Assembly: GCF_023541015.1 (NCBI RefSeq)
Contig: NZ_JALNPR010000001.1
Location: forward strand, 372,001 to 436,000
Length of the DNA: 64,000 nucleotides
Source: Marivivens donghaensis
Lineage (GTDB): Bacteria; Pseudomonadota; Alphaproteobacteria; Rhodobacterales; Rhodobacteraceae
Direction: 5' to 3'
The notes under the pieces are model-generated. The model did no database searches. It worked only from the letters and a program-made list of their open reading frames with translations, and was not told the origin of the DNA. Positions 1-64,000 of the stretch are shown here, piece by piece (position 1 is the first letter of the stretch; each line of letters begins with the position of its first letter). The position numbers and the translations under genes are program-made.

Positions 1-69
1 TTTAGCATCGAACAGACCGTGATCGAGGCCGAGGGCCTGTGCCCCGCATGCCAAGAGGACCACGCATGA
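1..69 (+). CDS. zur: Zinc uptake regulator Zur, C-terminal end only
   Basis: The first 22 codons read in frame 1 and end at TGA 67-69. They carry a CPAC (CxxC) motif followed by QEDHA, typical of the C-terminal metal site of Fur-family regulators. Zur represses zinc uptake genes when zinc is plentiful. The stop overlaps the znuC start as ATGA, so the genes are probably co-transcribed and translationally coupled. The rest lies outside the window, so the call rests on this tail plus the znuCB context. Confidence 0.75.
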   Translation, partial: FSIEQTVIEAEGLCPACQEDHA

Positions 70-812
70 GCCTTTTGACCGCACAGAACATCCACGTCCG
101 CCATGGTGCGGCGACGGTTTTGCACAACGTCAGCTTTGCTATCCAGAAAGGCGAGATCGTCACCATTGTCGGTCCCAACGGATCGGGGAAATCGACGCTT
201 CTGCGCACGCTCATTGGGGCGTTGCAGCCGACCTCTGGACAGGTGGTGCGCAAGGCAGGGCTAAAGATCGGATATGTGCCGCAAAAACTGCATGTGGACG
301 CGACGATGCCGATGACGGTGCGGCGGTTCTTGGACCTGCCGACGCGGGTCACGGATGCCGAGGCCGAAGCCGCATTGACGCGAACGGGCGTTGTGGGGAT
401 CGGCACACGCCCATTGGACGGATTGTCAGGTGGGCAGTTTCAGCGTGTTCTTTTGGCACGGGCGATCCTGTCGTCCCCTGATATCCTGATGCTGGATGAG
501 GCGACGCAGGGCCTTGATCAACCGGGGTCGGCGGCGTTCTACCAATTGATCGAAGACCTGCGCGATAGCCTCGGCTGTGCGGTTCTGATGGTGAGCCACG
601 AGCTTCACGTTGTGATGAGCGCTTCGGACCGTGTGATTTGCCTCAACGGTCACGTCTGTTGCGAAGGCACGCCAGAGGTCGTTTCGGCTGCCCCCGAATA
701 TCGCCAGTTGTTCGGCACGGGAACCAAAGGGGCGCTCGCGCTTTATCGCCATGATCACGATCACGGGCATGACCACGATCATCCCCATTGCCATCACGAG
801 GACGCACACTGA
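66..812 (+). CDS. znuC: Zinc ABC transporter ATP-binding protein ZnuC
   Basis: This is the ATPase of the ZnuABC high-affinity zinc importer, acting on the inner face of the membrane with ZnuB. The 248-residue protein has Walker A GPNGSGKS at residues 36-43, the LSGGQ signature at 120-124 and Walker B ending in LDE near 143-145. The last 22 residues are a His/Asp-rich tail (HDHDHGHDHDHPH and on) that could bind zinc. I chose the ATG at 66, which overlaps the zur stop, over an upstream in-frame start inside zur. The stop overlaps the znuB ATG as TGATG. znuA is not in the window. Zur regulation is expected from the operon but no operator is visible. Confidence 0.93.
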   Translation: MSLLTAQNIHVRHGAATVLHNVSFAIQKGEIVTIVGPNGSGKSTLLRTLIGALQPTSGQVVRKAGLKIGYVPQKLHVDATMPMTVRRFLDLPTRVTDAEAEAALTRTGVVGIGTRPLDGLSGGQFQRVLLARAILSSPDILMLDEATQGLDQPGSAAFYQLIEDLRDSLGCAVLMVSHELHVVMSASDRVICLNGHVCCEGTPEVVSAAPEYRQLFGTGTKGALALYRHDHDHGHDHDHPHCHHEDAH

Positions 813-1594
813 TGCTCAGCGATTTCATCATGCGTGCGGCCCTCGCGGGCGTTGGAACGGCGATTGCGGCGGGCTTCCTCGGGTCGTTCGTCGTCTGGCG
901 GCGGATGGCCTATTTCGGCGATGCGACCGCACACGCGGCGGTTCTGGGTGTGGCGATTGCGCTGGGCTTTCAAGTGTCGATCTTGGGCAGCGTGGGCGTT
1001 GTGGCGGTGCTGATGGCGGTCGGCCTATGGGCGCTGACGGGGCGCGGGTTTGCCGCTGATACGGTGCTGGGCGTCTTGTCTCACGGAGCGCTAGCGCTCG
1101 GCCTTTTGGCGGTGGCACTGGTGCCCTCGGCGCGGGTTGATCTGGACACATATTTGTTCGGCGATGTTCTGACGGTGAGCAAAACGGATTTGGCAGTGAT
1201 CTGGGGCGGCGCGGCTGTGGTCGTGGGCGTCCTCGCGTGGCGCTGGTCGCGGATGTTGACGGCAACGGTGTCGCCCGATCTGGCCTATGCGGCGGGCATC
1301 GATCCACGTCGTGAGCAGCTTATCCTGACGCTCCTGCTCGCAGGCGTTGTGGCCGTGTCGATCAAGGTCGTCGGCGCGCTCTTGATCACCGCGCTCCTCA
1401 TCATTCCTGCCGCTGCGGCCCGTAACCTGTCCCGCACACCCGAAGCGATGGCGGTCATCGCGGTTGTCTGTGGGATCGTTGCGGCGCTTGGCGGGGTGGG
1501 GCTGTCGTTTACCCTAGACACCCAAGCGGGCCCTTCAATTGTCTGCACGGCGGCGGCTCTGTTCGTGCTGAGCCTGTTGCGCCGCCGTGCGTGA
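812..1594 (+). CDS. znuB: Zinc ABC transporter permease ZnuB
   Basis: This is the membrane channel subunit of the zinc importer, of the ABC-3 family. The 260 residues are almost entirely hydrophobic, with about eight membrane segments and the family stretch around LFGDVLTVS and SIKVVGALLI. The start ATG at 812 shares a base with the znuC stop. An upstream in-frame start would lie inside znuC and was rejected. The gene ends 11 bp before the convergent asd stop, with no obvious hairpin between them. Confidence 0.93.
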   Translation: MLSDFIMRAALAGVGTAIAAGFLGSFVVWRRMAYFGDATAHAAVLGVAIALGFQVSILGSVGVVAVLMAVGLWALTGRGFAADTVLGVLSHGALALGLLAVALVPSARVDLDTYLFGDVLTVSKTDLAVIWGGAAVVVGVLAWRWSRMLTATVSPDLAYAAGIDPRREQLILTLLLAGVVAVSIKVVGALLITALLIIPAAAARNLSRTPEAMAVIAVVCGIVAALGGVGLSFTLDTQAGPSIVCTAAALFVLSLLRRRA

Positions 1595-1605
1595 CCTTAT
1601 TCATC

Positions 1606-2658
1606 TCAGGCCGCTTTAGCAGTCTGAGTGAGCAGCGTTTCCGCGATCTGCACAGCGTTCAGCGCAGCCCCTTTGAGCAGTTGATCGCCCGATACGAACA
1701 TCGCGATGGTCTGACCTGTCGGATCACCGAGGTCCGTGCGAATACGGCCGACCAGAACGTCTTCAATCCCTGAGGCTTCGGACGGCATCGGGAAATGGTT
1801 CGCGTCACGGTTATCAACAAGCCGAACACCCGCAGCGTTTTCCAACTGCGCACGCACCGATTCAGGCGACACATACTGATCAAACCGCACCGAAATCGCG
1901 AGCGAATGGGCGCGAAGGACAGGCACGCGCACGCAGGTGATCCCGATAGGCAGACGCGGATGGGCGAGGATGCGGCGGGTTTCCTCAACGACTTTCAGTT
2001 CTTCGCCATTGTAACCCGTTTCGGGATCGATCTCGGCGTTATGACTAAAGAGGTTAAAGGCGTAGGGATGCGGCAGGACGGTCGGGGAATGGGCCTCGCC
2101 GTTTAGGGCTGCGGCGGTCGCATCACGCAGTTCCTCCATCGCGGCGGCACCAGCGCCTGAAGCGGATTGATAGGTCACGATGTTGAGGCGCGAGATTGAC
2201 CAGCAGCGTTGAAGCGGGGCGAGGGCAACCGTGGCGATCGCCGCAACGCAGTTGGGGTTCGCGATGATGCCCGCATGTGGGGTGAGCGCGCGTCCATTGG
2301 CCTCTGGCACGATCAGTGGAACGGTTGGGTCCATGCGGAATGCCGACGAATTGTCGATCACCACAGCGCCCGCGCGCACCGCAATCGGCGCAAAGCGGCG
2401 CGAGATCGTCGCCCCTGCGGAAAAGAACACAATATCGCAGCCAGCAAAGCTCTGCTCGGTCAGTTCTTCGACGATCAGGTCGTTGCCGCGAAAGGCGATG
2501 CGCTGACCCGCCGAACGGGCAGAGGCCAGCAAACGCAGGGAGGATAGGGGAAATCCACGGCTCTCTAGACTGCGGATCAATTCGATGCCAACAGCACCCG
2601 TTGCGCCAACAATGGCGACGACTGGGGCGGCGTAGGGTGGTTCAACATGCACGTTCAT
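1606..2658 (-). CDS. asd: Aspartate-semialdehyde dehydrogenase, divergent copy
   Basis: The family makes aspartate semialdehyde from aspartyl phosphate with NADPH, feeding lysine, threonine and methionine synthesis. In the 350 residues I see the dinucleotide motif GATGAVG at 18-24, catalytic-Cys motif ANPNC with Cys137, QSASGAG at 164-170, the GEELKVVEE helix and a KGAALNAVQIAETL C-terminal helix. Several usual residues differ: the Cys is followed by VAAIA rather than STIQ, and SGDQLLKG replaces the commoner SDNLRKG. That suggests a paralogue beside a main copy elsewhere. The start follows a weak Shine-Dalgarno (GAGTGAGA). It is a single gene preceded by a hairpin. Confidence 0.85.
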   Translation of the reverse strand: MNVHVEPPYAAPVVAIVGATGAVGIELIRSLESRGFPLSSLRLLASARSAGQRIAFRGNDLIVEELTEQSFAGCDIVFFSAGATISRRFAPIAVRAGAVVIDNSSAFRMDPTVPLIVPEANGRALTPHAGIIANPNCVAAIATVALAPLQRCWSISRLNIVTYQSASGAGAAAMEELRDATAAALNGEAHSPTVLPHPYAFNLFSHNAEIDPETGYNGEELKVVEETRRILAHPRLPIGITCVRVPVLRAHSLAISVRFDQYVSPESVRAQLENAAGVRLVDNRDANHFPMPSEASGIEDVLVGRIRTDLGDPTGQTIAMFVSGDQLLKGAALNAVQIAETLLTQTAKAA

Positions 2659-2713
2659 AGTCTCACTCTTTTTTCAGAGGAGGCGGATTGGGAACGCTTT
2701 GGCTGTGTCGCTG

Positions 2714-2740
2714 AAACCCCATCCGTCTCCGGCGGGGTTT
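2714..2740. terminator. Terminator-like hairpin upstream of asd
   Basis: AAACCCC at 2714-2720 pairs with GGGGTTT at 2734-2740, with an inner CCG/CGG pair. A T-rich run follows on the plus strand and only TTT on the minus strand. It separates the minus-strand dtd side from asd, so it may end transcription from the kinase/dtd operon. Direction is uncertain. Confidence 0.5.
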
Positions 2741-2747
2741 GTTTTGC

Positions 2748-2831
2748 TTAGATCCGATCAGACCATGCAAAAACGTCCCCCGCCAGAGCGGTGGTCATCT
2801 TGGTCATGGTTTTCTTCATCAGGATCGACAT
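2748..2831 (-). CDS. Possible 27-residue peptide
   Basis: A short open frame between dtd and asd begins MSILMKKTMTKMTTALAG and ends DVFAWSDRI. It is basic and hydroxyl-rich at the N end. It lies between a small dyad (CGCTG 2836-2840, CAGCG 2846-2850) and the hairpin at 2714-2740, on the same strand as both neighbours. I see no Shine-Dalgarno before either candidate ATG. I recognise no family. It could be noncoding spacer. Confidence 0.25.
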   Translation of the reverse strand: MSILMKKTMTKMTTALAGDVFAWSDRI

Positions 2832-2876
2832 GGGACGCTGGTTAGCAGCGATTCCCCATTTCGCGCAATGGTTTTG

Positions 2877-3314
2877 TTAAACCTCGGTCCAGATCGTCAC
2901 TGGGCCGTCGTTGATCAGCGACACTTTCATGTCCGCACCAAAGCGACCGCAGGCCGTCGGGATACCGAGTTTCGCGACCTCGTCTTTGAACATCTCATAA
3001 AGGCGTTCGCCTTCGTTGGGGCGGGCGGCGGTCGAAAATCCGGGGCGGTTTCCGCGCGAGGTATCGGCAGAGAGGGTGAACTGGCTGACGATGAGGGCGC
3101 TACCGCCCACATCAACCAGTGATTTGTTCATCTTGCCTTCGTCATCTTTGAAGATGCGCATCTTGGACAGTTTTGCTGCCAATTTGGTTGGCTTTTCGTC
3201 TGTGTCACCGTCCATCGCGCAAACAAGAACGAGCATCCCATGGCCAATTTCGCCGACGGTTTCGCCGTCTATTTTGACAGATGCTTCGGATACGCGTTGG
3301 ACGAGGGCTCTCAC
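2877..3314 (-). CDS. dtd: D-aminoacyl-tRNA deacylase
   Basis: This enzyme removes D-amino acids, and glycine, mischarged on tRNA, as a cytosolic homodimer. The 145 residues match the usual length. The active-site motif SQFTL is at 77-81 and the cross-subunit GP motif (NDGPVT) at 135-140. The start is taken as GTG at 3314, giving [13 protein letters not shown], the standard N terminus. This GTG overlaps the kinase stop as GTGA, so the two are translationally coupled. A GTG five codons upstream also exists but would add residues the family lacks. Confidence 0.93.
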
Positions 3315-4228
3315 AGTTCGTTGCTCCACGGTGGGTTAGCACCAGCGCGGCTGACGGTCACGGCGGCGGCACGGTTGCCCAGCGATAGGGCGGTGCGGAT
3401 TGTGTCCTCGTCCAGTTCAGCGACGGCAGCTTTGGTCAGTTTGCCTGCCGACTGAAGGGACGCCAGAACGCCCGCGTTGAACGTGTCACCTGCACCTACA
3501 GTATCCACAACGGTCGCTTTCTGCGCTTCGACAAATACGACGTTCTCAGCGGTGATACCGTAAGAACCTTTGGCCCCTTCGGTGATGCAAACGAGTTTTG
3601 CCCCGTTGCTGATCAGCTTGCGGGCGTGATCCATCATGTCGCCTTCGCCAAAGAGCCATGTGAGGTCTTCGTCGGACACTTTGATGATGTCGGCCACGGC
3701 CAGCATGCCTTCAATCCGTGCGCGGTAGGTGGCCTCATCACGGATAAAGCCCGGTCGGATGTTCGGGTCGATCATGATGACCTTGTTTGCGGCCTCACGA
3801 TGGCAGAGCGCCTCGTAAGTTGCGCCGCAGGGATCGACGGGCAGCGAGATGCCGCCAAAGAACAGGGTGTCGGCTGCGACCTCGGTCGGCAAATCGTCCT
3901 TGGACAACATGCGGCCTGCGGTGTTCTCATCGTAGAACGCATAGGTCGCCTGACCATCAACCAGTTTGATAAAGGCTACGGTCGAGGGGCGGTCCAAATA
4001 GACAACAGCCGAGGTGTCGACCTTTGAATTAACGAGCGTTTCGGTGAGCAGATCGCCCATCATATCCTGCGCGATGCCAGAGTAGAAACCCGTCTCTGCA
4101 CCCAAACGACCCAGCGCAATCGCGGTGTTAAACACAGCACCACCCGCGTAGGGAGCATAGCATGCCTCACCCTCGGTCGAGGTGCGGGGCAACATATCAA
4201 TCAGGGCTTCACCGCAGCACAGGATCAT
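3311..4228 (-). CDS. PfkB-family carbohydrate kinase, probably fructokinase
   Basis: A cytosolic sugar kinase of the ribokinase/PfkB family, phosphorylating a sugar with ATP. It has 305 residues, with the N-terminal GEALIDMLP sugar-site motif, [16 protein letters not shown] near 28-43, DPNIRP at 154-159 and the signature DTVGAGDTF at 242-250, where Asp248 is the catalytic base. I prefer the ATG at 4228 because GAGG sits six bases upstream. An ATG at 4240 would add four residues. It is coupled to dtd by a GTGA overlap. Fructose as substrate is inferred from overall resemblance; other ketoses are possible. Confidence 0.82.
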
Positions 4229-4308
4229 TTCGGGCCTCATCTGGTAGCGTTAACAGTAGACCTCTGGGTGCCGCTAAAACACCAATTAGTCAAGTCATCT
4301 GATTAAAC

Positions 4309-5397
4309 TTACTTGTTCTGCGCTACAATGTATCCCACGCCTGCCGCGACAATCAGACCTATGATCGAAGCAAAGGCGATTTTCCAAGCAGAGTAGGGGC
4401 GTTCGCCCTGCACCTTGCCCGTCTGACCGTTCACCACAAACCGATAGGTTTTCCCGCGATATTTATAGGCTGCGAGCCAGACGGGCAGCAGGATGTGTTT
4501 GAAGGTGACATCGCTGATCGTGGTGTTGATGCTATGCACCTTCTGGCGATCGCCACCGATATCGAATTTGACATCCCGCAGGATCATCGCATCCATATAG
4601 GCGCGGGCTTCGGTGTAGCCGTCCTCAAGGCTGATCTGATAGCCCTCTGCGCGAAACCCTGCCAGGAAATCGGGCGAATAGGGCTGAAGCTCGGACAGGT
4701 TCCACGGCTGAAGCCCGTCGGTATAGCGTTTCGGCAGCGATTTAGAGGCAAGCACCAGCACATCGTCAAAGAACCGCGCCACGCGCCCAGAGGCACGCCG
4801 CCATTTGGTGTGGCGCTGACGCACGGTCTGGGATTTCCCGTTCCGAACGACGCGATGGGTGGTATAATAATCGTCACCCCGTTCGCCTGTGTAGCTCGAC
4901 TTTGTATCCGCGTCATAGGTCCAGTATGGGACGTAGATGCCGTTGAGCTTGCGGCCCTTGCGGGCATATTCCTGCAATCCGTTCGGCGCAAACCACAACT
5001 GGCCCAACCATTTCGTCATCGCATCGCGCGCTTGCTTTTCATCGAGCCCGAACGGCAACAACGCCTTGGGTTTGATGTGACGATGGGTGCCCGTGTCCGT
5101 CACCACAGGCGTCGCACAGAACGGGCATTCAACAGCGTGATCTTTTTCGTGAATTTCCACCTGCGCCCCGCAGTTGGGGCAGGTGCTAACACGGGTTTCT
5201 TCGATTTCAGCTTGGGGGAGTTGATGGCGGATCGCCTGTTCAAAATCCAACTCTTTTATCGCCGTCCCCGCATAGTCGCCCTTTTCCACTGCCTCGCTAT
5301 GCCCACAAAAATCGCAGACCAATTTGTTCTGAACTGGGTCAAACCGCAGGTCAGCGCCGCATTGTTCGCAGGGAAAACGGTGTTCTTGAACAGTCAT
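4309..5397 (-). CDS. Zinc-ribbon membrane protein (YdjG-like)
   Basis: Last gene of a six-gene minus-strand run. The 362-residue protein opens with two zinc ribbons: Cys10/Cys13 with Cys28/Cys31, and Cys73/Cys76 with Cys91/Cys94. A long soluble region follows, with YVPYWTYDA and LLPVWLAAYKYRGK, then one C-terminal membrane span near 337-358 (WKIAFASIIGLIVAAGVGYI). This is the layout of TFIIB-type zinc-ribbon proteins such as Bacillus subtilis YdjG, which helps PspA and YdjI at stressed membranes. The start at 5397 has AAGGA six bases upstream. A longer frame to 5472 lacks such support. Molecular role is unknown. The tie to the SPFH gene upstream is the main clue. Confidence 0.75.
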   Translation of the reverse strand: MTVQEHRFPCEQCGADLRFDPVQNKLVCDFCGHSEAVEKGDYAGTAIKELDFEQAIRHQLPQAEIEETRVSTCPNCGAQVEIHEKDHAVECPFCATPVVTDTGTHRHIKPKALLPFGLDEKQARDAMTKWLGQLWFAPNGLQEYARKGRKLNGIYVPYWTYDADTKSSYTGERGDDYYTTHRVVRNGKSQTVRQRHTKWRRASGRVARFFDDVLVLASKSLPKRYTDGLQPWNLSELQPYSPDFLAGFRAEGYQISLEDGYTEARAYMDAMILRDVKFDIGGDRQKVHSINTTISDVTFKHILLPVWLAAYKYRGKTYRFVVNGQTGKVQGERPYSAWKIAFASIIGLIVAAGVGYIVAQNK

Positions 5398-5504
5398 TCG
5401 AAATCCTTGGGCTGTTCTGCCACGAGCGCGATGGAAAAGGAGGAACGAGTCCGCCTCTGAGTGTGAAACCAAAGACGGACGCAGCCTGTGCTAGGGTTCA
5501 GTGA

Positions 5505-6614
5505 TTACGGCAGCGGCGGCGGGGGCGGTGCGACGGTGAACAAAAGTGCGAGCTCTGTATCGCCCGCAGGTTTCCAGCCGTCCTGACCAGCGGTCCAGAC
5601 CAGTGTTTCGCGAGTCAGTGCGCCGTCACCAGCCATGCGGCCCAGCGATGCCTTTGAAAACGGGCCTTTGGTTTCGCCTTTGTCCGCGATGTGCCAGACC
5701 TTTTCGACGGGTGGCGGCGGAGGCGCAACAGGGGCGACCTGCGGTGCAGTTTGTGGAACAGCGCCCCACGGACCTGTCATCGCCTGACCCATGGCCATGC
5801 CCATACCAGCGCCCATACCCGTTGCCATAGCCGAACCAGCACCAGAGGTTGGATTGCCCATCGCCTCTGCTGCGCGCCATTTCATGTGGTCGTCCAGATT
5901 ACCAGCGATCCCACGGCTCGTGCGGGCATCGAGCGCTGCCTCTACCGCCTCTGGCAGGCTGATGTTTTCAATGTAGAACTCTGGGATTTCTAGACCATAG
6001 GCCGCGATGGTTGGTGCGATGGCCTTGTTCACCAAGGCCGCGACATCGGCGGTGTTGGCGGCCATATCCAGAACAGGGATCCCCGACGATGCGATCGCAC
6101 GGCTGAACTCTTGGACAATGATGTTGCGGATTTGGAAGCTGATCTCATCCATGGTGAATTCGCCGTCGGTGCCGACGATTTCGGTCATGAATTTCGCAGG
6201 ATCAGACACCTTGATCGTATAGGTGCCAAAGGCGCGAATGCGGGTCGGGCCGAATTCAGGGTCGCGCAGCATGATCGGGTTCTTCGTGCCCCATTTGAGG
6301 TCCGAAAAACGGGTGGTGTTGATGTAGTAAATCTCGCTCTTGAACGGGGATTTGAACCCGTGGTCCCAATGCTGGAGCGAGGTCATGATCGGCATGTTGT
6401 TCGTTTCAAGCATGTAGAGACCAGGCTGGAACACATCCGCCAGTTGCCCTTCATGAATGAACACCGCGGCCTGACCTTCGCGAACGGTCAGTTTCGCACC
6501 GTATTTGATTTCGTGGCCTTCACGTTCAAACCGCCAAACCATCGTGTCGCGGGTGTCGTCGGTCCAATGAATAACGTCGATGAATTGACCGGACAGAAAA
6601 TCCAAAATGCCCAT
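5505..6614 (-). CDS. SPFH-domain protein with C-terminal GYF_2 domain (YdjI-like)
   Basis: The 369-residue protein has three parts. Residues 1 to about 240 are an SPFH domain of the virion-core/YdjI type, with DVIHWTDDTRDTMVW, VREGQAAVFIHEGQ and DLKWGTKNPI. About 255-300 is Gly/Met/Ala- and Pro-rich linker. About 303-360 is a GYF_2 domain (WHIADKGETKGPF, VWTAGQDGWKPAG). SPFH proteins scaffold membrane microdomains. In B. subtilis YdjI is recruited to damaged membrane together with a zinc-ribbon partner and PspA. Here the zinc-ribbon gene follows directly, but no pspA is visible. GYF_2 is presumed to bind proteins or anchor to membranes. Confidence 0.82.
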   Translation of the reverse strand: MGILDFLSGQFIDVIHWTDDTRDTMVWRFEREGHEIKYGAKLTVREGQAAVFIHEGQLADVFQPGLYMLETNNMPIMTSLQHWDHGFKSPFKSEIYYINTTRFSDLKWGTKNPIMLRDPEFGPTRIRAFGTYTIKVSDPAKFMTEIVGTDGEFTMDEISFQIRNIIVQEFSRAIASSGIPVLDMAANTADVAALVNKAIAPTIAAYGLEIPEFYIENISLPEAVEAALDARTSRGIAGNLDDHMKWRAAEAMGNPTSGAGSAMATGMGAGMGMAMGQAMTGPWGAVPQTAPQVAPVAPPPPPVEKVWHIADKGETKGPFSKASLGRMAGDGALTRETLVWTAGQDGWKPAGDTELALLFTVAPPPPPLP

Positions 6615-6630
6615 AAGAGGCTCCTTTCAA

Positions 6631-7578
6631 TTACACAGGTCCGCCGACCAGCTCTGCTGCGATCTGGCGGACGATGGGTGTGGCCTCGGCTTCGGTCATG
6701 CCAGTGCTGAGGCGCGGATCGTAAAGTATCTTCAATAAAAGTTCGTCGTGTCGGGTGAGCAGCGCGAATTCGTCGTCATCATTGAAAATCGACGGGCGCG
6801 CACGCGGGCTATCGTTGGCAAGGCCAAGCCCCTGCGACAGTTCCTCGTGATAGCATGACTGTCGCATCAATTCAGGATGTTCGGCGCGAATGATCGCAAC
6901 CGCGCTTTGGTAGGTGTGGCCGTCGGGTTTGAAGGTGCCAATCACGACGCATAACTGATCGCGTGGCAGGTTCACCGCATAGCGCAGCGAACTGTCGTCG
7001 ATCGACGGGATCAAGCTGCGGATCAGGGGACCCGCCGCGAGTCGGTCATCTTCGTTCAGGATCAGGACGTGGAAATTGCCGCCGTTGCTGACTTGATTGA
7101 TGCGTAGGCCCGTGATGGAGGCCAGCCGCGATGCAAAGGACGCGATATAACGACGGTCGGACGCGATGATGTCAGACGGCACGTTTGCGCCAAACTGCAC
7201 GTTCATCTGGATCGGTTGATCCCAGCGCCGCAGGGCCGACGACGTGGCACGTGCCCGAAGCGAGCCGCCACTGGTCGTGTATTCATCAAACAGCGCAATG
7301 CGGATGAAATTCGCGGTCAGTTGTGTGTCGGTAAAGGGCGCGTCAACGTGCCCGTCATCCGTCCGCATCAACCCTTGGGCCAGCGCATTTCGTTCGAGGC
7401 GCTGATAGTAGAGCGACAACAGTTGGCTCTGCTGCGATGGGCCGTCCAACTCCGCCTCTGGCGAAGGGGCTACGGGTTCAGGCGGTGCAATTGTCGGAGG
7501 TGGGGACGGCATGTCCACACATGCAGCGAGCATAAGCCCAGCCGCTGCCATAGAAAATCGCCGTCCCCATCCGTTCAT
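6631..7578 (-). CDS. DUF2927-family lipoprotein
   Basis: A 315-residue protein with a type II signal ending in LMLAAC (Cys20), then a Pro-rich linker and a DUF2927 domain. The domain includes NFIRIALFDEY, a basic strand and SCYHEELSQGLGLANDSP. The HEE-containing helix resembles a metal-binding motif, but I would not call it a protease on this alone. The start abuts the telA stop (TAA 7579-7581) with no gap, indicating coupling. It is probably anchored in a periplasm-facing membrane, giving this stress cluster an envelope component. Confidence 0.8.
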   Translation of the reverse strand: MNGWGRRFSMAAAGLMLAACVDMPSPPPTIAPPEPVAPSPEAELDGPSQQSQLLSLYYQRLERNALAQGLMRTDDGHVDAPFTDTQLTANFIRIALFDEYTTSGGSLRARATSSALRRWDQPIQMNVQFGANVPSDIIASDRRYIASFASRLASITGLRINQVSNGGNFHVLILNEDDRLAAGPLIRSLIPSIDDSSLRYAVNLPRDQLCVVIGTFKPDGHTYQSAVAIIRAEHPELMRQSCYHEELSQGLGLANDSPRARPSIFNDDDEFALLTRHDELLLKILYDPRLSTGMTEAEATPIVRQIAAELVGGPV

Positions 7579-8769
7579 TTATGCGCCTGTCGAAGTGCCG
7601 ATGTTATACCCAGTAGCATTGCCGCGTGCCTTGGCGCTGGCAAGGGTCTCTTTGAGTTCGGACTCCATACGCTGCAGTTCAACCTCTGCTTCGGCACGTT
7701 TACGCTTGCCTTCGTCGGCAATCTCGAGGCTTTCGTTGATTGTCGCGATAAGGGTTGCGTTGGCCTTTTTGACCGCTTCGATATCGAACACGCCGCGTTC
7801 CATTTCTTCTCGAACGACTTTGTTCGCTTGACGCAGGTTGTCGGCGTTTGCGGTCAAAAGTTCGTTGGTCAGATCGTTTGCCTCGCGCACGGCCTTGGCC
7901 GCTTCGGCAGAGCGTTGGATGGTGACAGCCTGCGCCAATTGGGTTTCCCAGAGCGGCACGGTGTTCACGAGAGTCGAATTGATCTTTGTCACCAGCGATT
8001 TGTCGTTTTCCTGAACCAGACGGATCGACGGAAGCGACTGCATCGTGACCTGACGGGTGAGTTTCAGGTCGTGCACACGGCGTTCCAGATCGTCGCGGGC
8101 AGAGCGCAGGTCGCGGAGTTCTTGGGCGACCATAACGCCGTCACCTTCGGGGGCTGCGGCAACTTCGGCTTCTTTGGCGGGAATGGTATCCTCGTCCAGT
8201 TCTTTCAGCTTTGCCTCGCCCGCAGAGATATAGAGCGCGAGTTCGTCGTAGAAGGTCAGCGTACGCTCGTAGAGCACATCAAGGCTTTCGATGTCCTTGA
8301 GCAGGGTATGTTCGTGCATCAACAGATCATCGGTGATCTTGTCGATCTGGCCCTGCACGGTTTCAAAACGAGCCGCGAATTTCGCCATCGGCGCGGCGCG
8401 GCCCAGCAGTTTTTCCCAGAAGGTGCGTTCGCGGCGCACATCCAGTTCAGAGACCGAGAACCCACGGATCGTGGTCACGATGTTGCGCAGGCTGTCACCT
8501 GCGGGGCCAACGTCCTTGTTACGGACGCCTTGTAGCATCGACTGCGAGATTTCTTGCAATTCCGCCTGAGCGGACGAACCAAAGCGCACGATGGAGTTGG
8601 TATCGCTCATATCCAGTTCGGAAATGCGTTTGGTGATTTCCGCGCTGATGGTCGCGTCCGCCTGATCCAAGGCCACAATCTCTGTGCCCGGTTCTGCCAG
8701 AACAACGGCAGTTACTTTTTCAACATTGGCCAAGCTGGCCTCGGCTTTGGTGCGAATATCTTGGGACAT
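7579..8769 (-). CDS. telA: TelA/KlaA family toxic-anion resistance protein
   Basis: A 396-residue, mostly helical soluble protein of the TelA family, linked to tellurite and other toxic-anion or envelope stress tolerance. Visible features include the FSVSELDVRRERTFWEKLLG segment, a long charged coiled-coil middle, and the conserved LTRQVTMQSLPSIRLVQ with KINSTLVNTVPLWETQLA. The start at 8769 has GGAGAA five bases upstream. The XpaC-like gene ends 26 bp upstream. TelA and XpaC genes are recurrent neighbours in bacteria. The biochemical activity of TelA is not known. Confidence 0.9.
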   Translation of the reverse strand: MSQDIRTKAEASLANVEKVTAVVLAEPGTEIVALDQADATISAEITKRISELDMSDTNSIVRFGSSAQAELQEISQSMLQGVRNKDVGPAGDSLRNIVTTIRGFSVSELDVRRERTFWEKLLGRAAPMAKFAARFETVQGQIDKITDDLLMHEHTLLKDIESLDVLYERTLTFYDELALYISAGEAKLKELDEDTIPAKEAEVAAAPEGDGVMVAQELRDLRSARDDLERRVHDLKLTRQVTMQSLPSIRLVQENDKSLVTKINSTLVNTVPLWETQLAQAVTIQRSAEAAKAVREANDLTNELLTANADNLRQANKVVREEMERGVFDIEAVKKANATLIATINESLEIADEGKRKRAEAEVELQRMESELKETLASAKARGNATGYNIGTSTGA

Positions 8770-8795
8770 AATGGTTCTCCGTCACATTGACTTTA

Positions 8796-9674
8796 TTAAA
8801 GCGGCTTTACGCCTTCGCGTTGCAGTCTGTCGCGCAACACTTTGATTTCAATATCCATATCGCTGCGATCGTCGGTCAGCATCTTGTCGGTGCGAGCCGC
8901 AAAATTCTGTTCGAGGTCGATGAGCAACTGTTCGTAATCTGCGCGGGCGCTCTGATCGCCCGTTCTCTTGTAAAGGTCTGCAAACTTGGCCGAAGCATCG
9001 CGTGCTCCCATCAGATAGACGCCCAGATATTTGCGGGCACCTGTGAGGTCGCGGGGGTCTTCTTCGACGGTGCGGATCATGCGGCGGGCGATAGATTGGA
9101 ATGTCGCAATCCGACCGTCCAAGGCACGATCCTTAAGCGTGGAAATGTGGTCAGCCATCGCGGCGAGGTAATCTTCGGCGTCATCTACGACACGGGCGAC
9201 GCGATCCTGCTGGAAGTCATCAATGCCTTCCATACGTTTGTTTTTAAGCGGATCGAGGCCAAAAGCGACGAGGTAGAGCGCTGTCGCCACGATCCCAAAG
9301 GCAGGTGCGGCCAGGACAGGCGATCCGCTGCGGATCGACGCCAAGGCCACCGCGACCCCGATCAGAACCGACCCGATAATTTTACGAGGTAGAGCAGGGC
9401 GGCGGGCAATGGCGCGGGCGTTATAAGCGGCCTCCGCGCGGAGCCCTTCACGGGTGAGCCACGCGCCGAGCAACATGAGAGCGGCAGCCGAGAGGCCTAC
9501 GATCATCAAGGTCGCCCCTTCGCGGATCGACACAAAACCGAGCATGGCCGCAGGGATAAAGAGAACATTCGCACGCGCACCCGCCGCGTCTTTGACCCGA
9601 TGATCAGGGGCTGCGGGGGCAGAGGGGGACTGTTGCGATTGTGGGCTGTTTTTGCCGCCGTATTTCTGCGCCAT
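8796..9674 (-). CDS. XpaC-like membrane protein (5-bromo-4-chloroindolyl phosphate hydrolysis family)
   Basis: A 292-residue protein with a polar Gln/Ser/Ala-rich N terminus, two hydrophobic hairpins at roughly 40-80 and 98-140, and a cytosolic helical domain of about 150 residues (DDFQQDRVARVVDDAEDY and on). This matches the XpaC family, named for an indicator-hydrolysis phenotype and usually found beside telA. The ATG at 9674 is chosen because GGAGG lies six bases upstream. It overlaps the stop of a 28-residue membrane peptide gene as TGATG. The real function is unknown. Confidence 0.82.
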   Translation of the reverse strand: MAQKYGGKNSPQSQQSPSAPAAPDHRVKDAAGARANVLFIPAAMLGFVSIREGATLMIVGLSAAALMLLGAWLTREGLRAEAAYNARAIARRPALPRKIIGSVLIGVAVALASIRSGSPVLAAPAFGIVATALYLVAFGLDPLKNKRMEGIDDFQQDRVARVVDDAEDYLAAMADHISTLKDRALDGRIATFQSIARRMIRTVEEDPRDLTGARKYLGVYLMGARDASAKFADLYKRTGDQSARADYEQLLIDLEQNFAARTDKMLTDDRSDMDIEIKVLRDRLQREGVKPL

Positions 9675-9760
9675 CACAGACCTCCGATCCAGCCAAAGGT
9701 TGTGCCGAAGAGCAGCATGATCAAAAGCGCGAACGCGATGTTCTTAACAGATTTGGGCAT
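9674..9760 (-). CDS. 28-residue single-span membrane peptide
   Basis: A short frame starts at 9760 with a good ribosome site (GGAAGG five bases upstream) and ends at TGA 9674-9676, sharing a base with the XpaC-like ATG. The peptide starts MPKSVKN, has a hydrophobic core of about 16 residues (IAFALLIMLLFGTTFG) and ends WIGGL: a short basic cytosolic end and one membrane helix. The ribosome site, the span and the TGATG coupling to a membrane gene argue that it is a true first gene of the operon. No family recognised. Confidence 0.65.
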   Translation of the reverse strand: MPKSVKNIAFALLIMLLFGTTFGWIGGL

Positions 9761-9893
9761 CAAAACCTTCCACACGTAATCAGGAGGTTTAGCCCCTTAA
9801 CGCAACATCCGCATGACGCTGCGCCTGTGGTAGCCCCCAAGTTCCCAATACGTAACATGGACCCTGCAACTGTCGGTAGCAAGGCCTTGAATG

Positions 9894-10700
9894 TTATGGT
9901 TTGCGTGGCGGACGTGGTTTGCGGTTGCGCACGGGTTTTGGTTTCGGCGTCTCGGTCGGGTTTTGGTCGTTGTCCCAGCCCATCTGATCCCGAAGAACGC
10001 GGCGTTTGACTTCTTCGACTTCGCCGGCTTTGAGGTTGCCCAATTGGAACGGACCGTAGGAGACGCGGAGCAGGCGGTTCACGGTGGCGTTGACGGCCAT
10101 CATCGCCTTACGGATTTCGCGGTTTTTGCCTTCGCGTAGCGCGATGGTGTACCACGCGTTCGCGCCTTGCTGACGGTCAAAGCCCACTTCCATTGGCGCG
10201 TATTTCACGCCGTCCACGGTGATACCACGGCGCAGCGCGTCGATGTCGATTTTCGACCCATCGCCTTTGACGCGGACGCGGTAGCGGCGCAGCCAGCCCG
10301 TGGCGGGCAATTCCAGCTTGCGTTTCAGTTCCCCGTCGTTGGTCAGAAGAAGCAATCCTTCGGAGTTCAAGTCGAGGCGTCCCACGCTCATCACGCGCGG
10401 CATGTCTTCGGGGAGCGCACCAAAGACCGTATCGCGGCCTTTCTCATCACGTTCTGTCGTCACAAGACCAGCGGGCTTGTGATAGAGCCACAGACGCGCG
10501 GGTTCGGGTTCCGACACGGGTTTGCCGTCCACGATGATGCGGTCACTACTGCTCACGTTTAGGGCGGGGCTGTCGATGACGACCCCGTTCACCTTTACGC
10601 GGCCTTCCGCGATCATACGTTCGGCTTCGCGTCGGGATGCGACGCCTGCGCGAGAAAGAACTTTGGCGATGCGGTCGCCGTCCGGTGTTTGCGTGCTCAT
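9894..10700 (-). CDS. rluB: Large-subunit rRNA pseudouridine synthase, RluB type
   Basis: It isomerises uridine to pseudouridine in 23S rRNA (position 2605 in E. coli numbering). The 268-residue protein has an N-terminal S4 RNA-binding domain (IAKVLSRAGVASRREAERMI, 11-30) and the RsuA-family catalytic motif GRLDLNSEGLLLLTNDGEL with Asp110. It ends in a basic, Pro-rich tail (ETPKPKPVRNRKPRPPRKP), common in alphaproteobacterial copies. The start at 10700 is chosen because the family begins just before the S4 domain. A longer frame to 10736 lacks support. The Shine-Dalgarno is weak. Confidence 0.88.
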   Translation of the reverse strand: MSTQTPDGDRIAKVLSRAGVASRREAERMIAEGRVKVNGVVIDSPALNVSSSDRIIVDGKPVSEPEPARLWLYHKPAGLVTTERDEKGRDTVFGALPEDMPRVMSVGRLDLNSEGLLLLTNDGELKRKLELPATGWLRRYRVRVKGDGSKIDIDALRRGITVDGVKYAPMEVGFDRQQGANAWYTIALREGKNREIRKAMMAVNATVNRLLRVSYGPFQLGNLKAGEVEEVKRRVLRDQMGWDNDQNPTETPKPKPVRNRKPRPPRKP

Positions 10701-10774
10701 ACCTGTCCCATAGCGCCTAAGCGGGCTGCGGCGCAATCATCCCTGAAGGGCAGGTACGAAAATACTGATCGGGC

Positions 10775-10828
10775 AAGGGGGGCGCCGCCCCCCTTAGACC
10801 CCCCGGGATATTTGCGGCACAAAGGCAG
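10775..10828. repeat. Dispersed intergenic repeat, copy 1
   Basis: A strong stem (AAGGGGGGC at 10775-10783 with GCCCCCCTT at 10787-10795) is followed by a 28-bp core, CCCCGGGATATTTG plus CG plus GCACAAAGGCAG, at 10801-10828. The core recurs at 27637-27664 with two mismatches, again after a GC-rich hairpin. It lies between the divergent rluB and tadA. Such hairpin-plus-core elements occur between genes in many Rhodobacteraceae. Their role is unclear. Confidence 0.75.
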
Positions 10829-10867
10829 GGGGCTTGCGCATTGGGCTGTGGCGGCACAAAAGAAGGA

Positions 10868-11317
10868 ATGACATTCACGAGCTACATGGATCAGGCGCTA
10901 GACGAGGCGCGATTGGCCGCCACGCGCGGTGAGGTTCCCGTGGGCGCGGTAATTGTTGCACCTGATGGATCGGTCGTGGCGCGGGCGGGGAATAGGACGC
11001 GTGAATTGTCGGACCCCACGGCCCATGCGGAAACGCTGGCGATCCGCGAGGCATGTGCCGCATTGGGGAGCGAGCGTTTGGTGGGGCATGACCTCTACGT
11101 CACGTTAGAGCCGTGCCCGATGTGTGCGGCGGTCATTTCTTTTGCGCGGATCGGGCGGCTTTATTATGGGGCGGCGGATCCGAAATCAGGTGGTGTGGCG
11201 CAGGGGCCGCGGGTGTTTTCACATTCTCAGTGTCATCATGCGCCTGAGGTCTACGATGGCATCGCGGCGCGTGAGGCCGAAGAGATGCTCAAATCGTTTT
11301 TTGCAGCAAAGCGTTAG
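10868..11317 (+). CDS. tadA: tRNA adenosine(34) deaminase TadA
   Basis: It deaminates the wobble adenosine of tRNA-Arg(ACG) to inosine and is essential in most bacteria. The 149-residue protein has the zinc-dependent deaminase motifs HAE (His53, catalytic Glu55) and PCPMC (Cys83 and Cys86). The MTFT start at 10868 gives the usual roseobacter N terminus, but AAGGA directly abuts the ATG, which is tight. An ATG at 10886 is an alternative. The stop interlocks with the convergent AmpD-like stop over 4 bp. Confidence 0.92.
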   Translation: MTFTSYMDQALDEARLAATRGEVPVGAVIVAPDGSVVARAGNRTRELSDPTAHAETLAIREACAALGSERLVGHDLYVTLEPCPMCAAVISFARIGRLYYGAADPKSGGVAQGPRVFSHSQCHHAPEVYDGIAAREAEEMLKSFFAAKR

Positions 11318-11967
11318 GCCGCAGGGAACCGTTTCGCCAGATCGAGCGCTAGTGCCATGTCCGTTCCGTCGAGCGGTCCTGTGTGATGTTGCCTGTGGCG
11401 CAGGCGGAAAGCCGAGAGGCGCGTATCAGCAGGCACTTGTGGATAGCCGATCGTCGTCAGGAGCGCGTCGAAGGTGGCGGGGTTTACTGGGGCTGTTGGC
11501 GTGGCCGTGGCGCGAATAGCGAGACCCTGACGGGCAAGGCGGGTCCAATCGAACCGTGCACCCGGATCGATTTTGCGGCCAGGGGCGAGGTCAGAGTGGC
11601 CGATCACCCGTTCGGGCGGGATCGCCCAACGCTCCATGATACCGCTGAGCAGGGTTTCGAGCGCATCCATTTGGGCGGCGGCAAAGGGGGCCGTGCCGAT
11701 ATTGGAGAGTTCGATCCCGATGGACCGAGAGTTCACATCCGTGACGCTCCCCCATGCGCCAGCGCCTGCGTGCCATGCGCGGTCTGCCTCATCGACGAGT
11801 TGGATCACCTCGCCTTGGGTCGTGATGAGGTAGTGGGCGGAGACTTCGTATTCCGGGGAACACAGCACCCGTTCTGCCGCATCGCAATCGGCCATCGCGG
11901 TGTAGTGGATCACAACGAGGTCGGGCCGCGCGTTGTCACGTCGCGGCCCGAAATTGGGGGATGTCAC
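11314..11967 (-). CDS. N-acetylmuramoyl-L-alanine amidase, AmpD-like
   Basis: A 217-residue amidase_2 enzyme that cuts the bond between muramic acid and the stem peptide. Zinc ligands can be placed at His21 (VVIHYTA), His124 (GHSDLAPGRKIDPG) and Asp134. There is no signal peptide, so a cytosolic role in recycling anhydro-muropeptides is likely. It has a C-terminal region (about 165-217) with VPADTRLSAFRLRHR. The start is GTG at 11967, 8 bp after the upstream lipoprotein gene. The stop overlaps that of tadA. Confidence 0.85.
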   Translation of the reverse strand: MTSPNFGPRRDNARPDLVVIHYTAMADCDAAERVLCSPEYEVSAHYLITTQGEVIQLVDEADRAWHAGAGAWGSVTDVNSRSIGIELSNIGTAPFAAAQMDALETLLSGIMERWAIPPERVIGHSDLAPGRKIDPGARFDWTRLARQGLAIRATATPTAPVNPATFDALLTTIGYPQVPADTRLSAFRLRHRQHHTGPLDGTDMALALDLAKRFPAA

Positions 11968-11975
11968 CTTGCGGA

Positions 11976-12686
11976 TCAGTTGCCGCTCGAACGAGCTGCG
12001 GCGATATAGGGGGCCGGATCCCAGCCACAGGCAAAGCCGTCGCCATCAGGATCGAGCCCGCGCGGATCGCGGTCAGGGCCACCACGGGCGAGGAAGTCAC
12101 GCTGTGCCTCATCTGCGCTGGCGTATTTGGCGCAGTTGCGCAGGAACCGACCTTCGCCAGAGAGCATGAAACGGCTATACCATTCCTGACCTTTGGTGTT
12201 GGGCGCAGTGAGCGCGTATTCCACGATGTTCGGGCCAGAGGCGACACGGGTCGGCAGCGCAGTTGGCTGCACCACTTCGTATTGCGAGGCCAGAGCTGCA
12301 CGGCGCTCTGCGTCGGACTGAATGGTTTCACGGGCAGAGACGGCTTGGAAATCTTGTTCGTCCGATAGGTTTGCACCGATCAGGGTCGGGGCTGCGTTGC
12401 TCGGCGAGGCCTCAACACCTGTGCTGCGCACATAGGTGGCAGTGCCGTCACCAGAGGTTTCAGGCAGAATACCAGCAGAGATCAGCTGACCCGTCGGGAT
12501 TGCTTGGGACGTGTTGGTGGTCGACGACAGCGTTGTCGACTGCACAGGCGCACCTGTCAGCGCGTTTTCACGCTGCCAATCTAGCGGATCACCAAAACCG
12601 GGACCATTGCTGGCCGGAACGGTCTCTCCACATGCGACAAGCACCGAAAGTGCCGATCCAACCAACCACAGTTTATTCACACGCAT
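11976..12686 (-). CDS. Lipoprotein with excalibur-type calcium-binding motif
   Basis: A 236-residue secreted protein with a lipobox around LVAC (Cys19). A long Ser/Thr/Gln-rich low-complexity middle follows. The C terminus is compact, with RNCAKYASADEAQRDFLARG and then GLDPDGDGFACGWDP, an EF-hand-like DxDxDG loop with a nearby Cys as in excalibur domains. Two Cys residues flank the loop region. It sits 33 bp after gatA and 8 bp before the amidase gene on the same strand, so it is probably co-transcribed. Function unknown; cell-wall association is inferred from the amidase neighbour. Confidence 0.75.
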   Translation of the reverse strand: MRVNKLWLVGSALSVLVACGETVPASNGPGFGDPLDWQRENALTGAPVQSTTLSSTTNTSQAIPTGQLISAGILPETSGDGTATYVRSTGVEASPSNAAPTLIGANLSDEQDFQAVSARETIQSDAERRAALASQYEVVQPTALPTRVASGPNIVEYALTAPNTKGQEWYSRFMLSGEGRFLRNCAKYASADEAQRDFLARGGPDRDPRGLDPDGDGFACGWDPAPYIAAARSSGN

Positions 12687-12719
12687 ACCGTGAACCTCTA
12701 ATCCCAGATTTACCGCCGT

Positions 12720-14198
12720 TTACCACCACTTCTGTGGCTTGGCTACAAATCCAGTGGACCCTTCGAGAGAATAGGCGATGTTCAGCAGATCAGCCTCTTC
12801 CCACGGTTTGCCGATCAGCTGCAGGCCAAGCGGCAGGCCATTGGTATCCAGACCCGCAGGCACGGACACACCCGGAAGACCCGCGAGGTTCAACGTTACG
12901 GTGAACACGTCGTTGAGATACATCTGCACTGGATCAGCATCCGACACTTCGCCGATGCCAAAGGCGGGCGATGGGGTGGTCGGGGCGAGGATCGCGTCAA
13001 CGCCGCTTGCAAACACGTTTTCAAAGTCGCGCTTGATCAGGGTGCGGACCTTGCGGGCGCGGTTGTAGTAGGCGTCGTAGAAACCAGCTGAGAGCACATA
13101 GGTGCCGACCATGATGCGGCGCTGCACTTCGGCGCCAAACCCTTCAGCGCGGGTTTTCTCGTACATCTCGTTGATGCCGTCGCCAGCGCCGAGCGTGGCG
13201 CGGTGACCAAACCGCACGCCGTCATAGCGAGCGAGGTTCGACGAGGCCTCTGCAGGGGCAATCACGTAATAGGCAGGCAGCGCGTATTTGGTGTGCGGCA
13301 GGCTCACGTCAACGACCTTAGCGCCTGCGTCGCGGAGCATGTCTGCCCCTTTGTCCCAAAGACCTGCAATCTCAGCGTTCAGGCCGTCCAGACGGTATTC
13401 ACGCGGAATACCGATGGTCTTGCCTTTGATGTCGCCTGTGAGGGCGGCTTCGAAATCAGGAACGGCGATATCGGCGCTGGTGCTGTCGCGCATGTCGTGG
13501 CCCGACATGGCGGTCAGCATGATCGCGGTATCGCGGACGGTTTTGGTCATCGGGCCAGCTTGGTCCAGCGAGGACGCATAGGCGACGATGCCATAGCGCG
13601 ACACACGGCCGTAGGTTGGGCGGATACCGACGGTACCAGTGAAGGCCGCAGGCTGACGGATCGAACCACCTGTGTCAGTGCCGATCGCACCGATGCAAAG
13701 GTCAGCGGCAACAGCCGACGCCGAACCACCCGAGGACCCACCCGGTGTCAGTTGACGGTCATCGACCTTCCACGGGTTCACGGACGGGCCGTAAGCCGAA
13801 TGTTCGTTCGACGAACCCATGGCGAATTCGTCCATGTTCGTCTTGCCGAGCATAACCGCGCCGTTTTCAAACAGCTTGGTTGTGACGGTGCTGTCGTATT
13901 CGGGTTTGAAACCTTTCAGGATGTCCGACGCCGCTTGGGTGTCGACACCTTTGACGCAGAACAGGTCTTTGATCCCGAGAGGGATACCCGACAGGGCAGG
14001 GGCGTCCGCGTAACCGCGCGCATCCGCTGCTTTGGCCTGTTCCATCGCCAGTTCTGGGGTCTTGTGAACCACAGCGTTCAGAACGCCTTGGGCGTCGATG
14101 GCAGCCAGACAGGCTTCGGTCAGAGCGACAGAGGTCGTTTCGCCTTTTTTCAGCGCATCACGCGCCTCGGCGATGGTGAGTTTGTTCAGATCGGTCAT
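12720..14198 (-). CDS. gatA: Aspartyl/glutamyl-tRNA amidotransferase subunit A
   Basis: This is the glutaminase subunit of GatCAB, which converts Glu-tRNA(Gln) and/or Asp-tRNA(Asn) to the amidated forms. The 492-residue protein is of the amidase-signature family. The Ser-cisSer-Lys triad is seen as Lys77 ([10 protein letters not shown]), Ser155 (PGGSSGGSA) and Ser179 ([12 protein letters not shown]). It begins at 14198, sharing one base with the gatC stop (TAATG), which indicates coupling. gatB is not in the window. Confidence 0.96.
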
Positions 14199-14485
14199 TA
14201 TTCCACCACCTTCGGCACAGCAAAGAACCCTTCACGCGCATCGGGCGCGTTTTTCAGCACGGCTGGCTGCTGGTTGCCATCGGTCACGACGTCGTCGCGG
14301 CGTTTCAGGCGTTGTGGCGTGACAGAGGTCATCGGTTCGATGCCGTCTACATCCACTTCTTCCAGTTGCTCGATAAAGCCGAGGATGGCGCTGAATTCTT
14401 GCGCCAGTGCGGGCAGTGCGTCTTCTTCCACCTTGATGCGGGCCAGTTTGGCCACGCGGCGGGCGGTATCCGTGTCGATCGACAT
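14198..14485 (-). CDS. gatC: Aspartyl/glutamyl-tRNA amidotransferase subunit C
   Basis: This is the small scaffold subunit that links GatA and GatB. The 95 residues show the family pattern: [20 protein letters not shown] near the N terminus, then [19 protein letters not shown] and a C-terminal belt with the RDDVVTDG and [17 protein letters not shown] segments. It is followed at once by gatA. The upstream gap to the photolyase gene (14486-14556) shows no clear terminator. Confidence 0.95.
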
Positions 14486-14556
14486 GGGCCTCTCCGAATA
14501 TTTGGGTCGTTGTCGCGTTTAACGCCGCAGGCCAGAACCCGCAAGGCTCTCGGGGC

Positions 14557-16092
14557 TTAGAACAGGCTAAGTTGGTCAGGGTTTGCGCGTTTTGCCGTTT
14601 TTCGGCAGGTCGTTGGGCGCTTCCGACTACCTAGCTTTTGGTGCACCCCCCGCGCCACATCGCTGAACCCCATGCCGCGTTTGATCGACGTGATCTTGTC
14701 TTTGGCGGATTTGGTTGCCGACGCAAGATCGACAATCGGCATTGGGTAATCGCGGCCCAGTACAAAATCCGACCGATCTAGAAACGTTTTTTCCCACGTC
14801 AATGGGGTATGAATTGCTTCGCGTGGAAGGTGAGCCAATTCAGGAACCCATTTTCGAATAAAGCGACCCTCTGGGTCGTGCTCTTGGGACTGTTTGATGG
14901 GGTTATAGACCCGCATCGTATTGATCCCCGTAACCCCCGATTGCATCTGCAGTTGGCTGTAGTGAATCCCCGGCTCATAGTCGGTAAACAGACGCGCGAG
15001 ATGTTGTCCCGTAACCCTCCAGTCGAGCCAGAGTTGGTAGCTGGCAAAACTGACCAACATCGCCCTCATGCGAAAGGTGATCCAGCCTGTTGCCGTCAAA
15101 TTCCGCATGCAGGCATCGACAAAGGGGAAACCGGTGCGTCCTTCGGCCCAAGCTGCGAAATGGGGATGGCTGGCGTCGTGTCGGTCAAGCGCTTCGAACG
15201 CAGGATGCATACAGTGTGTCTCAATCGAGGGCTGGTCCTCGATTTTCTGGACGAAATGACACCGCCACGCGAGCCGCGATCCAAAGGCGGAGAGATTTCG
15301 ACCAAAAGACGCCGTATCAGCCGTGGTGAGTTGGTTGCGCCGTTTGCCGATGGATTGGACGACCTCGCGAACCGACATCGTACCCCACGCAAGATGCGCC
15401 GACATGCGAGAGCAATGATAGTCCGACACAAGGGGGGAAGAGATATTGCGCAAATAACCGCGTGACCTGTTTGTCAGAAATGATCTCAGGTCCGCGACGG
15501 CGGCACGACGACCGCCAATTTGTGTTCTACCGCTTAGGGGCGGACCGAACATTGGGTCGTCTTTTTTAGGCAAAGGTGATGAGTGCACATATGGTGCAGG
15601 CGCAAGGCGCTTCGGCTTTGGGATGATTTTATCGGCCATACGGCGGTTGCGGATCGCAGCCCAATCGTCGCGTGAGGCGAGTCGGCGAACTACGCCATTC
15701 GATGGCATCTCTTGCAGGGTAATCCCCTGAGAACGGCAAAAGCGGATCACGGCTCGGTCACGCCGATAGGTCCAGTCATTCCCGCTCTCCTCATGACATG
15801 AAATCCGCGCGATGCCATGTTTGGCGTGCAATTGGGCTAAGACGTCGACCGCTGATCCGATCCGAATGATCAGCGGCTGGCCGAGCACGGTGAGATGTTC
15901 GTTCAGTTCGCTCAGGCAGTCGTTGACAAAGTGCCAGTGTCGGCGAGATGCGTCGGGTTGGCGCCATAGGTCAGGCTCGACGATGTACAGCGGCACGACG
16001 GGCAAGCTAAGCTGCGATGCCGCATACAGCGGGGCGTGATCTTCGACCCGCAAGTCGCGTTTGAACCAAACGACATGAACTGCTGTTTTCAT
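14557..16092 (-). CDS. Cryptochrome/photolyase-family flavoprotein with C-terminal clamp-binding peptide
   Basis: A 511-residue FAD protein of the DNA photolyase/cryptochrome superfamily. The N-terminal antenna domain starts [16 protein letters not shown]. The FAD-binding domain holds [37 protein letters not shown] and [15 protein letters not shown]. It probably repairs UV pyrimidine dimers, but a signalling role cannot be excluded. The last residues are a basic linker ([15 protein letters not shown]) followed by DQLSLF, which matches the QLxLF pentapeptide that docks proteins on the DnaN sliding clamp. It is divergent from rnpB. Confidence 0.82.
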
Positions 16093-16191
16093 CGCTAGAC
16101 TTCTGTTGCTTAGAGCGCAGAGCTAGTCTTTGGCGCGCGCTAAACAACCTTTCCCGTTGACCGATGGCGCAGAACCGCATAGCGACGACGC

Positions 16192-16563
16192 CGCGCGGAT
16201 GGCTGGATGACCGCGGGCCTTTGGGTCCGAGGAAAGTCCGGACACCAGAAGGCACGGTGCCGGGTAACGCCCGGCGGGGGTAACCCCAGGGAAAGCGCCA
16301 CAGAGAACAGACTACCCTGCATGCAGGGAAAAGGTGAAACGGTGGGGTAAGAGCCCACCGCGGGACTGGCAACAGGACCGGCACGGCAAGCCCCACCGGG
16401 TGCAATGCCAAATAGGGACCTCGCGCCTCTTATGGGGCAGGGACGCCTAACCCCGAGAGGTCCGGGTTGGCAGCTAGAGGCGGTCTGGTAACAGATCGTC
16501 TAGATGAATGGTCATCCAGAGGGGAAACCCTTGGACAAAATCCGGCTTATAGGCCGTCCGCGC
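16192..16563 (+). ncRNA. rnpB: RNase P RNA, type A
   Basis: Catalytic RNA of RNase P, which trims tRNA 5' ends. Hallmarks are GAGGAAAGTCCGGAC at 16229-16243, ACAGAGAACAGACTACC at 16300-16316, the AGGTGAAACGGTGGG region near 16332 and the 3' stretch GGACAAAATCCGGCTTA. The ends are set by the P1 helix: GCGCGGATGGC at 16193-16203 pairs with GCCGTCCGCGC at 16553-16563, with one G-U pair. The length of about 372 nt is normal. Ends are good to a few bases. I saw no strong terminator just after it. Confidence 0.93.
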
Positions 16564-16594
16564 ATAATCTTTACGTTTCCCATTACAATTGCGG

Positions 16595-16622
16595 TTGACT
16601 CGGGGGCGGGCGGCTGTAAAAG
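16595..16622 (+). promoter_or_regulatory. Possible promoter of rpmG
   Basis: TTGACT at 16595-16600 and TAAAAG at 16617-16622, with a 16-bp spacer, resemble sigma-70 -35 and -10 boxes. They lie about 70 bp before the rpmG start, after the rnpB 3' end. This is an eye match only. Confidence 0.4.
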
Positions 16623-16689
16623 GCGGGCTTCATACGAATTCACGCGATGTGCCGTTCTAATAACGGCCCGCGATCAGGAGAGATGAGAC

Positions 16690-16857
16690 ATGGCGAAGCC
16701 GACCACTATCAAAATCCGCCTGAACTCCACCGCGGGTACTGGCCACTTCTACGTTACTAAGAAAAACGCACGCACAATGACCGAGAAAATGGTTGTCCGT
16801 AAGTACGACCCGGTTGTTCGCAAGCACGTCGAATACAAAGAAGGTAAGATTAAGTAA
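16690..16857 (+). CDS. rpmG: 50S ribosomal protein L33
   Basis: A 55-residue ribosomal protein that begins [16 protein letters not shown] and ends VEYKEGKIK, with the typical [15 protein letters not shown] middle. It lacks the CxxC pairs of the zinc-binding form, so it is the zinc-independent type. AGGAG lies about ten bases before the ATG. It is monocistronic, framed by a possible promoter and a strong terminator. Confidence 0.97.
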
Positions 16858-16889
16858 TCTTACCCTTTGTCTAATCGACATCGATTGTA

Positions 16890-16917
16890 GGCCGCGCGAC
16901 ACCAGCGCGGCCTTTTT
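16890..16917 (+). terminator. Rho-independent terminator of rpmG
   Basis: GGCCGCGC (16890-16897) pairs perfectly with GCGCGGCC (16905-16912) around a 7-base loop and is followed by TTTTT. Confidence 0.93.
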
Positions 16918-16934
16918 CGTTGTATCGTTCTATT

Positions 16935-17435
16935 ATGGGTATTGTCCGTGAATCGGTCCTATCGGACCTCGCCGCGATCACGCAGCTTTGTAATCGTAGC
17001 TTTAATCTTCTTCTGACGGACGATTATGCGCCGTCCCTTATCGAACAGGCTGTGCCCTATATGGCGAGGCCGCCCGTCGATCTGATCATCCGCGGACAGT
17101 ATTACGTTTACGAACAGGATGGTGCGATCTACGCCGCTGGCGGGTGGTCGCGTGAAGGGCCTGATACGTCAAAGATGCCCAAAGGCTATGGCACCGTCAG
17201 GATGCTTGTCGCTGATCCAGACCACGTGCGGCACGGCTGTGCCTCTGAAGTGTTCAACCAGATCATAGCGGCAAGCAGGCTTGCAGGCCTCAAGGGGCTC
17301 TACGGGCCTGCTACGCGCAACTCTGTCGGGTTCTTCCGGAACAAAGGTTTTGTTCTTTCAGGCGACGATATGCTCGACCTCAGTGGGGATGGATCGATTC
17401 TGTTTCCCGTGATTTGGCTGAAGCTTGATTTTTAG
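16935..17435 (+). CDS. GNAT-family acetyltransferase
   Basis: A 166-residue protein of the GNAT fold, which moves an acetyl group from acetyl-CoA to an amine. The N-terminal strand-helix is IVRESVLSDLAAITQLCNRSF. The CoA-binding part is GTVRMLVADPDHVRHGCASEVFNQII, a variant of the usual R/Q-x-x-G-x-G/A loop. The end has NSVGFFRNKGF. The ATG at 16935 is preferred; a frame to 16920 would start in the terminator T-run. The substrate is unknown. The stop interlocks with the hisN stop over 4 bp. Confidence 0.78.
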   Translation: MGIVRESVLSDLAAITQLCNRSFNLLLTDDYAPSLIEQAVPYMARPPVDLIIRGQYYVYEQDGAIYAAGGWSREGPDTSKMPKGYGTVRMLVADPDHVRHGCASEVFNQIIAASRLAGLKGLYGPATRNSVGFFRNKGFVLSGDDMLDLSGDGSILFPVIWLKLDF

Positions 17436-18244
17436 CCCGCGATGTTTTTGAGGATCGCCAGCGCCTCTGCATGGATCTCTGCATTTGCCGCAGCAATCAC
17501 ACGGCCGCCGTTATGCGCAGGGTTGCCCTGCCAATCGGTGACAACGCCACCAGCGGCTTGAATCACGGCGATAGGCGCTTGGATGTCATAGGGCTGTAGG
17601 CCCGCCTCAATCACCAGATCAATCTGACCTGCGGCGAGCAGAGCGTAAGCATAGCAATCGCAGCCATAGCGGACCAATCGCGCCTTTGATGCGACAGCGG
17701 TGAACCCGTCGCGCTCGTCAGTGCTGCCAACCTCTGGGAAGGTGGTAAAGACGATCGCCTCTGCCAGCGGACGGGCAGAGCGGGTCGACAGTGCAGAGGT
17801 GCCCATAGGGCCTGTCACTTCGGCCAGTGTCGGTGCACCGATAAAACGCTCGCCGATATAGGGCTGATCGATCACGCCAACCACAGGGCCGCTCTCCGGT
17901 CCCACGGCGATCAAAACGCCCCACGTCGGCGTGCCTGACAAATAGCCCCGCGTGCCGTCAATCGGATCCAGAACCCAAGTCAGCCCCGTGGTGCCGTCCT
18001 TTTTGCCGTATTCCTCGCCAAAGATCGCATCATCGGGGCGTTCGCGTGCCAATACATCGCGCATTGCACGTTCTGCGGCGCGGTCGCCTTCGGTCACGGG
18101 ATCAAAATCGGCGGGACGTTTGTTGTCGGCATCCAGCCCTGCGCTGCGGAAGTATCGCAGGGTTTCGGGACGCGCAGCATCGGCAAGCAAATGGGCGACC
18201 CTGATAAGATCGCCCATAGTAGCTGTATCAATAGTATTCGACAT
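17432..18244 (-). CDS. hisN: Histidinol-phosphatase, inositol-monophosphatase type
   Basis: It likely removes phosphate from histidinol phosphate in histidine synthesis. The 270-residue protein has the Mg-site motifs of the IMPase fold: GEEYG with Glu77/Glu78, DPIDGT with Asp93 and Asp96, and a distal Asp in GLQPYDIQAP. The N-terminal region (HLLADAARPETLRYFR) and overall length fit the HisN subgroup. Another small phosphate monoester is possible. The start has GGGGA six bases upstream. Confidence 0.85.
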   Translation of the reverse strand: MSNTIDTATMGDLIRVAHLLADAARPETLRYFRSAGLDADNKRPADFDPVTEGDRAAERAMRDVLARERPDDAIFGEEYGKKDGTTGLTWVLDPIDGTRGYLSGTPTWGVLIAVGPESGPVVGVIDQPYIGERFIGAPTLAEVTGPMGTSALSTRSARPLAEAIVFTTFPEVGSTDERDGFTAVASKARLVRYGCDCYAYALLAAGQIDLVIEAGLQPYDIQAPIAVIQAAGGVVTDWQGNPAHNGGRVIAAANAEIHAEALAILKNIAG

Positions 18245-18303
18245 GACGCGTCCCCTTTGTTCCGCTGCTGCGGTAACGCGGGGTGCGCCTATCGGTCAAG
18301 TGC

Positions 18304-18672
18304 TCAGGCGGCAGCGTCGCTCAGGACGCGGGCCAGATCGAACAAACGACGGCGCTGTGCTTCGGGAATCGCATAGTACGACCGCAGAAGTTCCAATGCT
18401 TCTTTGTCCGATAGAATGTCGTTGGGCATGTTGCCTTCAGAGACCGGAGCATTGCTTTCCAGACCTTCAAAGAAGAACGACACATCGACGCCCAGCGCAT
18501 GGGCGATGTCCCAAAGACGGGATGCGGAAACGCGGTTCATACCGGTTTCGTACTTCTGGATCTGCTGGAACTTGATGCCGACTTTTTCGGCAAGCTGCTG
18601 CTGCGTGGTGCCGATCATCCAACGACGATGCCGGACGCGTTTACCGACATGGATATCAACGGGATGGCTCAT
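18304..18672 (-). CDS. XRE-family transcriptional regulator
   Basis: A 122-residue DNA-binding protein with an N-terminal helix-turn-helix at about 10-65 (VGKRVRHRRWMIG, TQQQLAEKVGIKFQQIQKYE, NRVSASRLWDIAHALGVDV), then a short C-terminal helix pair. It resembles the rhizobial PraR/PhrR group of small regulators, some of which control quorum sensing and attachment. That match is from memory. The start at 18672 is supported by AGAGGA upstream; a frame to 18702 is not. The 271-bp gap to the next gene leaves room for autoregulation. Confidence 0.82.
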   Translation of the reverse strand: MSHPVDIHVGKRVRHRRWMIGTTQQQLAEKVGIKFQQIQKYETGMNRVSASRLWDIAHALGVDVSFFFEGLESNAPVSEGNMPNDILSDKEALELLRSYYAIPEAQRRRLFDLARVLSDAAA

Positions 18673-18943
18673 AGGGTTTCCTCTCGGGTTTTCGCCTAGC
18701 ACTCACACTTCGCACTGTTGCCCCATCAACAGTCGAAGGCCGTTTTCGTGCGCGACGATTTTTTGTTTTGACGCCTGATAGTAAACACGTAACGGTTGCG
18801 TTTTGAACCTGACCTTTAGGACAGGTTGTATCGCTCTTTCGCTCAGTGACTGTGCGATAGTCCACACCAACGCACATGTTGGCGAGAAGGATTTGATCCT
18901 TTAGGCTATGGAAAAAGCCGTTAACTTCAAGGAGTCCCGCCGT
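18673..18943. other. Intergenic region, XRE regulator/quinone oxidoreductase
   Basis: This 271-bp divergent gap contains no convincing gene. It should hold the promoters of the XRE regulator and the oxidoreductase. AAGGAG near 18929-18934 is the ribosome site of the latter. I found no clear operator or RNA structure. Confidence 0.6.
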
Positions 18944-19900
18944 ATGAAAGCCTTTCAAGTCGTCGATTTTGACAGCCCCGCCCAGTTGGTCGAGATCGAC
19001 GTGCCGCAACCAGCGGCTGGAGAGGTCTCTTTGCGGATAGAAGCCTGTGGGTTGAATTTCGCCGACATGCTCATGACCAAGGGCAAATATCAGGACACGC
19101 CAAAACCGCCGTTCACTCTGGGGCTTGAGGTCTGCGGTGTGGTGACGGCGCAGGGTGAGGGTGTCACCTGGCCAGAGGTCGGCCAACGCGTGGCCGTCTT
19201 TGGCGGGCAGGGCGGTCTGGCGGAACACGGCGTATTTCCTGCGGGCCGTTGTATCGCCGTGCCCGATGCGATGCCCTCGGAACAGGCGGCAGGATTCATG
19301 GTCGCCTATGGCACCTCGCACCTCGCGCTCACGCGGCGGGGACGGCTAAAGGCGGGTGAGACGCTCGTTGTCTTGGGCGCTGCAGGGGGCGTCGGTCTAA
19401 CGGCGGTCGAAATTGGCAAACAACTCGGTGCGCGGGTGATTGCTGTGGCGCGTGGGGCCGATAAGCTGGCGGTGGCAAAGGCGGCGGGCGCGGATCACCT
19501 GATCGACGCGGACGCCGATCTGGCGGCAGAGCTAAAGGCGCTGGGCGGTATTGATGTGGCCTATGACGCGGTTGGGGGCGAAAGCTTTACCGCCGCGCTC
19601 AAGGCCGCCAAGCGCGAGGCTCGTCTCTTGGCGATCGGATTCGCCAGTGGGGACGTGCCGCAAGTGCCCGCCAATCACCTCTTGGTCAAAAACGTCGATG
19701 TGATTGGCGTCTATTGGGGTGGCTATCTGAAATTTGCGCCTGAGGCTCTGACCGAAAGCCTCGCCGAGTTGCTCGACTGGTATGCGCAGGGGCGGCTAAA
19801 GCCACATGTGAGCCATGTCCTCCCCCTCGATCAAGCGGCGGAGGGGATAGACCTGCTCGCCTCTCGCAAATCGACAGGCAAGGTCGTGATTACGCCGTGA
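18944..19900 (+). CDS. NADPH:quinone oxidoreductase family protein
   Basis: A 318-residue zinc-free medium-chain dehydrogenase/reductase. The N-terminal GroES-like part has GEVSLRIEACGLNFADML. The Rossmann motif is VVLGAAGGVGLTAVEIGKQLGA, then a VAYDAVGGESF segment and the C-terminal LASRKSTGKVVITP. It probably reduces a quinone or enone with NADPH. The physiological substrate cannot be told. The ATG at 18944 has AAGGAG upstream. The 3' end overlaps the convergent LysR gene by 11 bp. Confidence 0.85.
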   Translation: MKAFQVVDFDSPAQLVEIDVPQPAAGEVSLRIEACGLNFADMLMTKGKYQDTPKPPFTLGLEVCGVVTAQGEGVTWPEVGQRVAVFGGQGGLAEHGVFPAGRCIAVPDAMPSEQAAGFMVAYGTSHLALTRRGRLKAGETLVVLGAAGGVGLTAVEIGKQLGARVIAVARGADKLAVAKAAGADHLIDADADLAAELKALGGIDVAYDAVGGESFTAALKAAKREARLLAIGFASGDVPQVPANHLLVKNVDVIGVYWGGYLKFAPEALTESLAELLDWYAQGRLKPHVSHVLPLDQAAEGIDLLASRKSTGKVVITP

Positions 19901-20747
19901 CGCTGTAGGCCTTGGTCAGAAGGTCCGCGAGGCTGGGGATCACTGGCGAATTGCGACCCTTTTGAATGTAGAGGTTGATGTTCGTCACAGGCAGATCGGG
20001 CAGGGCGCCATTGTGGTCGATCTCTGCCAGTTGCGGCGGCTCCGTCCCTTTGAGCATCGTATGAATGGCGAGGTCGGCGGCGACCGTCGCCTCTGCGGTC
20101 CGCGTAGAATCTGTGTCGAGTGCCATCTGCCAAGGTAGGTTTGCCTCGTCCAAACTGCGCTGGGCGATTTGGCGGAAAATGCAATGGGCCTCGTGTGCCA
20201 ACCGTAGTGGTCGATTGCGATAGGCAGTCCCCTCGGGCGCGCCAATCCAGACCAGAGGCACTGACCGCAACAGCGTTGCATCTTCGGGCGTTCCGTATTC
20301 GGTGGTCAACAGCACGTCGATCTCGTGCCGTTCGAACTGCTCTTTCATCTGTTTTGTGTAGGACGAAATCAGTCGCACCTGCATCCGTGGGAAATCCATC
20401 GAAAACTGGCGCAGAACAGGCGGTAGCACAGGGTAGACGATATCATGCGGCACGCCCAAGGTGATCTCTCCCTCGTAGCTATCAGCCGTCAAACGGCCCA
20501 AGGCTTCGTCATTCAGGTCGAGCATCTTTCGCGCATAGCCGAGCAGTTGTTCGCCTTCGGAGGTCGGGCGAATGGTGCGCTCTGACCGATCCAAGAGCGA
20601 GAGGCCCAGATTTTCCTCAAGCCGTTTGAGCTGCATCGACACGGCCGATTGCGTCAGGTTCAGCAGGGTCGCCGCACGGGTCACACCGCCTGTTTCTGCA
20701 ACGGTGGCAAAGGCGCGTAGGGCAGTCAGGTCGAGATTTCGGGCCAT
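19890..20747 (-). CDS. LysR-family transcriptional regulator
   Basis: A 285-residue regulator with an N-terminal winged helix-turn-helix (LDLTALRAFATVAETGGVTR, AATLLNLTQSAVSMQLKRLE) and a C-terminal inducer domain. The ATG at 20747 is preferred over a GTG two codons upstream. It is divergent from the small DUF1127 gene 113 bp away, the usual target geometry for LysR proteins. It overlaps the oxidoreductase gene end by 11 bp. The effector is unknown. Confidence 0.9.
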   Translation of the reverse strand: MARNLDLTALRAFATVAETGGVTRAATLLNLTQSAVSMQLKRLEENLGLSLLDRSERTIRPTSEGEQLLGYARKMLDLNDEALGRLTADSYEGEITLGVPHDIVYPVLPPVLRQFSMDFPRMQVRLISSYTKQMKEQFERHEIDVLLTTEYGTPEDATLLRSVPLVWIGAPEGTAYRNRPLRLAHEAHCIFRQIAQRSLDEANLPWQMALDTDSTRTAEATVAADLAIHTMLKGTEPPQLAEIDHNGALPDLPVTNINLYIQKGRNSPVIPSLADLLTKAYSVTA

Positions 20748-20860
20748 GATCACAATCCGTGATGATTTGCTTCAAATACATTCATTTTCATTATGCAATT
20801 CTGGCGTGCAGTATCAAGGAAAATGATAAACCCCATGTTTGTATCACGAAAGGAAATGAC

Positions 20861-21088
20861 ATGTCTGACCTGTGCTGTAACCCCGCCCTCGCAGATAACC
20901 GCCCTGCCTTCCGTCGGTTCTGGAGCGCGATCCTCCATGCCATTGGTCTGCGACGGAGTCGTCGCCAGCTCAGTGCTCTCGATGATCATATGCTGGCCGA
21001 TATTGGTGTGACGCGTCAGGACGCGATGGCCGAAGCAGAGCGCTCCGTTTGGGACGCGCAAGATCATTGGACACGTTCGACATTTTGA
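20861..21088 (+). CDS. DUF1127-family small protein
   Basis: A 75-residue protein whose C-terminal half holds the DUF1127 pattern: RRSRRQLSALDDHMLADIGVTRQDAMAEA. These small Arg-rich proteins are common in alphaproteobacteria; some affect phosphate or RNA metabolism and motility. The start at 20861 has AAGGA six bases upstream. The divergent LysR gene may control it. Confidence 0.85.
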   Translation: MSDLCCNPALADNRPAFRRFWSAILHAIGLRRSRRQLSALDDHMLADIGVTRQDAMAEAERSVWDAQDHWTRSTF

Positions 21089-21181
21089 TCGGGCATAAAG
21101 CCTTGAATCCTCGCACCTCCATGCCAATATGGATACCAAAGCCCCATTGGGGCACCACCACAGCTACTCTTGGAGGATTTT

Positions 21182-21919
21182 ATGGCTGATTTCCGCACGA
21201 TGCGCGCCAATGCCGGTGTCCGCACCGCTGCCATTGACGAGGGTCTTCGTACCCACATGAACAAAGTCTATGCGACGATGTCTGTCGGCACCCTGCTGAC
21301 CTTTATCGTTGCTTGGGCCTTCGGGACGAGCGATGCGCTCTTCTCGATCCTGCGTGACCCGCGGACCCTGCAGCCCAACATTCTGGGCTGGATCGTTATG
21401 TTCGCGCCGCTGGGCATGGTGTTCTTCTTTGGCGCTGCGTTGAATCGCCTGTCGGCTGCGGGTGCGCAGCTTTACTTCTACGCCTACGCATCCGTCATGG
21501 GCCTGTCGATGTCGTGGATCTTTATGGCCTTCACAGGCGTATCGATCGCGCAGGTTTTCTTGATCACGTCGATCGCCTTTGCGGGTCTGTCGCTGGTTGG
21601 TTACACCACCAAAAAAGACCTGAGCGGTATGGGCTCGTTCCTTGTGATGGGTGTGATCGGCCTTTTGGTCGCGATGATCGTCAATATGTTCCTGCAGTCG
21701 CCTGCGATTGCATACGCAGTGTCGATCCTCGGCGTTCTGATCTTTGCTGGTCTGACTGCATATGACACCCAGAAGATTAAAAACGATTACATCCAGCACG
21801 CGTATGCGATGGATCAGGAATGGCTAGGGAAAGCCGCTATCATGGGTGCGCTGAACCTCTATCTCGACTTCATCAACATGTTCATGTTCTTGCTGCAACT
21901 TTTCGGCAATCGCGATTAA
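21182..21919 (+). CDS. Bax inhibitor-1/YccA-family membrane protein
   Basis: A 245-residue protein with about seven membrane spans, of the TMBIM/YccA family. Some members act as pH-sensitive calcium leak channels, and E. coli YccA modulates FtsH. The C-terminal motif region GLTAYDTQKIKNDY holds the conserved Asp pair area, and LYLDFINMFMFLLQLFGNRD ends the protein. The ATG at 21182 has GGAGG upstream. It is followed by a strong terminator, so it is likely a single-gene unit. Confidence 0.9.
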   Translation: MADFRTMRANAGVRTAAIDEGLRTHMNKVYATMSVGTLLTFIVAWAFGTSDALFSILRDPRTLQPNILGWIVMFAPLGMVFFFGAALNRLSAAGAQLYFYAYASVMGLSMSWIFMAFTGVSIAQVFLITSIAFAGLSLVGYTTKKDLSGMGSFLVMGVIGLLVAMIVNMFLQSPAIAYAVSILGVLIFAGLTAYDTQKIKNDYIQHAYAMDQEWLGKAAIMGALNLYLDFINMFMFLLQLFGNRD

Positions 21920-21943
21920 TCGCACCTGAACACAAAACACTCA

Positions 21944-21967
21944 AAGGCCGCCTCAGGGCGGCCTTTT
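21944..21967 (+). terminator. Rho-independent terminator of the YccA-like gene
   Basis: GGCCGCC (21946-21952) pairs with GGCGGCC (21957-21963) around TCAG, flanked by AA and TTTT. Confidence 0.9.
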
Positions 21968-22069
21968 CGTTTGGATAGGTCCCACGATCATTTGGTTAAA
22001 CGTGGTGCAAATTCAGGTTGAAGAGTCGTTGATGGTAACAGATCACCAGTCAAGGGCTCGCGCGGCACG

Positions 22070-22381
22070 ATGTTTTACAGAATTTATGCCATCAAATTTG
22101 GGTCCCAGCCGACGTCAAAACTCGCGGCTGCGTTCTTTACAGAATCCTTGGAAAAAGACGGTGATCGTCTACCAATCCTGACCGCAGAAATCCTCTTTGA
22201 CGCAGAAGGCAGCATTATTCTCCAAGTTCGCTGCGCCTCGGTGAATGACATGAACAAGTTCACCCGCTATGGCGACGCGCTGATTGAACAACTGAGGCAC
22301 AGCTTTACCTGCAAGGTCGAAAAATACTCGACGATCTCAGTGTTCAAATATGAACGCCAGAACGCGCCCGTTGCTCTTTAA
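22070..22381 (+). CDS. Hypothetical protein, 103 residues
   Basis: Unrecognised. The product begins MFYRIYAIKFGSQPTSK and ends FKYERQNAPVAL. It reads as a small alpha/beta cytosolic domain without signal or membrane segment. Its codons are AT-richer than the neighbours, and no clear Shine-Dalgarno precedes the ATG. It is framed by a terminator upstream and the deaminase 58 bp downstream. It may be real but recently acquired, or a fast-evolving orphan. Confidence 0.5.
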   Translation: MFYRIYAIKFGSQPTSKLAAAFFTESLEKDGDRLPILTAEILFDAEGSIILQVRCASVNDMNKFTRYGDALIEQLRHSFTCKVEKYSTISVFKYERQNAPVAL

Positions 22382-22439
22382 GACTGACGGGTCTGCCAAA
22401 GCACTGTAGACTAAGGCGGACACTCCAGACGGGACAAAC

Positions 22440-23771
22440 ATGACACAAACACTGATCAAAGGCGCAACCATCCTGACGATGGATGATGATGCGCGTGAAT
22501 TTACGGGCGATGTTTTGATCGATGGCGGTGTGATCACCGCAGTTGGTCCCGATCTGCCGCAAGGGGACGCAAAGGTCGTCCATGCAGAGGGATGCCTTCT
22601 GACGCCCGGTTTGGTGAACACGCACCACCACCTTTATCAAACGCTGACCCGCGCAGTGCCTGGTGGACAGGATGCGTTGCTCTTTGGGTGGCTGAAAACG
22701 CTCTATCCGATTTGGTCGCGGTTCGGCCCAGAGGAAATGTATGTTTCGGCCTCTATTGGCCTTGCGGAACTGGCGCTCTCGGGCTGCACGCTGACCTCGG
22801 ATCACCTCTATCTTTATCCGAACGGGTCGCGGTTGGATGACACCATCGCAGCGGCCCAAGACATCGGGATGCGGTTCCACCCGACACGTGGTGCGATGAG
22901 CATTGGCGAAAGCAACGGTGGCCTGCCGCCCGATAGCCTTGTGGAACAAGAACCCGCGATCCTAGAGGACTGCATTCGCGTTGTGGACGCCTTTCATGAT
23001 GCCCGCGACGGGGCGATGGTTCGTGTGGGGATTGCACCCTGTTCGCCGTTCTCGGTGACGCGTGATCTGATGCGGGACGCGGCGATCCTTGCGCGGGATA
23101 AGGGCGTGATGCTGCACACGCACCTTGCCGAAAATGATGAGGACATTGCCTATAGCCTCGAAATGTTTGGCTGCCGTCCGGGGCAATATGCCGAAGACCT
23201 CGGCTGGACCGGATCGGACGTATGGCACGCGCATTGTGTGAAGCTCGACGGGTCCGAAATTGATATGTTCGCCCGTTCACGCACAGGCGTCGCCCATTGC
23301 CCCTGTTCTAACTGTCGCCTTGGGTCTGGGATCGCACCGCTCCGCGATATGCGGGACGCGGGCGTGCCTGTCGGTCTTGGCGTTGATGGATCGGCGAGCA
23401 ACGATGCGGGCAATCTGATTGCCGAGGCGCGTCAGGCGATGCTCCTCCAACGAGTTGCACGCGGGGCAGACGCTATGTCATCGCGCGAGGCGCTGTGGAT
23501 CGCGACACGCGGCGGTGCAGAGGTTCTGGGCCGTCACGACTGCGGTCAAATCGCGGTTGGTAAACGGGCCGACATTGCGATCTGGGACATGAACGGGATT
23601 GAGGCCGCAGGCAGCTGGGATAAGGCTGCGATTTTGCTTGCAGGGCCAACTCGTGTTAAGGAACTCTTTGTAGAAGGGCGTCAGATTGTTCAGGGCGGCC
23701 ATTTGGTGTCGATTGACCTTGAGCAGATGATCGGACGGCAAAACCGTTTGGCAAAGGCGCTTATACAATAA
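22440..23771 (+). CDS. Amidohydrolase, 8-oxoguanine deaminase type
   Basis: A 443-residue metal-dependent deaminase of the amidohydrolase superfamily (AtzB/TrzN/8-oxoguanine deaminase branch). Metal ligands appear as NTHHH (His62, His64), the MLHTHLAEN His, DVWHAHCV and the Asp in GLGVDGSASND. CPCSNCRLGSGIAP is characteristic of the 8-oxoguanine deaminase group, which turns 8-oxoguanine to urate. Assignment within the branch is moderately sure. Guanine deaminase lies nearby on the other strand, pointing to purine breakdown. Confidence 0.78.
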   Translation: MTQTLIKGATILTMDDDAREFTGDVLIDGGVITAVGPDLPQGDAKVVHAEGCLLTPGLVNTHHHLYQTLTRAVPGGQDALLFGWLKTLYPIWSRFGPEEMYVSASIGLAELALSGCTLTSDHLYLYPNGSRLDDTIAAAQDIGMRFHPTRGAMSIGESNGGLPPDSLVEQEPAILEDCIRVVDAFHDARDGAMVRVGIAPCSPFSVTRDLMRDAAILARDKGVMLHTHLAENDEDIAYSLEMFGCRPGQYAEDLGWTGSDVWHAHCVKLDGSEIDMFARSRTGVAHCPCSNCRLGSGIAPLRDMRDAGVPVGLGVDGSASNDAGNLIAEARQAMLLQRVARGADAMSSREALWIATRGGAEVLGRHDCGQIAVGKRADIAIWDMNGIEAAGSWDKAAILLAGPTRVKELFVEGRQIVQGGHLVSIDLEQMIGRQNRLAKALIQ

Positions 23772-23796
23772 ACGAAACGGCTTTGGGGGCATTGCC

Positions 23797-24276
23797 ATGC
23801 GTTACACATTACTCACCGCTGCATCGATTGCCGCATTGTCTGGCTGCGTCGTGGTGCCGATCCCGCTCGGCCCTGCGACACCTGACATGAGCAGTATCAC
23901 CATCACCCCCGCGACCACGGGCTTTGGCAAAATGCTGGTGGATTTTCGGGCACAGAACGGGCTGGGTCCGGTTGAGGAAAACGCGGTACTGACAGCGACG
24001 GCCAATGCCTATGCGCGCACCTTGGTCGAGGCGGGTTCGCACGAACACCGTGGGCCAGATGGGTCTATGCCTTGGGATCGCGCCAAAGCGCAGGGCTATT
24101 GTTCCGGCTATGTCGCTGAAAACATCGCATGGGGCCAGCGGTCCGAGGCCGAGGTGTTCAACGCGTGGCTCTCATCGCCAGGGCATCGGGCGAATATGCT
24201 GCTCGACGGGATCGCGCGGTTTGGCCTTGGTCGGTATCAGAACGAATGGGTTCTGGTGCTTGGTGGGCCGTGTTAA
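23797..24276 (+). CDS. CAP-domain (SCP/PR1-like) lipoprotein
   Basis: A 159-residue exported protein. The signal ends with a lipobox LSGC (Cys17), followed by a CAP domain with SHEHRGPDGSMPWDRAK, AENIAWGQ and WLSSPGHRANMLL, which carry the paired His and Glu of the family. Bacterial CAP proteins have varied or unknown roles; some bind lipids or have protease-like activity. It starts 26 bp after the deaminase gene. The stop interlocks with the guanine deaminase stop. Confidence 0.85.
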   Translation: MRYTLLTAASIAALSGCVVVPIPLGPATPDMSSITITPATTGFGKMLVDFRAQNGLGPVEENAVLTATANAYARTLVEAGSHEHRGPDGSMPWDRAKAQGYCSGYVAENIAWGQRSEAEVFNAWLSSPGHRANMLLDGIARFGLGRYQNEWVLVLGGPC

Positions 24277-25559
24277 ACGGCCCGACCTGCCACCCAAACA
24301 TCGCGAATGGCCCGATCATCACCCATCATGATGGTCGGGAAAAGTGCGTCCCAAATGTCATTTGCGCGGGCGCTGCGCTGCGTAATCACAGGGGTTGAGG
24401 CTAAATCAATCACCGTGATGTCAGCTTTTGCGCCAATGCCCAAATGACCGATTTGCCCCGACATATGCAGGGCTGAGGCGGACCCCTCGGTTGCAAGCCA
24501 CATCAACTGGCTAGGATGCACGGCAACTCCGCGCAATTGGGCAATCTCATAGGCCGTAGCCATCGTGCGCAGCATTGAGAAATTCGACCCGCCGCCTGTG
24601 TCCGTGGCAAGTCCAATACGGATCGTCGATTGCGCAAGGCCCATTAGGTCGAACAGGCCAGACCCGATAAAGGTGTTGGATGTCGGACAATGCACTACTG
24701 AGGCGCCGACCTCGGACAAACGGGCAATCTCACGCTCAGTCAGGTGGATCGCGTGACCATAAAGGCCACCTTTGCCCAGCAGTCCGAACCGTTCGTAGGT
24801 GTCCAGATAATCGCGGCATTCAGGAAAGAGCGATTTCACCCACTCAATCTCGGGGAGCTGTTCGCTCAGGTGTGTTTGCATCAGGCAATCAGGGTGTTTG
24901 GCCCACAGGGCACCCAGCGCCTCTAGCTGTTCAGGGGTCGAGGTTGGCGAAAACCGTGGCGTGATCGCATAGGTGTTGCGCCCGACGCCGTGCCATTTTT
25001 CCAGCAATCGCTTGCTGTCGTCATAAGCGGACTGCGCCGTATCGCGCAGCGTGTCTGGTGCGTTGCGGTCCATGCAGGTCTTGCCCGCAACAACCGCCAT
25101 CCCGCGTGCCGTCGCCGCCCCGAAAAACGCATCCACCGATTCTGGATGGATGGTGCAAAAGCTCGTCAGGGTCGTCGTCCCATGCGCCAAGGCGAGGTCG
25201 AGCGTCCGTCCCGCGACCTCCTCTGCATAAGCCAAATCATGGAACCGCGATTCTTCAGGGAAGGTGTAAGTGTTCAGCCAATCAATCAGCTGTTTGCCCC
25301 AAGACGCGATAATGCCCGTTTGGGGGTAGTGCATATGGGCATCAACAAAACCTGCGGTGATCAACGCATCGCCATAATCAGTCACGGGCACGTCGGGATG
25401 GGCGCAGCGCAGGTCATCTGCTTCGCCCACGGCAGCGATTGTATCGCCGTCGATCAGCACCGCTCCGCGAGAAGAATGATGGCTAACTTCTTCCCACGCT
25501 GAGGAAAAAGGATTGCCCGAATAGGAGAGCGTTTGCCCGATGAGGAGATGTTTTGTCAT
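24273..25559 (-). CDS. guaD: Guanine deaminase
   Basis: It converts guanine to xanthine, with zinc. The 428-residue amidohydrolase shows DAHMHYPQTG (His75, His77), MQTHLSEQ, GLYGHAIHLTERE and LATDTGGGSNFSML, matching guanine deaminases closely, including the PQTGIIASWG loop. The cytosolic product feeds xanthine oxidation. The gene is divergent from mgtE and convergent with the CAP-domain gene. Confidence 0.92.
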   Translation of the reverse strand: MTKHLLIGQTLSYSGNPFSSAWEEVSHHSSRGAVLIDGDTIAAVGEADDLRCAHPDVPVTDYGDALITAGFVDAHMHYPQTGIIASWGKQLIDWLNTYTFPEESRFHDLAYAEEVAGRTLDLALAHGTTTLTSFCTIHPESVDAFFGAATARGMAVVAGKTCMDRNAPDTLRDTAQSAYDDSKRLLEKWHGVGRNTYAITPRFSPTSTPEQLEALGALWAKHPDCLMQTHLSEQLPEIEWVKSLFPECRDYLDTYERFGLLGKGGLYGHAIHLTEREIARLSEVGASVVHCPTSNTFIGSGLFDLMGLAQSTIRIGLATDTGGGSNFSMLRTMATAYEIAQLRGVAVHPSQLMWLATEGSASALHMSGQIGHLGIGAKADITVIDLASTPVITQRSARANDIWDALFPTIMMGDDRAIRDVWVAGRAV

Positions 25560-25668
25560 ACTGTCATGCTAATCTGATCAAACCTTTGCGTAAATCGCAG
25601 AAAAGCAGCCTCTATGTGTTGTGACCGCACGGCAAATACGTATTTTGGGGGCAACAAACGGGGGCGTT

Positions 25669-27042
25669 ATGGCCGAGCTGATCGAAGACCACGAAGAAGA
25701 GGCATTTGGTGTCACAGAAAGTCTCGTTGACGGGGTTCTTGAGGCTGTTGATGCGGGCGATGCCGAGCAGGTCGATTTCCTGCTCGATCCCTTGCACCCT
25801 GCGGACATCGCCCATGTGATCGAGCAGATCTCGCCGCGCGAACGGCGGGACCTGCTGGATGTCTGGAAGGGCGGGATGGATGGGGAAATCCTGTCCGAAC
25901 TTGACGAAGGTATCCGCGAAGAGATCATCGAAAGCCTCGCGCCTGCGGAATTGGCTGAAGCTTTCCGTGAACTCGAATCCGATGACGTTGTTGACCTTGT
26001 TGAATACCTCGATGAGGACCAACAAGAAGCGGTTCTGGATGTTCTTGAGGGACCAGAACGGGTCGTTGTCGAAAAGGCGCTCGCTTATCCCGAAGAATCC
26101 GCTGGCCGCCACATGCAGGTGGAGATCGTCCGTGCGCCCGAACATTGGACGGTTGGTGAAACGATTGATTTCATGCGGTCGGGTATCGATCTGCCGGATC
26201 AGTTTTACCATGTCGTGTTGGTTGATCCCAAGATCAAACCCGTGGCCTATGCGACCCTTGGCCGTATCCTGTCTTCTCCCCGCAGCGCCAAGCTGCGTGA
26301 CATTTGCGAGGAAAGTTTCCGCGTCTTTGACGTGAACGATACGGCGGCGGATGTGGCCCATGCGTTCAACCACTACCACCTCATTTCGGCGCCTGTCGTG
26401 GACGAAGATGACCGTCTCGTCGGTGTGATTACCATCGACGACGCGATGACCCTTCTGGACGAAGAACACGAAGAAGACATCCTGCGTCTTGCGGGTGTGG
26501 GCGAAGGTAGCCTGTCGGACAGCGTGCTCGAGACCACGCGCCAGCGCCTTCCGTGGCTCGGCGTGAACCTCGTGACGGCGATCCTCGCATCCATGGTGAT
26601 CAGCCTGTTTGAGACGACGATTTCGGGGCTCGTGGCTTTGGCTGTGTTGATGCCGATTGTGGCGTCGATGGGCGGCAATGCGGGCACACAATCGTTGACC
26701 GTTGCGGTGCGTGCGATGGCGACACGCGACCTGACAGGATCGAACGTCTGGCGCGTGATCCGCAAAGAGATGATGGTCGGTCTTTTGAACGGATTGGTCT
26801 TTGCGGTGCTCATGGGCTTGGTCGGTTACGTCTGGTTCGGCACGCCTATGCTGGGTGTGGTCCTCGCGCTGGCGATGGTTATCAACCTTGTGGTCGCTGG
26901 GCTTGCTGGCACGATGGTGCCTGTCGCGCTCGAACGTGCTGGTGTCGACCCTGCACTGGCCTCTGGTGCCTTTGTGACCACGGTGACAGATGTCGTCGGG
27001 TTCTTTGCTTTCCTTGGCTTGGCTGGATGGATGCTCCTATGA
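25669..27042 (+). CDS. mgtE: Magnesium transporter MgtE
   Basis: A 457-residue Mg2+ channel/transporter with an N-terminal helical superhelix domain (DAEQVDFLLDPLHPADIAHV), a CBS pair that senses Mg2+, and about five C-terminal membrane helices. The pore signature region LMPIVASMGGNAGTQSLTVA is intact. The ATG at 25669 is preferred; a GTG at 25621 would add 16 unusual residues. It overlaps the next gene as ATGA. No Mg riboswitch is visible upstream. Confidence 0.92.
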   Translation: MAELIEDHEEEAFGVTESLVDGVLEAVDAGDAEQVDFLLDPLHPADIAHVIEQISPRERRDLLDVWKGGMDGEILSELDEGIREEIIESLAPAELAEAFRELESDDVVDLVEYLDEDQQEAVLDVLEGPERVVVEKALAYPEESAGRHMQVEIVRAPEHWTVGETIDFMRSGIDLPDQFYHVVLVDPKIKPVAYATLGRILSSPRSAKLRDICEESFRVFDVNDTAADVAHAFNHYHLISAPVVDEDDRLVGVITIDDAMTLLDEEHEEDILRLAGVGEGSLSDSVLETTRQRLPWLGVNLVTAILASMVISLFETTISGLVALAVLMPIVASMGGNAGTQSLTVAVRAMATRDLTGSNVWRVIRKEMMVGLLNGLVFAVLMGLVGYVWFGTPMLGVVLALAMVINLVVAGLAGTMVPVALERAGVDPALASGAFVTTVTDVVGFFAFLGLAGWMLL

Positions 27043-27593
27043 CGCTTGATGAACAGAAGGCTGCGGCCCGCGTTGCCGCCTTTGCCCGCCGCAAAGAGGC
27101 TCATCAAGCGGGCATTGGCACATCCGCGCATCTGTCAGAGGTCCTCGCGGGGTATCGTGGCGTGCCGCTCGCGGGTTACATGCCGATGCGGACCGAGATT
27201 GATCCGCTGCCCGCAATGGCCGAGGCCGCAGCGCACGGCCCTGTCGGGGTGCCTGTGATCATGGGGGCTGCAACGCCGCTCAAGTTCCGCCAGTGGGAAC
27301 CAGACTGCGCCCTTATCGCGGGAGAGTTCGGCGCAATGATCCCCGAAAGCGGCGACTGGATCGAGCCAGAGATCCTCATCGTGCCCCTCGTCGCGTTTTC
27401 GCGGACAGGCGGTCGTCTGGGGTATGGCGGTGGTTTCTATGATCGCACGCTAGAGCAGCTGCGTGCCAAACGCGCAACGCTGGCGATTGGGTTTGCCTAT
27501 AGTGCCCAAGAGGATGCCAATATCCCACTCGAACCCGTAGACCAGCCATTGAACCTGATCGTGACCGAAAACGGTGTGATCGAGGTCGGGTAA
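27039..27593 (+). CDS. 5-formyltetrahydrofolate cyclo-ligase
   Basis: It recycles 5-formyl-THF to 5,10-methenyl-THF with ATP. The 184 residues show the family features: a basic N-terminal helix (KAAARVAAFARRKEAH), YMPMRTEIDPLP and the signature RLGYGGGFYDRTL. The start at 27039 overlaps the mgtE stop by ATGA. It is followed by the dispersed repeat, which likely doubles as a transcription end. Confidence 0.93.
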   Translation: MTLDEQKAAARVAAFARRKEAHQAGIGTSAHLSEVLAGYRGVPLAGYMPMRTEIDPLPAMAEAAAHGPVGVPVIMGAATPLKFRQWEPDCALIAGEFGAMIPESGDWIEPEILIVPLVAFSRTGGRLGYGGGFYDRTLEQLRAKRATLAIGFAYSAQEDANIPLEPVDQPLNLIVTENGVIEVG

Positions 27594-27598
27594 AGGGC

Positions 27599-27664
27599 AG
27601 GGGGCGCTGCCCCCTCTGGGCCTTTGGCCCATTCACCCCCGGGATATTTGAAGCACAAAGGCAG
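27599..27664. repeat. Dispersed intergenic repeat, copy 2
   Basis: Two hairpins in series (AGGGGGC 27599-27605 with GCCCCCT 27609-27615; GGGCC-TTT-GGCCC 27618-27630) are followed by the 28-bp core at 27637-27664. The core differs from copy 1 at two positions (AA in place of CG). It sits just after the cyclo-ligase stop and 53 bp before the YmdB-type gene. Confidence 0.75.
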
Positions 27665-27717
27665 CGCAGAGAGCGGCGGAGGTTGCGCATTTATTGGCAC
27701 GGGCCTAGAGGTATTTC

Positions 27718-28542
27718 ATGAAAATACTCTTTCTTGGCGATGTAATGGGTCGTGGCGGACGCGCGGCTGTGGTGGATGCGATCCCGAAAATGCGGGACGC
27801 GTGGGGGCTCGATTTCGTTGTGGTGAACGGCGAAAACGCAACGCGCGGCATGGGATTGTCGGGCGAACACGCCAAGATGTTGCTGGACGCGGGCGCAGAT
27901 GTGATCACCTTGGGCGATCACGCCTTTGACCAAAAGGACATGATGGCCTTTTGCGAGCAAGAGCCGCGGATCATTCGTCCGTTGAATTTCTCCAAGGTGG
28001 CACCAGGCAAAGGGGCGCGGGTGTTTACGGCGCGGCGGGGGCAGAAGGTACTTGTGACGCAAGTGCTGGGTCAGGTGTTCATGAAGCGCCCGTTTGATGA
28101 CCCGTTCTCTGCCGTGGATCAGGTGCTGCGTCAGTTTCCCTTGGGTGGGTTGGTGCAGGCGACCTTGGTGGATGTGCACTGCGAGGCGACATCAGAGAAA
28201 ATGGCGATGGGTCACTTTTGCGATGGGAAGGCTTCGGTTGTTGTGGGGACGCACACGCACGTGCCGACCGGCGACGCGCAGATTTTGCCAGCGGGCACGG
28301 CGTTTCAGTCGGATGCGGGGATGTGCGGCGATTATGACAGCGTGATTGGTATGACCAAGTCGGAACCACTGCGTCGGTTTATCACGGGCATGGCGAAGAA
28401 CCGTTTTGAACCCGCGATGGGCGATGTGACGGTATCGGGCCTATATGTGGAAACCGATGACCGCACAGGCAAAGCAACCCGCGTGGAAATGGTCCGCCAT
28501 GGAGGCCGATTGTCACAAAGTGGCCCGTCGCCTTTGAGTTGA
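27718..28542 (+). CDS. YmdB-type metallophosphoesterase
   Basis: A 274-residue protein of the TIGR00282/YmdB family, a 2',3'-cyclic nucleotide phosphodiesterase linked in Bacillus to RNA turnover and biofilm choice. Metal-site motifs are GDVMGRGG at the N terminus, VVNGENATRG, LGDHAFDQ, DVHCEATSEK and GTHTHVPTGD. It is cytosolic. The biological role in this group is not established. It is probably a separate unit after the repeat. Confidence 0.88.
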   Translation: MKILFLGDVMGRGGRAAVVDAIPKMRDAWGLDFVVVNGENATRGMGLSGEHAKMLLDAGADVITLGDHAFDQKDMMAFCEQEPRIIRPLNFSKVAPGKGARVFTARRGQKVLVTQVLGQVFMKRPFDDPFSAVDQVLRQFPLGGLVQATLVDVHCEATSEKMAMGHFCDGKASVVVGTHTHVPTGDAQILPAGTAFQSDAGMCGDYDSVIGMTKSEPLRRFITGMAKNRFEPAMGDVTVSGLYVETDDRTGKATRVEMVRHGGRLSQSGPSPLS

Positions 28543-28604
28543 GGGGGCTTGCGTCCGAACATGCGGCGCGGCAACTATAGAGTGCCAATAGCTTGGGGAA
28601 TTTC

Positions 28605-30386
28605 ATGGTCGACCTAATACACCTGTCGCAGACAGGTCAGGCCATCGTCGCGTTGATGATCGTTGTCGGCATGTTCGTCATGTTCCTGCGGGAAACCTAC
28701 CCGACCGAAGTTGTGGCGATCACAGGCGTTGCGATCATGTTGGCTTTGGGCATTTTGCCCTATGACGTGGCGGTGTCGTCGTTGTCGAACCCTGCACCTT
28801 GGACCATTGCGGCGATGTTTATCGTTATGGGAGCGTTGGTGAGGACAGGTGCCCTCGCGCGGATGACGGAATTTGCGCAAGCTCATGCTGAGGAGCGCCC
28901 CAAATTGGCGCTGGCGGGGTTGATGGGCTTTGTCATCGTTTCCTCGGCCTTTGTGAATAACACCCCTGTGGTCGTTGTGATGTTGCCCGTTTTTGTGCAG
29001 CTGTCGCGGACCTTGGGTGTCTCTGCCTCGAAGTTGCTGATCCCCTTGTCCTATGGCGCGATTGTGGGCGGCACGATGACGCTGATCGGTACATCGACCA
29101 ACCTGTTGGTGGATGGTGTAGCCCGTCAGTCTGGGATGGAGCCGTTTTCGATCTTTGAAATCACGCCTATTGGTATCGTGATCTCGCTTTGGACGATGGC
29201 TTATCTTTTGATTTTCGGGCGTAAGCTGCTGCCTGATCGCACGAGCATGGCTTCGCTTTTGTCAGATCGGTCGCGCATGCGGTTCTTTACCGAAGCGGTC
29301 ATTCCACCTGAATCGAACCTTATTGGTCGTGAAGTGCTCGACGTTCAGTTGTTCAAACGCGAAGGCGTGCGGTTGATTGACGTAGTGCGTGGCGACCAGT
29401 CGCTGCGGCGCGATCTGACAGGGGTGACACTTCAAGTCGGGGACCGCGTTGTGCTGCGGACACCGATGGCAGAGCTGCTGGGCCTCCAGCGGAACAAAGA
29501 ACTCCGTCGGATGGACCAGTTGTCTGCCATTGAAACCACCACGGTCGAAGTGCTGATTACCCCTGAATCGCGGATGGTTGGGCGCAAGCTGGGCCAGATG
29601 CGTTTGCGCCGTCGCTATGGCGTCTATCCGCTTGCTGTGCATCGTCGTGACAAAAACATCGGCAACCAGATCGAAGATTTGATTGTGCGGGTGGGGGATA
29701 CGCTCCTGTTGGAAGGCGCGCCCGAGGACATTCAGAAACTTGCTGCTGATATGAGCCTTGGCGATGTGTCGAAACCCTCGGTCCGTGCCTATCGTCGTAG
29801 CCATGCGCCGATTGCGATTGCTGCGATGTTTGGTGTGGTGATTTTGGCGGCGTTCAATGTGGCGCCGATTTTGTTGTTGGCGATTGTGGCCGTGGCTGTG
29901 GTTTTGCTCACGGGCTGTATCGATGCCGAAGAAGCTTTCGAGCATGTGGATGGTAGCCTACTGGCGCTGATCTTTGGGATGCTTGCCGTCGGCGCGGCCT
30001 TGGATCATTCGGGGGCTGTGGCGCTGATCGGTAATGGCCTAGCGCCGTTCATGACCGACTTGCCGCCTTATGTGGTGGTCTTTGCAGTCTACACACTGTC
30101 GATGGTTCTGACCGAATTGGTGTCGAACAACGCGGTCGGCGTGGTGATGACGCCCATTGCGATAGGGCTTGCCAATGCGATTGGTGTGGACCCTCGGCCC
30201 TTGGTCGTCGCGGTCATGGTCGCTGCCTCGGCGAGCTTTTCAACACCCATCGGATACCAGACCAACACGCTCGTTTACGGCCCAGGTGGGTATAAGTTTT
30301 CGGACTTCCTAAAGGTCGGCGTACCGCTCAATGCATCGCTTGCGTTCCTATGTTCAGCCATCATCCCGTTGATCTGGCCGCTCTGA
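28605..30386 (+). CDS. SLC13-family anion carrier with RCK_C domains
   Basis: A 593-residue membrane carrier of the divalent anion:sodium family. Two hydrophobic halves carry matched hairpin motifs (SSAFVNNTPVVVVMLP and TELVSNNAVGVVMTP), each followed by a Ser/Thr-rich segment. Between them are two TrkA_C-like domains (about 205-375). Such proteins move sulfate, dicarboxylates or other anions. The substrate cannot be told here. The ATG at 28605 is taken; a TTG at 28593 is the alternative. Confidence 0.87.
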   Translation: MVDLIHLSQTGQAIVALMIVVGMFVMFLRETYPTEVVAITGVAIMLALGILPYDVAVSSLSNPAPWTIAAMFIVMGALVRTGALARMTEFAQAHAEERPKLALAGLMGFVIVSSAFVNNTPVVVVMLPVFVQLSRTLGVSASKLLIPLSYGAIVGGTMTLIGTSTNLLVDGVARQSGMEPFSIFEITPIGIVISLWTMAYLLIFGRKLLPDRTSMASLLSDRSRMRFFTEAVIPPESNLIGREVLDVQLFKREGVRLIDVVRGDQSLRRDLTGVTLQVGDRVVLRTPMAELLGLQRNKELRRMDQLSAIETTTVEVLITPESRMVGRKLGQMRLRRRYGVYPLAVHRRDKNIGNQIEDLIVRVGDTLLLEGAPEDIQKLAADMSLGDVSKPSVRAYRRSHAPIAIAAMFGVVILAAFNVAPILLLAIVAVAVVLLTGCIDAEEAFEHVDGSLLALIFGMLAVGAALDHSGAVALIGNGLAPFMTDLPPYVVVFAVYTLSMVLTELVSNNAVGVVMTPIAIGLANAIGVDPRPLVVAVMVAASASFSTPIGYQTNTLVYGPGGYKFSDFLKVGVPLNASLAFLCSAIIPLIWPL

Positions 30387-30455
30387 GGCTTGCAGCCAGC
30401 CGCCCGACTGACATATAGAGACGCGAACTGTCCGATAGACTGAAAAGAGGTCCCC

Positions 30456-31199
30456 ATGGCCGGCCATAGTAAATGGGCTAACATCCAACACCGCAAAGGG
30501 CGTCAAGACGCTGCGCGGTCCAAAATGTTCTCCAAATTTTCCAAAGAGATCACCGTAGCCGCAAAGATGGGCGACCCTGATCCCGATAAGAACCCGCGTC
30601 TGCGTCTGGCGATCAAAGCTGCGAAATCGCAGTCTATGCCTAAGGACGTGATCGAACGCGCGATTAAGAAATCGCAGATGGGTGACGGCGACGATTACAC
30701 CGAAATCCGTTACGAAGGCTATGGCCCGAACGGTATCGCGATCATCGTTGAGGCACTGACCGACAACGTGAACCGCACCGCATCGAACGTGCGTTCGACC
30801 TTCACCAAAGGTGGTGGAAACCTCGGCACCACGGGTTCGGTTTCCTTCATGTTCGACCGTGTGGGCGAAATCACCTATCCGGCATCCGTTGGCGATGCGG
30901 ACACCGTGATGATGGCCGCAATCGAAGCGGGCGCTGACGATGTGGAATCCGATGAGGACGGCCACTGGGTCTATTGCGCGATGGAAAACCTCTCTGAGGT
31001 GTCCGAAGCTCTCGAAGCCGAACTCGGCGAAGCAACCGAAGCAAAACTGATCTGGAAGCCGCAGAACCGCACCGATGTGGATCTCGAAACCGCTCAGAAG
31101 CTGATGAAGCTGATCGACACGCTCGAAGACGACGATGACGTTCAGACCGTCACCGCGAACTTTGACGTGCCAGAGGATGTGGCGGCTCAGCTCGGCTAA
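30456..31199 (+). CDS. YebC/PmpR-family protein
   Basis: A 247-residue protein starting [18 protein letters not shown], the strict hallmark of the YebC/TACO1 family. It has the usual acidic domain near [20 protein letters not shown]. Members are described as DNA-binding regulators (PmpR) and, more recently, as ribosome-associated factors that ease translation of difficult stretches. It has its own terminator and looks monocistronic. ruvC and other common neighbours are absent. Confidence 0.95.
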
Positions 31200-31222
31200 T
31201 CCTTGGGATCATCCCTGATTTA

Positions 31223-31244
31223 CGGCGCCTTCGGGCGCCGTTTT
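31223..31244 (+). terminator. Terminator of the YebC-family gene
   Basis: CGGCGCC (31223-31229) pairs with GGCGCCG (31234-31240) around a TTCG-type loop, then TTTT. It lies just before the convergent argP stop and may serve mainly the plus strand. Confidence 0.92.
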
Positions 31245-31247
31245 CAT

Positions 31248-32111
31248 TTAGAGCGTTTGTTTCGCCGCCGCGCGGATCGAAGCCGTCAGCCCCGCCAGAG
31301 GTTTCGCAACCAGACGGTTAACCTGCCAATGCAGCGGGGTAAGAAGGGGTCGTTCTGGCGATAGATCGACCAGTTTACCCTCTGCGATCAGCCTATCAAC
31401 CAACGCCGCAGGGTTCATACCCCACCCCATGCCCAAGAGGCTCGCCTCAACAAAGGCGCTCGACGATGGGACAAGGTGAGTGTTCAGCGGCACCCGTTTC
31501 CCGACCATCATCTCGACCCAGCGGTTTTGCAGCGCGTCCTTTGCGTTGAAGGTCAGGGCAGGGGCGGTCGCCAGCGCCTCTGCCGTAATGCCGTTCGGAA
31601 AATGCTGACGGACAAAGGATGGGCTCGCGGTTGCGCGGTAGGTCAACGCACCGAGGGCAAAGCTATCGCAGCCCTGAACGGGGCCAGCCTCGCCTGTGAT
31701 GGCAGCAGAAACTTCGCCTTTGCGCAGCCAATCGGCAGAGTGATCCTGATCGTCGATCAAAAGGTCGAACAGTATGGGATGGTCGGCAATAGCGGGCAAA
31801 AACCACGTGGCAAGGCTATCCGCATTGACCGCAACCCGCAGCCGCGCAGGGGCCGCCGTTTGCCCGATGTCCGCCGCCAATGCCGTCTCAAGTAGCGTGA
31901 GGTCATCATAGTGCCGCGCCAATCGTGCGCCCGTCGGCGTCGCGGTGCAGGGCGTTCCGCGTTGGATCAATGTGGTTCCAATACGGTCCTCAAGTGCCTT
32001 GATCCGTTGGGAAATCGCGGATGGCGTGACGCCCAACGCATGGGCCGCCGCGTCAAAGGCTCCAAGTCGGATCACGGCAGAAAGCGCGGAAAGTTGAGCG
32101 GGATCATACAT
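31248..32111 (-). CDS. LysR-family regulator, ArgP/LysG type
   Basis: A 287-residue regulator starting MYDPAQLSALSAVIRLGAFD, then the HTH helix (AHALGVTPSAISQRIKALED), typical of ArgP/LysG, which senses lysine or arginine and switches on an amino-acid exporter. The divergent gene is exactly such an exporter. The effector domain is complete. A TTAGAA-N7-TTCTAA dyad overlaps its start codon, consistent with autoregulation. Confidence 0.9.
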   Translation of the reverse strand: MYDPAQLSALSAVIRLGAFDAAAHALGVTPSAISQRIKALEDRIGTTLIQRGTPCTATPTGARLARHYDDLTLLETALAADIGQTAAPARLRVAVNADSLATWFLPAIADHPILFDLLIDDQDHSADWLRKGEVSAAITGEAGPVQGCDSFALGALTYRATASPSFVRQHFPNGITAEALATAPALTFNAKDALQNRWVEMMVGKRVPLNTHLVPSSSAFVEASLLGMGWGMNPAALVDRLIAEGKLVDLSPERPLLTPLHWQVNRLVAKPLAGLTASIRAAAKQTL

Positions 32112-32129
32112 TAGAAACTCTAATTCTAA
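32111..32129. promoter_or_regulatory. Candidate ArgP operator
   Basis: TTAGAA at 32111-32116 and TTCTAA at 32124-32129 form a dyad with a 7-bp spacer, in the AT-rich gap between the divergent regulator and exporter genes. LysR proteins bind such T-N11-A-like dyads. Not tested. Confidence 0.45.
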
Positions 32130-32180
32130 CTCAGTTTATTTAATTTGATTAATCCTGTTGTGCCGCGCTAGGTCAACCCC

Positions 32181-32783
32181 ATGGAATATTGGATCGGACT
32201 TCGAACAGGTATCGCGCTCATCCTCGTGATCGGGGCGCAGAATGCCTTTGTGCTGCGGCAAGGACTGCGGCGGGAACATGTCTTGGCGGTGGTTGCGACC
32301 TGCGCTTTGTCGGATGCTGTGTTGATCGCGGCGGGTGTTGCGGGGATCGGCGCGGCGGTGGATGCCTTGCCGTGGCTGATGCCGCTGCTGCGTTGGGGTG
32401 GTGTTGCGTTTCTGGGATGGTATGGCGCACGGTCGTTCCTGTCCGCATGGCGCGGAGGGGCGGTCATGACCGCAGGCGAAGGCGACCGTGTTCCGCTGGT
32501 CAAGGTCATGCTGACCTGCCTCGCGTTTACGTGGCTGAACCCGCATGTCTACCTCGACACGGTGGTCCTGATCGGTAGCCTATCGGCGCAGTTCGAAGGC
32601 CGCGAATGGGTCTTTGGCGCGGGTGCAATGTCGGGATCTGTGATCTTTTTCACCACGCTTGGCTTTGGTGCGCGGCTACTGGCACCTGTGTTCGAACGGC
32701 CCATCGCGTGGCGTATCCTCGATACCTGCGTGGGGCTTTTGATGTGGTCTGTAGCTGCAACTCTGGTCTTCGCTGAAATGTGA
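32181..32783 (+). CDS. LysE/ArgO-family amino-acid exporter
   Basis: A 200-residue inner-membrane exporter with about six spans. LysE-family motifs are IGAQNAFVLRQGLRREHV near the N terminus and FTWLNPHVYLDTVVLIGSLS in the middle, the latter carrying the conserved Asn-Pro. It should export arginine or lysine. The partner regulator is divergent, a classic LysG-LysE or ArgP-ArgO pair. Confidence 0.92.
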   Translation: MEYWIGLRTGIALILVIGAQNAFVLRQGLRREHVLAVVATCALSDAVLIAAGVAGIGAAVDALPWLMPLLRWGGVAFLGWYGARSFLSAWRGGAVMTAGEGDRVPLVKVMLTCLAFTWLNPHVYLDTVVLIGSLSAQFEGREWVFGAGAMSGSVIFFTTLGFGARLLAPVFERPIAWRILDTCVGLLMWSVAATLVFAEM

Positions 32784-32828
32784 TCAAATCCACTTGCGGC
32801 GGCAAGCGCTCAGGTTCATGAAGGTGCA

Positions 32829-33737
32829 ATGACTGTTTCATCACCCTCTCAGGATCGGCCCGTTCAGGGCGTGTTGTGGATGCTCGCCACTGGCTTTTGC
32901 TTTGTCGTGGTGAACGTGATCGTGCGCTATCTGGGCGAGGACCTCCCCGCCGCACAAAGCGCATTCATCCGTTTCGCGTGGAGTTTTGTGTTCCTCGTTC
33001 CAACGCTCGGACCTTACCTTCGGGGCGGGATTGGTGCGCGGGCTTGGCAGCTCTTTGGTCTGCGCGGGGCGCTCCATACGGTCGCGATTATCCTTTGGTT
33101 CTTTGCGATGGCCCGCATCCCGATGGCCGAGGTTACGGCGATTGGTTACCTCAACCCGATTGTAGTGACGGTTGGTGCGGCGCTCCTCTTGGGCGAGGGG
33201 TTTGCGCGGCGTCGGATGTTGGCGATTGGCGTGGCGCTGATCGGCGCGTTGATCGTAATCCGCCCTGGTATGCGTGAAATCCAAATCGGCCACCTGTCCC
33301 AGTTGGGCGCGGCGCTGTCATTTGGCCTGTCTTACCTCGTGGCCAAACAGCTTAGCGGGATCGCTCCTGCAGGTGTCGTTGTGGCGATGCTGTCGGGCGT
33401 GGTGACGATTTGTCTGGCTCCGATTGCGTTTGTAGTCTGGGAACCCGTAGAGCTGCATCAGGTCATGTGGCTGGGCGGCGTGGCGGTATTTGCCTCTGCT
33501 GCGCATTATTGCATGACCAAGGCGTTCGCCTCTGCGCCCATGACGGTCACGCAACCTGTGACCTTCCTCCAGCTTGTCTGGGCAAGCATCTTTGGCGCGG
33601 TTCTCTTTGGTGAGGCGGTTGATCCCTTTGTTCTGGCGGGTGGGGCGCTCATCATCGGGGCGATCAGCTATATGACATGGCGGGAGGCGCAGTTGCGTCG
33701 CAAGGTGACACCGGTTGTGAACCAAACCAAAGTCTAA
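32829..33737 (+). CDS. EamA-family (DMT) transporter
   Basis: A 302-residue membrane protein with ten predicted spans in two EamA repeats. Conserved pieces include AQSAFIRFAWSFVFLVP, MARIPMAEVTAIGYLNPI and the second-repeat MTVTQPVTFLQLVWASIFG. It is probably a metabolite exporter of the drug/metabolite superfamily. The substrate is unknown. GAAGG lies four bases before the ATG. A bidirectional terminator follows. Confidence 0.9.
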   Translation: MTVSSPSQDRPVQGVLWMLATGFCFVVVNVIVRYLGEDLPAAQSAFIRFAWSFVFLVPTLGPYLRGGIGARAWQLFGLRGALHTVAIILWFFAMARIPMAEVTAIGYLNPIVVTVGAALLLGEGFARRRMLAIGVALIGALIVIRPGMREIQIGHLSQLGAALSFGLSYLVAKQLSGIAPAGVVVAMLSGVVTICLAPIAFVVWEPVELHQVMWLGGVAVFASAAHYCMTKAFASAPMTVTQPVTFLQLVWASIFGAVLFGEAVDPFVLAGGALIIGAISYMTWREAQLRRKVTPVVNQTKV

Positions 33738-33740
33738 ACG

Positions 33741-33770
33741 AAAAACGCCGGCCCAAGGGACCGGCGTTTT
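33741..33770. terminator. Bidirectional terminator between the EamA gene and choV
   Basis: A-rich left flank, ACGCCGG pairing with CCGGCGT around CCCAAGGGA, and a TTTT right flank. It suits both converging genes. Confidence 0.85.
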
Positions 33771-33788
33771 GCTGTTTTGCAGAGTCTC

Positions 33789-34802
33789 TTAGCGGCTGAG
33801 GCGCGTCAGAACCGAGGCTTCGGTCACTTGCCCGATGGGGGTGCCACTCTCAACGACCGTCAGCACCTTGTCTGTCTGTAGCTGTGCGATGATCTGACGG
33901 ATTGGCAGTTCCGCGTCGATCTTAACGCCATCGCCCGACCCAGTGGTCATCACATCACGCGCGGTCAGAACGCCGAGCGGGTTCATATGCGCGACAAAGT
34001 CCTGAACGTAGTCGTCGACAGGGTTCGCGATGATCTCGCGTGCGGTGCCGATCTGAACGATGCGGCCGCCTTCCATCAGGGCTATGCGGTTGCCGATTTT
34101 GAACGCTTCATCAAGGTCGTGCGACACAAAGATGATCGTCCGTTTCAGCTTGGCCTGCAGGTCGAGGAGTTCGTCCTGCAACTTCGCACGGATCAGCGGA
34201 TCGAGTGCCGAGAAGGGTTCGTCCATCAACAGGATCGGCGCTTCGGTCGCAAAGGCACGGGCGAGGCCGACGCGCTGCTGCATACCGCCCGATAATTCAC
34301 CCACCTTGCGTTCGGCCCAGTCTGCCAGACCGACAAGCTCTAGCTGAGCATCGACAGCAGCCTTACGCTGTGCAGGGGTTTGCCCCGCGAGCTCTAGCCC
34401 GAGGCCGACGTTTTCACGAACGGTCCGCCACGGCAGAAGGCCGAATTGCTGGAACACCATCGCAACGCGGGTCTGGCGGATATGGCGCAGGTCTGCGGGT
34501 TTGGCGTGGGTCACATCAACGAGGCCATTGCCGTCCGACACCCGAACGCAGCCACGCACCACGGGGTTCAACCCGTTCACAGCGCGCAAAAGCGTGGACT
34601 TACCTGAGCCAGAGAGGCCCATCAGAACGAGGATTTCCCCCTCAGCCACCGTGAGCGAGCAGTTATGCACGCCGAGGACCTGACCTGTGCTCGCTTGAAT
34701 GTCACCACGGGTCTGACCTTCGTCCATGAGGGGCAGGGCGCGGTCGGGTTGATCCCCGAAAACGATGGATACGTTGTCGAATTCTACTGCGGTTTTAGCC
34801 AT
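33789..34802 (-). CDS. choV: Choline ABC transporter ATP-binding protein
   Basis: Energy-coupling subunit of the ChoXWV choline importer, of the glycine betaine/proline (ProV) class. The 337 residues have Walker A GLSGSGKS at 62-69, LSGGMQQR, Walker B ILLMDEP and a C-terminal CBS-like region (about 280-337). The N-terminal extension before the ABC core, with DEGQTRGDIQASTGQVLGV, is typical of ChoV. The start shares a base with the choW stop (TAATG), so the two are coupled. Confidence 0.92.
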   Translation of the reverse strand: MAKTAVEFDNVSIVFGDQPDRALPLMDEGQTRGDIQASTGQVLGVHNCSLTVAEGEILVLMGLSGSGKSTLLRAVNGLNPVVRGCVRVSDGNGLVDVTHAKPADLRHIRQTRVAMVFQQFGLLPWRTVRENVGLGLELAGQTPAQRKAAVDAQLELVGLADWAERKVGELSGGMQQRVGLARAFATEAPILLMDEPFSALDPLIRAKLQDELLDLQAKLKRTIIFVSHDLDEAFKIGNRIALMEGGRIVQIGTAREIIANPVDDYVQDFVAHMNPLGVLTARDVMTTGSGDGVKIDAELPIRQIIAQLQTDKVLTVVESGTPIGQVTEASVLTRLSR

Positions 34803-35668
34803 TATTTACGCTCCATCCGCAGCATGCGGTCTAGGATGATGGCCACGACCACGATCACGAACCCAGATTCAAAGCCGAGGTCGGTGCGCACCTGACCCAG
34901 CGCGCGCAGCACTGGAACGCCCAGACCATTTGCGCCCACGAGCGCGGCAACAACAACCATCGACAGCGACAGCATGATGGTTTGGTTCAGACCTGCCATA
35001 ATCTGCGGCAGGGCAGAGGGGAGTTCGACCTTCCACAGAACTTGACGGTTGGTCGCGCCAAAGGCACGCGCCGCTTCGAGGAGCGCTTGCGGCGTCGACG
35101 AAATACCAAGGTGGGTCAGACGGATCGGGGCAGGCAGAACAAAGATCACGGTCGCCAAGAGGCCCGGAACGGTGCCGATGCCAAAGAACACGATCGCGGG
35201 GATCAGATAGACGAACGCAGGAAGTGTCTGCATCAGGTCGAGCACTGGCGTCATGAACCGGTAGGCTTTGGGGTTGTGAGCGGCAAAAATACCGAGCGGC
35301 ACACCAATCGCCATGCAGACGAGGCAAGACGACAAGACCAGTGTGAGGCTCTCAAGGGTTTCGTCCCAATATTCTTGGTTCAGAATAAAGAGGAACCCGA
35401 CAGCGATCAGCACGCAGGTTTTCCAGTTACGTTGAAGCACCCATGTCAGCGCCATAAAGGCCCCGATGATCACGATGGGGTGCGGGTATTCCAGAACGGC
35501 AAGGATAGCGTCGATCAGCCATTCCATCACCGCAGAAATCCAATCAAATACGAATTCGAAATTGTCTTGCATCCAATCGAAAACGGTCTTTGCAGCTTTC
35601 CCCACAGGGATTTTGCTGCCCAGCTCTCCGTCCGCCATCGATTGCCAAAACTCACCTAAACTAATCAC
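34802..35668 (-). CDS. choW: Choline ABC transporter permease
   Basis: A 288-residue permease with an N-terminal amphipathic region and about six membrane spans. The EAA-type loop appears as ALLEAARAFGATNRQVLWKVE, which contacts the ATPase. It is close to ProW/ChoW. It is coupled to choV, and a hairpin lies between it and choX upstream. Choline specificity is inferred from choX and the bet genes. Confidence 0.92.
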   Translation of the reverse strand: MISLGEFWQSMADGELGSKIPVGKAAKTVFDWMQDNFEFVFDWISAVMEWLIDAILAVLEYPHPIVIIGAFMALTWVLQRNWKTCVLIAVGFLFILNQEYWDETLESLTLVLSSCLVCMAIGVPLGIFAAHNPKAYRFMTPVLDLMQTLPAFVYLIPAIVFFGIGTVPGLLATVIFVLPAPIRLTHLGISSTPQALLEAARAFGATNRQVLWKVELPSALPQIMAGLNQTIMLSLSMVVVAALVGANGLGVPVLRALGQVRTDLGFESGFVIVVVAIILDRMLRMERK

Positions 35669-35721
35669 CCAAACCTCCTTTAAAATGCAGCGACAGGTCT
35701 GTGCCTGTTTGAGGGAAACAG

Positions 35722-35746
35722 AAAGGCCCCGATCAACGGGGCCTTT
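35722..35746 (-). terminator. Intra-operon hairpin between choX and choW
   Basis: AAAGGCCCC (35722-35730) pairs with GGGGCCTTT (35738-35746) around a 7-base loop. Reading in the minus direction, a T-rich stretch follows. It probably ends or stabilises part of the choX mRNA so that the binding protein exceeds the membrane parts. Confidence 0.75.
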
Positions 35747-35759
35747 CGTTTGGTCGGGA

Positions 35760-36674
35760 TTAGTAGCCGAATGCAGCCGATACAGCCGCAGCAGCGTCGC
35801 CGCCGTCAGCGGTGGTCACACCGTCAACCCATGCCATTACGGCATCTTTGTTTGCCTGCAGCCAAGCCATGGTTGCTTCATCAGGATCAGCGCCTTCGTC
35901 AAGGATCTGGCCCATGATGCCGTTTTCCATGTCGAGGGTGAACGAGATTTGGCTGAAGAGCTTGCCAGTGTTCGGGCATTCTTCGGCGTAGCCAGCGCGT
36001 GCGAGAGTCTGAACGGTGCCGATACCGCCAAAGAACTCTTCACCACCCGGCAGGTAGGACAGTTCAAAGTTTGCGTTCATCGGGTGCGGTGCCCAGCCGA
36101 GGAAGACAACGTCTTCTTGCTTGTCATAAGCGCGAGCAACCTGAGCCAGCATGCCCTGTTCGGAGGATTCGACGACTTCCATGCCTTCGAGGCCAGAACC
36201 AGCTTTTTCGGTCAGCGAGACGAGGTAGGTGTTACCTTCGTTGCCCGGCTCGATGCCGTAGATTTTGCCGTCGAGCGACTCAGCGAATTTGTTGATGTCG
36301 GCGAACGACTGCAGACCTTTTTCGAAGGTGTAGGTCGGAACTGCCAATGTGTAGACGGTGCCTTCGAGGTTCGTTGCGAGAACGTCGATGGTTTTGTCAG
36401 CCAGATATGGGTCCAGAACGCCCGACTGAGCAGGGATCCAAGCGCCGAGGAAGATGTCCAGATCACCCGACGACAGCGACGCGTAGGTCACTGGAACCGA
36501 GAGAATTTTTACGTCTACGTCATAGCCCAGTGCTTCGAGAACGTGCTTGGACGCAGAAGTGGTGGTGGTGATGTCGGTCCAGCCCACATCGGACATGTTT
36601 ACGGTGCCGCAATCAGCAAGCACAGGTGCAGCTGCACAAATGGCAAGCACGGACATAGCAGATTTGAGTTTCAT
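35760..36674 (-). CDS. choX: Periplasmic choline-binding protein
   Basis: Solute-binding subunit of the choline importer. The 304 residues start with a signal peptide cut near VLA-DCGTV. Aromatic residues that could form the quaternary-amine cage are present in DVGWTDI, LGAWIPAQSG, YTLAVPTYTF and FLGWAPHPMN, the pattern seen in ChoX of Sinorhizobium. First gene of choXWV, divergent from betI with a palindrome in the 92-bp gap. Confidence 0.93.
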   Translation of the reverse strand: MKLKSAMSVLAICAAAPVLADCGTVNMSDVGWTDITTTTSASKHVLEALGYDVDVKILSVPVTYASLSSGDLDIFLGAWIPAQSGVLDPYLADKTIDVLATNLEGTVYTLAVPTYTFEKGLQSFADINKFAESLDGKIYGIEPGNEGNTYLVSLTEKAGSGLEGMEVVESSEQGMLAQVARAYDKQEDVVFLGWAPHPMNANFELSYLPGGEEFFGGIGTVQTLARAGYAEECPNTGKLFSQISFTLDMENGIMGQILDEGADPDEATMAWLQANKDAVMAWVDGVTTADGGDAAAAVSAAFGY

Positions 36675-36703
36675 GTATGGTCTCCCGTTGGTGATGGTTT
36701 TTT

Positions 36704-36725
36704 GTTGATTGACGAGTCAATAAAC
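36704..36725. promoter_or_regulatory. Candidate BetI operator
   Basis: A perfect dyad ATTGAC-GA-GTCAAT (36708-36721) extends outward with GTT and AAC after one mismatched pair, giving a 22-bp near-palindrome. It is in the choX/betI divergent gap, 29 bp above the choX ATG and 41 bp before betI, where a TetR-type repressor would block both promoters. Confidence 0.65.
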
Positions 36726-36766
36726 AACCACCTAGTTTCACTTGGCAAGCTATTTTGGATGAAAAG

Positions 36767-37348
36767 ATGCCCAAGCTCGGGATGGAACCTATACGCCGCG
36801 CCGCTTTGGTTAAAGCCACGATTGATGAAATCGGGGCAAACGGGTCGTTGGATGTAACAGTTAGCCAGATCGCGAAACGTGCGGGTATGTCATCTGCACT
36901 TGCACACCACTACTTCGGTGGAAAAGAACAGATATTTCTGGCTGCAATGCGACACACTTTATCCGTTTACGCCGCGGAAGTTCGCGGTGCGCTGATTATG
37001 GCTGACACGCCGCGCGAACGGTTGGAGGCGATCATTCGGGCTGGATTCGGAACGTCAAACTTTCGCCGCGAGGTGATTGCGGCTTGGCTTAATTTTTACG
37101 TTCTTGCCCAAACTTCGAGCGAAGCGAAAAGGCTGCTGACGATCTATCAGCGCCGTTTGCACGCGAATCTCATGTTTAACCTGCGTCCGCTTTTGGGTGA
37201 TGACGCGCAGGACGCAGCCTATCGGATCGGCGGATTGATCGACGGTATCTATCTGCGCGAAGCCCTCACCATAACGAAAACCAGCAGCAAAGCCGCGACC
37301 AAACATGTGCTTGCTGCACTTGATCTCGAACTAGGGAAAACGAAATGA
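36767..37348 (+). CDS. betI: Choline-responsive repressor BetI
   Basis: A 193-residue TetR-family repressor. The N-terminal helix-turn-helix is VSQIAKRAGMSSALAHHYFG, and MEPIRRAALVKATIDEIG is a BetI hallmark. Choline binding releases it from DNA in other species. The ATG at 36767 gives MPKLGMEPIRRAAL; a TTG four codons upstream is less likely. The stop overlaps betC as ATGA. Target sites are probably its own promoter and that of choX. Confidence 0.92.
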   Translation: MPKLGMEPIRRAALVKATIDEIGANGSLDVTVSQIAKRAGMSSALAHHYFGGKEQIFLAAMRHTLSVYAAEVRGALIMADTPRERLEAIIRAGFGTSNFRREVIAAWLNFYVLAQTSSEAKRLLTIYQRRLHANLMFNLRPLLGDDAQDAAYRIGGLIDGIYLREALTITKTSSKAATKHVLAALDLELGKTK

Positions 37349-38859
37349 CCAAGCCGAATATTTTGATCATCATGGTCGACCAGTTAAACGGTACCTTGTT
37401 CCCTGACGGCCCCGCAGAGTGGCTCCATGCGCCGAACCTCAAGGCGCTCGCTGCACGGTCCACGCGTTTCAAAAACACTTACACAGGTTCTCCGCTCTGC
37501 GCACCTGCGCGGGCATCATTCATGGCAGGCCAATTGCCGAGCCGCACCCGTGTTTATGACAACGCTGCCGAATATGCGTCGGACATCCCGACCTATGCGC
37601 ACCACCTACGTCGCGCGGGCTATCAAACGACCCTCTCGGGGAAGATGCACTTTGTCGGTCCCGACCAGATGCACGGGTTCGAGGAACGCCTAACCACCGA
37701 CATCTATCCCGCCGACTTTGGCTGGACCCCTGACTACCGCAAACCGGGTGAGCGGATTGACTGGTGGTATCACAACATGGGCTCCGTCACGGGCGCGGGC
37801 GTTGCCGAGATTTCCAATCAGATGGAATATGACGACGAGGTTGCCTTTAACGCGACCAAGAAACTCTATGACCTGTCGCGGGGACTCGATGATCGTCCGT
37901 GGATGATGACCGTGTCGTTCACACACCCGCACGACCCTTATGTAGCGCGCAAGAAATACTGGGACCTTTACGAGGATTGCGAGCATTTGGAACCGACGGT
38001 TCCGACGATCCCCTACGAGGACCTCGACCCGCACAACAAACGCCTGATGGACGCGAACGATTGGCGCAACTTTGATATCACCGACGACAATATCCGTCGG
38101 TCGCGCCGCGCCTATTTCGCGAACATCTCGTATCTCGACGATAAGATCGGTGAAATCCTCGACGTGCTCAAACGCACCCGCATGGATGACAACACCATCG
38201 TGTTCTTTGTCTCGGATCACGGCGATATGCTGGGTGAACGCGGTATGTGGTTCAAAATGTCCTTCTTCGAAGGCTCCGCGCGCGTGCCACTGATGATCGC
38301 CGCCCCGCAGATGGAGCCGGGTCTCGTTGAAACGCCTGTTTCCACCATCGACGTATGCCCGACGATGTGTGACCTCGCAGGCGTCAGCATGGACGAGGTG
38401 ATGCCGTGGACCGACGGGCAGAGCCTTGTGTCCTTGGGGCAGGGTGGTCAGCGCACTGAGCCTGTCCTGATGGAATATGCCGCCGAAGGATCTTATGCGC
38501 CCCTCGTGTCCATCCGAGAAGGCGACTACAAATACACCCGATGTGCGCTGGACCCCGATCAGCTGTTCAACCTCGCGACCGATCCGAACGAGCTGACCAA
38601 CCTCGCCGATGATCCGGCCCATGCGGATGCCCTTGCGGACCTAAAGGCGAAATCGCTGGCGCGTTGGGACCTTGATCGGTTCGACGCCGCTGTGCGCGAA
38701 AGCCAAGCCCGCCGTTGGGTCGTCTATGAGGCGCTGCGCAATGGGGCCTACTTCCCGTGGGATTACCAACCGCTGCGGCTCGCGTCTGAACAATACATGC
38801 GCAACCACATGGACCTGAACGTCCTCGAAGAGAACAAGCGCTTCCCCCGTGGGGAATAA
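37345..38859 (+). CDS. betC: Choline-sulfatase
   Basis: It hydrolyses choline-O-sulfate to choline and sulfate. The 504-residue sulfatase has the metal-site VDQLNGTLFP at the N terminus and the sulfatase motif CAPAR at 52-56, where Cys52 becomes formylglycine. The C terminus (WDYQPLRLASEQYMRNH) is typical of choline sulfatases. No signal peptide, so it acts in the cytosol after uptake. It overlaps betI by ATGA. Confidence 0.95.
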   Translation: MTKPNILIIMVDQLNGTLFPDGPAEWLHAPNLKALAARSTRFKNTYTGSPLCAPARASFMAGQLPSRTRVYDNAAEYASDIPTYAHHLRRAGYQTTLSGKMHFVGPDQMHGFEERLTTDIYPADFGWTPDYRKPGERIDWWYHNMGSVTGAGVAEISNQMEYDDEVAFNATKKLYDLSRGLDDRPWMMTVSFTHPHDPYVARKKYWDLYEDCEHLEPTVPTIPYEDLDPHNKRLMDANDWRNFDITDDNIRRSRRAYFANISYLDDKIGEILDVLKRTRMDDNTIVFFVSDHGDMLGERGMWFKMSFFEGSARVPLMIAAPQMEPGLVETPVSTIDVCPTMCDLAGVSMDEVMPWTDGQSLVSLGQGGQRTEPVLMEYAAEGSYAPLVSIREGDYKYTRCALDPDQLFNLATDPNELTNLADDPAHADALADLKAKSLARWDLDRFDAAVRESQARRWVVYEALRNGAYFPWDYQPLRLASEQYMRNHMDLNVLEENKRFPRGE

Positions 38860-38904
38860 CCGCTTTTTCTTTGCTACCGAAATACTCCCAACGGAGGCCA
38901 AATA

Positions 38905-40365
38905 ATGCCCTATGATACCCAACCCACCGCAAGCCATTTCATCGATGGCCAATATGTCGAAGACACCGCAGGCGAACTGATCGAAGTCATCTATCCCGCC
39001 ACCGGCAAGGTGATTGCCCGTGTTCATGCGGCGACACCTGCGATTGTCGAACGTGCGATTGCCTCGGCAAAACGGGCGCAGGCAGATTGGGCCGCAATGA
39101 CAGGCACAGAACGCGGCCGCATCCTGCGTCGCGCGGCGGATATCATGCGGGATCGGAACTACGATCTGTCGGTTCTGGAAACCTATGACACGGGCAAACC
39201 CCTGTCCGAGACGACGATTGCGGACGCGACCTCTGGCGCGGATGCGTTTGAATATTTCGGTGGTCTGGCTGGGGCGCTGACGGGCGAACACATCCCGCTG
39301 GGTGGCGGTGATTTCGTCTATACCCGCCGCGAGGCTCTGGGCGTTTGTGTCGGCATCGGTGCATGGAACTATCCGACCCAGATTGCTTGCTGGAAAGGCG
39401 CACCTGCGCTGGCCTGCGGAAATACGATGGTGTTCAAACCGTCGGAAACCACACCGCTCTGCGCGCTCAAAGTTGCGGAGATTCTGCATGAGGCAGGCGC
39501 ACCTGCGGGCGTCTACAACGTGATCCAAGGTCTGGGTGCCGTCGGTGCGCAGCTCGTCACTGATCCGCGCGTGGCAAAAGTGTCGCTGACTGGTTCTGTG
39601 CCGACGGGGCAAAAGGTATATGCCGCCGCTGCCGCTGGCATGAAGCATGTCACCATGGAACTGGGCGGCAAATCGCCCCTGATCATCTTTGACGATGCCG
39701 ATTTGGAAAGCGCGATCTCTGGCGCGATCAATGCGAACTTTTATTCGACAGGTCAGGTCTGTTCGAACGGCACCCGCGTGTTCGTTCAAAAAGGAATCAA
39801 AGAGGCGTTCTTGAAACGTCTGGCGGAACGCATGGATGACGCTGTGATCGGCGATCCACTGCAAATCGAAACCACAATTGGGCCGATGTCCAATGAACGC
39901 CAGTTGGGGATCGTTGAGGGCTATATCCAGAAAGGCATCGAAGAGGGCGCCCGTTTGGTCAAAGGCGGCAAACGCATTGGCAACGAAGGGTATTACATCG
40001 AACCCGCACTCTTTGCCGATGTGACTGACGATATGACCGTCGCCCGCGAGGAAATCTTTGGCCCTGTGCTGTCGGTCCTTGATTTCGACACCGAGGAAGA
40101 AGTCATGGCCCGTGCCAACGACACCGAATTTGGTCTGGCGGCTGGCGTCTTTACGTCTGATTTGACCCGTGCGCACCGTGTCGTCGCAGGGTTCGAGGCA
40201 GGCACCTGCTACATCAATACCTACAATCTCGCACCAGTGGAGGCTCCGTTCGGCGGTTCTAAACTGTCTGGCGTTGGGCGCGAGAACTCGAAAACGGCGA
40301 TCAATCACTATTCCGAAGTGAAGACCGTCTACGTGTCCATGAACAAATGCGAGGCTCCATTCTAA
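38905..40365 (+). CDS. betB: Betaine-aldehyde dehydrogenase
   Basis: It oxidises betaine aldehyde to glycine betaine with NAD+. The 486-residue aldehyde dehydrogenase has the cofactor loop GSVPTG at 230-235, the Glu252 base (MELGGKSP) and catalytic Cys286 ([12 protein letters not shown]). [14 protein letters not shown] is characteristic of BetB. GGAGG lies seven bases before the ATG. The stop shares a base with the betA start (TAATG). Confidence 0.95.
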
Positions 40366-42023
40366 TGCAGGCTGATTATGTAATCGTTGGCGCGGGCAGC
40401 GCTGGCTGCGCCATGGCCTACCGTTTGGCCGAGGCAGGCAAGTCAGTCATCGTTGTGGAATTCGGCGGCACCGATGCGGGTCCGTTCATTCAGATGCCCG
40501 CGGCGCTGTCCTACCCGATGAACATGGGGCTTTATGACTGGGGCTTTCAGACAGAGCCTGAACCGCATCTGGGCGGTCGCGTCATGGCAACGCCGCGCGG
40601 TAAGGTCATTGGCGGATCGTCCTCGATCAACGGGATGATCTATGTGCGCGGCCACGCCAAAGACTACGATCACTGGGCCGAAAGCGGTGCGCATGGGTGG
40701 TCTTATGCCGATGTGCTTCCCTATTTTAAGCGGATGGAGAACTGGCATGACGGTGGTCACGGTGGTGACGCGTCATGGCGCGGGAACTCTGGCCCGCTGC
40801 ATGTGACCCGTGGTCCGCGCACGAACCCACTGACCCGCGCCTTTGTCGAGGCAGGTCGTCAGGCGGGCTATCCTGTGACGGGCGATTATAACGGCGAACA
40901 ACAAGAGGGCTTTGGCCCGTTCGACAGCACCATCTGGCAAGGCCGTCGTTGGTCGGCGGCGAACGCTTACCTCAAACCCGCGATGGCGACGGGACGTGTG
41001 ACGGTCGTCAAAGGTCTGGCCGAAAAGGTCGTGATCGAAAACGGTCGGGCGACGGGTGTTCAGATCAACAAAGGCAACGGATCCGAAGTGATCTCTGCCA
41101 CGAACGAAGTGATCATTGCGGCATCCTCGATCAACTCGCCAAAGCTGCTGATGTTGTCGGGCATCGGGCCTGCCGCGCACCTCGCCGAACATGGCATTGA
41201 TGCGGTCGCGGATCGTGCGGGCGTTGGTCAAAACCTTCAGGACCACCTTGAGATGTACATTCAGGTGGCCGCGACCCAACCCGTGAGCCTCTACAAATAC
41301 TGGAACCTGTTCTGGAAGGGTATCATTGGCGCACAGTGGCTGCTGACGAAAAAGGGTCTGGGCGCGTCGAACCAGTTCGAAAGCGCGGCCTTTGTGCGGT
41401 CGGCGGCTGGCGTGGATTACCCCGATATCCAATATCACTTCCTGCCCATCGCCGTGCGCTACGATGGTAAGGCCGCTGCCGAAGGGCACGGCTTCCAAGC
41501 ACACGTTGGCCCCATGCGGTCGCCGTCACGCGGGTCGGTTACACTGCGGTCTGCTGATCCGAAAGATAAGCCGAAGATCCTGTTTAACTACATGTCGCAC
41601 GAAAAGGATTGGGCTGACTTCCGCACCGCGATCCGCCTCACGCGCGAGATTTTCGCTCAGGATGCATTCAAACCCTACGCGGGCAAGGAAATCCAACCAG
41701 GCAAAGACTGTCAGACCGATGACGAACTGGACGGGTTCACCCGCGAACATGTTGAATCAGCCTACCATCCGTGCGGCACCTGTAAAATGGGTGACCGGAA
41801 CGATCCGATGGCAGTTGTGGATCACGAATGTCGCGTGATCGGCGTCGATGGCCTGCGCGTGGCGGATAGCTCGATCTTCCCACGGATCACCAACGGCAAC
41901 CTGAACTCTCCGTCGATCATGACGGGCGAAAAGGCGGCGGATCATATCCTTGGTCGGACACCGCTCCCTGCTGAGAACGTAGAGCCTTGGATCAACCCGA
42001 ATTGGGAAACATCCCAGCGTTAA
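40365..42023 (+). CDS. betA: Choline dehydrogenase
   Basis: A 552-residue GMC-family flavoprotein that oxidises choline to betaine aldehyde. The FAD-binding motif GAGSAGC is at 9-15, then [15 protein letters not shown], and the active-site region [10 protein letters not shown] with [15 protein letters not shown] at the C end. It is usually membrane-associated and passes electrons to the quinone pool. The ATG at 40365 overlaps the betB stop. It ends the betICBA operon at a terminator. Confidence 0.95.
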
Positions 42024-42027
42024 AAGG

Positions 42028-42052
42028 AAAGGGCCGCATCACGCGGCCCTTT
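42028..42052. terminator. Terminator of betICBA
   Basis: AAAGGGCCGC (42028-42037) pairs with GCGGCCCTTT (42043-42052) around ATCAC. A-rich and T-rich flanks make it usable in both directions. The convergent gene ends 4 bp away. Confidence 0.9.
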
Positions 42053-42055
42053 GTC

Positions 42056-42511
42056 TTAGAACGTTTCGAGGTAGAGCGTCGCGTCGCAATATTCCCCGTT
42101 ATAGGTGCCGACCCAAACATCGAGGTAGCCATCGCTGCCGCTGATCCGGATTTTGGGATCAGCCTGACCGTTGCTGTCGTCGTCATAATACCAATTCGCA
42201 TTGGCATCGTTGACCAAAAGCATGGAATCACAATTGCTTAGAACGCTGATTTCAACATCGAAGCCGCCCATCTTATAGAGGTCGAAGCTAAAGTCTGGCG
42301 CGGTCATCACGTAGCCAGAGTTGTTCTTGAAACCGCAGGACTGCAGATTGTTGTCACCACCTGCGACGACGCTGAACTGACGCGCGGAATACAGATCCGA
42401 ACCGGAATACCGATATTCGGCGCCGTATTGGTTGTAGTCAGGACATGCCGAAGCTGCAGTCGACACGGCCGTGAAAATCGCGGCTCTGATAAGCGTTCCA
42501 AGGTGTTGCAC
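42056..42511 (-). CDS. Secreted protein with Asp-rich DDDSNG motif, function unknown
   Basis: A 151-residue exported protein. I choose the GTG at 42511 because GGAGAAG lies four bases upstream and the product then begins with a normal signal peptide (MQHLGTLIRAAIFTAV, cut near AASA). Longer frames from ATGs at 42547 or 42553 push an Arg-rich stretch ahead of the signal. The mature part has four or five Cys and a VNDANANWYYDDDSNGQADP segment resembling C-terminal beta domains attached to some secreted roseobacter proteases. Function unknown. Confidence 0.65.
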   Translation of the reverse strand: MQHLGTLIRAAIFTAVSTAASACPDYNQYGAEYRYSGSDLYSARQFSVVAGGDNNLQSCGFKNNSGYVMTAPDFSFDLYKMGGFDVEISVLSNCDSMLLVNDANANWYYDDDSNGQADPKIRISGSDGYLDVWVGTYNGEYCDATLYLETF

Positions 42512-42749
42512 AGGTCTTCTCCGTTCGTTGGACCTTATGAGGGTCATTTCCATCCTTGGGACAACTCTACGCGAGAATTCGTTATTTTGTAGTGATTTCA
42601 GTCAAAAAGGTTGAGAAAAGTCTCAAAAAGCAGCCTGAGATTGCAAAATGCAGCGGAAAGGTAAACTCGCCCCCGTTTATTGATTTTAGTCAAAGTGATG
42701 GGGCTGCGCGGGGCCTAGGTTTAATCGAAACCTGAGGAAAGGGACCAAT

Positions 42750-42998
42750 ATGTCGAACACTCCGCACCGCCTGAACGAAGAATTTCCAGCCCAGATCGAT
42801 GCGCTCCATGCGCTGAAACAGTCTGACGCGCATTTCGCGAAAACGGTTGATCGGTATGAAGAGGTGAATGACAAAATCCACCTTGCAGAAACCAACGTTG
42901 AGCCTGCCGATGATATGTTCATCATCGAGATGCGCAAAGAACGGATGAAGCTCAAGGACGAGATCGCAGCGGCGCTCAAGTCCGCAGCAACAGCCTAA
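42750..42998 (+). CDS. YdcH/DUF465-family protein
   Basis: An 82-residue helical protein with the DUF465 pattern: HRLNEEFP, LKQSDAHFAKTVDRYEEVND, then a long charged helix with RKERMKLKDEIA. These small cytosolic coiled-coil proteins are widespread in proteobacteria and have no settled role. It stands alone with its own terminator. Confidence 0.9.
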   Translation: MSNTPHRLNEEFPAQIDALHALKQSDAHFAKTVDRYEEVNDKIHLAETNVEPADDMFIIEMRKERMKLKDEIAAALKSAATA

Positions 42999-43005
42999 TT
43001 AGATG

Positions 43006-43032
43006 GGGCGGCGCGAGGGTGCCGCCCTTTTT
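43006..43032. terminator. Terminator after the YdcH-like gene
   Basis: GGGCGGC (43006-43012) pairs with GCCGCCC (43021-43027), followed by TTTTT. The T-run touches the stop codon of the convergent pccR gene. Confidence 0.88.
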
Positions 43033-44428
43033 ATTCGACCTGATAGGGTAGAACGGCGCGGTGGTCTGGATCGACCGTCAGGCGACGTTCAAGCGGTGGA
43101 ACGGACCGCTGGTGACAATCGCGACGGTCACAAATCCGGCAGGAAATCCCGATAGGCTCAAACGCGGCGGCCGTGTCGATATCCATGTGATCGGCATAGA
43201 CGAGCGCACGCGCGTGTTTCACCTCGCAGCCGAGGCCGATTGCAAAGCGGCGGGTTGGCGCGTGGAACGATCCCCCAGATTTTGTTGTGTCACGGGCGAG
43301 GCAGAAATAGCGAACACCGTCGGGCGTTTCCGCCAACTGGCGCAGCCAGCGGTTCGGGTTCTCAAAGGCGCGATGCACGTTCCACAACGGGCAAGCCCCG
43401 CCATAGCGTGCGAATTGCAGCGTAGTGGCAGAGTGGCGTTTTGTGATCGTGCCTGCGGGGTCCACACGAACAAAGAAGAACGGGATGCCCTTGGCCCCTG
43501 GTCGTTGCAGGGTCGATAGACGGTGCGCCACCTGTTCCAGCGAGGCCCCAAACCAATCCGCCAACCGTTCGAGGTCGTGCCGCGTTTCTTGGGCCGCCTC
43601 AAGGAACCGTCCGTAGGGCATGAGCGCAGCGCCCGCGAAATAGTTCGCAAGGCCAACCTTGGCGATAGAGCGTGCCTCTGGCGATTGGAACCGCGCAAGG
43701 TCGAGCGTGGCCTCGATCAGTTGATCTTTGGTTAGAAGCGCGAGTTGCAAGAGCAATTGGAACGTCTGCGTGCCTTCGGCAGCGCGTCGGGACAGGGTCA
43801 GGGTGCGGGTGGCAGCATCATAGTGACGAATGACCTCGGTATCATCAAAACGCACAGTGACGCCGCGCCCATCAAGCGTTTTGATTGCAGCGTCACGCAC
43901 GGGTATGTCGCCCGCGTTGAGCGCGAAGTTCTCTGCCGCGCGGTCCACGGCGTCGATGTAGTTGTCGCAGTAGTGAAAAAAGTCCCGCACTTCCTCCCAC
44001 GGGGAGGGCTGCAAGCGGGCATCTTCGCGGCCCAAGGCCTCGTCCAATGAGGCAAGCCGTTCGTGGGTCTGGCGGTAGGCTGCGTGGAGGTCCAGCAGTG
44101 CCCGCGCCATTGTCGGAGCGTTGGAGGCAACCAGTCGCAGGTCAGCGACCGACGGGGCAGAACCCGTGAACACAGGGTCGGCCAAAGCCTCGCGCATGTC
44201 AGAGATCAGGCGCGCCTCATCGCCCGATTGCAGTTCGGTCACGTCAAAACCGAACTCTTGGGCCAGTGACAAAACCACTGCTGTCGACACAGGGCGGTTG
44301 TTGTTTTCCATCTGGTTCAGATAGGGCAGAGACACGCCCAGCTTTTCGGCAAAGGTCTTTTGCGTCAGCCCCAGTCGTCCGCGCAATTCACGCAGTTTCA
44401 CACCAGCATAGAGTTTCTGGACAGCCAT
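43031..44428 (-). CDS. pccR: Short-chain fatty acyl-CoA regulator PccR
   Basis: A 465-residue regulator of the ScfR family (related to RamB and MccR). An N-terminal XRE helix-turn-helix (LRELRGRLGLTQKTFAEKLG, VSLPYLNQMENNNRPVS) is followed by an IrrE-like metal-free domain, and the C terminus ends with a Cys-rich piece (CRICDRRDCHQR). In Rhodobacter, PccR senses propionyl-CoA-linked state and controls pccB. Here pccB is nearby and TTTGCAAA-type sites lie just upstream of this gene, suggesting autoregulation. Confidence 0.88.
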   Translation of the reverse strand: MAVQKLYAGVKLRELRGRLGLTQKTFAEKLGVSLPYLNQMENNNRPVSTAVVLSLAQEFGFDVTELQSGDEARLISDMREALADPVFTGSAPSVADLRLVASNAPTMARALLDLHAAYRQTHERLASLDEALGREDARLQPSPWEEVRDFFHYCDNYIDAVDRAAENFALNAGDIPVRDAAIKTLDGRGVTVRFDDTEVIRHYDAATRTLTLSRRAAEGTQTFQLLLQLALLTKDQLIEATLDLARFQSPEARSIAKVGLANYFAGAALMPYGRFLEAAQETRHDLERLADWFGASLEQVAHRLSTLQRPGAKGIPFFFVRVDPAGTITKRHSATTLQFARYGGACPLWNVHRAFENPNRWLRQLAETPDGVRYFCLARDTTKSGGSFHAPTRRFAIGLGCEVKHARALVYADHMDIDTAAAFEPIGISCRICDRRDCHQRSVPPLERRLTVDPDHRAVLPYQVE

Positions 44429-44436
44429 AGGGCACC

Positions 44437-44474
44437 TTTGCAGAATAGAGTTCTTGCAAAGTTACGTTTGCAAA
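44437..44474. promoter_or_regulatory. PccR-type sites upstream of pccR
   Basis: Three related boxes lie in 38 bp: TTTGCAGA (44437-44444), CTTGCAAA (44453-44460) and a perfect TTTGCAAA (44467-44474). They fill the 47-bp gap between the MFS stop and the pccR start. The consensus is recalled from the Rhodobacter PccR literature. Confidence 0.6.
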
Positions 44475-44475
44475 C

Positions 44476-45702
44476 TCAATCCAGCAAGTCCGAACCGATG
44501 CGGCGGTCGCGATAAATCACGAGAATGATCGACAGCAGCGAAAGCGAGGCGCTGATAAGCATGATGATCAGCAAGGGTACTTCGCGTTGTGCGGGGTCAA
44601 GGAGTGAACCCGCAAGCGCCGACAGGCCCGCGCCGCCCGCCATCATAATCGCAGCGCCAAGGCCCGAGGCCGTGCCAGCGAGGTGCGGTCGAACCGAGAG
44701 CGAACCCGACGTGGCGTTCGGCATCGTCAATCCGTTGCCGAGGCCCATAACGGTTGTAAACCCAAAGAACACGAAAGGATGTGAGGCTATTGTCGTTGTG
44801 ACGATCAACGCCGCCATGAGGCCTGAAACGGTGATCGAGCAGCCAAAGAGTGCGAGCTTGTTGATCCCCAGTTTGACCGAGTAGCGACCCGACAGGAAGT
44901 TCCCAAAGAGATATCCGATCGACGGCGCACCGAGGGCGACACCTGTCATGGAGGGTGACAGTTCAAACACGGTACCCGCGACAAACGACGCCCCGCCGAG
45001 GAGCGCATAGAACGCACCTGCGCAAAACGCAGTGCAAGCGACATAGCCCCAGAACCGCACAGAGCGGAACAGTTCGGGGTAGGTTTTAATCTGGTCGCTG
45101 AACTTCATCCCTGTGCCCTTGGCGGTTTCGCCGAGGTCGAAATAGGTCAGGGTAAAGACGCCGATGCCAGCGGCCAAAAGGAAGGCAAAGGCCGATTGCC
45201 AGCCAAAGGCTTGATCCAAGACGCCACCGATCACAGGGCCGAGCATTGGCACCAACGCCATGCCCATCGTCACATAGCCGAGTTTCGATGCCGCCTGATC
45301 CGCAGGGTAAATGTCACGCACGACCGCGCGGCTGAGCGCCATGCAGGATGCGACAGAGGCTTGGAGCATACGGAAGCCCAAGAACACCCAGACGTTCGAC
45401 GCGAGAATGCCGCCGAAGGTCGCGATGACGAACAGGCCGAGAGAGATGAGCAGAACAGGCCGCCGCCCGTAACGATCCGACATCGGTCCGATGATCAGCT
45501 GCAAAAGCGCCGTCATGATAAAGTAGCCTGAAACGGCGAACTGCATCACGCTGTAATCCGTGCCAAAATACACTGTCATACCGTTCAGGGATGGCAGAAA
45601 GATCGACATGGTGAGCGCGGACATGCCAGCCAATAAAACTAGCGTCAGCGTATGGGGCGGGGTGGTGCGGTCCAAAATCTTGACCGATTGATCAATGCTC
45701 AT
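44476..45702 (-). CDS. Bcr/CflA-family MFS efflux protein
   Basis: A 408-residue, twelve-span major facilitator of the Bcr/CflA drug-efflux subfamily. Visible motifs are FLPSLNGMTVYFG, the loop GPMSDRYGRRPVLL and VVRDIYPADQAASKLGYVTMGMALVPMLGPVIGG. It exports an unknown compound. It lies between pccR and pccB, transcribed toward pccR, and its upstream region carries TGCAAA half-sites, so it may be under PccR control. Confidence 0.9.
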   Translation of the reverse strand: MSIDQSVKILDRTTPPHTLTLVLLAGMSALTMSIFLPSLNGMTVYFGTDYSVMQFAVSGYFIMTALLQLIIGPMSDRYGRRPVLLISLGLFVIATFGGILASNVWVFLGFRMLQASVASCMALSRAVVRDIYPADQAASKLGYVTMGMALVPMLGPVIGGVLDQAFGWQSAFAFLLAAGIGVFTLTYFDLGETAKGTGMKFSDQIKTYPELFRSVRFWGYVACTAFCAGAFYALLGGASFVAGTVFELSPSMTGVALGAPSIGYLFGNFLSGRYSVKLGINKLALFGCSITVSGLMAALIVTTTIASHPFVFFGFTTVMGLGNGLTMPNATSGSLSVRPHLAGTASGLGAAIMMAGGAGLSALAGSLLDPAQREVPLLIIMLISASLSLLSIILVIYRDRRIGSDLLD

Positions 45703-45738
45703 GATGGTTTGGCTACGCCCAAAACCCGCCCCTGTCTA

Positions 45739-45848
45739 TCTGCAAAGTTGACGGATGATCTGTGCAAAAGGGACGAGCAGATCGGTTGAGTAAAGTTAGC
45801 TGATTTGCAAATGCAAAGTCTTGCTAATCCAACTATTTGCAAATTTGC
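45739..45848. promoter_or_regulatory. PccR-type sites in the MFS/pccB divergent gap
   Basis: Perfect TTTGCAAA boxes lie at 45804-45811 and 45836-45843, each with an adjoining half-site (TGCAAA 45812-45817; TTTGC 45844-45848). Weaker copies, CTGCAAAG near 45740-45747 and GTGCAAAA near 45762-45769, lie nearer the MFS gene. The gap is 216 bp in all, and the strong pair is 75-115 bp before the pccB start. Confidence 0.65.
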
Positions 45849-45918
45849 CCGATTTCATTTGTCGCGCAATAATCTTTCACATACGGTCCCGCTAACGACC
45901 TGTCGGAGGGGACCCCAG

Positions 45919-47451
45919 ATGAAAGATATCCTGCAAGAACTCGAATGCCGTCGCGAAGTTGCGCGGCTTGGTGGTGGTCAAAAGCGGATTGATGCACAAC
46001 ATTCTAAAGGCAAGCTAACCGCGCGCGAGCGTATCGAGTTACTGCTAGACGAAGGTAGCTTTGAAGAATTTGACATGTTCAAAGCGCACCGCTGCACCGA
46101 CTTCGGTATGCAGGAACAGCAAATGCCGGGTGATGGCGTTGTCACGGGTTGGGGCACCATCAATGGCCGTATGGTCTATGTGTTCTCTCAGGACTTCACT
46201 GTATTTGGTGGTTCGCTCTCTGAAACCCACGCTGAAAAAATCTGCAAAATCATGGATATGGCGATGCAGAACGGCGCTCCTGTCATCGGTCTGAACGATT
46301 CTGGTGGTGCTCGTATCCAAGAGGGCGTTGCCTCGCTCGCGGGTTATGCGGACGTGTTCCAGCGTAACATCATGGCCTCGGGCGTTGTTCCGCAGATCTC
46401 TGTGATTATGGGGCCGTGTGCAGGTGGTGCGGTGTATTCGCCTGCGATGACCGACTTCATCTTTATGGTGCGTGACAGCTCTTACATGTTCGTAACTGGC
46501 CCTGACGTGGTTAAGACCGTAACGAACGAAGTTGTGACCGCAGAAGAGCTTGGCGGTGCATCGACTCACACCAAGAAATCGTCGGTCGCGGATGGCGCGT
46601 TTGAAAACGACGTTGAGGCACTGGCTGAAGTGCGCCGTCTGGTGGACTTCCTCCCGCTCAACAACCGCGAAAAGCCGCCCGTTCGTCCGTTCTTTGACGA
46701 AGTGGATCGTGTAGAGGAATCGCTGGACACCCTGATCCCCGATAACCCGAACACGCCTTACGACATGAAAGAGCTGATCGGCAAAATCGCGGACGAAGGC
46801 GATTTCTTTGAAATTCAGGCGGATTACGCGAAAAACATCCTGACGGGCTTTATCCGCATGGAAGGTCAGACCGTGGGCGTCGTTGCGAACCAACCGATGG
46901 TTCTGGCGGGCTGCCTCGACATTGACTCGTCCCGCAAAGCGGCGCGTTTCGTGCGCTTCTGTGATGCGTTCGAAATTCCGATCCTGACGCTGGTCGACGT
47001 TCCAGGCTTCCTGCCGGGCACCAGCCAAGAATACAACGGCGTCATCAAACACGGCGCGAAACTGCTGTTTGCATACGGCGAAGCAACCGTCCCGAAAGTG
47101 ACTGTTATCACTCGTAAGGCCTACGGCGGCGCATATGACGTTATGGCGTCGAAGCACCTGCGCGGTGACTTCAACTACGCTTGGCCGACTGCAGAAATCG
47201 CGGTGATGGGGGCGAAGGGCGCGGTTGAGATCCTGTATCGCAACGAACTGGGCGATCCTGACAAAATCGCGGCACGGACCAAAGACTACGAGGACCGTTT
47301 CGCGAACCCATTCGTGGCTGCAGAAAAGGGCTTTATCGACGAGGTTATTCAGCCGCGTTCGACCCGCCGCCGCGTGACCCGCGCGTTCGCTTCGCTTCGC
47401 AATAAGAAGCTGACGAACCCGTGGAAGAAACACGACAACATTCCGCTCTGA
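45919..47451 (+). CDS. pccB: Propionyl-CoA carboxylase beta subunit
   Basis: The carboxyltransferase subunit that moves CO2 from biotin to propionyl-CoA, giving (S)-methylmalonyl-CoA. The 510-residue protein has the paired crotonase-like domains, with [20 protein letters not shown] and the acyl-CoA loop [14 protein letters not shown] in the first, and [19 protein letters not shown] and [13 protein letters not shown] in the second. The start at 45919 has GGAGGGG upstream. An in-frame extension to 45805 would run through the regulatory boxes and was rejected. Confidence 0.96.
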
Positions 47452-47473
47452 TTTTAGGGCGGAAGTAGGGGAT

Positions 47474-47827
47474 ATGGCGCAAAGCCGCTGGCATACGATC
47501 CGCAACGAAGGTGTGGTTACTCACGCCCGCCGCCTGCCCGCACATTTCGATGTATCGGCAGAGACGACGTTCCCGTTGCTGAGACGCGGCCGGCTTGCCA
47601 CTCAAATCCGTCAGGATTTGTGGCGCGCGCTAAAAGGGCTTCGCGGCTTTTCCCCGGTTGTCGAGGTCCGCACACAAGAGGGAGGACTTGTTGTGCGGGC
47701 CGGAGGATCGGTGGCGGGACCGTTTCCCGCCACCACCACTCAAACGGTCATCGCTGATCTCTTGGCCGATACGACGAAAAGAGCGCGCTGGGTGGCGCGG
47801 TCGCAAATCACTCAGTCGGAGGTGTGA
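47474..47827 (+). CDS. Hypothetical protein in the pcc operon
   Basis: A 117-residue basic protein without signal or membrane segment (RNEGVVTHARRLPAHFDV, GGLVVRAGGSVAGPFPATT). It begins 22 bp after pccB with a modest GGGG ribosome site. It is Arg-rich, with a predicted beta-rich middle. I recognise no domain. Its place right after pccB suggests a linked role or simply a shared promoter. Confidence 0.7.
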   Translation: MAQSRWHTIRNEGVVTHARRLPAHFDVSAETTFPLLRRGRLATQIRQDLWRALKGLRGFSPVVEVRTQEGGLVVRAGGSVAGPFPATTTQTVIADLLADTTKRARWVARSQITQSEV

Positions 47828-47849
47828 TCCGACCATGGGAGGGAAACAG

Positions 47850-48206
47850 GTGATCTTTGGTGCACTCATTTTAGCAGGGAACCTCGCAGTTCCAGCGGTA
47901 GCGGAAGACTTCGCTATGCCGTCTGGCCTGTCCGTGACCCTGCATGAGGTGATTGCCGAAGAGGGCCTGACGCGGTTCCGCTTTATCGCGCCTGCGATTG
48001 CCGACCTCGATTACGCTGACGTGTCTGCTGACATTGCGACGCTCTGCGAAACGGTCGCGATTCCCTCACTCGATGGGGGTGTAGAGCAGGTTGTGATCTC
48101 GCTTTCGGCGGAAATTGTCCCGTTTGGAGAGACTGCACCCGAAATAACCCAGTTCTTTGACCCTTTCGTGATTGAAGACGGTCGCTGCATGTGGGAGCCA
48201 TTCTGA
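47850..48206 (+). CDS. DUF6497-family exported protein
   Basis: A 118-residue secreted protein with a signal peptide (MIFGALILAGNLAVPAVA, cut before EDFA) and a compact domain that includes MPSGLSVTLHEVIAEEGLTR and ends EDGRCMWEPF. GTG at 47850 is preferred, since GGAGGG lies six bases upstream. An ATG at 47835 is poorly placed. The mature part has two Cys that could pair. The family is uncharacterised. Third gene of the pcc run. Confidence 0.72.
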   Translation: MIFGALILAGNLAVPAVAEDFAMPSGLSVTLHEVIAEEGLTRFRFIAPAIADLDYADVSADIATLCETVAIPSLDGGVEQVVISLSAEIVPFGETAPEITQFFDPFVIEDGRCMWEPF

Positions 48207-48417
48207 TGACTCCACAATATATTGCGAGGCTCGAACTCATCATGACCCGAATTGATGCAGGCCCGACACAGGGCGCAAATCTGCATAGCTCCCGATATGC
48301 TGGAAACGGCATTTCTGCTATCCTGACAGCAGGTTACCAAAAGGTAGCCCGTAACAAGTTAGGGGAAAGCCGGAACAAATACCGGACAAACCCCATAGGC
48401 AGTGTCTGGAGCATATC
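48207..48417. other. Intergenic region inside the pcc cluster
   Basis: This 211-bp gap holds one long open frame that starts in the DUF6497 stop and runs over the next two genes in the wrong frame. Its product looks non-protein-like. Otherwise I see only a possible internal promoter and no clear hairpin. Confidence 0.5.
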
Positions 48418-48567
48418 ATGTCTCATTCCATCAAAGCGCTCTGTGCGCTTGGATTACTCGTTGTCGTCGCAGCCTGTTCTGCCCGCCAACACCCCACTGA
48501 AACCGTCTATGTTGAGCCTGCACCGCTCTCAACAGAGCCTGTTTTCACCGGCAAATACGGTAACTAA
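48418..48567 (+). CDS. Small lipoprotein, 49 residues
   Basis: The frame begins MSHSIKALCALGLLVVVAAC, a type II signal whose lipobox Cys is residue 20, and ends with a short acidic tail, ETVYVEPAPLSTEPVFTGKYG. GGAG lies six bases before the ATG. The VYVEPAPLSTEPVFTGKY end resembles a tail I have seen in other roseobacter pcc clusters. Probably membrane-anchored in the periplasm; function unknown. Confidence 0.8.
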   Translation: MSHSIKALCALGLLVVVAACSARQHPTETVYVEPAPLSTEPVFTGKYGN

Positions 48568-48633
48568 TGCGCAAATGGGACAGTCCCACGGGGCTGTCCT
48601 GACCCTCGCGCCCGTCGTTGGAGGGCGCGTGTG

Positions 48634-49002
48634 ATGCTGAAACATCGTGGTTTCCCAGGTCGTTTCCCTGGTTCTGAATTCCAATTTGTTATTCGCCGTG
48701 CAAATCCGCGTGGCGTCACCCCTCTGACCCGCCGCGAACGTTTCCGTGACCGTAAGGCCATGGATAAACGTGTGGACGAGGCGTTTATGGCTGCCCTTTG
48801 GCACCACTTTGGTGACCAACCGTTTGAGCGCGGCAATCTGGATGCTGGCCGTCTGAGCTGGCTCTTTGGCCGCGAGGTTGTTGCTGCATATCCTGAAGAC
48901 TTTGATCCAGAGAGCTATGACGCCGTTCTGCGTATCGACGTCGATAAGGCGATGATCAGTTTCCCGGCGGTCTTTGACCCTGACAGCGATTTCTTTGAGT
49001 GA
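48634..49002 (+). CDS. Conserved hypothetical protein, 122 residues
   Basis: A soluble protein with a basic N half (MLKHRGFPGRFPGSEFQFVI, LTRRERFRDRKAMDKRVDEA) and an acidic C half ending FDPDSDFFE. GGAGGG lies eight bases before the ATG. No motif that I recognise. A hairpin (GGACAGTCC 48578-48586 with GGGCTGTCC 48591-48599) sits just upstream and may protect the mRNA or limit read-through. Part of the run between pccB and pccA. Confidence 0.7.
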   Translation: MLKHRGFPGRFPGSEFQFVIRRANPRGVTPLTRRERFRDRKAMDKRVDEAFMAALWHHFGDQPFERGNLDAGRLSWLFGREVVAAYPEDFDPESYDAVLRIDVDKAMISFPAVFDPDSDFFE

Positions 49003-49327
49003 GGGTGCTGGGTTAGATGACACGGATCGGCACGATTTTGCCCATGAAGGCAGCGATTTGGCAGGAAACAGCCCATGCGGCTGCCCTGACAGATTTCGCC
49101 TTTGGCTCTGGCGAAACTTCGTGCCACGCTGCCTGTGTTGAGGACGTAACCAGCAGGTCGTCCAAGACAAGCAGTCAAGACTGTTACCCTTCCCCTTGTC
49201 GGTCCGGCTTTCCCCAGACCGGATCGACTTCGGGAGAGGTCCGTCTCGACCTATTTGTTACTTTGGCCGCGCCGCGAATTGCTCGTGGTCTTTTGGCGCA
49301 GAATAAAAACGAAAAGGGCAGTCACTC
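49003..49327. other. Intergenic region with a strong hairpin
   Basis: This 325-bp gap has no good gene. It contains a 10-bp stem, GTCGGTCCGG (49198-49207) with CCGGATCGAC (49219-49228), one G-U pair and an 11-base loop, but no T-run. It could be the 5' leader of the next small lipoprotein gene, or a small RNA. Confidence 0.5.
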
Positions 49328-49531
49328 ATGGTCAACAAAATTTGGATCGTCGCATTTGTCGCTTTCGCAGGTCTCTCGGCCTGCCTTGATACCGACCTCG
49401 AACGTGGGCTTGCCGGCGCTGCCGCTGGCGCGGTCACGGCAGATGCGCTCGGTGTCGATCCGATCATCGGCGCTACTGGCGGCGCGCTCGTTGGCGCAAC
49501 GTGCGACAACTACGCAACCGTCTGCCGCTAA
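49328..49531 (+). CDS. Small glycine-zipper lipoprotein
   Basis: A 67-residue protein with a lipobox LSAC (Cys19) and a glycine/alanine-rich stretch (GLAGAAAGAVTADALGVD, then GATGGALVGATC) resembling glycine-zipper helices of outer-membrane lipoproteins. It probably inserts in or lines a membrane. It ends just before a strong terminator that lies upstream of pccA. Confidence 0.82.
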   Translation: MVNKIWIVAFVAFAGLSACLDTDLERGLAGAAAGAVTADALGVDPIIGATGGALVGATCDNYATVCR

Positions 49532-49565
49532 CCCATTCTGCCCTTCGGGGCGTCTAAACCACCTG

Positions 49566-49603
49566 AACCGCCGTGGGGTGCATTGCGCCCCCACGGCGGT
49601 TTT
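49566..49603 (+). terminator. Strong terminator-like hairpin just before pccA
   Basis: CCGCCGTGGGG (49568-49578) pairs perfectly with CCCCACGGCGG (49589-49599) and is followed by TTTT. The pccA start is only 21 bp beyond the T-run. Confidence 0.9.
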
Positions 49604-49624
49604 GCATTCAAAGGACCCCAGCAC

Positions 49625-51625
49625 ATGTTCAAGAAGATCCTGATCGCCAACCGTGGCGAGATCGCATGCCGTGTCATCAAGACCGCCCGCAAGATGGGCA
49701 TCAAAACGGTTGCTGTCTATTCGGACGCTGACCGTCACGCCCTGCATGTGCAGATGGCGGACGAAGCCTACCACATCGGCCCGCCGCCCGCGAACCAGTC
49801 CTACATCGTGATCGACAAGATCATGGAAGCGATCAAAGCAACCGGGGCCGAAGCAGTGCACCCGGGCTATGGCTTCCTCTCTGAGAACTCGAAATTTGCT
49901 GAGGCCCTGTCGGCTGCTGGCGTTGCCTTCATTGGACCGCCGGTTGGCGCAATCGAAGCGATGGGCGACAAGATCACGTCGAAAAAGATCGCTCAGGACG
50001 CACAAGTGAACACCGTTCCCGGTTACATGGGTCTGATCGAGGACGCCGAAGAGGCCGTCAAAATTTCGAACCAGATCGGTTATCCGGTCATGATCAAAGC
50101 CTCCGCTGGTGGCGGTGGTAAGGGTATGCGCATCGCATGGAACGACACCGAAGCCCGCGAAGGGTTCGAGTCCTCCAAGAACGAAGCAGCGAACTCCTTC
50201 GGCGACGACCGTATCTTTATCGAGAAATTCGTCACCCAGCCGCGTCACATCGAAATTCAGGTTCTCGCTGATAGCCATGGCAACGCTGTTTACCTGCACG
50301 AGCGTGAGTGTTCGATCCAGCGTCGTAACCAGAAAGTGGTCGAAGAGGCTCCGTCGCCGTTCCTCGACGAGGAAACCCGCAAGGCAATGGGCGAACAGTC
50401 GGTCGCTCTGGCCAAGGCTGTGGGCTACGCATCCGCAGGCACCGTGGAATTCATCGTCGATGGCGAACGGAACTTCTACTTCCTCGAGATGAACACCCGT
50501 CTGCAGGTGGAACACCCTGTGACCGAACTGATCACGGGCATCGACCTTGTTGAACAGATGATCCGCGTCGCGGCTGGTGAAAAGCTGCCGTTCGAACAGA
50601 AAGACCTGAAAATCAACGGTTGGGCGATTGAAAACCGTCTTTATGCAGAAGACCCATATCGCAACTTCCTGCCGTCGATCGGTCGCCTAACCCGCTACCG
50701 TCCGCCTGTTGAAGGGCGGACCACTACGGGTGGCATCGTGCGTAACGATACTGGCGTCTACGAAGGCGGCGAGATCAGCATGTATTACGACCCAATGATC
50801 GCAAAGCTCTGCACTTGGGGTGAAACCCGTGCGGCTGCGATCGAAGAGATGCGCGTTGCTCTCGACACGTTCGAGGTCGAAGGCATCGGCCACAACCTGC
50901 CGTTCGTCGCGGCTGTTATGGACCACGAGCGTTTCACCTCGGGCAATATGACCACTGCGTTCATTGCCGAAGAATACCCCGAAGGGTTCGACGGTGTGAC
51001 CCTGCCGAAAGATGCGCTGGTTAAGGTTGCGGCGGCAGCCTCTGCGATGAACCGCGTGGCCGAAATCCGTCGCACCCAAGTGTCGGGTCGTCTGGGTAAC
51101 CACGAACGTCGTGTTGGCACCGATTGGATTGTGTCGCTGCAGGGCGAAGACTTTGCGACCACAATCGCGGCAGATCGTGACGGCTCGAACGTCACCATCG
51201 ACGGCGCAGTTCTGCGGGTTGAGAGCGATTGGACACCGGGCGATAGCCTTGCACGTCTGAGCGTTGGCGGCGAACCGCTGGTTCTGAAGGTCGATAAGAT
51301 TACCCACGGCTTCCGCATTCGTTTCCGCGGTGCAGACATCAAGGTGCACGTGCGCACCCCGCGTCAGGCTGAACTTGCGAAACTGATGCCAGAGAAACTG
51401 CCGCCAGATACCTCGAAACTGCTGCTCTGCCCCATGCCGGGTCTGATCGTTAAGGTCAACGTGGCCGAAGGCGACGAAGTCCAAGAGGGTCAGGCACTCT
51501 GCACCGTTGAAGCGATGAAGATGGAAAATATCCTCCGCGCTGAACGTAAGGGCATCGTCAAGGCGGTGAAGGCAGCGGCTGGCGACAGCATGGCCGTCGA
51601 CGAAGTCATCATTGAGTTCGAATAA
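49625..51625 (+). CDS. pccA: Propionyl-CoA carboxylase alpha subunit
   Basis: Biotin carboxylase subunit with its own biotin carrier, 666 residues. The ATP-grasp domain starts FKKILIANRGEIACRVIKTA and includes KASAGGGGKGMRIAW, the HERECSIQRRNQKVVEEAP strand and EMNTRLQVEHPVTE. A BT domain links to the C-terminal carrier, where EAMKMEN holds biotinyl-Lys632. The ATG at 49625 is just after a terminator. An AAGGA ribosome site fits between them. The stop overlaps the next small gene. Confidence 0.96.
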   Translation: MFKKILIANRGEIACRVIKTARKMGIKTVAVYSDADRHALHVQMADEAYHIGPPPANQSYIVIDKIMEAIKATGAEAVHPGYGFLSENSKFAEALSAAGVAFIGPPVGAIEAMGDKITSKKIAQDAQVNTVPGYMGLIEDAEEAVKISNQIGYPVMIKASAGGGGKGMRIAWNDTEAREGFESSKNEAANSFGDDRIFIEKFVTQPRHIEIQVLADSHGNAVYLHERECSIQRRNQKVVEEAPSPFLDEETRKAMGEQSVALAKAVGYASAGTVEFIVDGERNFYFLEMNTRLQVEHPVTELITGIDLVEQMIRVAAGEKLPFEQKDLKINGWAIENRLYAEDPYRNFLPSIGRLTRYRPPVEGRTTTGGIVRNDTGVYEGGEISMYYDPMIAKLCTWGETRAAAIEEMRVALDTFEVEGIGHNLPFVAAVMDHERFTSGNMTTAFIAEEYPEGFDGVTLPKDALVKVAAAASAMNRVAEIRRTQVSGRLGNHERRVGTDWIVSLQGEDFATTIAADRDGSNVTIDGAVLRVESDWTPGDSLARLSVGGEPLVLKVDKITHGFRIRFRGADIKVHVRTPRQAELAKLMPEKLPPDTSKLLLCPMPGLIVKVNVAEGDEVQEGQALCTVEAMKMENILRAERKGIVKAVKAAAGDSMAVDEVIIEFE

Positions 51626-51798
51626 TGATGCGCGACGCTCACACAGTTCTTACGCAGATGGCGGCCTTTGTGGTCGCCTATGCGGGCTGGTGGGCGGTTG
51701 TGCTGCATGGGGGCGGCGATGTCGCCCCTGTGATCGCCCTCGCGGCACCTGCTTTGGCAGTTGGGCTCTATGCCCTTGTTGAGGGGATTATTGCGTGA
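51625..51798 (+). CDS. Small membrane protein downstream of pccA
   Basis: A 57-residue frame whose ATG shares a base with the pccA stop (TAATG; a second ATG follows at once). The peptide has a polar start (MMRDAHTVLTQ) and two hydrophobic segments (MAAFVVAYAGWWAVVL and VIALAAPALAVGLYALVEGI), so likely a membrane hairpin. The 3' end overlaps the convergent DUF4174 gene by 11 bp. Too short to assign, but the coupling supports it. Confidence 0.68.
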   Translation: MMRDAHTVLTQMAAFVVAYAGWWAVVLHGGGDVAPVIALAAPALAVGLYALVEGIIA

Positions 51799-52255
51799 TG
51801 CGCCGCGCGTTGATTTCTTGCTGGCGGAGAGGGGATTTATCAATCGACCTCCCGATTTCGCGCATGTCCCAAGGGGCAGGTTTACGGAACGCAACCGTGC
51901 CATCCTTATCGATCAACACGAGCATGAACCCATGTGGCCGCAGCCGTTCACGTAACGCGGTCTCTGCGGTCGGGTCGGTGTCGGTGATCACGATGACACC
52001 GCGTTCGACGAGCGCAGGGATGTCCGCGCCGAGATTGTCCATCTGTTCGATGTATCGCGGATCAAAGGGCGTGTCGGCAAACACAACAATGGCCCGCGCA
52101 CGCCAGAGAAAATCGTTCAAATTTATCTCTGATGCGTCGACAAATTGGTCGGGCGCGGCAATCCAGTCGTCAGGCGTGACGGATTGTGCAGCGGCAGGAA
52201 TGCCTGCCAAAGCCATGAATAAGAACGTAAAACTGGCGCGAAGAATTGGTTTCAT
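51788..52255 (-). CDS. DUF4174-family secreted protein
   Basis: A 155-residue exported protein of the DUF4174 family. The signal is MKPILRASFTFLFMALAGIP, cut near AAA-QS, and the domain has the AIVVFADTPFDPRYIEQMDN strand, RGVIVITDTDPTAETALRER and MLVLIDKDGTVAFRK. The fold resembles thioredoxin, but no CxxC is present. The start at 52255 is chosen at the signal; a longer frame is spurious. It is the only minus-strand gene within the pcc-mcm block. Confidence 0.82.
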   Translation of the reverse strand: MKPILRASFTFLFMALAGIPAAAQSVTPDDWIAAPDQFVDASEINLNDFLWRARAIVVFADTPFDPRYIEQMDNLGADIPALVERGVIVITDTDPTAETALRERLRPHGFMLVLIDKDGTVAFRKPAPWDMREIGRSIDKSPLRQQEINARRITQ

Positions 52256-52357
52256 GCCTATCAATATAGGGTTGGAATTTACGGTTTCTAAGGGGGCAGA
52301 CACCCTCGGTGCGAACAATTTTAGCATTAAGCCTCTGGTGAGACTGGAGGACGCAGC

Positions 52358-53363
52358 ATGATCGCTATCGTCCATCCCGCGCACCAACGCGCGGCCCAAC
52401 GCCGAAAAGGTGATCGCGCCGTGGAAATTTGTCTTCATCTGGGGGCCCATCGTACGGGCACAACATCGTTCCAATGTCATGTCCAACGTCATCGCGGGGC
52501 GCTGTCCCATGGCGGCACGGCCGTTTGGACGCCGAAACAAACGCGGGCAGGGCTGTTTGATGGCTTGGTTCATCGTCCCGACCGCGTGACGGCTGAGATC
52601 GCACGTCGCTCTGAACGGTCCCGCGTTGCCATTCGCCGCGAGGTCGGACGATTGACCGAGGCTGGCTATGACCGCTTGATGATCACCGAAGAGAACCTTC
52701 TTGGCTCGGCCCGCAATAACCTGCGCGATGGGGCGCTTTATTCCGATGTCCTCGAACGGCTGTTACGGTTTCGTGCAGCACTGGCCGCGCCCGTAGCCCG
52801 TATCGCGATCAGCATCCGCAACTACGACAGATACTGGGCCTCTGTCCTCGCCTATGCGGTGATGAACGGCCACACGATGCCACAGCCCGACCTGATCGAC
52901 CGTCTGGCAATACAGTCGCGCAGATGGGGTGATGTGATCCGCGACATCGCACGGGTGTTCCCGCAGACCGACATCGTTGTCTTCCCGTTCGAGGCGATGG
53001 TCAGCCATCCCGACGCGGAACTGTCGCATTTGATCGGCCAGCGCGTTTCGCTGTCCGAGGCGGATGATTGGCGCAACCCGTCGCCCCGCCTGCGCAAACT
53101 GCGCGAGGAATTGGTGAACCGTGGCGACCTCGACGGGGCGATCCGTTTGGGGCAGGGCAGTGGCGCTTGGATGCCGTTTGACGCCGATCAACGCGCCACG
53201 ATGCAACGCACATATGCTGACGACCTGACAGAGTTGCGCGAGGGCGCAATCGCTCAGGCGCGGCTTATCGAAATACCAACCCAGCACGGGTTGGACACGA
53301 CCCATATTAGACAGACAGAAGTGACCAACGCCCATTGGCGTTCGGCAATCGGAGGACCCGATC

Positions 53364-53389
<26 letters not shown>
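52358..53389 (+). CDS. Sulfotransferase-like protein
   Basis: A 343-residue protein with a P-loop-like start for [24 protein letters not shown], then [13 protein letters not shown] and a helical C-terminal region. It resembles the sulfotransferase-like hypothetical proteins common in roseobacters. The usual PAPS 3'-phosphate motif is not obvious, so activity is uncertain. GGAGG lies seven bases before the ATG. The 3' end overlaps the mutase start by 26 bp. Confidence 0.68.
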
Positions 53390-55490
<2,101 letters not shown>

Positions 55491-55510
55491 GATCAGCGAT
55501 CAGACTGAAA

Positions 55511-55535
55511 AAAGGGGGCCGCGAGGCCCCCTTTT
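55511..55535. terminator. Bidirectional terminator after scpA
   Basis: AAGGGGGCC pairs with GGCCCCCTT around GCGA, with A-rich and T-rich flanks, between the converging scpA and nhaA genes. Confidence 0.9.
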
Positions 55536-55538
55536 GCG

Positions 55539-56717
55539 TTAGGCCTTTTCGACCTCTGGATTGCCTGCATTGCGCAGCACCAGATACCCCGTGATCGCGG
55601 AGAGGATAGAACCGAGCAGAACGCCAATCCGCACCTCGTTCATCAGCACACCACCTTCGCCAAAGCTCAGGCCGCCGATAAAGAGCGACATGGTAAACCC
55701 GATGCCCGCCAGACAGCTGACACCGTAGATGTGCCGCCAGTTGACGCCGTAGGGCAGTTTCGCCAGACCTGCTTTCACCATGAGCCACGTCAGGCCAAAC
55801 ACGCCGATTTTCTTACCCAGATAGAGGCCGAGCGCGATACCGATGGGGAGCGGGGCGAACATCTGGTCAATCGTGATCCCTTTGAGGACAACACCCGCGT
55901 TTGCGAAGGCAAAGATCGGCACGATCAGGAAAAACACATAGTCCGTCAGGCCATGTTCGACCGAATGCAGCGGCGATTTTCCGTATTTATCCTTGAGAGG
56001 GATAAAGAACGCGGTGATCACACCAGCCAGCGTCGCATGCACGCCCGATTTCAGAACGAAGAACCACAGGATGATGCCCAGCAGGACCGACGGCGCCACG
56101 CGGTGGAAGCCCATGTAATTGCGGAACCACAGACCTGCGAGAGGGATCAGCGCCAGCCAGAGGTAATCGATTTTCAAATCCGCCGTATAGAACAGCGCGA
56201 TGATGATGATCGCGCCGAGGTCGTCGAGGATCGCGAGCGTCAGCAGGAACACCTTGAGCGCGGACGGCACCCGCGTGCCGAGCAGCGCCAGCACACCCAC
56301 CGCAAAGGCGATGTCGGTGGCAGCAGGAATAGCCCAGCCACGGATGGTTTCGGGATTGCCCCAGTTGATCGCCGCATAGATCGCCGCAGGCACGACCATG
56401 CCGCCGACCGCCGCCATACCCGGCAGGATCACGTCGCGCGGGTTTTTCAGCTTTCCCTCTAACATCTCGCGCTTTAGCTCTAGCCCGATTAGGAAGAAGA
56501 ACACCGCCATCAAACCGTCGTTGATCCAGAGGATCAGCGGTTTCTGCAGCCCTTCGCCGTCAAAGGTGATGGCGAAATATGTGTTGAGAACACCGTGGTA
56601 GAGATCCGTCAGTCCAGAGTTGGCGACGATGAGCGCCAAGGCTGCGGACAGCATGAGAACGATCCCTCCCGCCGCTTCATGGCGGAAAAAGCGATCGAGG
56701 GCAGAGGCAAGAGACAT
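55539..56717 (-). CDS. nhaA: Na+/H+ antiporter NhaA
   Basis: A 392-residue, twelve-span inner-membrane antiporter that pumps sodium out for protons. Hallmarks are FFRHEAAGGIVLMLSAA, WINDGLMAVFFFLIGLELKR, PAATDIAFAVGVLALLG and KVFLLTLAILDDLGAIIIIA, the last carrying the essential Asp pair. The ATG at 56717 is taken; a TTG upstream would add five residues. Fits a marine or saline lifestyle. Confidence 0.95.
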   Translation of the reverse strand: MSLASALDRFFRHEAAGGIVLMLSAALALIVANSGLTDLYHGVLNTYFAITFDGEGLQKPLILWINDGLMAVFFFLIGLELKREMLEGKLKNPRDVILPGMAAVGGMVVPAAIYAAINWGNPETIRGWAIPAATDIAFAVGVLALLGTRVPSALKVFLLTLAILDDLGAIIIIALFYTADLKIDYLWLALIPLAGLWFRNYMGFHRVAPSVLLGIILWFFVLKSGVHATLAGVITAFFIPLKDKYGKSPLHSVEHGLTDYVFFLIVPIFAFANAGVVLKGITIDQMFAPLPIGIALGLYLGKKIGVFGLTWLMVKAGLAKLPYGVNWRHIYGVSCLAGIGFTMSLFIGGLSFGEGGVLMNEVRIGVLLGSILSAITGYLVLRNAGNPEVEKA

Positions 56718-56851
56718 GGTAATTCCCGACAATTATAGTTAATTTAAAGTCAGGTAAGCACTCAGGCGCTTGCATCAACCAGTTGAACACGGTTTGTCTG
56801 TGCATAATTGCAGGTGACTTTGTCGATTCTAGCACAACGGGAAGCCCGTCG

Positions 56852-57532
56852 ATGTCGATTTGGACACGTATCGCTGATGCTCTGGCCGCTCTTCGCAAGG
56901 GCGAGGGGTTGGCGGCTGTGTTTGAACAATTCCGCACGCCGCCCGAACGATCGGTAGCCTTTACCATCGCGGTGATTGCCTTAGGCGCCAAAATGGCCAA
57001 GGCCGACGGCCTCGTGACCCGCGATGAAGTGGCCGCATTCCGCGAAGTGTTCACCATCGCGCCCGAAGATGAGGCACAGGCGGCAAAGCTATTTAACCTT
57101 GCGCGACAAGACGTTGCAGGGTTTGAGGATTACGCGGCTCGCGTCGCAAAGATGTTCGGTGATGACCGCGCACCGCTCTGCGACCTTATGGAAGGTTTGT
57201 TCCATATTGCGATGGCGGACGGTGAATATCACGAGGCTGAGGACGCGTTTTTGCGGCGTGTGGCAGAGATACTTGGGTTCGATGAGCGTCGGTTCCGCAC
57301 CATCCGCGCGCAGTTCGTCCCCGATGCAGAGCGTGATCCTTATGACGTGCTGGGCGTTTCGCCCGATATGCCGATTGATGACATTCGTAAGGTCTGGCGC
57401 GATGCCGTGCGCGAAAGCCATCCTGACCGTCTGATAGCGCGTGGCCTTCCCGAGGAGGCGATCAAACTCGCCGAAGCGCGTCTCATAGCCGTGAATACCG
57501 CGTGGGATCAGATTAACGGCAAAGCCGCATGA
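56852..57532 (+). CDS. DjlA-like protein: TerB domain plus J domain
   Basis: A 226-residue protein. Residues about 30-150 are a TerB-like helical domain (AFTIAVIALGAKMAKADGLV, DLMEGLFHIAMADGEYHEAE), and 160-226 is a DnaJ domain (DPYDVLGVSPDMPIDDIRKV) with HPD in RESHPDRLI. It has no N-terminal membrane span, unlike E. coli DjlA. It should recruit DnaK to an unknown client. The ATG at 56852 is chosen. The stop overlaps the next gene as ATGA. Confidence 0.88.
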   Translation: MSIWTRIADALAALRKGEGLAAVFEQFRTPPERSVAFTIAVIALGAKMAKADGLVTRDEVAAFREVFTIAPEDEAQAAKLFNLARQDVAGFEDYAARVAKMFGDDRAPLCDLMEGLFHIAMADGEYHEAEDAFLRRVAEILGFDERRFRTIRAQFVPDAERDPYDVLGVSPDMPIDDIRKVWRDAVRESHPDRLIARGLPEEAIKLAEARLIAVNTAWDQINGKAA

Positions 57533-58533
57533 GGATAGCCACCTATAACGTCGAATGGTTTACCAACTTATTCGACGATAATGGGCGGCTTCTGCACGAT
57601 CATCGCTGGTCGGGGCGATTGAATGTAAAGCGGGGTGAGCAGCTCGATGCCTTGGGGATCGTGTTCACTGCACTCGACGCCGATGCCGTGATGGTGATTG
57701 AGGCTCCAGACGACAATCGTCGGCGGAGCGGGGTCATCGCCCTCCAGAACTTTGCCGCCGAATATGGGTTGCGGGCGCGAAAGGCTTTGATTGGGTTTTC
57801 GAATGATACGCAGCAAGAAATCACGCTGCTCTATGATCCCGATGTATTTGAGGCGCGACATGATCCCCTGTCTCACCCCGACGCCCCGCGGTTCGATGCG
57901 GCGTTCGAGATTGATCTCGATGTCGATGCTGATCTCGATCTTGTGCAATGGTCCAAACCCCCGAATGAGGTCGCATTGCGGACAAAGGCAGGGCATGATT
58001 TGCGGCTGATTGGCGTTCACGCGAAATCAAAGGCCCCGCACGGTGCCCGCAATATCCATGAACAAATGCGGATCGCGATTGAGAACAGACGCAAGCAATT
58101 GGCACAGTGCCTTTGGCTGCGCCGTCGGATTGATTACCATTTGGCGCAGGGCAATAACCTGATCGTTTTGGGTGATTTCAACGATGGCCCTGGGCTCGAC
58201 GAATATGAAAAGCTTTTTGGTCGGTCCAGCATTGAGATTGTGATGGGCGAGGGCGACCAACCGCGTCTGTTTGATCCTCATGCACGGGCGGCTCTAACCC
58301 AAAAACTCGGCGCTGTGCCGACCACATCGCGGTTTCGGATGGGGGGGGATGACAACTACCTCTGTGCGTTGCTCGATTATGTCATGGTGTCGCCAGAACT
58401 ATTGGACCATGATCCGCGCTGGCGGATTTGGCATCCGTTCGACAATCCAGTCTGCTACGGCACGCCCGAACTGCGCGAGGCCTTATTGACCGCGTCGGAC
58501 CATTTTCCCGTCACGATCGACCTTAATTTATGA
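57529..58533 (+). CDS. Endonuclease/exonuclease/phosphatase-family protein
   Basis: A 334-residue EEP-fold hydrolase. The catalytic set is visible as RIATYNVEWF (Asn), VMVIEAPDD (Glu), IGVHAKSKAPHG, LIVLGDFNDGPG (Asp and Asn) and SDHFPVTID (Asp-His). It is cytosolic, cutting DNA, RNA or a phosphodiester lipid head; substrate unknown. Coupled to the TerB-DnaJ gene by ATGA, so likely functionally linked. It overlaps the convergent ppx stop by 6 bp. Confidence 0.85.
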   Translation: MRIATYNVEWFTNLFDDNGRLLHDHRWSGRLNVKRGEQLDALGIVFTALDADAVMVIEAPDDNRRRSGVIALQNFAAEYGLRARKALIGFSNDTQQEITLLYDPDVFEARHDPLSHPDAPRFDAAFEIDLDVDADLDLVQWSKPPNEVALRTKAGHDLRLIGVHAKSKAPHGARNIHEQMRIAIENRRKQLAQCLWLRRRIDYHLAQGNNLIVLGDFNDGPGLDEYEKLFGRSSIEIVMGEGDQPRLFDPHARAALTQKLGAVPTTSRFRMGGDDNYLCALLDYVMVSPELLDHDPRWRIWHPFDNPVCYGTPELREALLTASDHFPVTIDLNL

Positions 58534-60081
58534 CTGTTTTGGCAGGATGCGGACGGTTGCCGAAACCGCGTCCATCGCCTTGGCCAGTGAGTTATACCGC
58601 GCCTCAGACACTTCACCCCATAGCGGCTCTGTCTCTGCGTTCAGCACCAGTTCCAGCTCGCGCTTCTTGGGCTTCCAAATAAACTGCCCCGGATTTCCCT
58701 CGGCCTTGAGCCACAGCATCGCGCCCAAGCGCATCGCCCGACCTAGGATCTCTGCCTCACGGATTTGCTGTTCATCGAGCAGGGCAAACAGAGGTTCCAG
58801 ACGAGACCCCTGACGCTTGCTGGAATAGCGATGAAACAGCGAGAGACCGAGCAACACTCGTTCTTCGTGTTTCAACCCGCCCAAGTTCGCACGGGTCGCG
58901 TTATCGAATGCCACCTCATCGCGGTAATCGGGGTGGGCGCGCCATGTCACATCGTGCAAGAGGCAGGCGGCTTTGATGATGCGCAGTTTCTGCCAATTTG
59001 CATTGGGGAACAGCGGCGTCACGAAATCGTAGAGAACTTTGCCAAATCCGGGCAAACGCGCGTCTTTTGATTCCGCATAACGACTGGCTTCAATCAGCGG
59101 ATCGCGGTCACGCAGCTCTTGAGGCATTTGTTCGTATAAAAGACCCTCACGGATACCGTAGGACGACACTGCGATATCTTTGGGGCGGAAGGTTTTCACC
59201 AGTTCCTTGAGCACGTGGATTGCGATGGGCACCAGCGCCATACGCTCGGACGAAATACCACAACGGCTGCGCAGATCGTCGAGGTTTGCAGAGCCGATGT
59301 AATCCGCCGTCGTGGAGACGTTGCGGGCGGTCATTCGGTATTCGTGTTGAACGGTCAGGGGATAGCCGCGCCGCTCCATATCAATGCGCGCAATGGCACG
59401 CCATGAGCCGCCGACCAGAAATAGCCGCATCCCTGTCTCATAGTCCATCTCGGCATGCATGCCCTGCATGATCTCTTTGACATGGGCCTTGAGGTCGCGC
59501 TTTGAGGTGAACCCTTTGAGGCGCAGTGGACCGAGGGGCGAGGTGAGGCGGTGGCCAACCTTGCCATCTTTGATATCCGCCAACTCCATTGACGAGCCGC
59601 CAATATCACAGACCATGCCAAAGCTGCCGGGCCACCCCAGCAGAACACCTTGCGCCGAAAGGCGGGCCTCTTCGCGACCATCAATGATGTGCAGCTTGAC
59701 GCCTGCTTTTTCCAGAACTTCGCGGCTGAATTCATCGCCATCTTCGGCTTCGCGCACGGCAGCCGTGGCAACAGCGGTCAAAGGTGCATCCATGCTTTCG
59801 GCGAGAGCCGCAAAGCGGCGGATGGCAGCCAGCGCACGGGCGCGGCCTGTCGGGTTCAACCGACCCGTTTCACGAAGTCCAGCGCCGAGAGCGCACATAA
59901 CTTTTTCGTTATAGAAATAGGCAGGGCTACGGGCAGCGCCGTCAAAGACCACCATACGAACAGAGTTAGAGCCAACGTCCAACACGCCGACACGCGCGAG
60001 CGCTTTGGCTTGAGGATCGTCAAACAAAGGCCGCCCAAAGGGGCCCCAGTCGGTGTCGTCTGTCTGGGTCGTGGTCGTCAT
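58528..60081 (-). CDS. ppx: Exopolyphosphatase
   Basis: A 517-residue Ppx/GppA-family hydrolase that removes phosphate from polyphosphate ends. Motifs are VGVLDVGSNSVRMVVFDG and VCDIGGSSMELADIKDG (ASKHA fold), followed by a C-terminal HD-like helical domain (LLHDVTWRAHPDYRDEVAF). GGAGA precedes the ATG. It lies 46 bp after ppk on the same strand, a usual pairing for polyphosphate turnover. Confidence 0.94.
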   Translation of the reverse strand: MTTTTQTDDTDWGPFGRPLFDDPQAKALARVGVLDVGSNSVRMVVFDGAARSPAYFYNEKVMCALGAGLRETGRLNPTGRARALAAIRRFAALAESMDAPLTAVATAAVREAEDGDEFSREVLEKAGVKLHIIDGREEARLSAQGVLLGWPGSFGMVCDIGGSSMELADIKDGKVGHRLTSPLGPLRLKGFTSKRDLKAHVKEIMQGMHAEMDYETGMRLFLVGGSWRAIARIDMERRGYPLTVQHEYRMTARNVSTTADYIGSANLDDLRSRCGISSERMALVPIAIHVLKELVKTFRPKDIAVSSYGIREGLLYEQMPQELRDRDPLIEASRYAESKDARLPGFGKVLYDFVTPLFPNANWQKLRIIKAACLLHDVTWRAHPDYRDEVAFDNATRANLGGLKHEERVLLGLSLFHRYSSKRQGSRLEPLFALLDEQQIREAEILGRAMRLGAMLWLKAEGNPGQFIWKPKKRELELVLNAETEPLWGEVSEARYNSLAKAMDAVSATVRILPKQS

Positions 60082-60127
60082 GGATTCTCCGGTCCTCCCA
60101 GACCTTTGGACGGGGAGGGGGGCGGTG

Positions 60128-62296
60128 TCAATCTTCGGTGTGCGTTAGTTGCACGACACCCGTGGCCCCGGCCGATCCGCGACCAGACAGCGATGGGTTC
60201 TCCATAAAGAACTTATGGCAGCTAAAGGCGAATTTATCCTCGGGCACGGCGACACGCGTAAATTTGCCATTCGGCCCCATGATCCAGCTCTGCGCGATAT
60301 CCGCCATGTTGGCCGACATGATCTGATCGACGATCTGCGCTTTGACGGTCGGGTTCTTAGCTTCAACCAGTGTCTCAACACGGCGGTTGAGGTTACGCCC
60401 CATCCAGTCCGCAGACGAGAAAAACACACGTGCCTCTTTGCCCGGAAGTCCGCCGCCATTGCCGAAACAGACGATGCGCGAATGTTCGAGGAACCGACCG
60501 ACGATGGATTTGACGCGGATATTTTCCGACAGTCCTTTGATCCCCGGACGAATGCCGCAGATGCCACGCACGACGAGGCTAATCTTCACGCCCGCTTGGC
60601 TCGCGCGGTAAAGCGCGTTCATCACGTCCTCTTCGATGAGGCTGTTCATCTTGGCCCAGATCGCAGCAGGGCGGCCCGCGCGGGCATGTTCGATCTCTAG
60701 ATCGATCATTTCGATGAGGCGCTGTTTCAGGCCCATTGGTGCAATCGTCAGGTTCTCTAGTCCGTCTGGCTGCACATAGCCCGACAGGTAGTTGAACACT
60801 TTCGTCGCGTCCCGACCCAAGGCCGCATCGCAGGTAAAGAACGACAGGTCGGTGTAAATCTTTGCGGTGATCGGGTGATAGTTGCCTGTGCCGTAGTGGG
60901 TATAGGTGACCAGTTGATCTCCTTCGCGGCGCACTACGGTCGAGATTTTCGCATGAGTTTTCAGTGTGGTAAAGCCATACACCACATGCGCGCCAGCCCG
61001 TTCCAAACGGCGCGACTGACGGATGTTCGCGGCCTCGTCAAAGCGGGCCTTAAGCTCGACCAGCGCGGTCACGGATTTGCCGTCCTCTGCCGCCTCACAG
61101 AGCGCCTCAACGATTGGGGAGTTCTTGGACGTTCGGTATAGTGTCTGTTTGATCGCGACCACATTCGGGTCGGCGGCCGCTTGTTTGAGGAACCGCACCA
61201 CCATGTCGAAGGTCTCGTAGGGGTGGTGGAGCAGCATGTCCTTTTGTTTGATCGATTTGAACATGTCGCCGCCGTGGTCCTGAACCCGTTCGGGAACGCG
61301 CGGCGTGTAAGGCGACCACAAAAGGTCAGGACGGCTGTCGAGGACCAGTTGTTTGAGGTCGGCCATACCGAGCATACCGTCCACAATCACCACTTCGGAT
61401 TCGTCAACGTGCAGTTCGTGCATGATCATGTCGCGCAGCCCGTCAGGCGCGCCTGCGGTCATCTTCATCCGGACGACTTCACCGCGACGACGACGTTTGA
61501 GGGCGACCTCAAATTCGCGCACCAGATCTTCGGCTTCTTCTTCGACCTCAAGGTCGCTGTCGCGCAGCACGCGGAACGCACAGTCGCCTTTGACCTTGTA
61601 GCCAGGAAAGAGGCGGTGGATGTGCAACAAAAGCAGTTCTTCGAGCGGCAGGAACCGATCCCCGTCAACTGTCGGCAGCGCGATGAAGCGGTCGATCTGA
61701 TGCGGCACGGGCAGGAGCGCGCGCATGGACCGTTTGTCAGCGGTCCGCTCCAGCTGCAGCGCCAGCGCAAAGCCCGTGTTCGGAATGAACGGGAAGGGGT
61801 GTGCAGGGTCAACAGCCAGTGGAGAAAGAACGGGGAACACGTTGTTCAGGAACACATTTTCCAGAAACTCTGCGTCACCTTCGATCAGGTCAGTGCGTGA
61901 CAGGATATGGATTTTCTCTTGCGCTAGTTCAGCCTTGAGCGCGTTAAACGTCGACTGTTGGCGCATCATCAGATCGCGGGCGTCCGCGTTGATCAGCGCG
62001 AGTTGTTCGACAGGTGTAAGACCGTCGAGCGCAGGGGTCATGTTGCCCGCATGTGCCAGTTCCCGCAGACCCGCAACGCGCACGGTATAAAACTCGTCGA
62101 GGTTGGTTGCCGAAATGGACAAAAACCGCAGGCGTTCCAACAGCGGAACCCGCAGGTTTTCGGCCTCTTCCAAGACACGCCAGTTGAAGCCAAGCCAGCT
62201 TAACTCTCGGTTATAGAAACGGGATGGGCTGGAGAGGTCAAAATCGGCCTCAACGGCTTCGGGGAACTTTGCGGTCAGGAAATTTGCGAGTGTCAT
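60128..62296 (-). CDS. ppk1: Polyphosphate kinase 1
   Basis: A 722-residue enzyme that builds polyphosphate from ATP at the membrane. Domain signs include the N-terminal FYNRELSWLGFNWRVLEEA, PFPFIPNTGFALAL and the phospholipase D-like active site with KTHAKISTVVRREGDQLVTY and THYGTGNYHP, holding the autophosphorylated His. SADWMGRNLNRRVE is close to the C-terminal active site. Its N terminus is 49 bp from the hda stop. Likely one operon with hda and ppx. Confidence 0.96.
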   Translation of the reverse strand: MTLANFLTAKFPEAVEADFDLSSPSRFYNRELSWLGFNWRVLEEAENLRVPLLERLRFLSISATNLDEFYTVRVAGLRELAHAGNMTPALDGLTPVEQLALINADARDLMMRQQSTFNALKAELAQEKIHILSRTDLIEGDAEFLENVFLNNVFPVLSPLAVDPAHPFPFIPNTGFALALQLERTADKRSMRALLPVPHQIDRFIALPTVDGDRFLPLEELLLLHIHRLFPGYKVKGDCAFRVLRDSDLEVEEEAEDLVREFEVALKRRRRGEVVRMKMTAGAPDGLRDMIMHELHVDESEVVIVDGMLGMADLKQLVLDSRPDLLWSPYTPRVPERVQDHGGDMFKSIKQKDMLLHHPYETFDMVVRFLKQAAADPNVVAIKQTLYRTSKNSPIVEALCEAAEDGKSVTALVELKARFDEAANIRQSRRLERAGAHVVYGFTTLKTHAKISTVVRREGDQLVTYTHYGTGNYHPITAKIYTDLSFFTCDAALGRDATKVFNYLSGYVQPDGLENLTIAPMGLKQRLIEMIDLEIEHARAGRPAAIWAKMNSLIEEDVMNALYRASQAGVKISLVVRGICGIRPGIKGLSENIRVKSIVGRFLEHSRIVCFGNGGGLPGKEARVFFSSADWMGRNLNRRVETLVEAKNPTVKAQIVDQIMSANMADIAQSWIMGPNGKFTRVAVPEDKFAFSCHKFFMENPSLSGRGSAGATGVVQLTHTED

Positions 62297-62345
62297 GGCG
62301 GCCTTATGCTGCGCAATTGCAACGTTTATGTGACCATTATCGCGC

Positions 62346-63011
62346 CTAATCTGATGGATTGTCCAGCAACCTACCAGCTAGTTTAATTCCAATCGGTTGC
62401 CCCGTCGCGAGAGCCTCTTTGTCCAGCGCTGATACGATGTCGTCAGCGGCAGAAAATGACCGTTCAATCCGACCCGCAAGGTAAGAGATCAGTGCGGGTT
62501 TCGGCGTGAGTTGGCGGTCGGCAAAATGCTTCATCAACACGGCGCTCAGGAGGCGATCATCAGGGTCCGCAATATGCACGGTGGGTGCTGCTTGCATACG
62601 GCTGGCGAGGTCGGGGAGGGTGATGCTCCAACGGCTCGGCGGTGTTGTGGCGGTCAGCAGCAGGGGCAAGCGCTGCGCGCGAAGGTGATTGTGCAGGTGG
62701 AACAGAGGTTCCTCGGACTGAGGCTGTAGGGCCTCTAGATCCTCGATCACAATCGGGCAAGAGGGCAGGTCGAGCGTCGCGCCAATCTGCCCAGCTTTCC
62801 AAACGGTGGCACCTGTAAGGTGCTGAAACACGCGCGACAGATGGCTTTTGCCGCTCCCCTTAGGGCCGATTAGGGCGAGCTTGCCATCGGCCCAGCCGTC
62901 AGGGTTTGTTACCATGACATAGGCGTGGGCATTGGCCTCTGACACGAAATAATCGTCAGGGCCCAACGCGACGTTAGGGGGTAGATCAAAGGACAGCTGG
63001 CGCGGGGTCAT
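62346..63011 (-). CDS. hdaA: Hda-like DnaA regulatory inactivator
   Basis: A 221-residue AAA+ protein homologous to Hda, which with the sliding clamp hydrolyses DnaA-bound ATP and resets initiation. The N-terminal clamp motif is QLSFDL at 5-10. Walker A GPKGSGKSH is at 49-57, and IVIEDLEAL is the Walker B strand. The sensor and arginine-finger region is in the C-terminal part. It begins in the stop of the PerM-family gene as ATGA. Confidence 0.88.
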   Translation of the reverse strand: MTPRQLSFDLPPNVALGPDDYFVSEANAHAYVMVTNPDGWADGKLALIGPKGSGKSHLSRVFQHLTGATVWKAGQIGATLDLPSCPIVIEDLEALQPQSEEPLFHLHNHLRAQRLPLLLTATTPPSRWSITLPDLASRMQAAPTVHIADPDDRLLSAVLMKHFADRQLTPKPALISYLAGRIERSFSAADDIVSALDKEALATGQPIGIKLAGRLLDNPSD

Positions 63012-64000
63012 TCGGTATCGCTAAAGCCCCGATAGAGGCGTCCGTTCTTGTAGCTTCGGATGGCGTGACGGGCCACAACGCCGATCATCGCGGCAACTGG
63101 AACTGCAACGAGCATCCCAACAAAACCGAACAAGGTGCCAAAGACGGACAGCGCAAAGATCAGCCAAACAGGGTGCAGGCCGACCGAGCTACCGACGAGT
63201 TTTGGTGTCAGGAAATTGCCTTCGAGGAACTGGCCAAGGCCAAAGATCGCAGCGACAAGCCCGATCCTCAACCAATCCGTGGCAAAGGTCGTGGTTGCAC
63301 CGTCAATCACCTCAACGCTATTCCAGAATTGAAACAGCGCGAGGCCGATCGACAAAAGGCCACCGACCAGAGCGCCAACGTAAGGGATAAAGGTCAAAAG
63401 CCCCGCAATGGCACCAGCGACGAGGCCGAACTGCAAACCAACGATCATGAGGCCTACCGCGTAGAAAATGCCAAGGATGAGGCAGACGGTGCCTTGCCCA
63501 CGGATGAAGGAGGCGAGCGTTTTGTCGATCTCGGTCGCGATGCTGCGGATTTGGCCCAAGTGATCGCGCGGTAAGAGGCTGTCGATCTCAGCGACCATAT
63601 TGTCCCAATCATAGAGCAAGTAGACCGCCACAACAGGCACGACGACCAATAGGACGATCACGTTGATCAGGCTCATCGCCGAAGAGAGCAGACCATTTAG
63701 GAAATCGCCGCCCTTGCTCTGTACGGTGGAGGCCACGTTTTTGAGGCTACCCGAGAGCGTGATGTCATTTTGCGCAAGGGCAGGGAAGGTATCCGTGAGC
63801 CATTTATCGAGATCGCGCAGAACTGTAGGCGCGGTATCGACCGATGTGCCGATGAAATTAAAGAGCGATGCTGTTTGTTGGATCAGCACGGGGATGATCA
63901 AGAGAGCCGCGATCACAAAGAGGATCGTTGCACCGATACTGATCACGCCGACAGAGGCCGCACGGCTAAAGCCCGCCCGCTCCAACCGATCTGCAACGGG
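63008..64000 (-). CDS. AI-2E/PerM-family membrane protein, start outside window
   Basis: The 330 visible residues are the C-terminal part of a PerM/AI-2E transporter. The frame stays open to base 64000 (PVADRLERAGFSRAASV), so the start lies beyond the window. The family helices are seen, with a central linker (LPRDHLGQIRSIATEIDKTL), PYVGALVGGLLSIGLALFQF and the DGATTTFATDWLRIGLVAA stretch. The substrate is uncertain; some members export autoinducer-2 or act as Na+/H+ antiporters. The stop overlaps hda by ATGA. Confidence 0.9.
   Translation of the reverse strand, partial: PVADRLERAGFSRAASVGVISIGATILFVIAALLIIPVLIQQTASLFNFIGTSVDTAPTVLRDLDKWLTDTFPALAQNDITLSGSLKNVASTVQSKGGDFLNGLLSSAMSLINVIVLLVVVPVVAVYLLYDWDNMVAEIDSLLPRDHLGQIRSIATEIDKTLASFIRGQGTVCLILGIFYAVGLMIVGLQFGLVAGAIAGLLTFIPYVGALVGGLLSIGLALFQFWNSVEVIDGATTTFATDWLRIGLVAAIFGLGQFLEGNFLTPKLVGSSVGLHPVWLIFALSVFGTLFGFVGMLVAVPVAAMIGVVARHAIRSYKNGRLYRGFSDTE

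Follow-up and report, generated by a model that had tools for sequence, protein, structure and literature searches.

To our knowledge, TelA proteins have for decades owed their name to tellurite resistance while lacking a described mechanism. The closest described relatives of the locus presented here are two operons of Bacillus subtilis, xpaC-yaaN (yaaN corresponding to telA) and pspA-ydjG-ydjH-ydjI, both of which are sigma-W operons (PMC3498285). In the second of these, the SPFH protein YdjI, together with YdjG/H, carries PspA to the membrane (PMC8581546). The first pair is also found in Listeria (lmo1966-lmo1967), and TelA has been described as forming sub-membrane structures, as well as being a sub-membrane component of Ter systems together with TerC, TerD and TerF (PMC7824862). 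In addition, a set of PSP systems combines band-7, CesT/Tir, spermine synthase and DUF4178 partners (PMC11237479); a text search of that work found neither TelA nor XpaC. Finally, a review (PMC6955997, citing O'Gara 1997) labels the telA of Rhodobacter sphaeroides, from the same family as the present organism, as a tellurite-resistance locus.

Composition of the locus

The window, that is, the whole stretch of 64,000 nucleotides (64 kb) of Marivivens donghaensis (Rhodobacteraceae) that was analysed, contains six co-directional genes on the minus strand, from 9760 to 4309 (Table 1). All six genes proposed in the initial annotation were recovered in the open reading frame listing, and every family call, which had been made by motif reading, was supported by Pfam or, for the YdjG and YdjI types, by profile matches. 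The coordinates also stood, with small corrections to the gene starts: the XpaC gene begins at the ATG at 9674 and the zinc-ribbon gene probably at the ATG at 5397.

Table 1. Features of the locus, with positions in the window
Feature	Position	Strand	Basis
28-aa single-span membrane micropeptide (MPKSVKNIAFALLIMLLFGTTFGWIGGL)	9674..9760	-	ORF; equivalent peptide in 45/51 family loci
XpaC-like membrane protein (PF10112), about 3 predicted spans	8796..9674	-	Pfam, hydropathy; in order across family
TelA, toxic anion resistance protein (PF05816)	7579..8769	-	Pfam; in 54/61 family genomes
DUF2927 lipoprotein, predicted matrixin-like fold, degenerate zinc site	6631..7578	-	Pfam, conservation, AlphaFold2, Foldseek
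SPFH/Band_7_1 with C-terminal GYF_2 (YdjI family)	5505..6614	-	Pfam; YdjI-type match in pspA-ydjGHI-type operon
Two-zinc-ribbon protein, beta-rich cytosolic domain, C-terminal span (YdjG family)	4309..5397	-	8 invariant Cys; YdjG-type match
Probable promoter/operator, rluB-like gene to micropeptide	9761..9893	-	Shared upstream motif in many genera

The genes are tightly packed. The micropeptide stop and the XpaC start overlap by one base (TGATG), and the gaps before the TelA, lipoprotein, SPFH and zinc-ribbon genes are 26, 0, 16 and 107 nt, the last being the loosest joint of the operon; pfkB lies 68 nt beyond. As in the B. subtilis and Listeria pairs, XpaC (2e-25) is encoded directly 5' of TelA (1e-107), both above the Pfam cut-off and probably co-transcribed. 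The claim that these two form a separate known pair holds outside the combined operon. In Bacillota XpaC-TelA is found alone or with TPM/LemA genes, whereas in the present locus it shares an operon with SPFH and zinc-ribbon genes. No operon protein other than TelA matched a Ter-system family, and TerB, TerC, TerD and TerF partners are absent among the five large proteins (Pfam, NCBIfam). These five proteins gave no match to the PADLOC models either, and the idea of an anti-phage defence system was dropped.

The SPFH protein combines a full Band_7_1 domain (PF13421, 2e-99) with GYF_2/PF14237 (3e-19) and has no membrane span predicted from hydropathy. The zinc-ribbon protein carries two CxxC...CxxC ribbons, with all eight cysteines invariant in 32 homologues, and one C-terminal span (336-362); it also has a cytosolic domain of about 230 residues that was absent from the earlier description. 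The model of this protein has a pLDDT of 88 and revealed no PDB relative for the fold of the middle domain, the best matches (query TM <= 0.14) being meaningless. Profiles built here from the family proteins matched, inside a complete pspA-ydjG-ydjH-ydjI operon of Clostridium sp. KNHs205, the YdjI-type gene (4e-53) and the gene at the YdjG position (1e-61). Because both targets lie within such an operon, the proposed kinship of the pair to YdjG/YdjI can be regarded as tested, and it was borne out. The C-terminus of the SPFH protein differs, being GYF_2 here and a zinc ribbon in the Clostridium protein.

The lipoprotein belongs to DUF2927 (PF11150, 2e-59) and its lipobox cysteine, Cys20, is conserved. 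Its AlphaFold2 model (pLDDT 90) was matched by Foldseek to the catalytic domains of matrix metalloproteinases, which predicts a fold of this type with the zinc ligands replaced: the metzincin site HExxHxxGxxH is absent, the stretch at that place being EELSQGLGLAND, followed later by SIFND. The EELSQGLGLAND region is itself conserved (E245, E246, Q249, G252, L253, N255 and D256), and the protease-like fold has probably lost its zinc site. A search of the PDB sequences with the DUF2927 profile gave nothing meaningful, so the matrixin link is based on fold comparison and motif.

Conservation and the relation to PspA

The family sample comprised 61 genomes, and 51 family loci, each from a different genus, were compared. 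Gene order in relatives had been named beforehand as a point on which the grouping should stand or fall, and it held: the XpaC, TelA, DUF2927, SPFH and zinc-ribbon genes are intact in the same order and strand in 46 of the 51 loci, so the arrangement is not due to chance. Several genera have cytochrome b561 genes inserted in the operon. TelA and SPFH are both present in 54 of the 61 genomes, and the other seven lack both (Fisher p = 2e-9, uncorrected for phylogeny); the two are kept jointly even where they lie 37 kb from each other or on separate contigs. Furthermore, XpaC, TelA, SPFH and zinc-ribbon genes occur together in four other alphaproteobacterial families, amid different flanking genes and without the lipoprotein. 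Of the six-gene module originally proposed, this four-gene core stands, but not the lipoprotein as a tightly coupled part; it is a family-level addition.

The putative micropeptide has a counterpart in 45 of the 51 loci, a hydrophobic peptide whose end meets the start of XpaC, with the consensus MsxxglqkxafxlLxxLxxxvxxgxlGGl and codon-position differences of 0.48/0.35/0.60. Upstream of the operon, many genera share TTCCCCCTAGCAAG with a CCCTA-type box downstream of it, and all seven exact copies of TTCCCCCTAGCAAG in the 61 genomes lie upstream of the TelA-SPFH operon; the 64-kb window holds no copy at one mismatch or fewer. Known sigma-type promoters (EcfG-, RpoE-, RpoH- or sigma-70-like) were not enriched among the upstream regions of the family.

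The absence of pspA, noted at the outset from this locus, extends to the genome: PF04012 was found neither in the operon nor in the whole genome (99.99% complete), while nine control genomes were positive. With no PspA/IM30 in the operon and no YdjH-type TPM gene between its genes, the locus is neither a PspA-centred Psp system nor one of the YdjGHI type. Compared with the B. subtilis operon, it shares a homologous one-span zinc-ribbon protein and an SPFH protein in a probable membrane-stress setting, lacks PspA and TPM, and adds XpaC, TelA, the lipoprotein and the micropeptide. With the PSP systems of PMC11237479 it has in common an inner-face band-7 protein adjoining a lipoprotein or membrane partner; unlike it, they centre on PspA. 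Nevertheless, the module is neither a substitute for PspA nor incompatible with it: ten of the 54 genomes carrying it also have PspA (Fisher p = 1 for mutual exclusion), which rules out replacement genome by genome.

Links between the two pairs also exist in Bacillota. In Clostridia, a TPM (YdjH-type) gene comes next after XpaC-TelA in 41 of 80 loci, and YdjI-type SPFH proteins occur in 8 of 13 Bacillota genomes with TelA against 7 of 107 others, counts which, like those of the family, are not corrected for phylogeny. In Vibrio, Comamonas, Tsukamurella and some Bacillota the SPFH/zinc-ribbon pair occurs in the absence of TelA, and therefore does not always need it. In the open literature searched (TelA with XpaC and SPFH, DUF2927, Rhodobacteraceae) the combined operon was nowhere described, in agreement with its having been called undescribed.

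Proposed role and competing explanations

On balance, the locus appears to be a single conserved operon encoding an envelope-stress module that is independent of PspA and devoted to inner-membrane surveillance. Its best reading, we infer, is that the SPFH/zinc-ribbon platform has TelA, in place of PspA, as its sub-membrane partner. The zinc-ribbon protein and XpaC, with the micropeptide, would form a membrane-embedded receptor, on which the SPFH-GYF_2 protein would oligomerise into a platform at the cytosolic face. Soluble TelA would stand in for the PspA of Bacillus and, recruited to the stressed membrane, would reduce ion leakage or the entry of toxic compounds, while the lipoprotein, with its protease-like fold, may serve on the outer side as a sensor or binding protein. 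The joint complex, TelA as its PspA-like client and the stress function are all proposals. A remote homology of TelA to PspA was rejected (hhalign probability 1.4%), and with no profile similarity the PspA-like role would be one of position only. Only tentatively do we extend the proposal to TelA as a second, PspA-unrelated effector acting on the YdjG/YdjI platform (YdjH/TPM in Clostridia) and giving Psp-like protection without PspA, with the micropeptide of 27-30 residues as an obligate subunit and the dead-metalloprotease lipoprotein as a periplasmic sensor.

That the genes are chance neighbours at an ancestral locus, kept by inheritance and not by joint function, is highly improbable and already largely refuted. 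The flanks are indeed conserved too (an rluB-like gene upstream in 39/51 loci, pfkB downstream in 26/51), but TelA and SPFH were lost together in seven genera and retained together when unlinked, the same core stands amid other flanks in other families, and TelA-XpaC has independently joined a YdjH-type gene in Clostridia. A membrane-protein quality-control or assembly chaperone of the HflKC/prohibitin kind, with an SPFH cage, a zinc-ribbon adaptor and TelA and XpaC as assembly factors, seems rather unlikely. SPFH proteins are often cages and chaperones, and the cytochrome b561 insertions would suit such a role; the conserved operon, however, has no FtsH-like protease, its SPFH protein has no predicted span, and the known relative YdjI works in stress response. 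On the side of the chaperone, the PSP review does suggest such roles for band-7 and TPM partners (PMC11237479).

A dedicated tellurite/oxyanion resistance operon, in which TelA and XpaC would cut tellurite uptake or toxicity with the SPFH and zinc-ribbon proteins as accessories, is improbable despite the listing of the chromosomal R. sphaeroides telA as a resistance determinant in the review cited above. Almost all genera of the family have the operon, and its conserved core holds no reductase, methyltransferase or oxyanion pump, so a housekeeping stress role fits better. Moreover, the Listeria telA mutant is hurt more by nisin (sensitivity increased 4-fold) than by tellurite (2-fold) (PMC12791056), and the xpaC-yaaN operon of B. 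subtilis belongs to the envelope-stress response (PMC3498285).

In the envelope-stress module thus favoured, two pairs from separate Bacillus envelope-stress operons are united in a single one, across almost all genera of this marine and soil family. The micropeptide and the predicted matrixin-like lipoprotein are further, unstudied parts of it. The near family-wide operon, the co-loss of TelA and SPFH among the sampled genera and the clostridial TelA-TPM link together give TelA a concrete, testable role in membrane protection, and suggest that the SPFH/zinc-ribbon platform is modular, able to serve partners besides PspA.

Layout and conservation of the operon

Reading of the open frames agreed with the six minus-strand genes between 4309 and 9760 that the initial annotation had placed there, and its family assignments were recovered by Pfam. 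In transcription order, the intergenic distances are -1, 26, 0, 16 and 107 nt, and the pfkB gene, which may be co-transcribed with the operon, starts 68 nt downstream of the zinc-ribbon gene.

Features of the operon, its flanks and one further element of the window
Feature	Coordinates	Strand	Remarks
rluB-like pseudouridine synthase	10736-9894		upstream flank, kept in 39/51 loci
One-span micropeptide, 28 aa	9760-9674	minus	first in transcription order
XpaC	9674-8796	minus	Pfam
TelA	8769-7579	minus	Pfam
DUF2927 lipoprotein	7578-6631	minus	Pfam
SPFH/Band_7_1, GYF_2 at C-terminal end	6614-5505	minus	Pfam
Two-zinc-ribbon protein, C-terminal span	5397-4309	minus	last in transcription order
pfkB-family kinase	4240-3311		downstream flank, kept in 26/51 loci
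RNase P RNA, bacterial class A	16195-16565	plus	Rfam RF00010, 299 bits

The gene order in related genomes, which had been proposed as a check, proved to be conserved. In an evenly drawn sample of 61 Rhodobacteraceae genomes, one per genus, TelA was found in 54, and 51 loci were compared, taken from 50 of the TelA genomes and one further genome. The order XpaC-TelA-DUF2927-SPFH-zinc-ribbon was kept on one strand in 46 of these, with median gene spacings of 20-80 nt; one of the five exceptions (L034) ends at a contig edge and, counted as cut, leaves TelA-SPFH-zinc-ribbon in 47 or 48 loci. A cytochrome b561 gene is inserted between SPFH and zinc-ribbon genes in L039, L041, L044, L046, L048 and L054 (three of them verified as PF01292, the rest similar in appearance), and a DUF4241 gene lies between the lipoprotein and SPFH genes at L045:9983-10621, with similar proteins in L044 and L042.

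A hydrophobic frame of 22-33 aa ending at the XpaC start occurs in 45 of the 51 loci (a script counted 46, of which L036 looks spurious and was left out), with the consensus MsxxglqkxafxlLxxLxxxvxxgxlGGl. Its codon-position differences (0.48/0.35/0.60) follow the pattern of a protein-coding gene, and the micropeptide is a putative product. In five genera (L035, L044, L049, L054 and L060) the frame is also open as 66-75 aa with two hydrophobic stretches. Upstream of the micropeptide, TTCCCCCTAGCAAG and a downstream CCCTA-type box are common to many genera. The exact TTCCCCCTAGCAAG occurs seven times in the 61 genomes, once each in G002, G005, G020, G025, G031, G038 and G044 and always upstream of the operon, and was not found in the window with one mismatch allowed. 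It may serve one clade as a dedicated site, or the promoter may simply have been inherited.

Coupling of the components and distribution

Strong matches to TelA and to YdjI-type SPFH were present in the identical 54 genomes and missing from the identical seven (Fisher p = 2e-9, kinship of the genomes being ignored), and both were retained where the genes lie 37 kb apart (G018) or on separate contigs (G004). DUF2927 is less tightly coupled, since a longer paralogue (frame of ~475 aa; G000:C5:53678-54277) lies elsewhere in most family genomes, strong matches occur in two genomes without TelA, and one genus (L059) lacks the operon copy.

The absence of PspA, claimed from the window, held over the whole M. 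donghaensis genome (2.84 Mb, 99.99% complete). Across the 61 genomes PspA was neither associated with the module nor excluded by it (both in 10, module only in 44, PspA only in 1, neither in 6); in G003, G049 and G055 the two share a contig, more than 1.5 Mb apart.

Outside the family, true YdjI-type SPFH was found in only five of ~140 other alphaproteobacterial genomes. Four of them (L081-L084) carry XpaC-TelA-SPFH-zinc-ribbon without the lipoprotein, and these genes are therefore the core. The fifth (L085, 3541-8705) has SPFH-SHOCT, two DUF4178 genes and spermine synthase, with TelA not nearby, which is a known PSP-type context (PMC11237479). SPFH-zinc-ribbon pairs lacking TelA occur on plasmids of Vibrio, Comamonas and Tsukamurella and in some Bacillota. 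On Paracoccus megaplasmids the order is TelA-DUF2927-SPFH-zinc-ribbon-pfkB, and no XpaC could be recognised there. Beside a Vibrio plasmid pair, divergent genes including TIR-domain and TRAFs-binding-domain proteins were observed (L092:700-5096).

Kinship with the Ydj proteins and structural models

Profiles made from the Rhodobacteraceae operon proteins matched, in Clostridium sp. KNHs205, a complete PspA-zinc-ribbon-TPM-SPFH operon (L189; E-values of 2e-5 for PspA, 1e-61 for zinc-ribbon and 4e-53 for SPFH), the same arrangement as pspA-ydjG-ydjH-ydjI of B. subtilis, which substantiates the proposed kinship with YdjG and YdjI. Its third gene (5924-7018) is TPM/YdjH-type as judged by reading of the sequence; a single-sequence TPM search did not detect it. 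XpaC-TelA forms a separate locus in this genome (L168), as expected of the distinct pair initially described. XpaC with a long N-terminal extension (~400-445 aa in total) was seen at L168:4635-5969 and other Lachnospiraceae loci.

Of 80 TelA loci from Clostridia, the closest relatives of a single query rather than an even sample, 41 have a TPM-domain gene after XpaC-TelA; a LemA gene intervenes in at least one. Given this adjacency and the alphaproteobacterial operon, TelA-XpaC has become linked to two Ydj sets: SPFH and zinc-ribbon in Alphaproteobacteria, TPM in Clostridia. The clostridial link is the weaker, because the loci were sampled around one query and TPM proteins occur in other contexts too (LemA-TPM). 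In 120 Bacillota genomes, kinship ignored, YdjI-type SPFH was present in 8 of 13 with TelA and 7 of 107 others.

The lipoprotein gave a confident AlphaFold2 model (mean pLDDT 90), for which the whole top of the Foldseek list consisted of matrix metalloproteinase catalytic domains (probabilities reaching 1.00, TM-scores by target mostly 0.5-0.64 and E-values of roughly 1e-3 to 4e-2). Instead of the matrixin HExxHxxGLxH and Met-turn, motif reading by eye places EELSQGLGLAND and SIFND, stretches with residues conserved among homologues, so read that the zinc ligands are replaced and one glutamate is kept. The protein is best read as a degenerate relative that is probably non-proteolytic; a different metal may be bound. 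In the zinc-ribbon model (pLDDT 88), the part between ribbons and span is made of very long beta strands, and no relative of known structure was found for it.

A putative PspA-independent module

In B. subtilis, xpaC-yaaN(TelA) and pspA-ydjG-ydjH-ydjI both belong to the sigma-W regulon (PMC3498285). Membrane placement of PspA requires YdjI with YdjG/H, and loss of YdjI lowers membrane fluidity (PMC8581546). A Listeria lmo1967 (TelA) mutant was reported to show 4-fold nisin and 2-fold tellurite sensitivity (PMC12791056), and sub-membrane structures have been proposed for TelA (PMC7824862). No paper treating TelA, XpaC and SPFH together was found in the open literature, and the initial annotation's term "undescribed" holds within that scope.

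The best account of the gene comparisons, which are observed, is a PspA-independent membrane-protection module, whose complex, recruitment and phenotype we infer. The zinc-ribbon protein, XpaC and the micropeptide would constitute a membrane receptor, the SPFH protein a platform and the DUF2927 lipoprotein an outside component, while TelA would be recruited as sub-membrane effector. Since no similarity in sequence could be detected between TelA and PspA, TelA would work like PspA by position, not kinship. The operon is real and widely conserved, a new combination of two stress pairs already known, and it is worth experiments because it supplies a testable partner for TelA.
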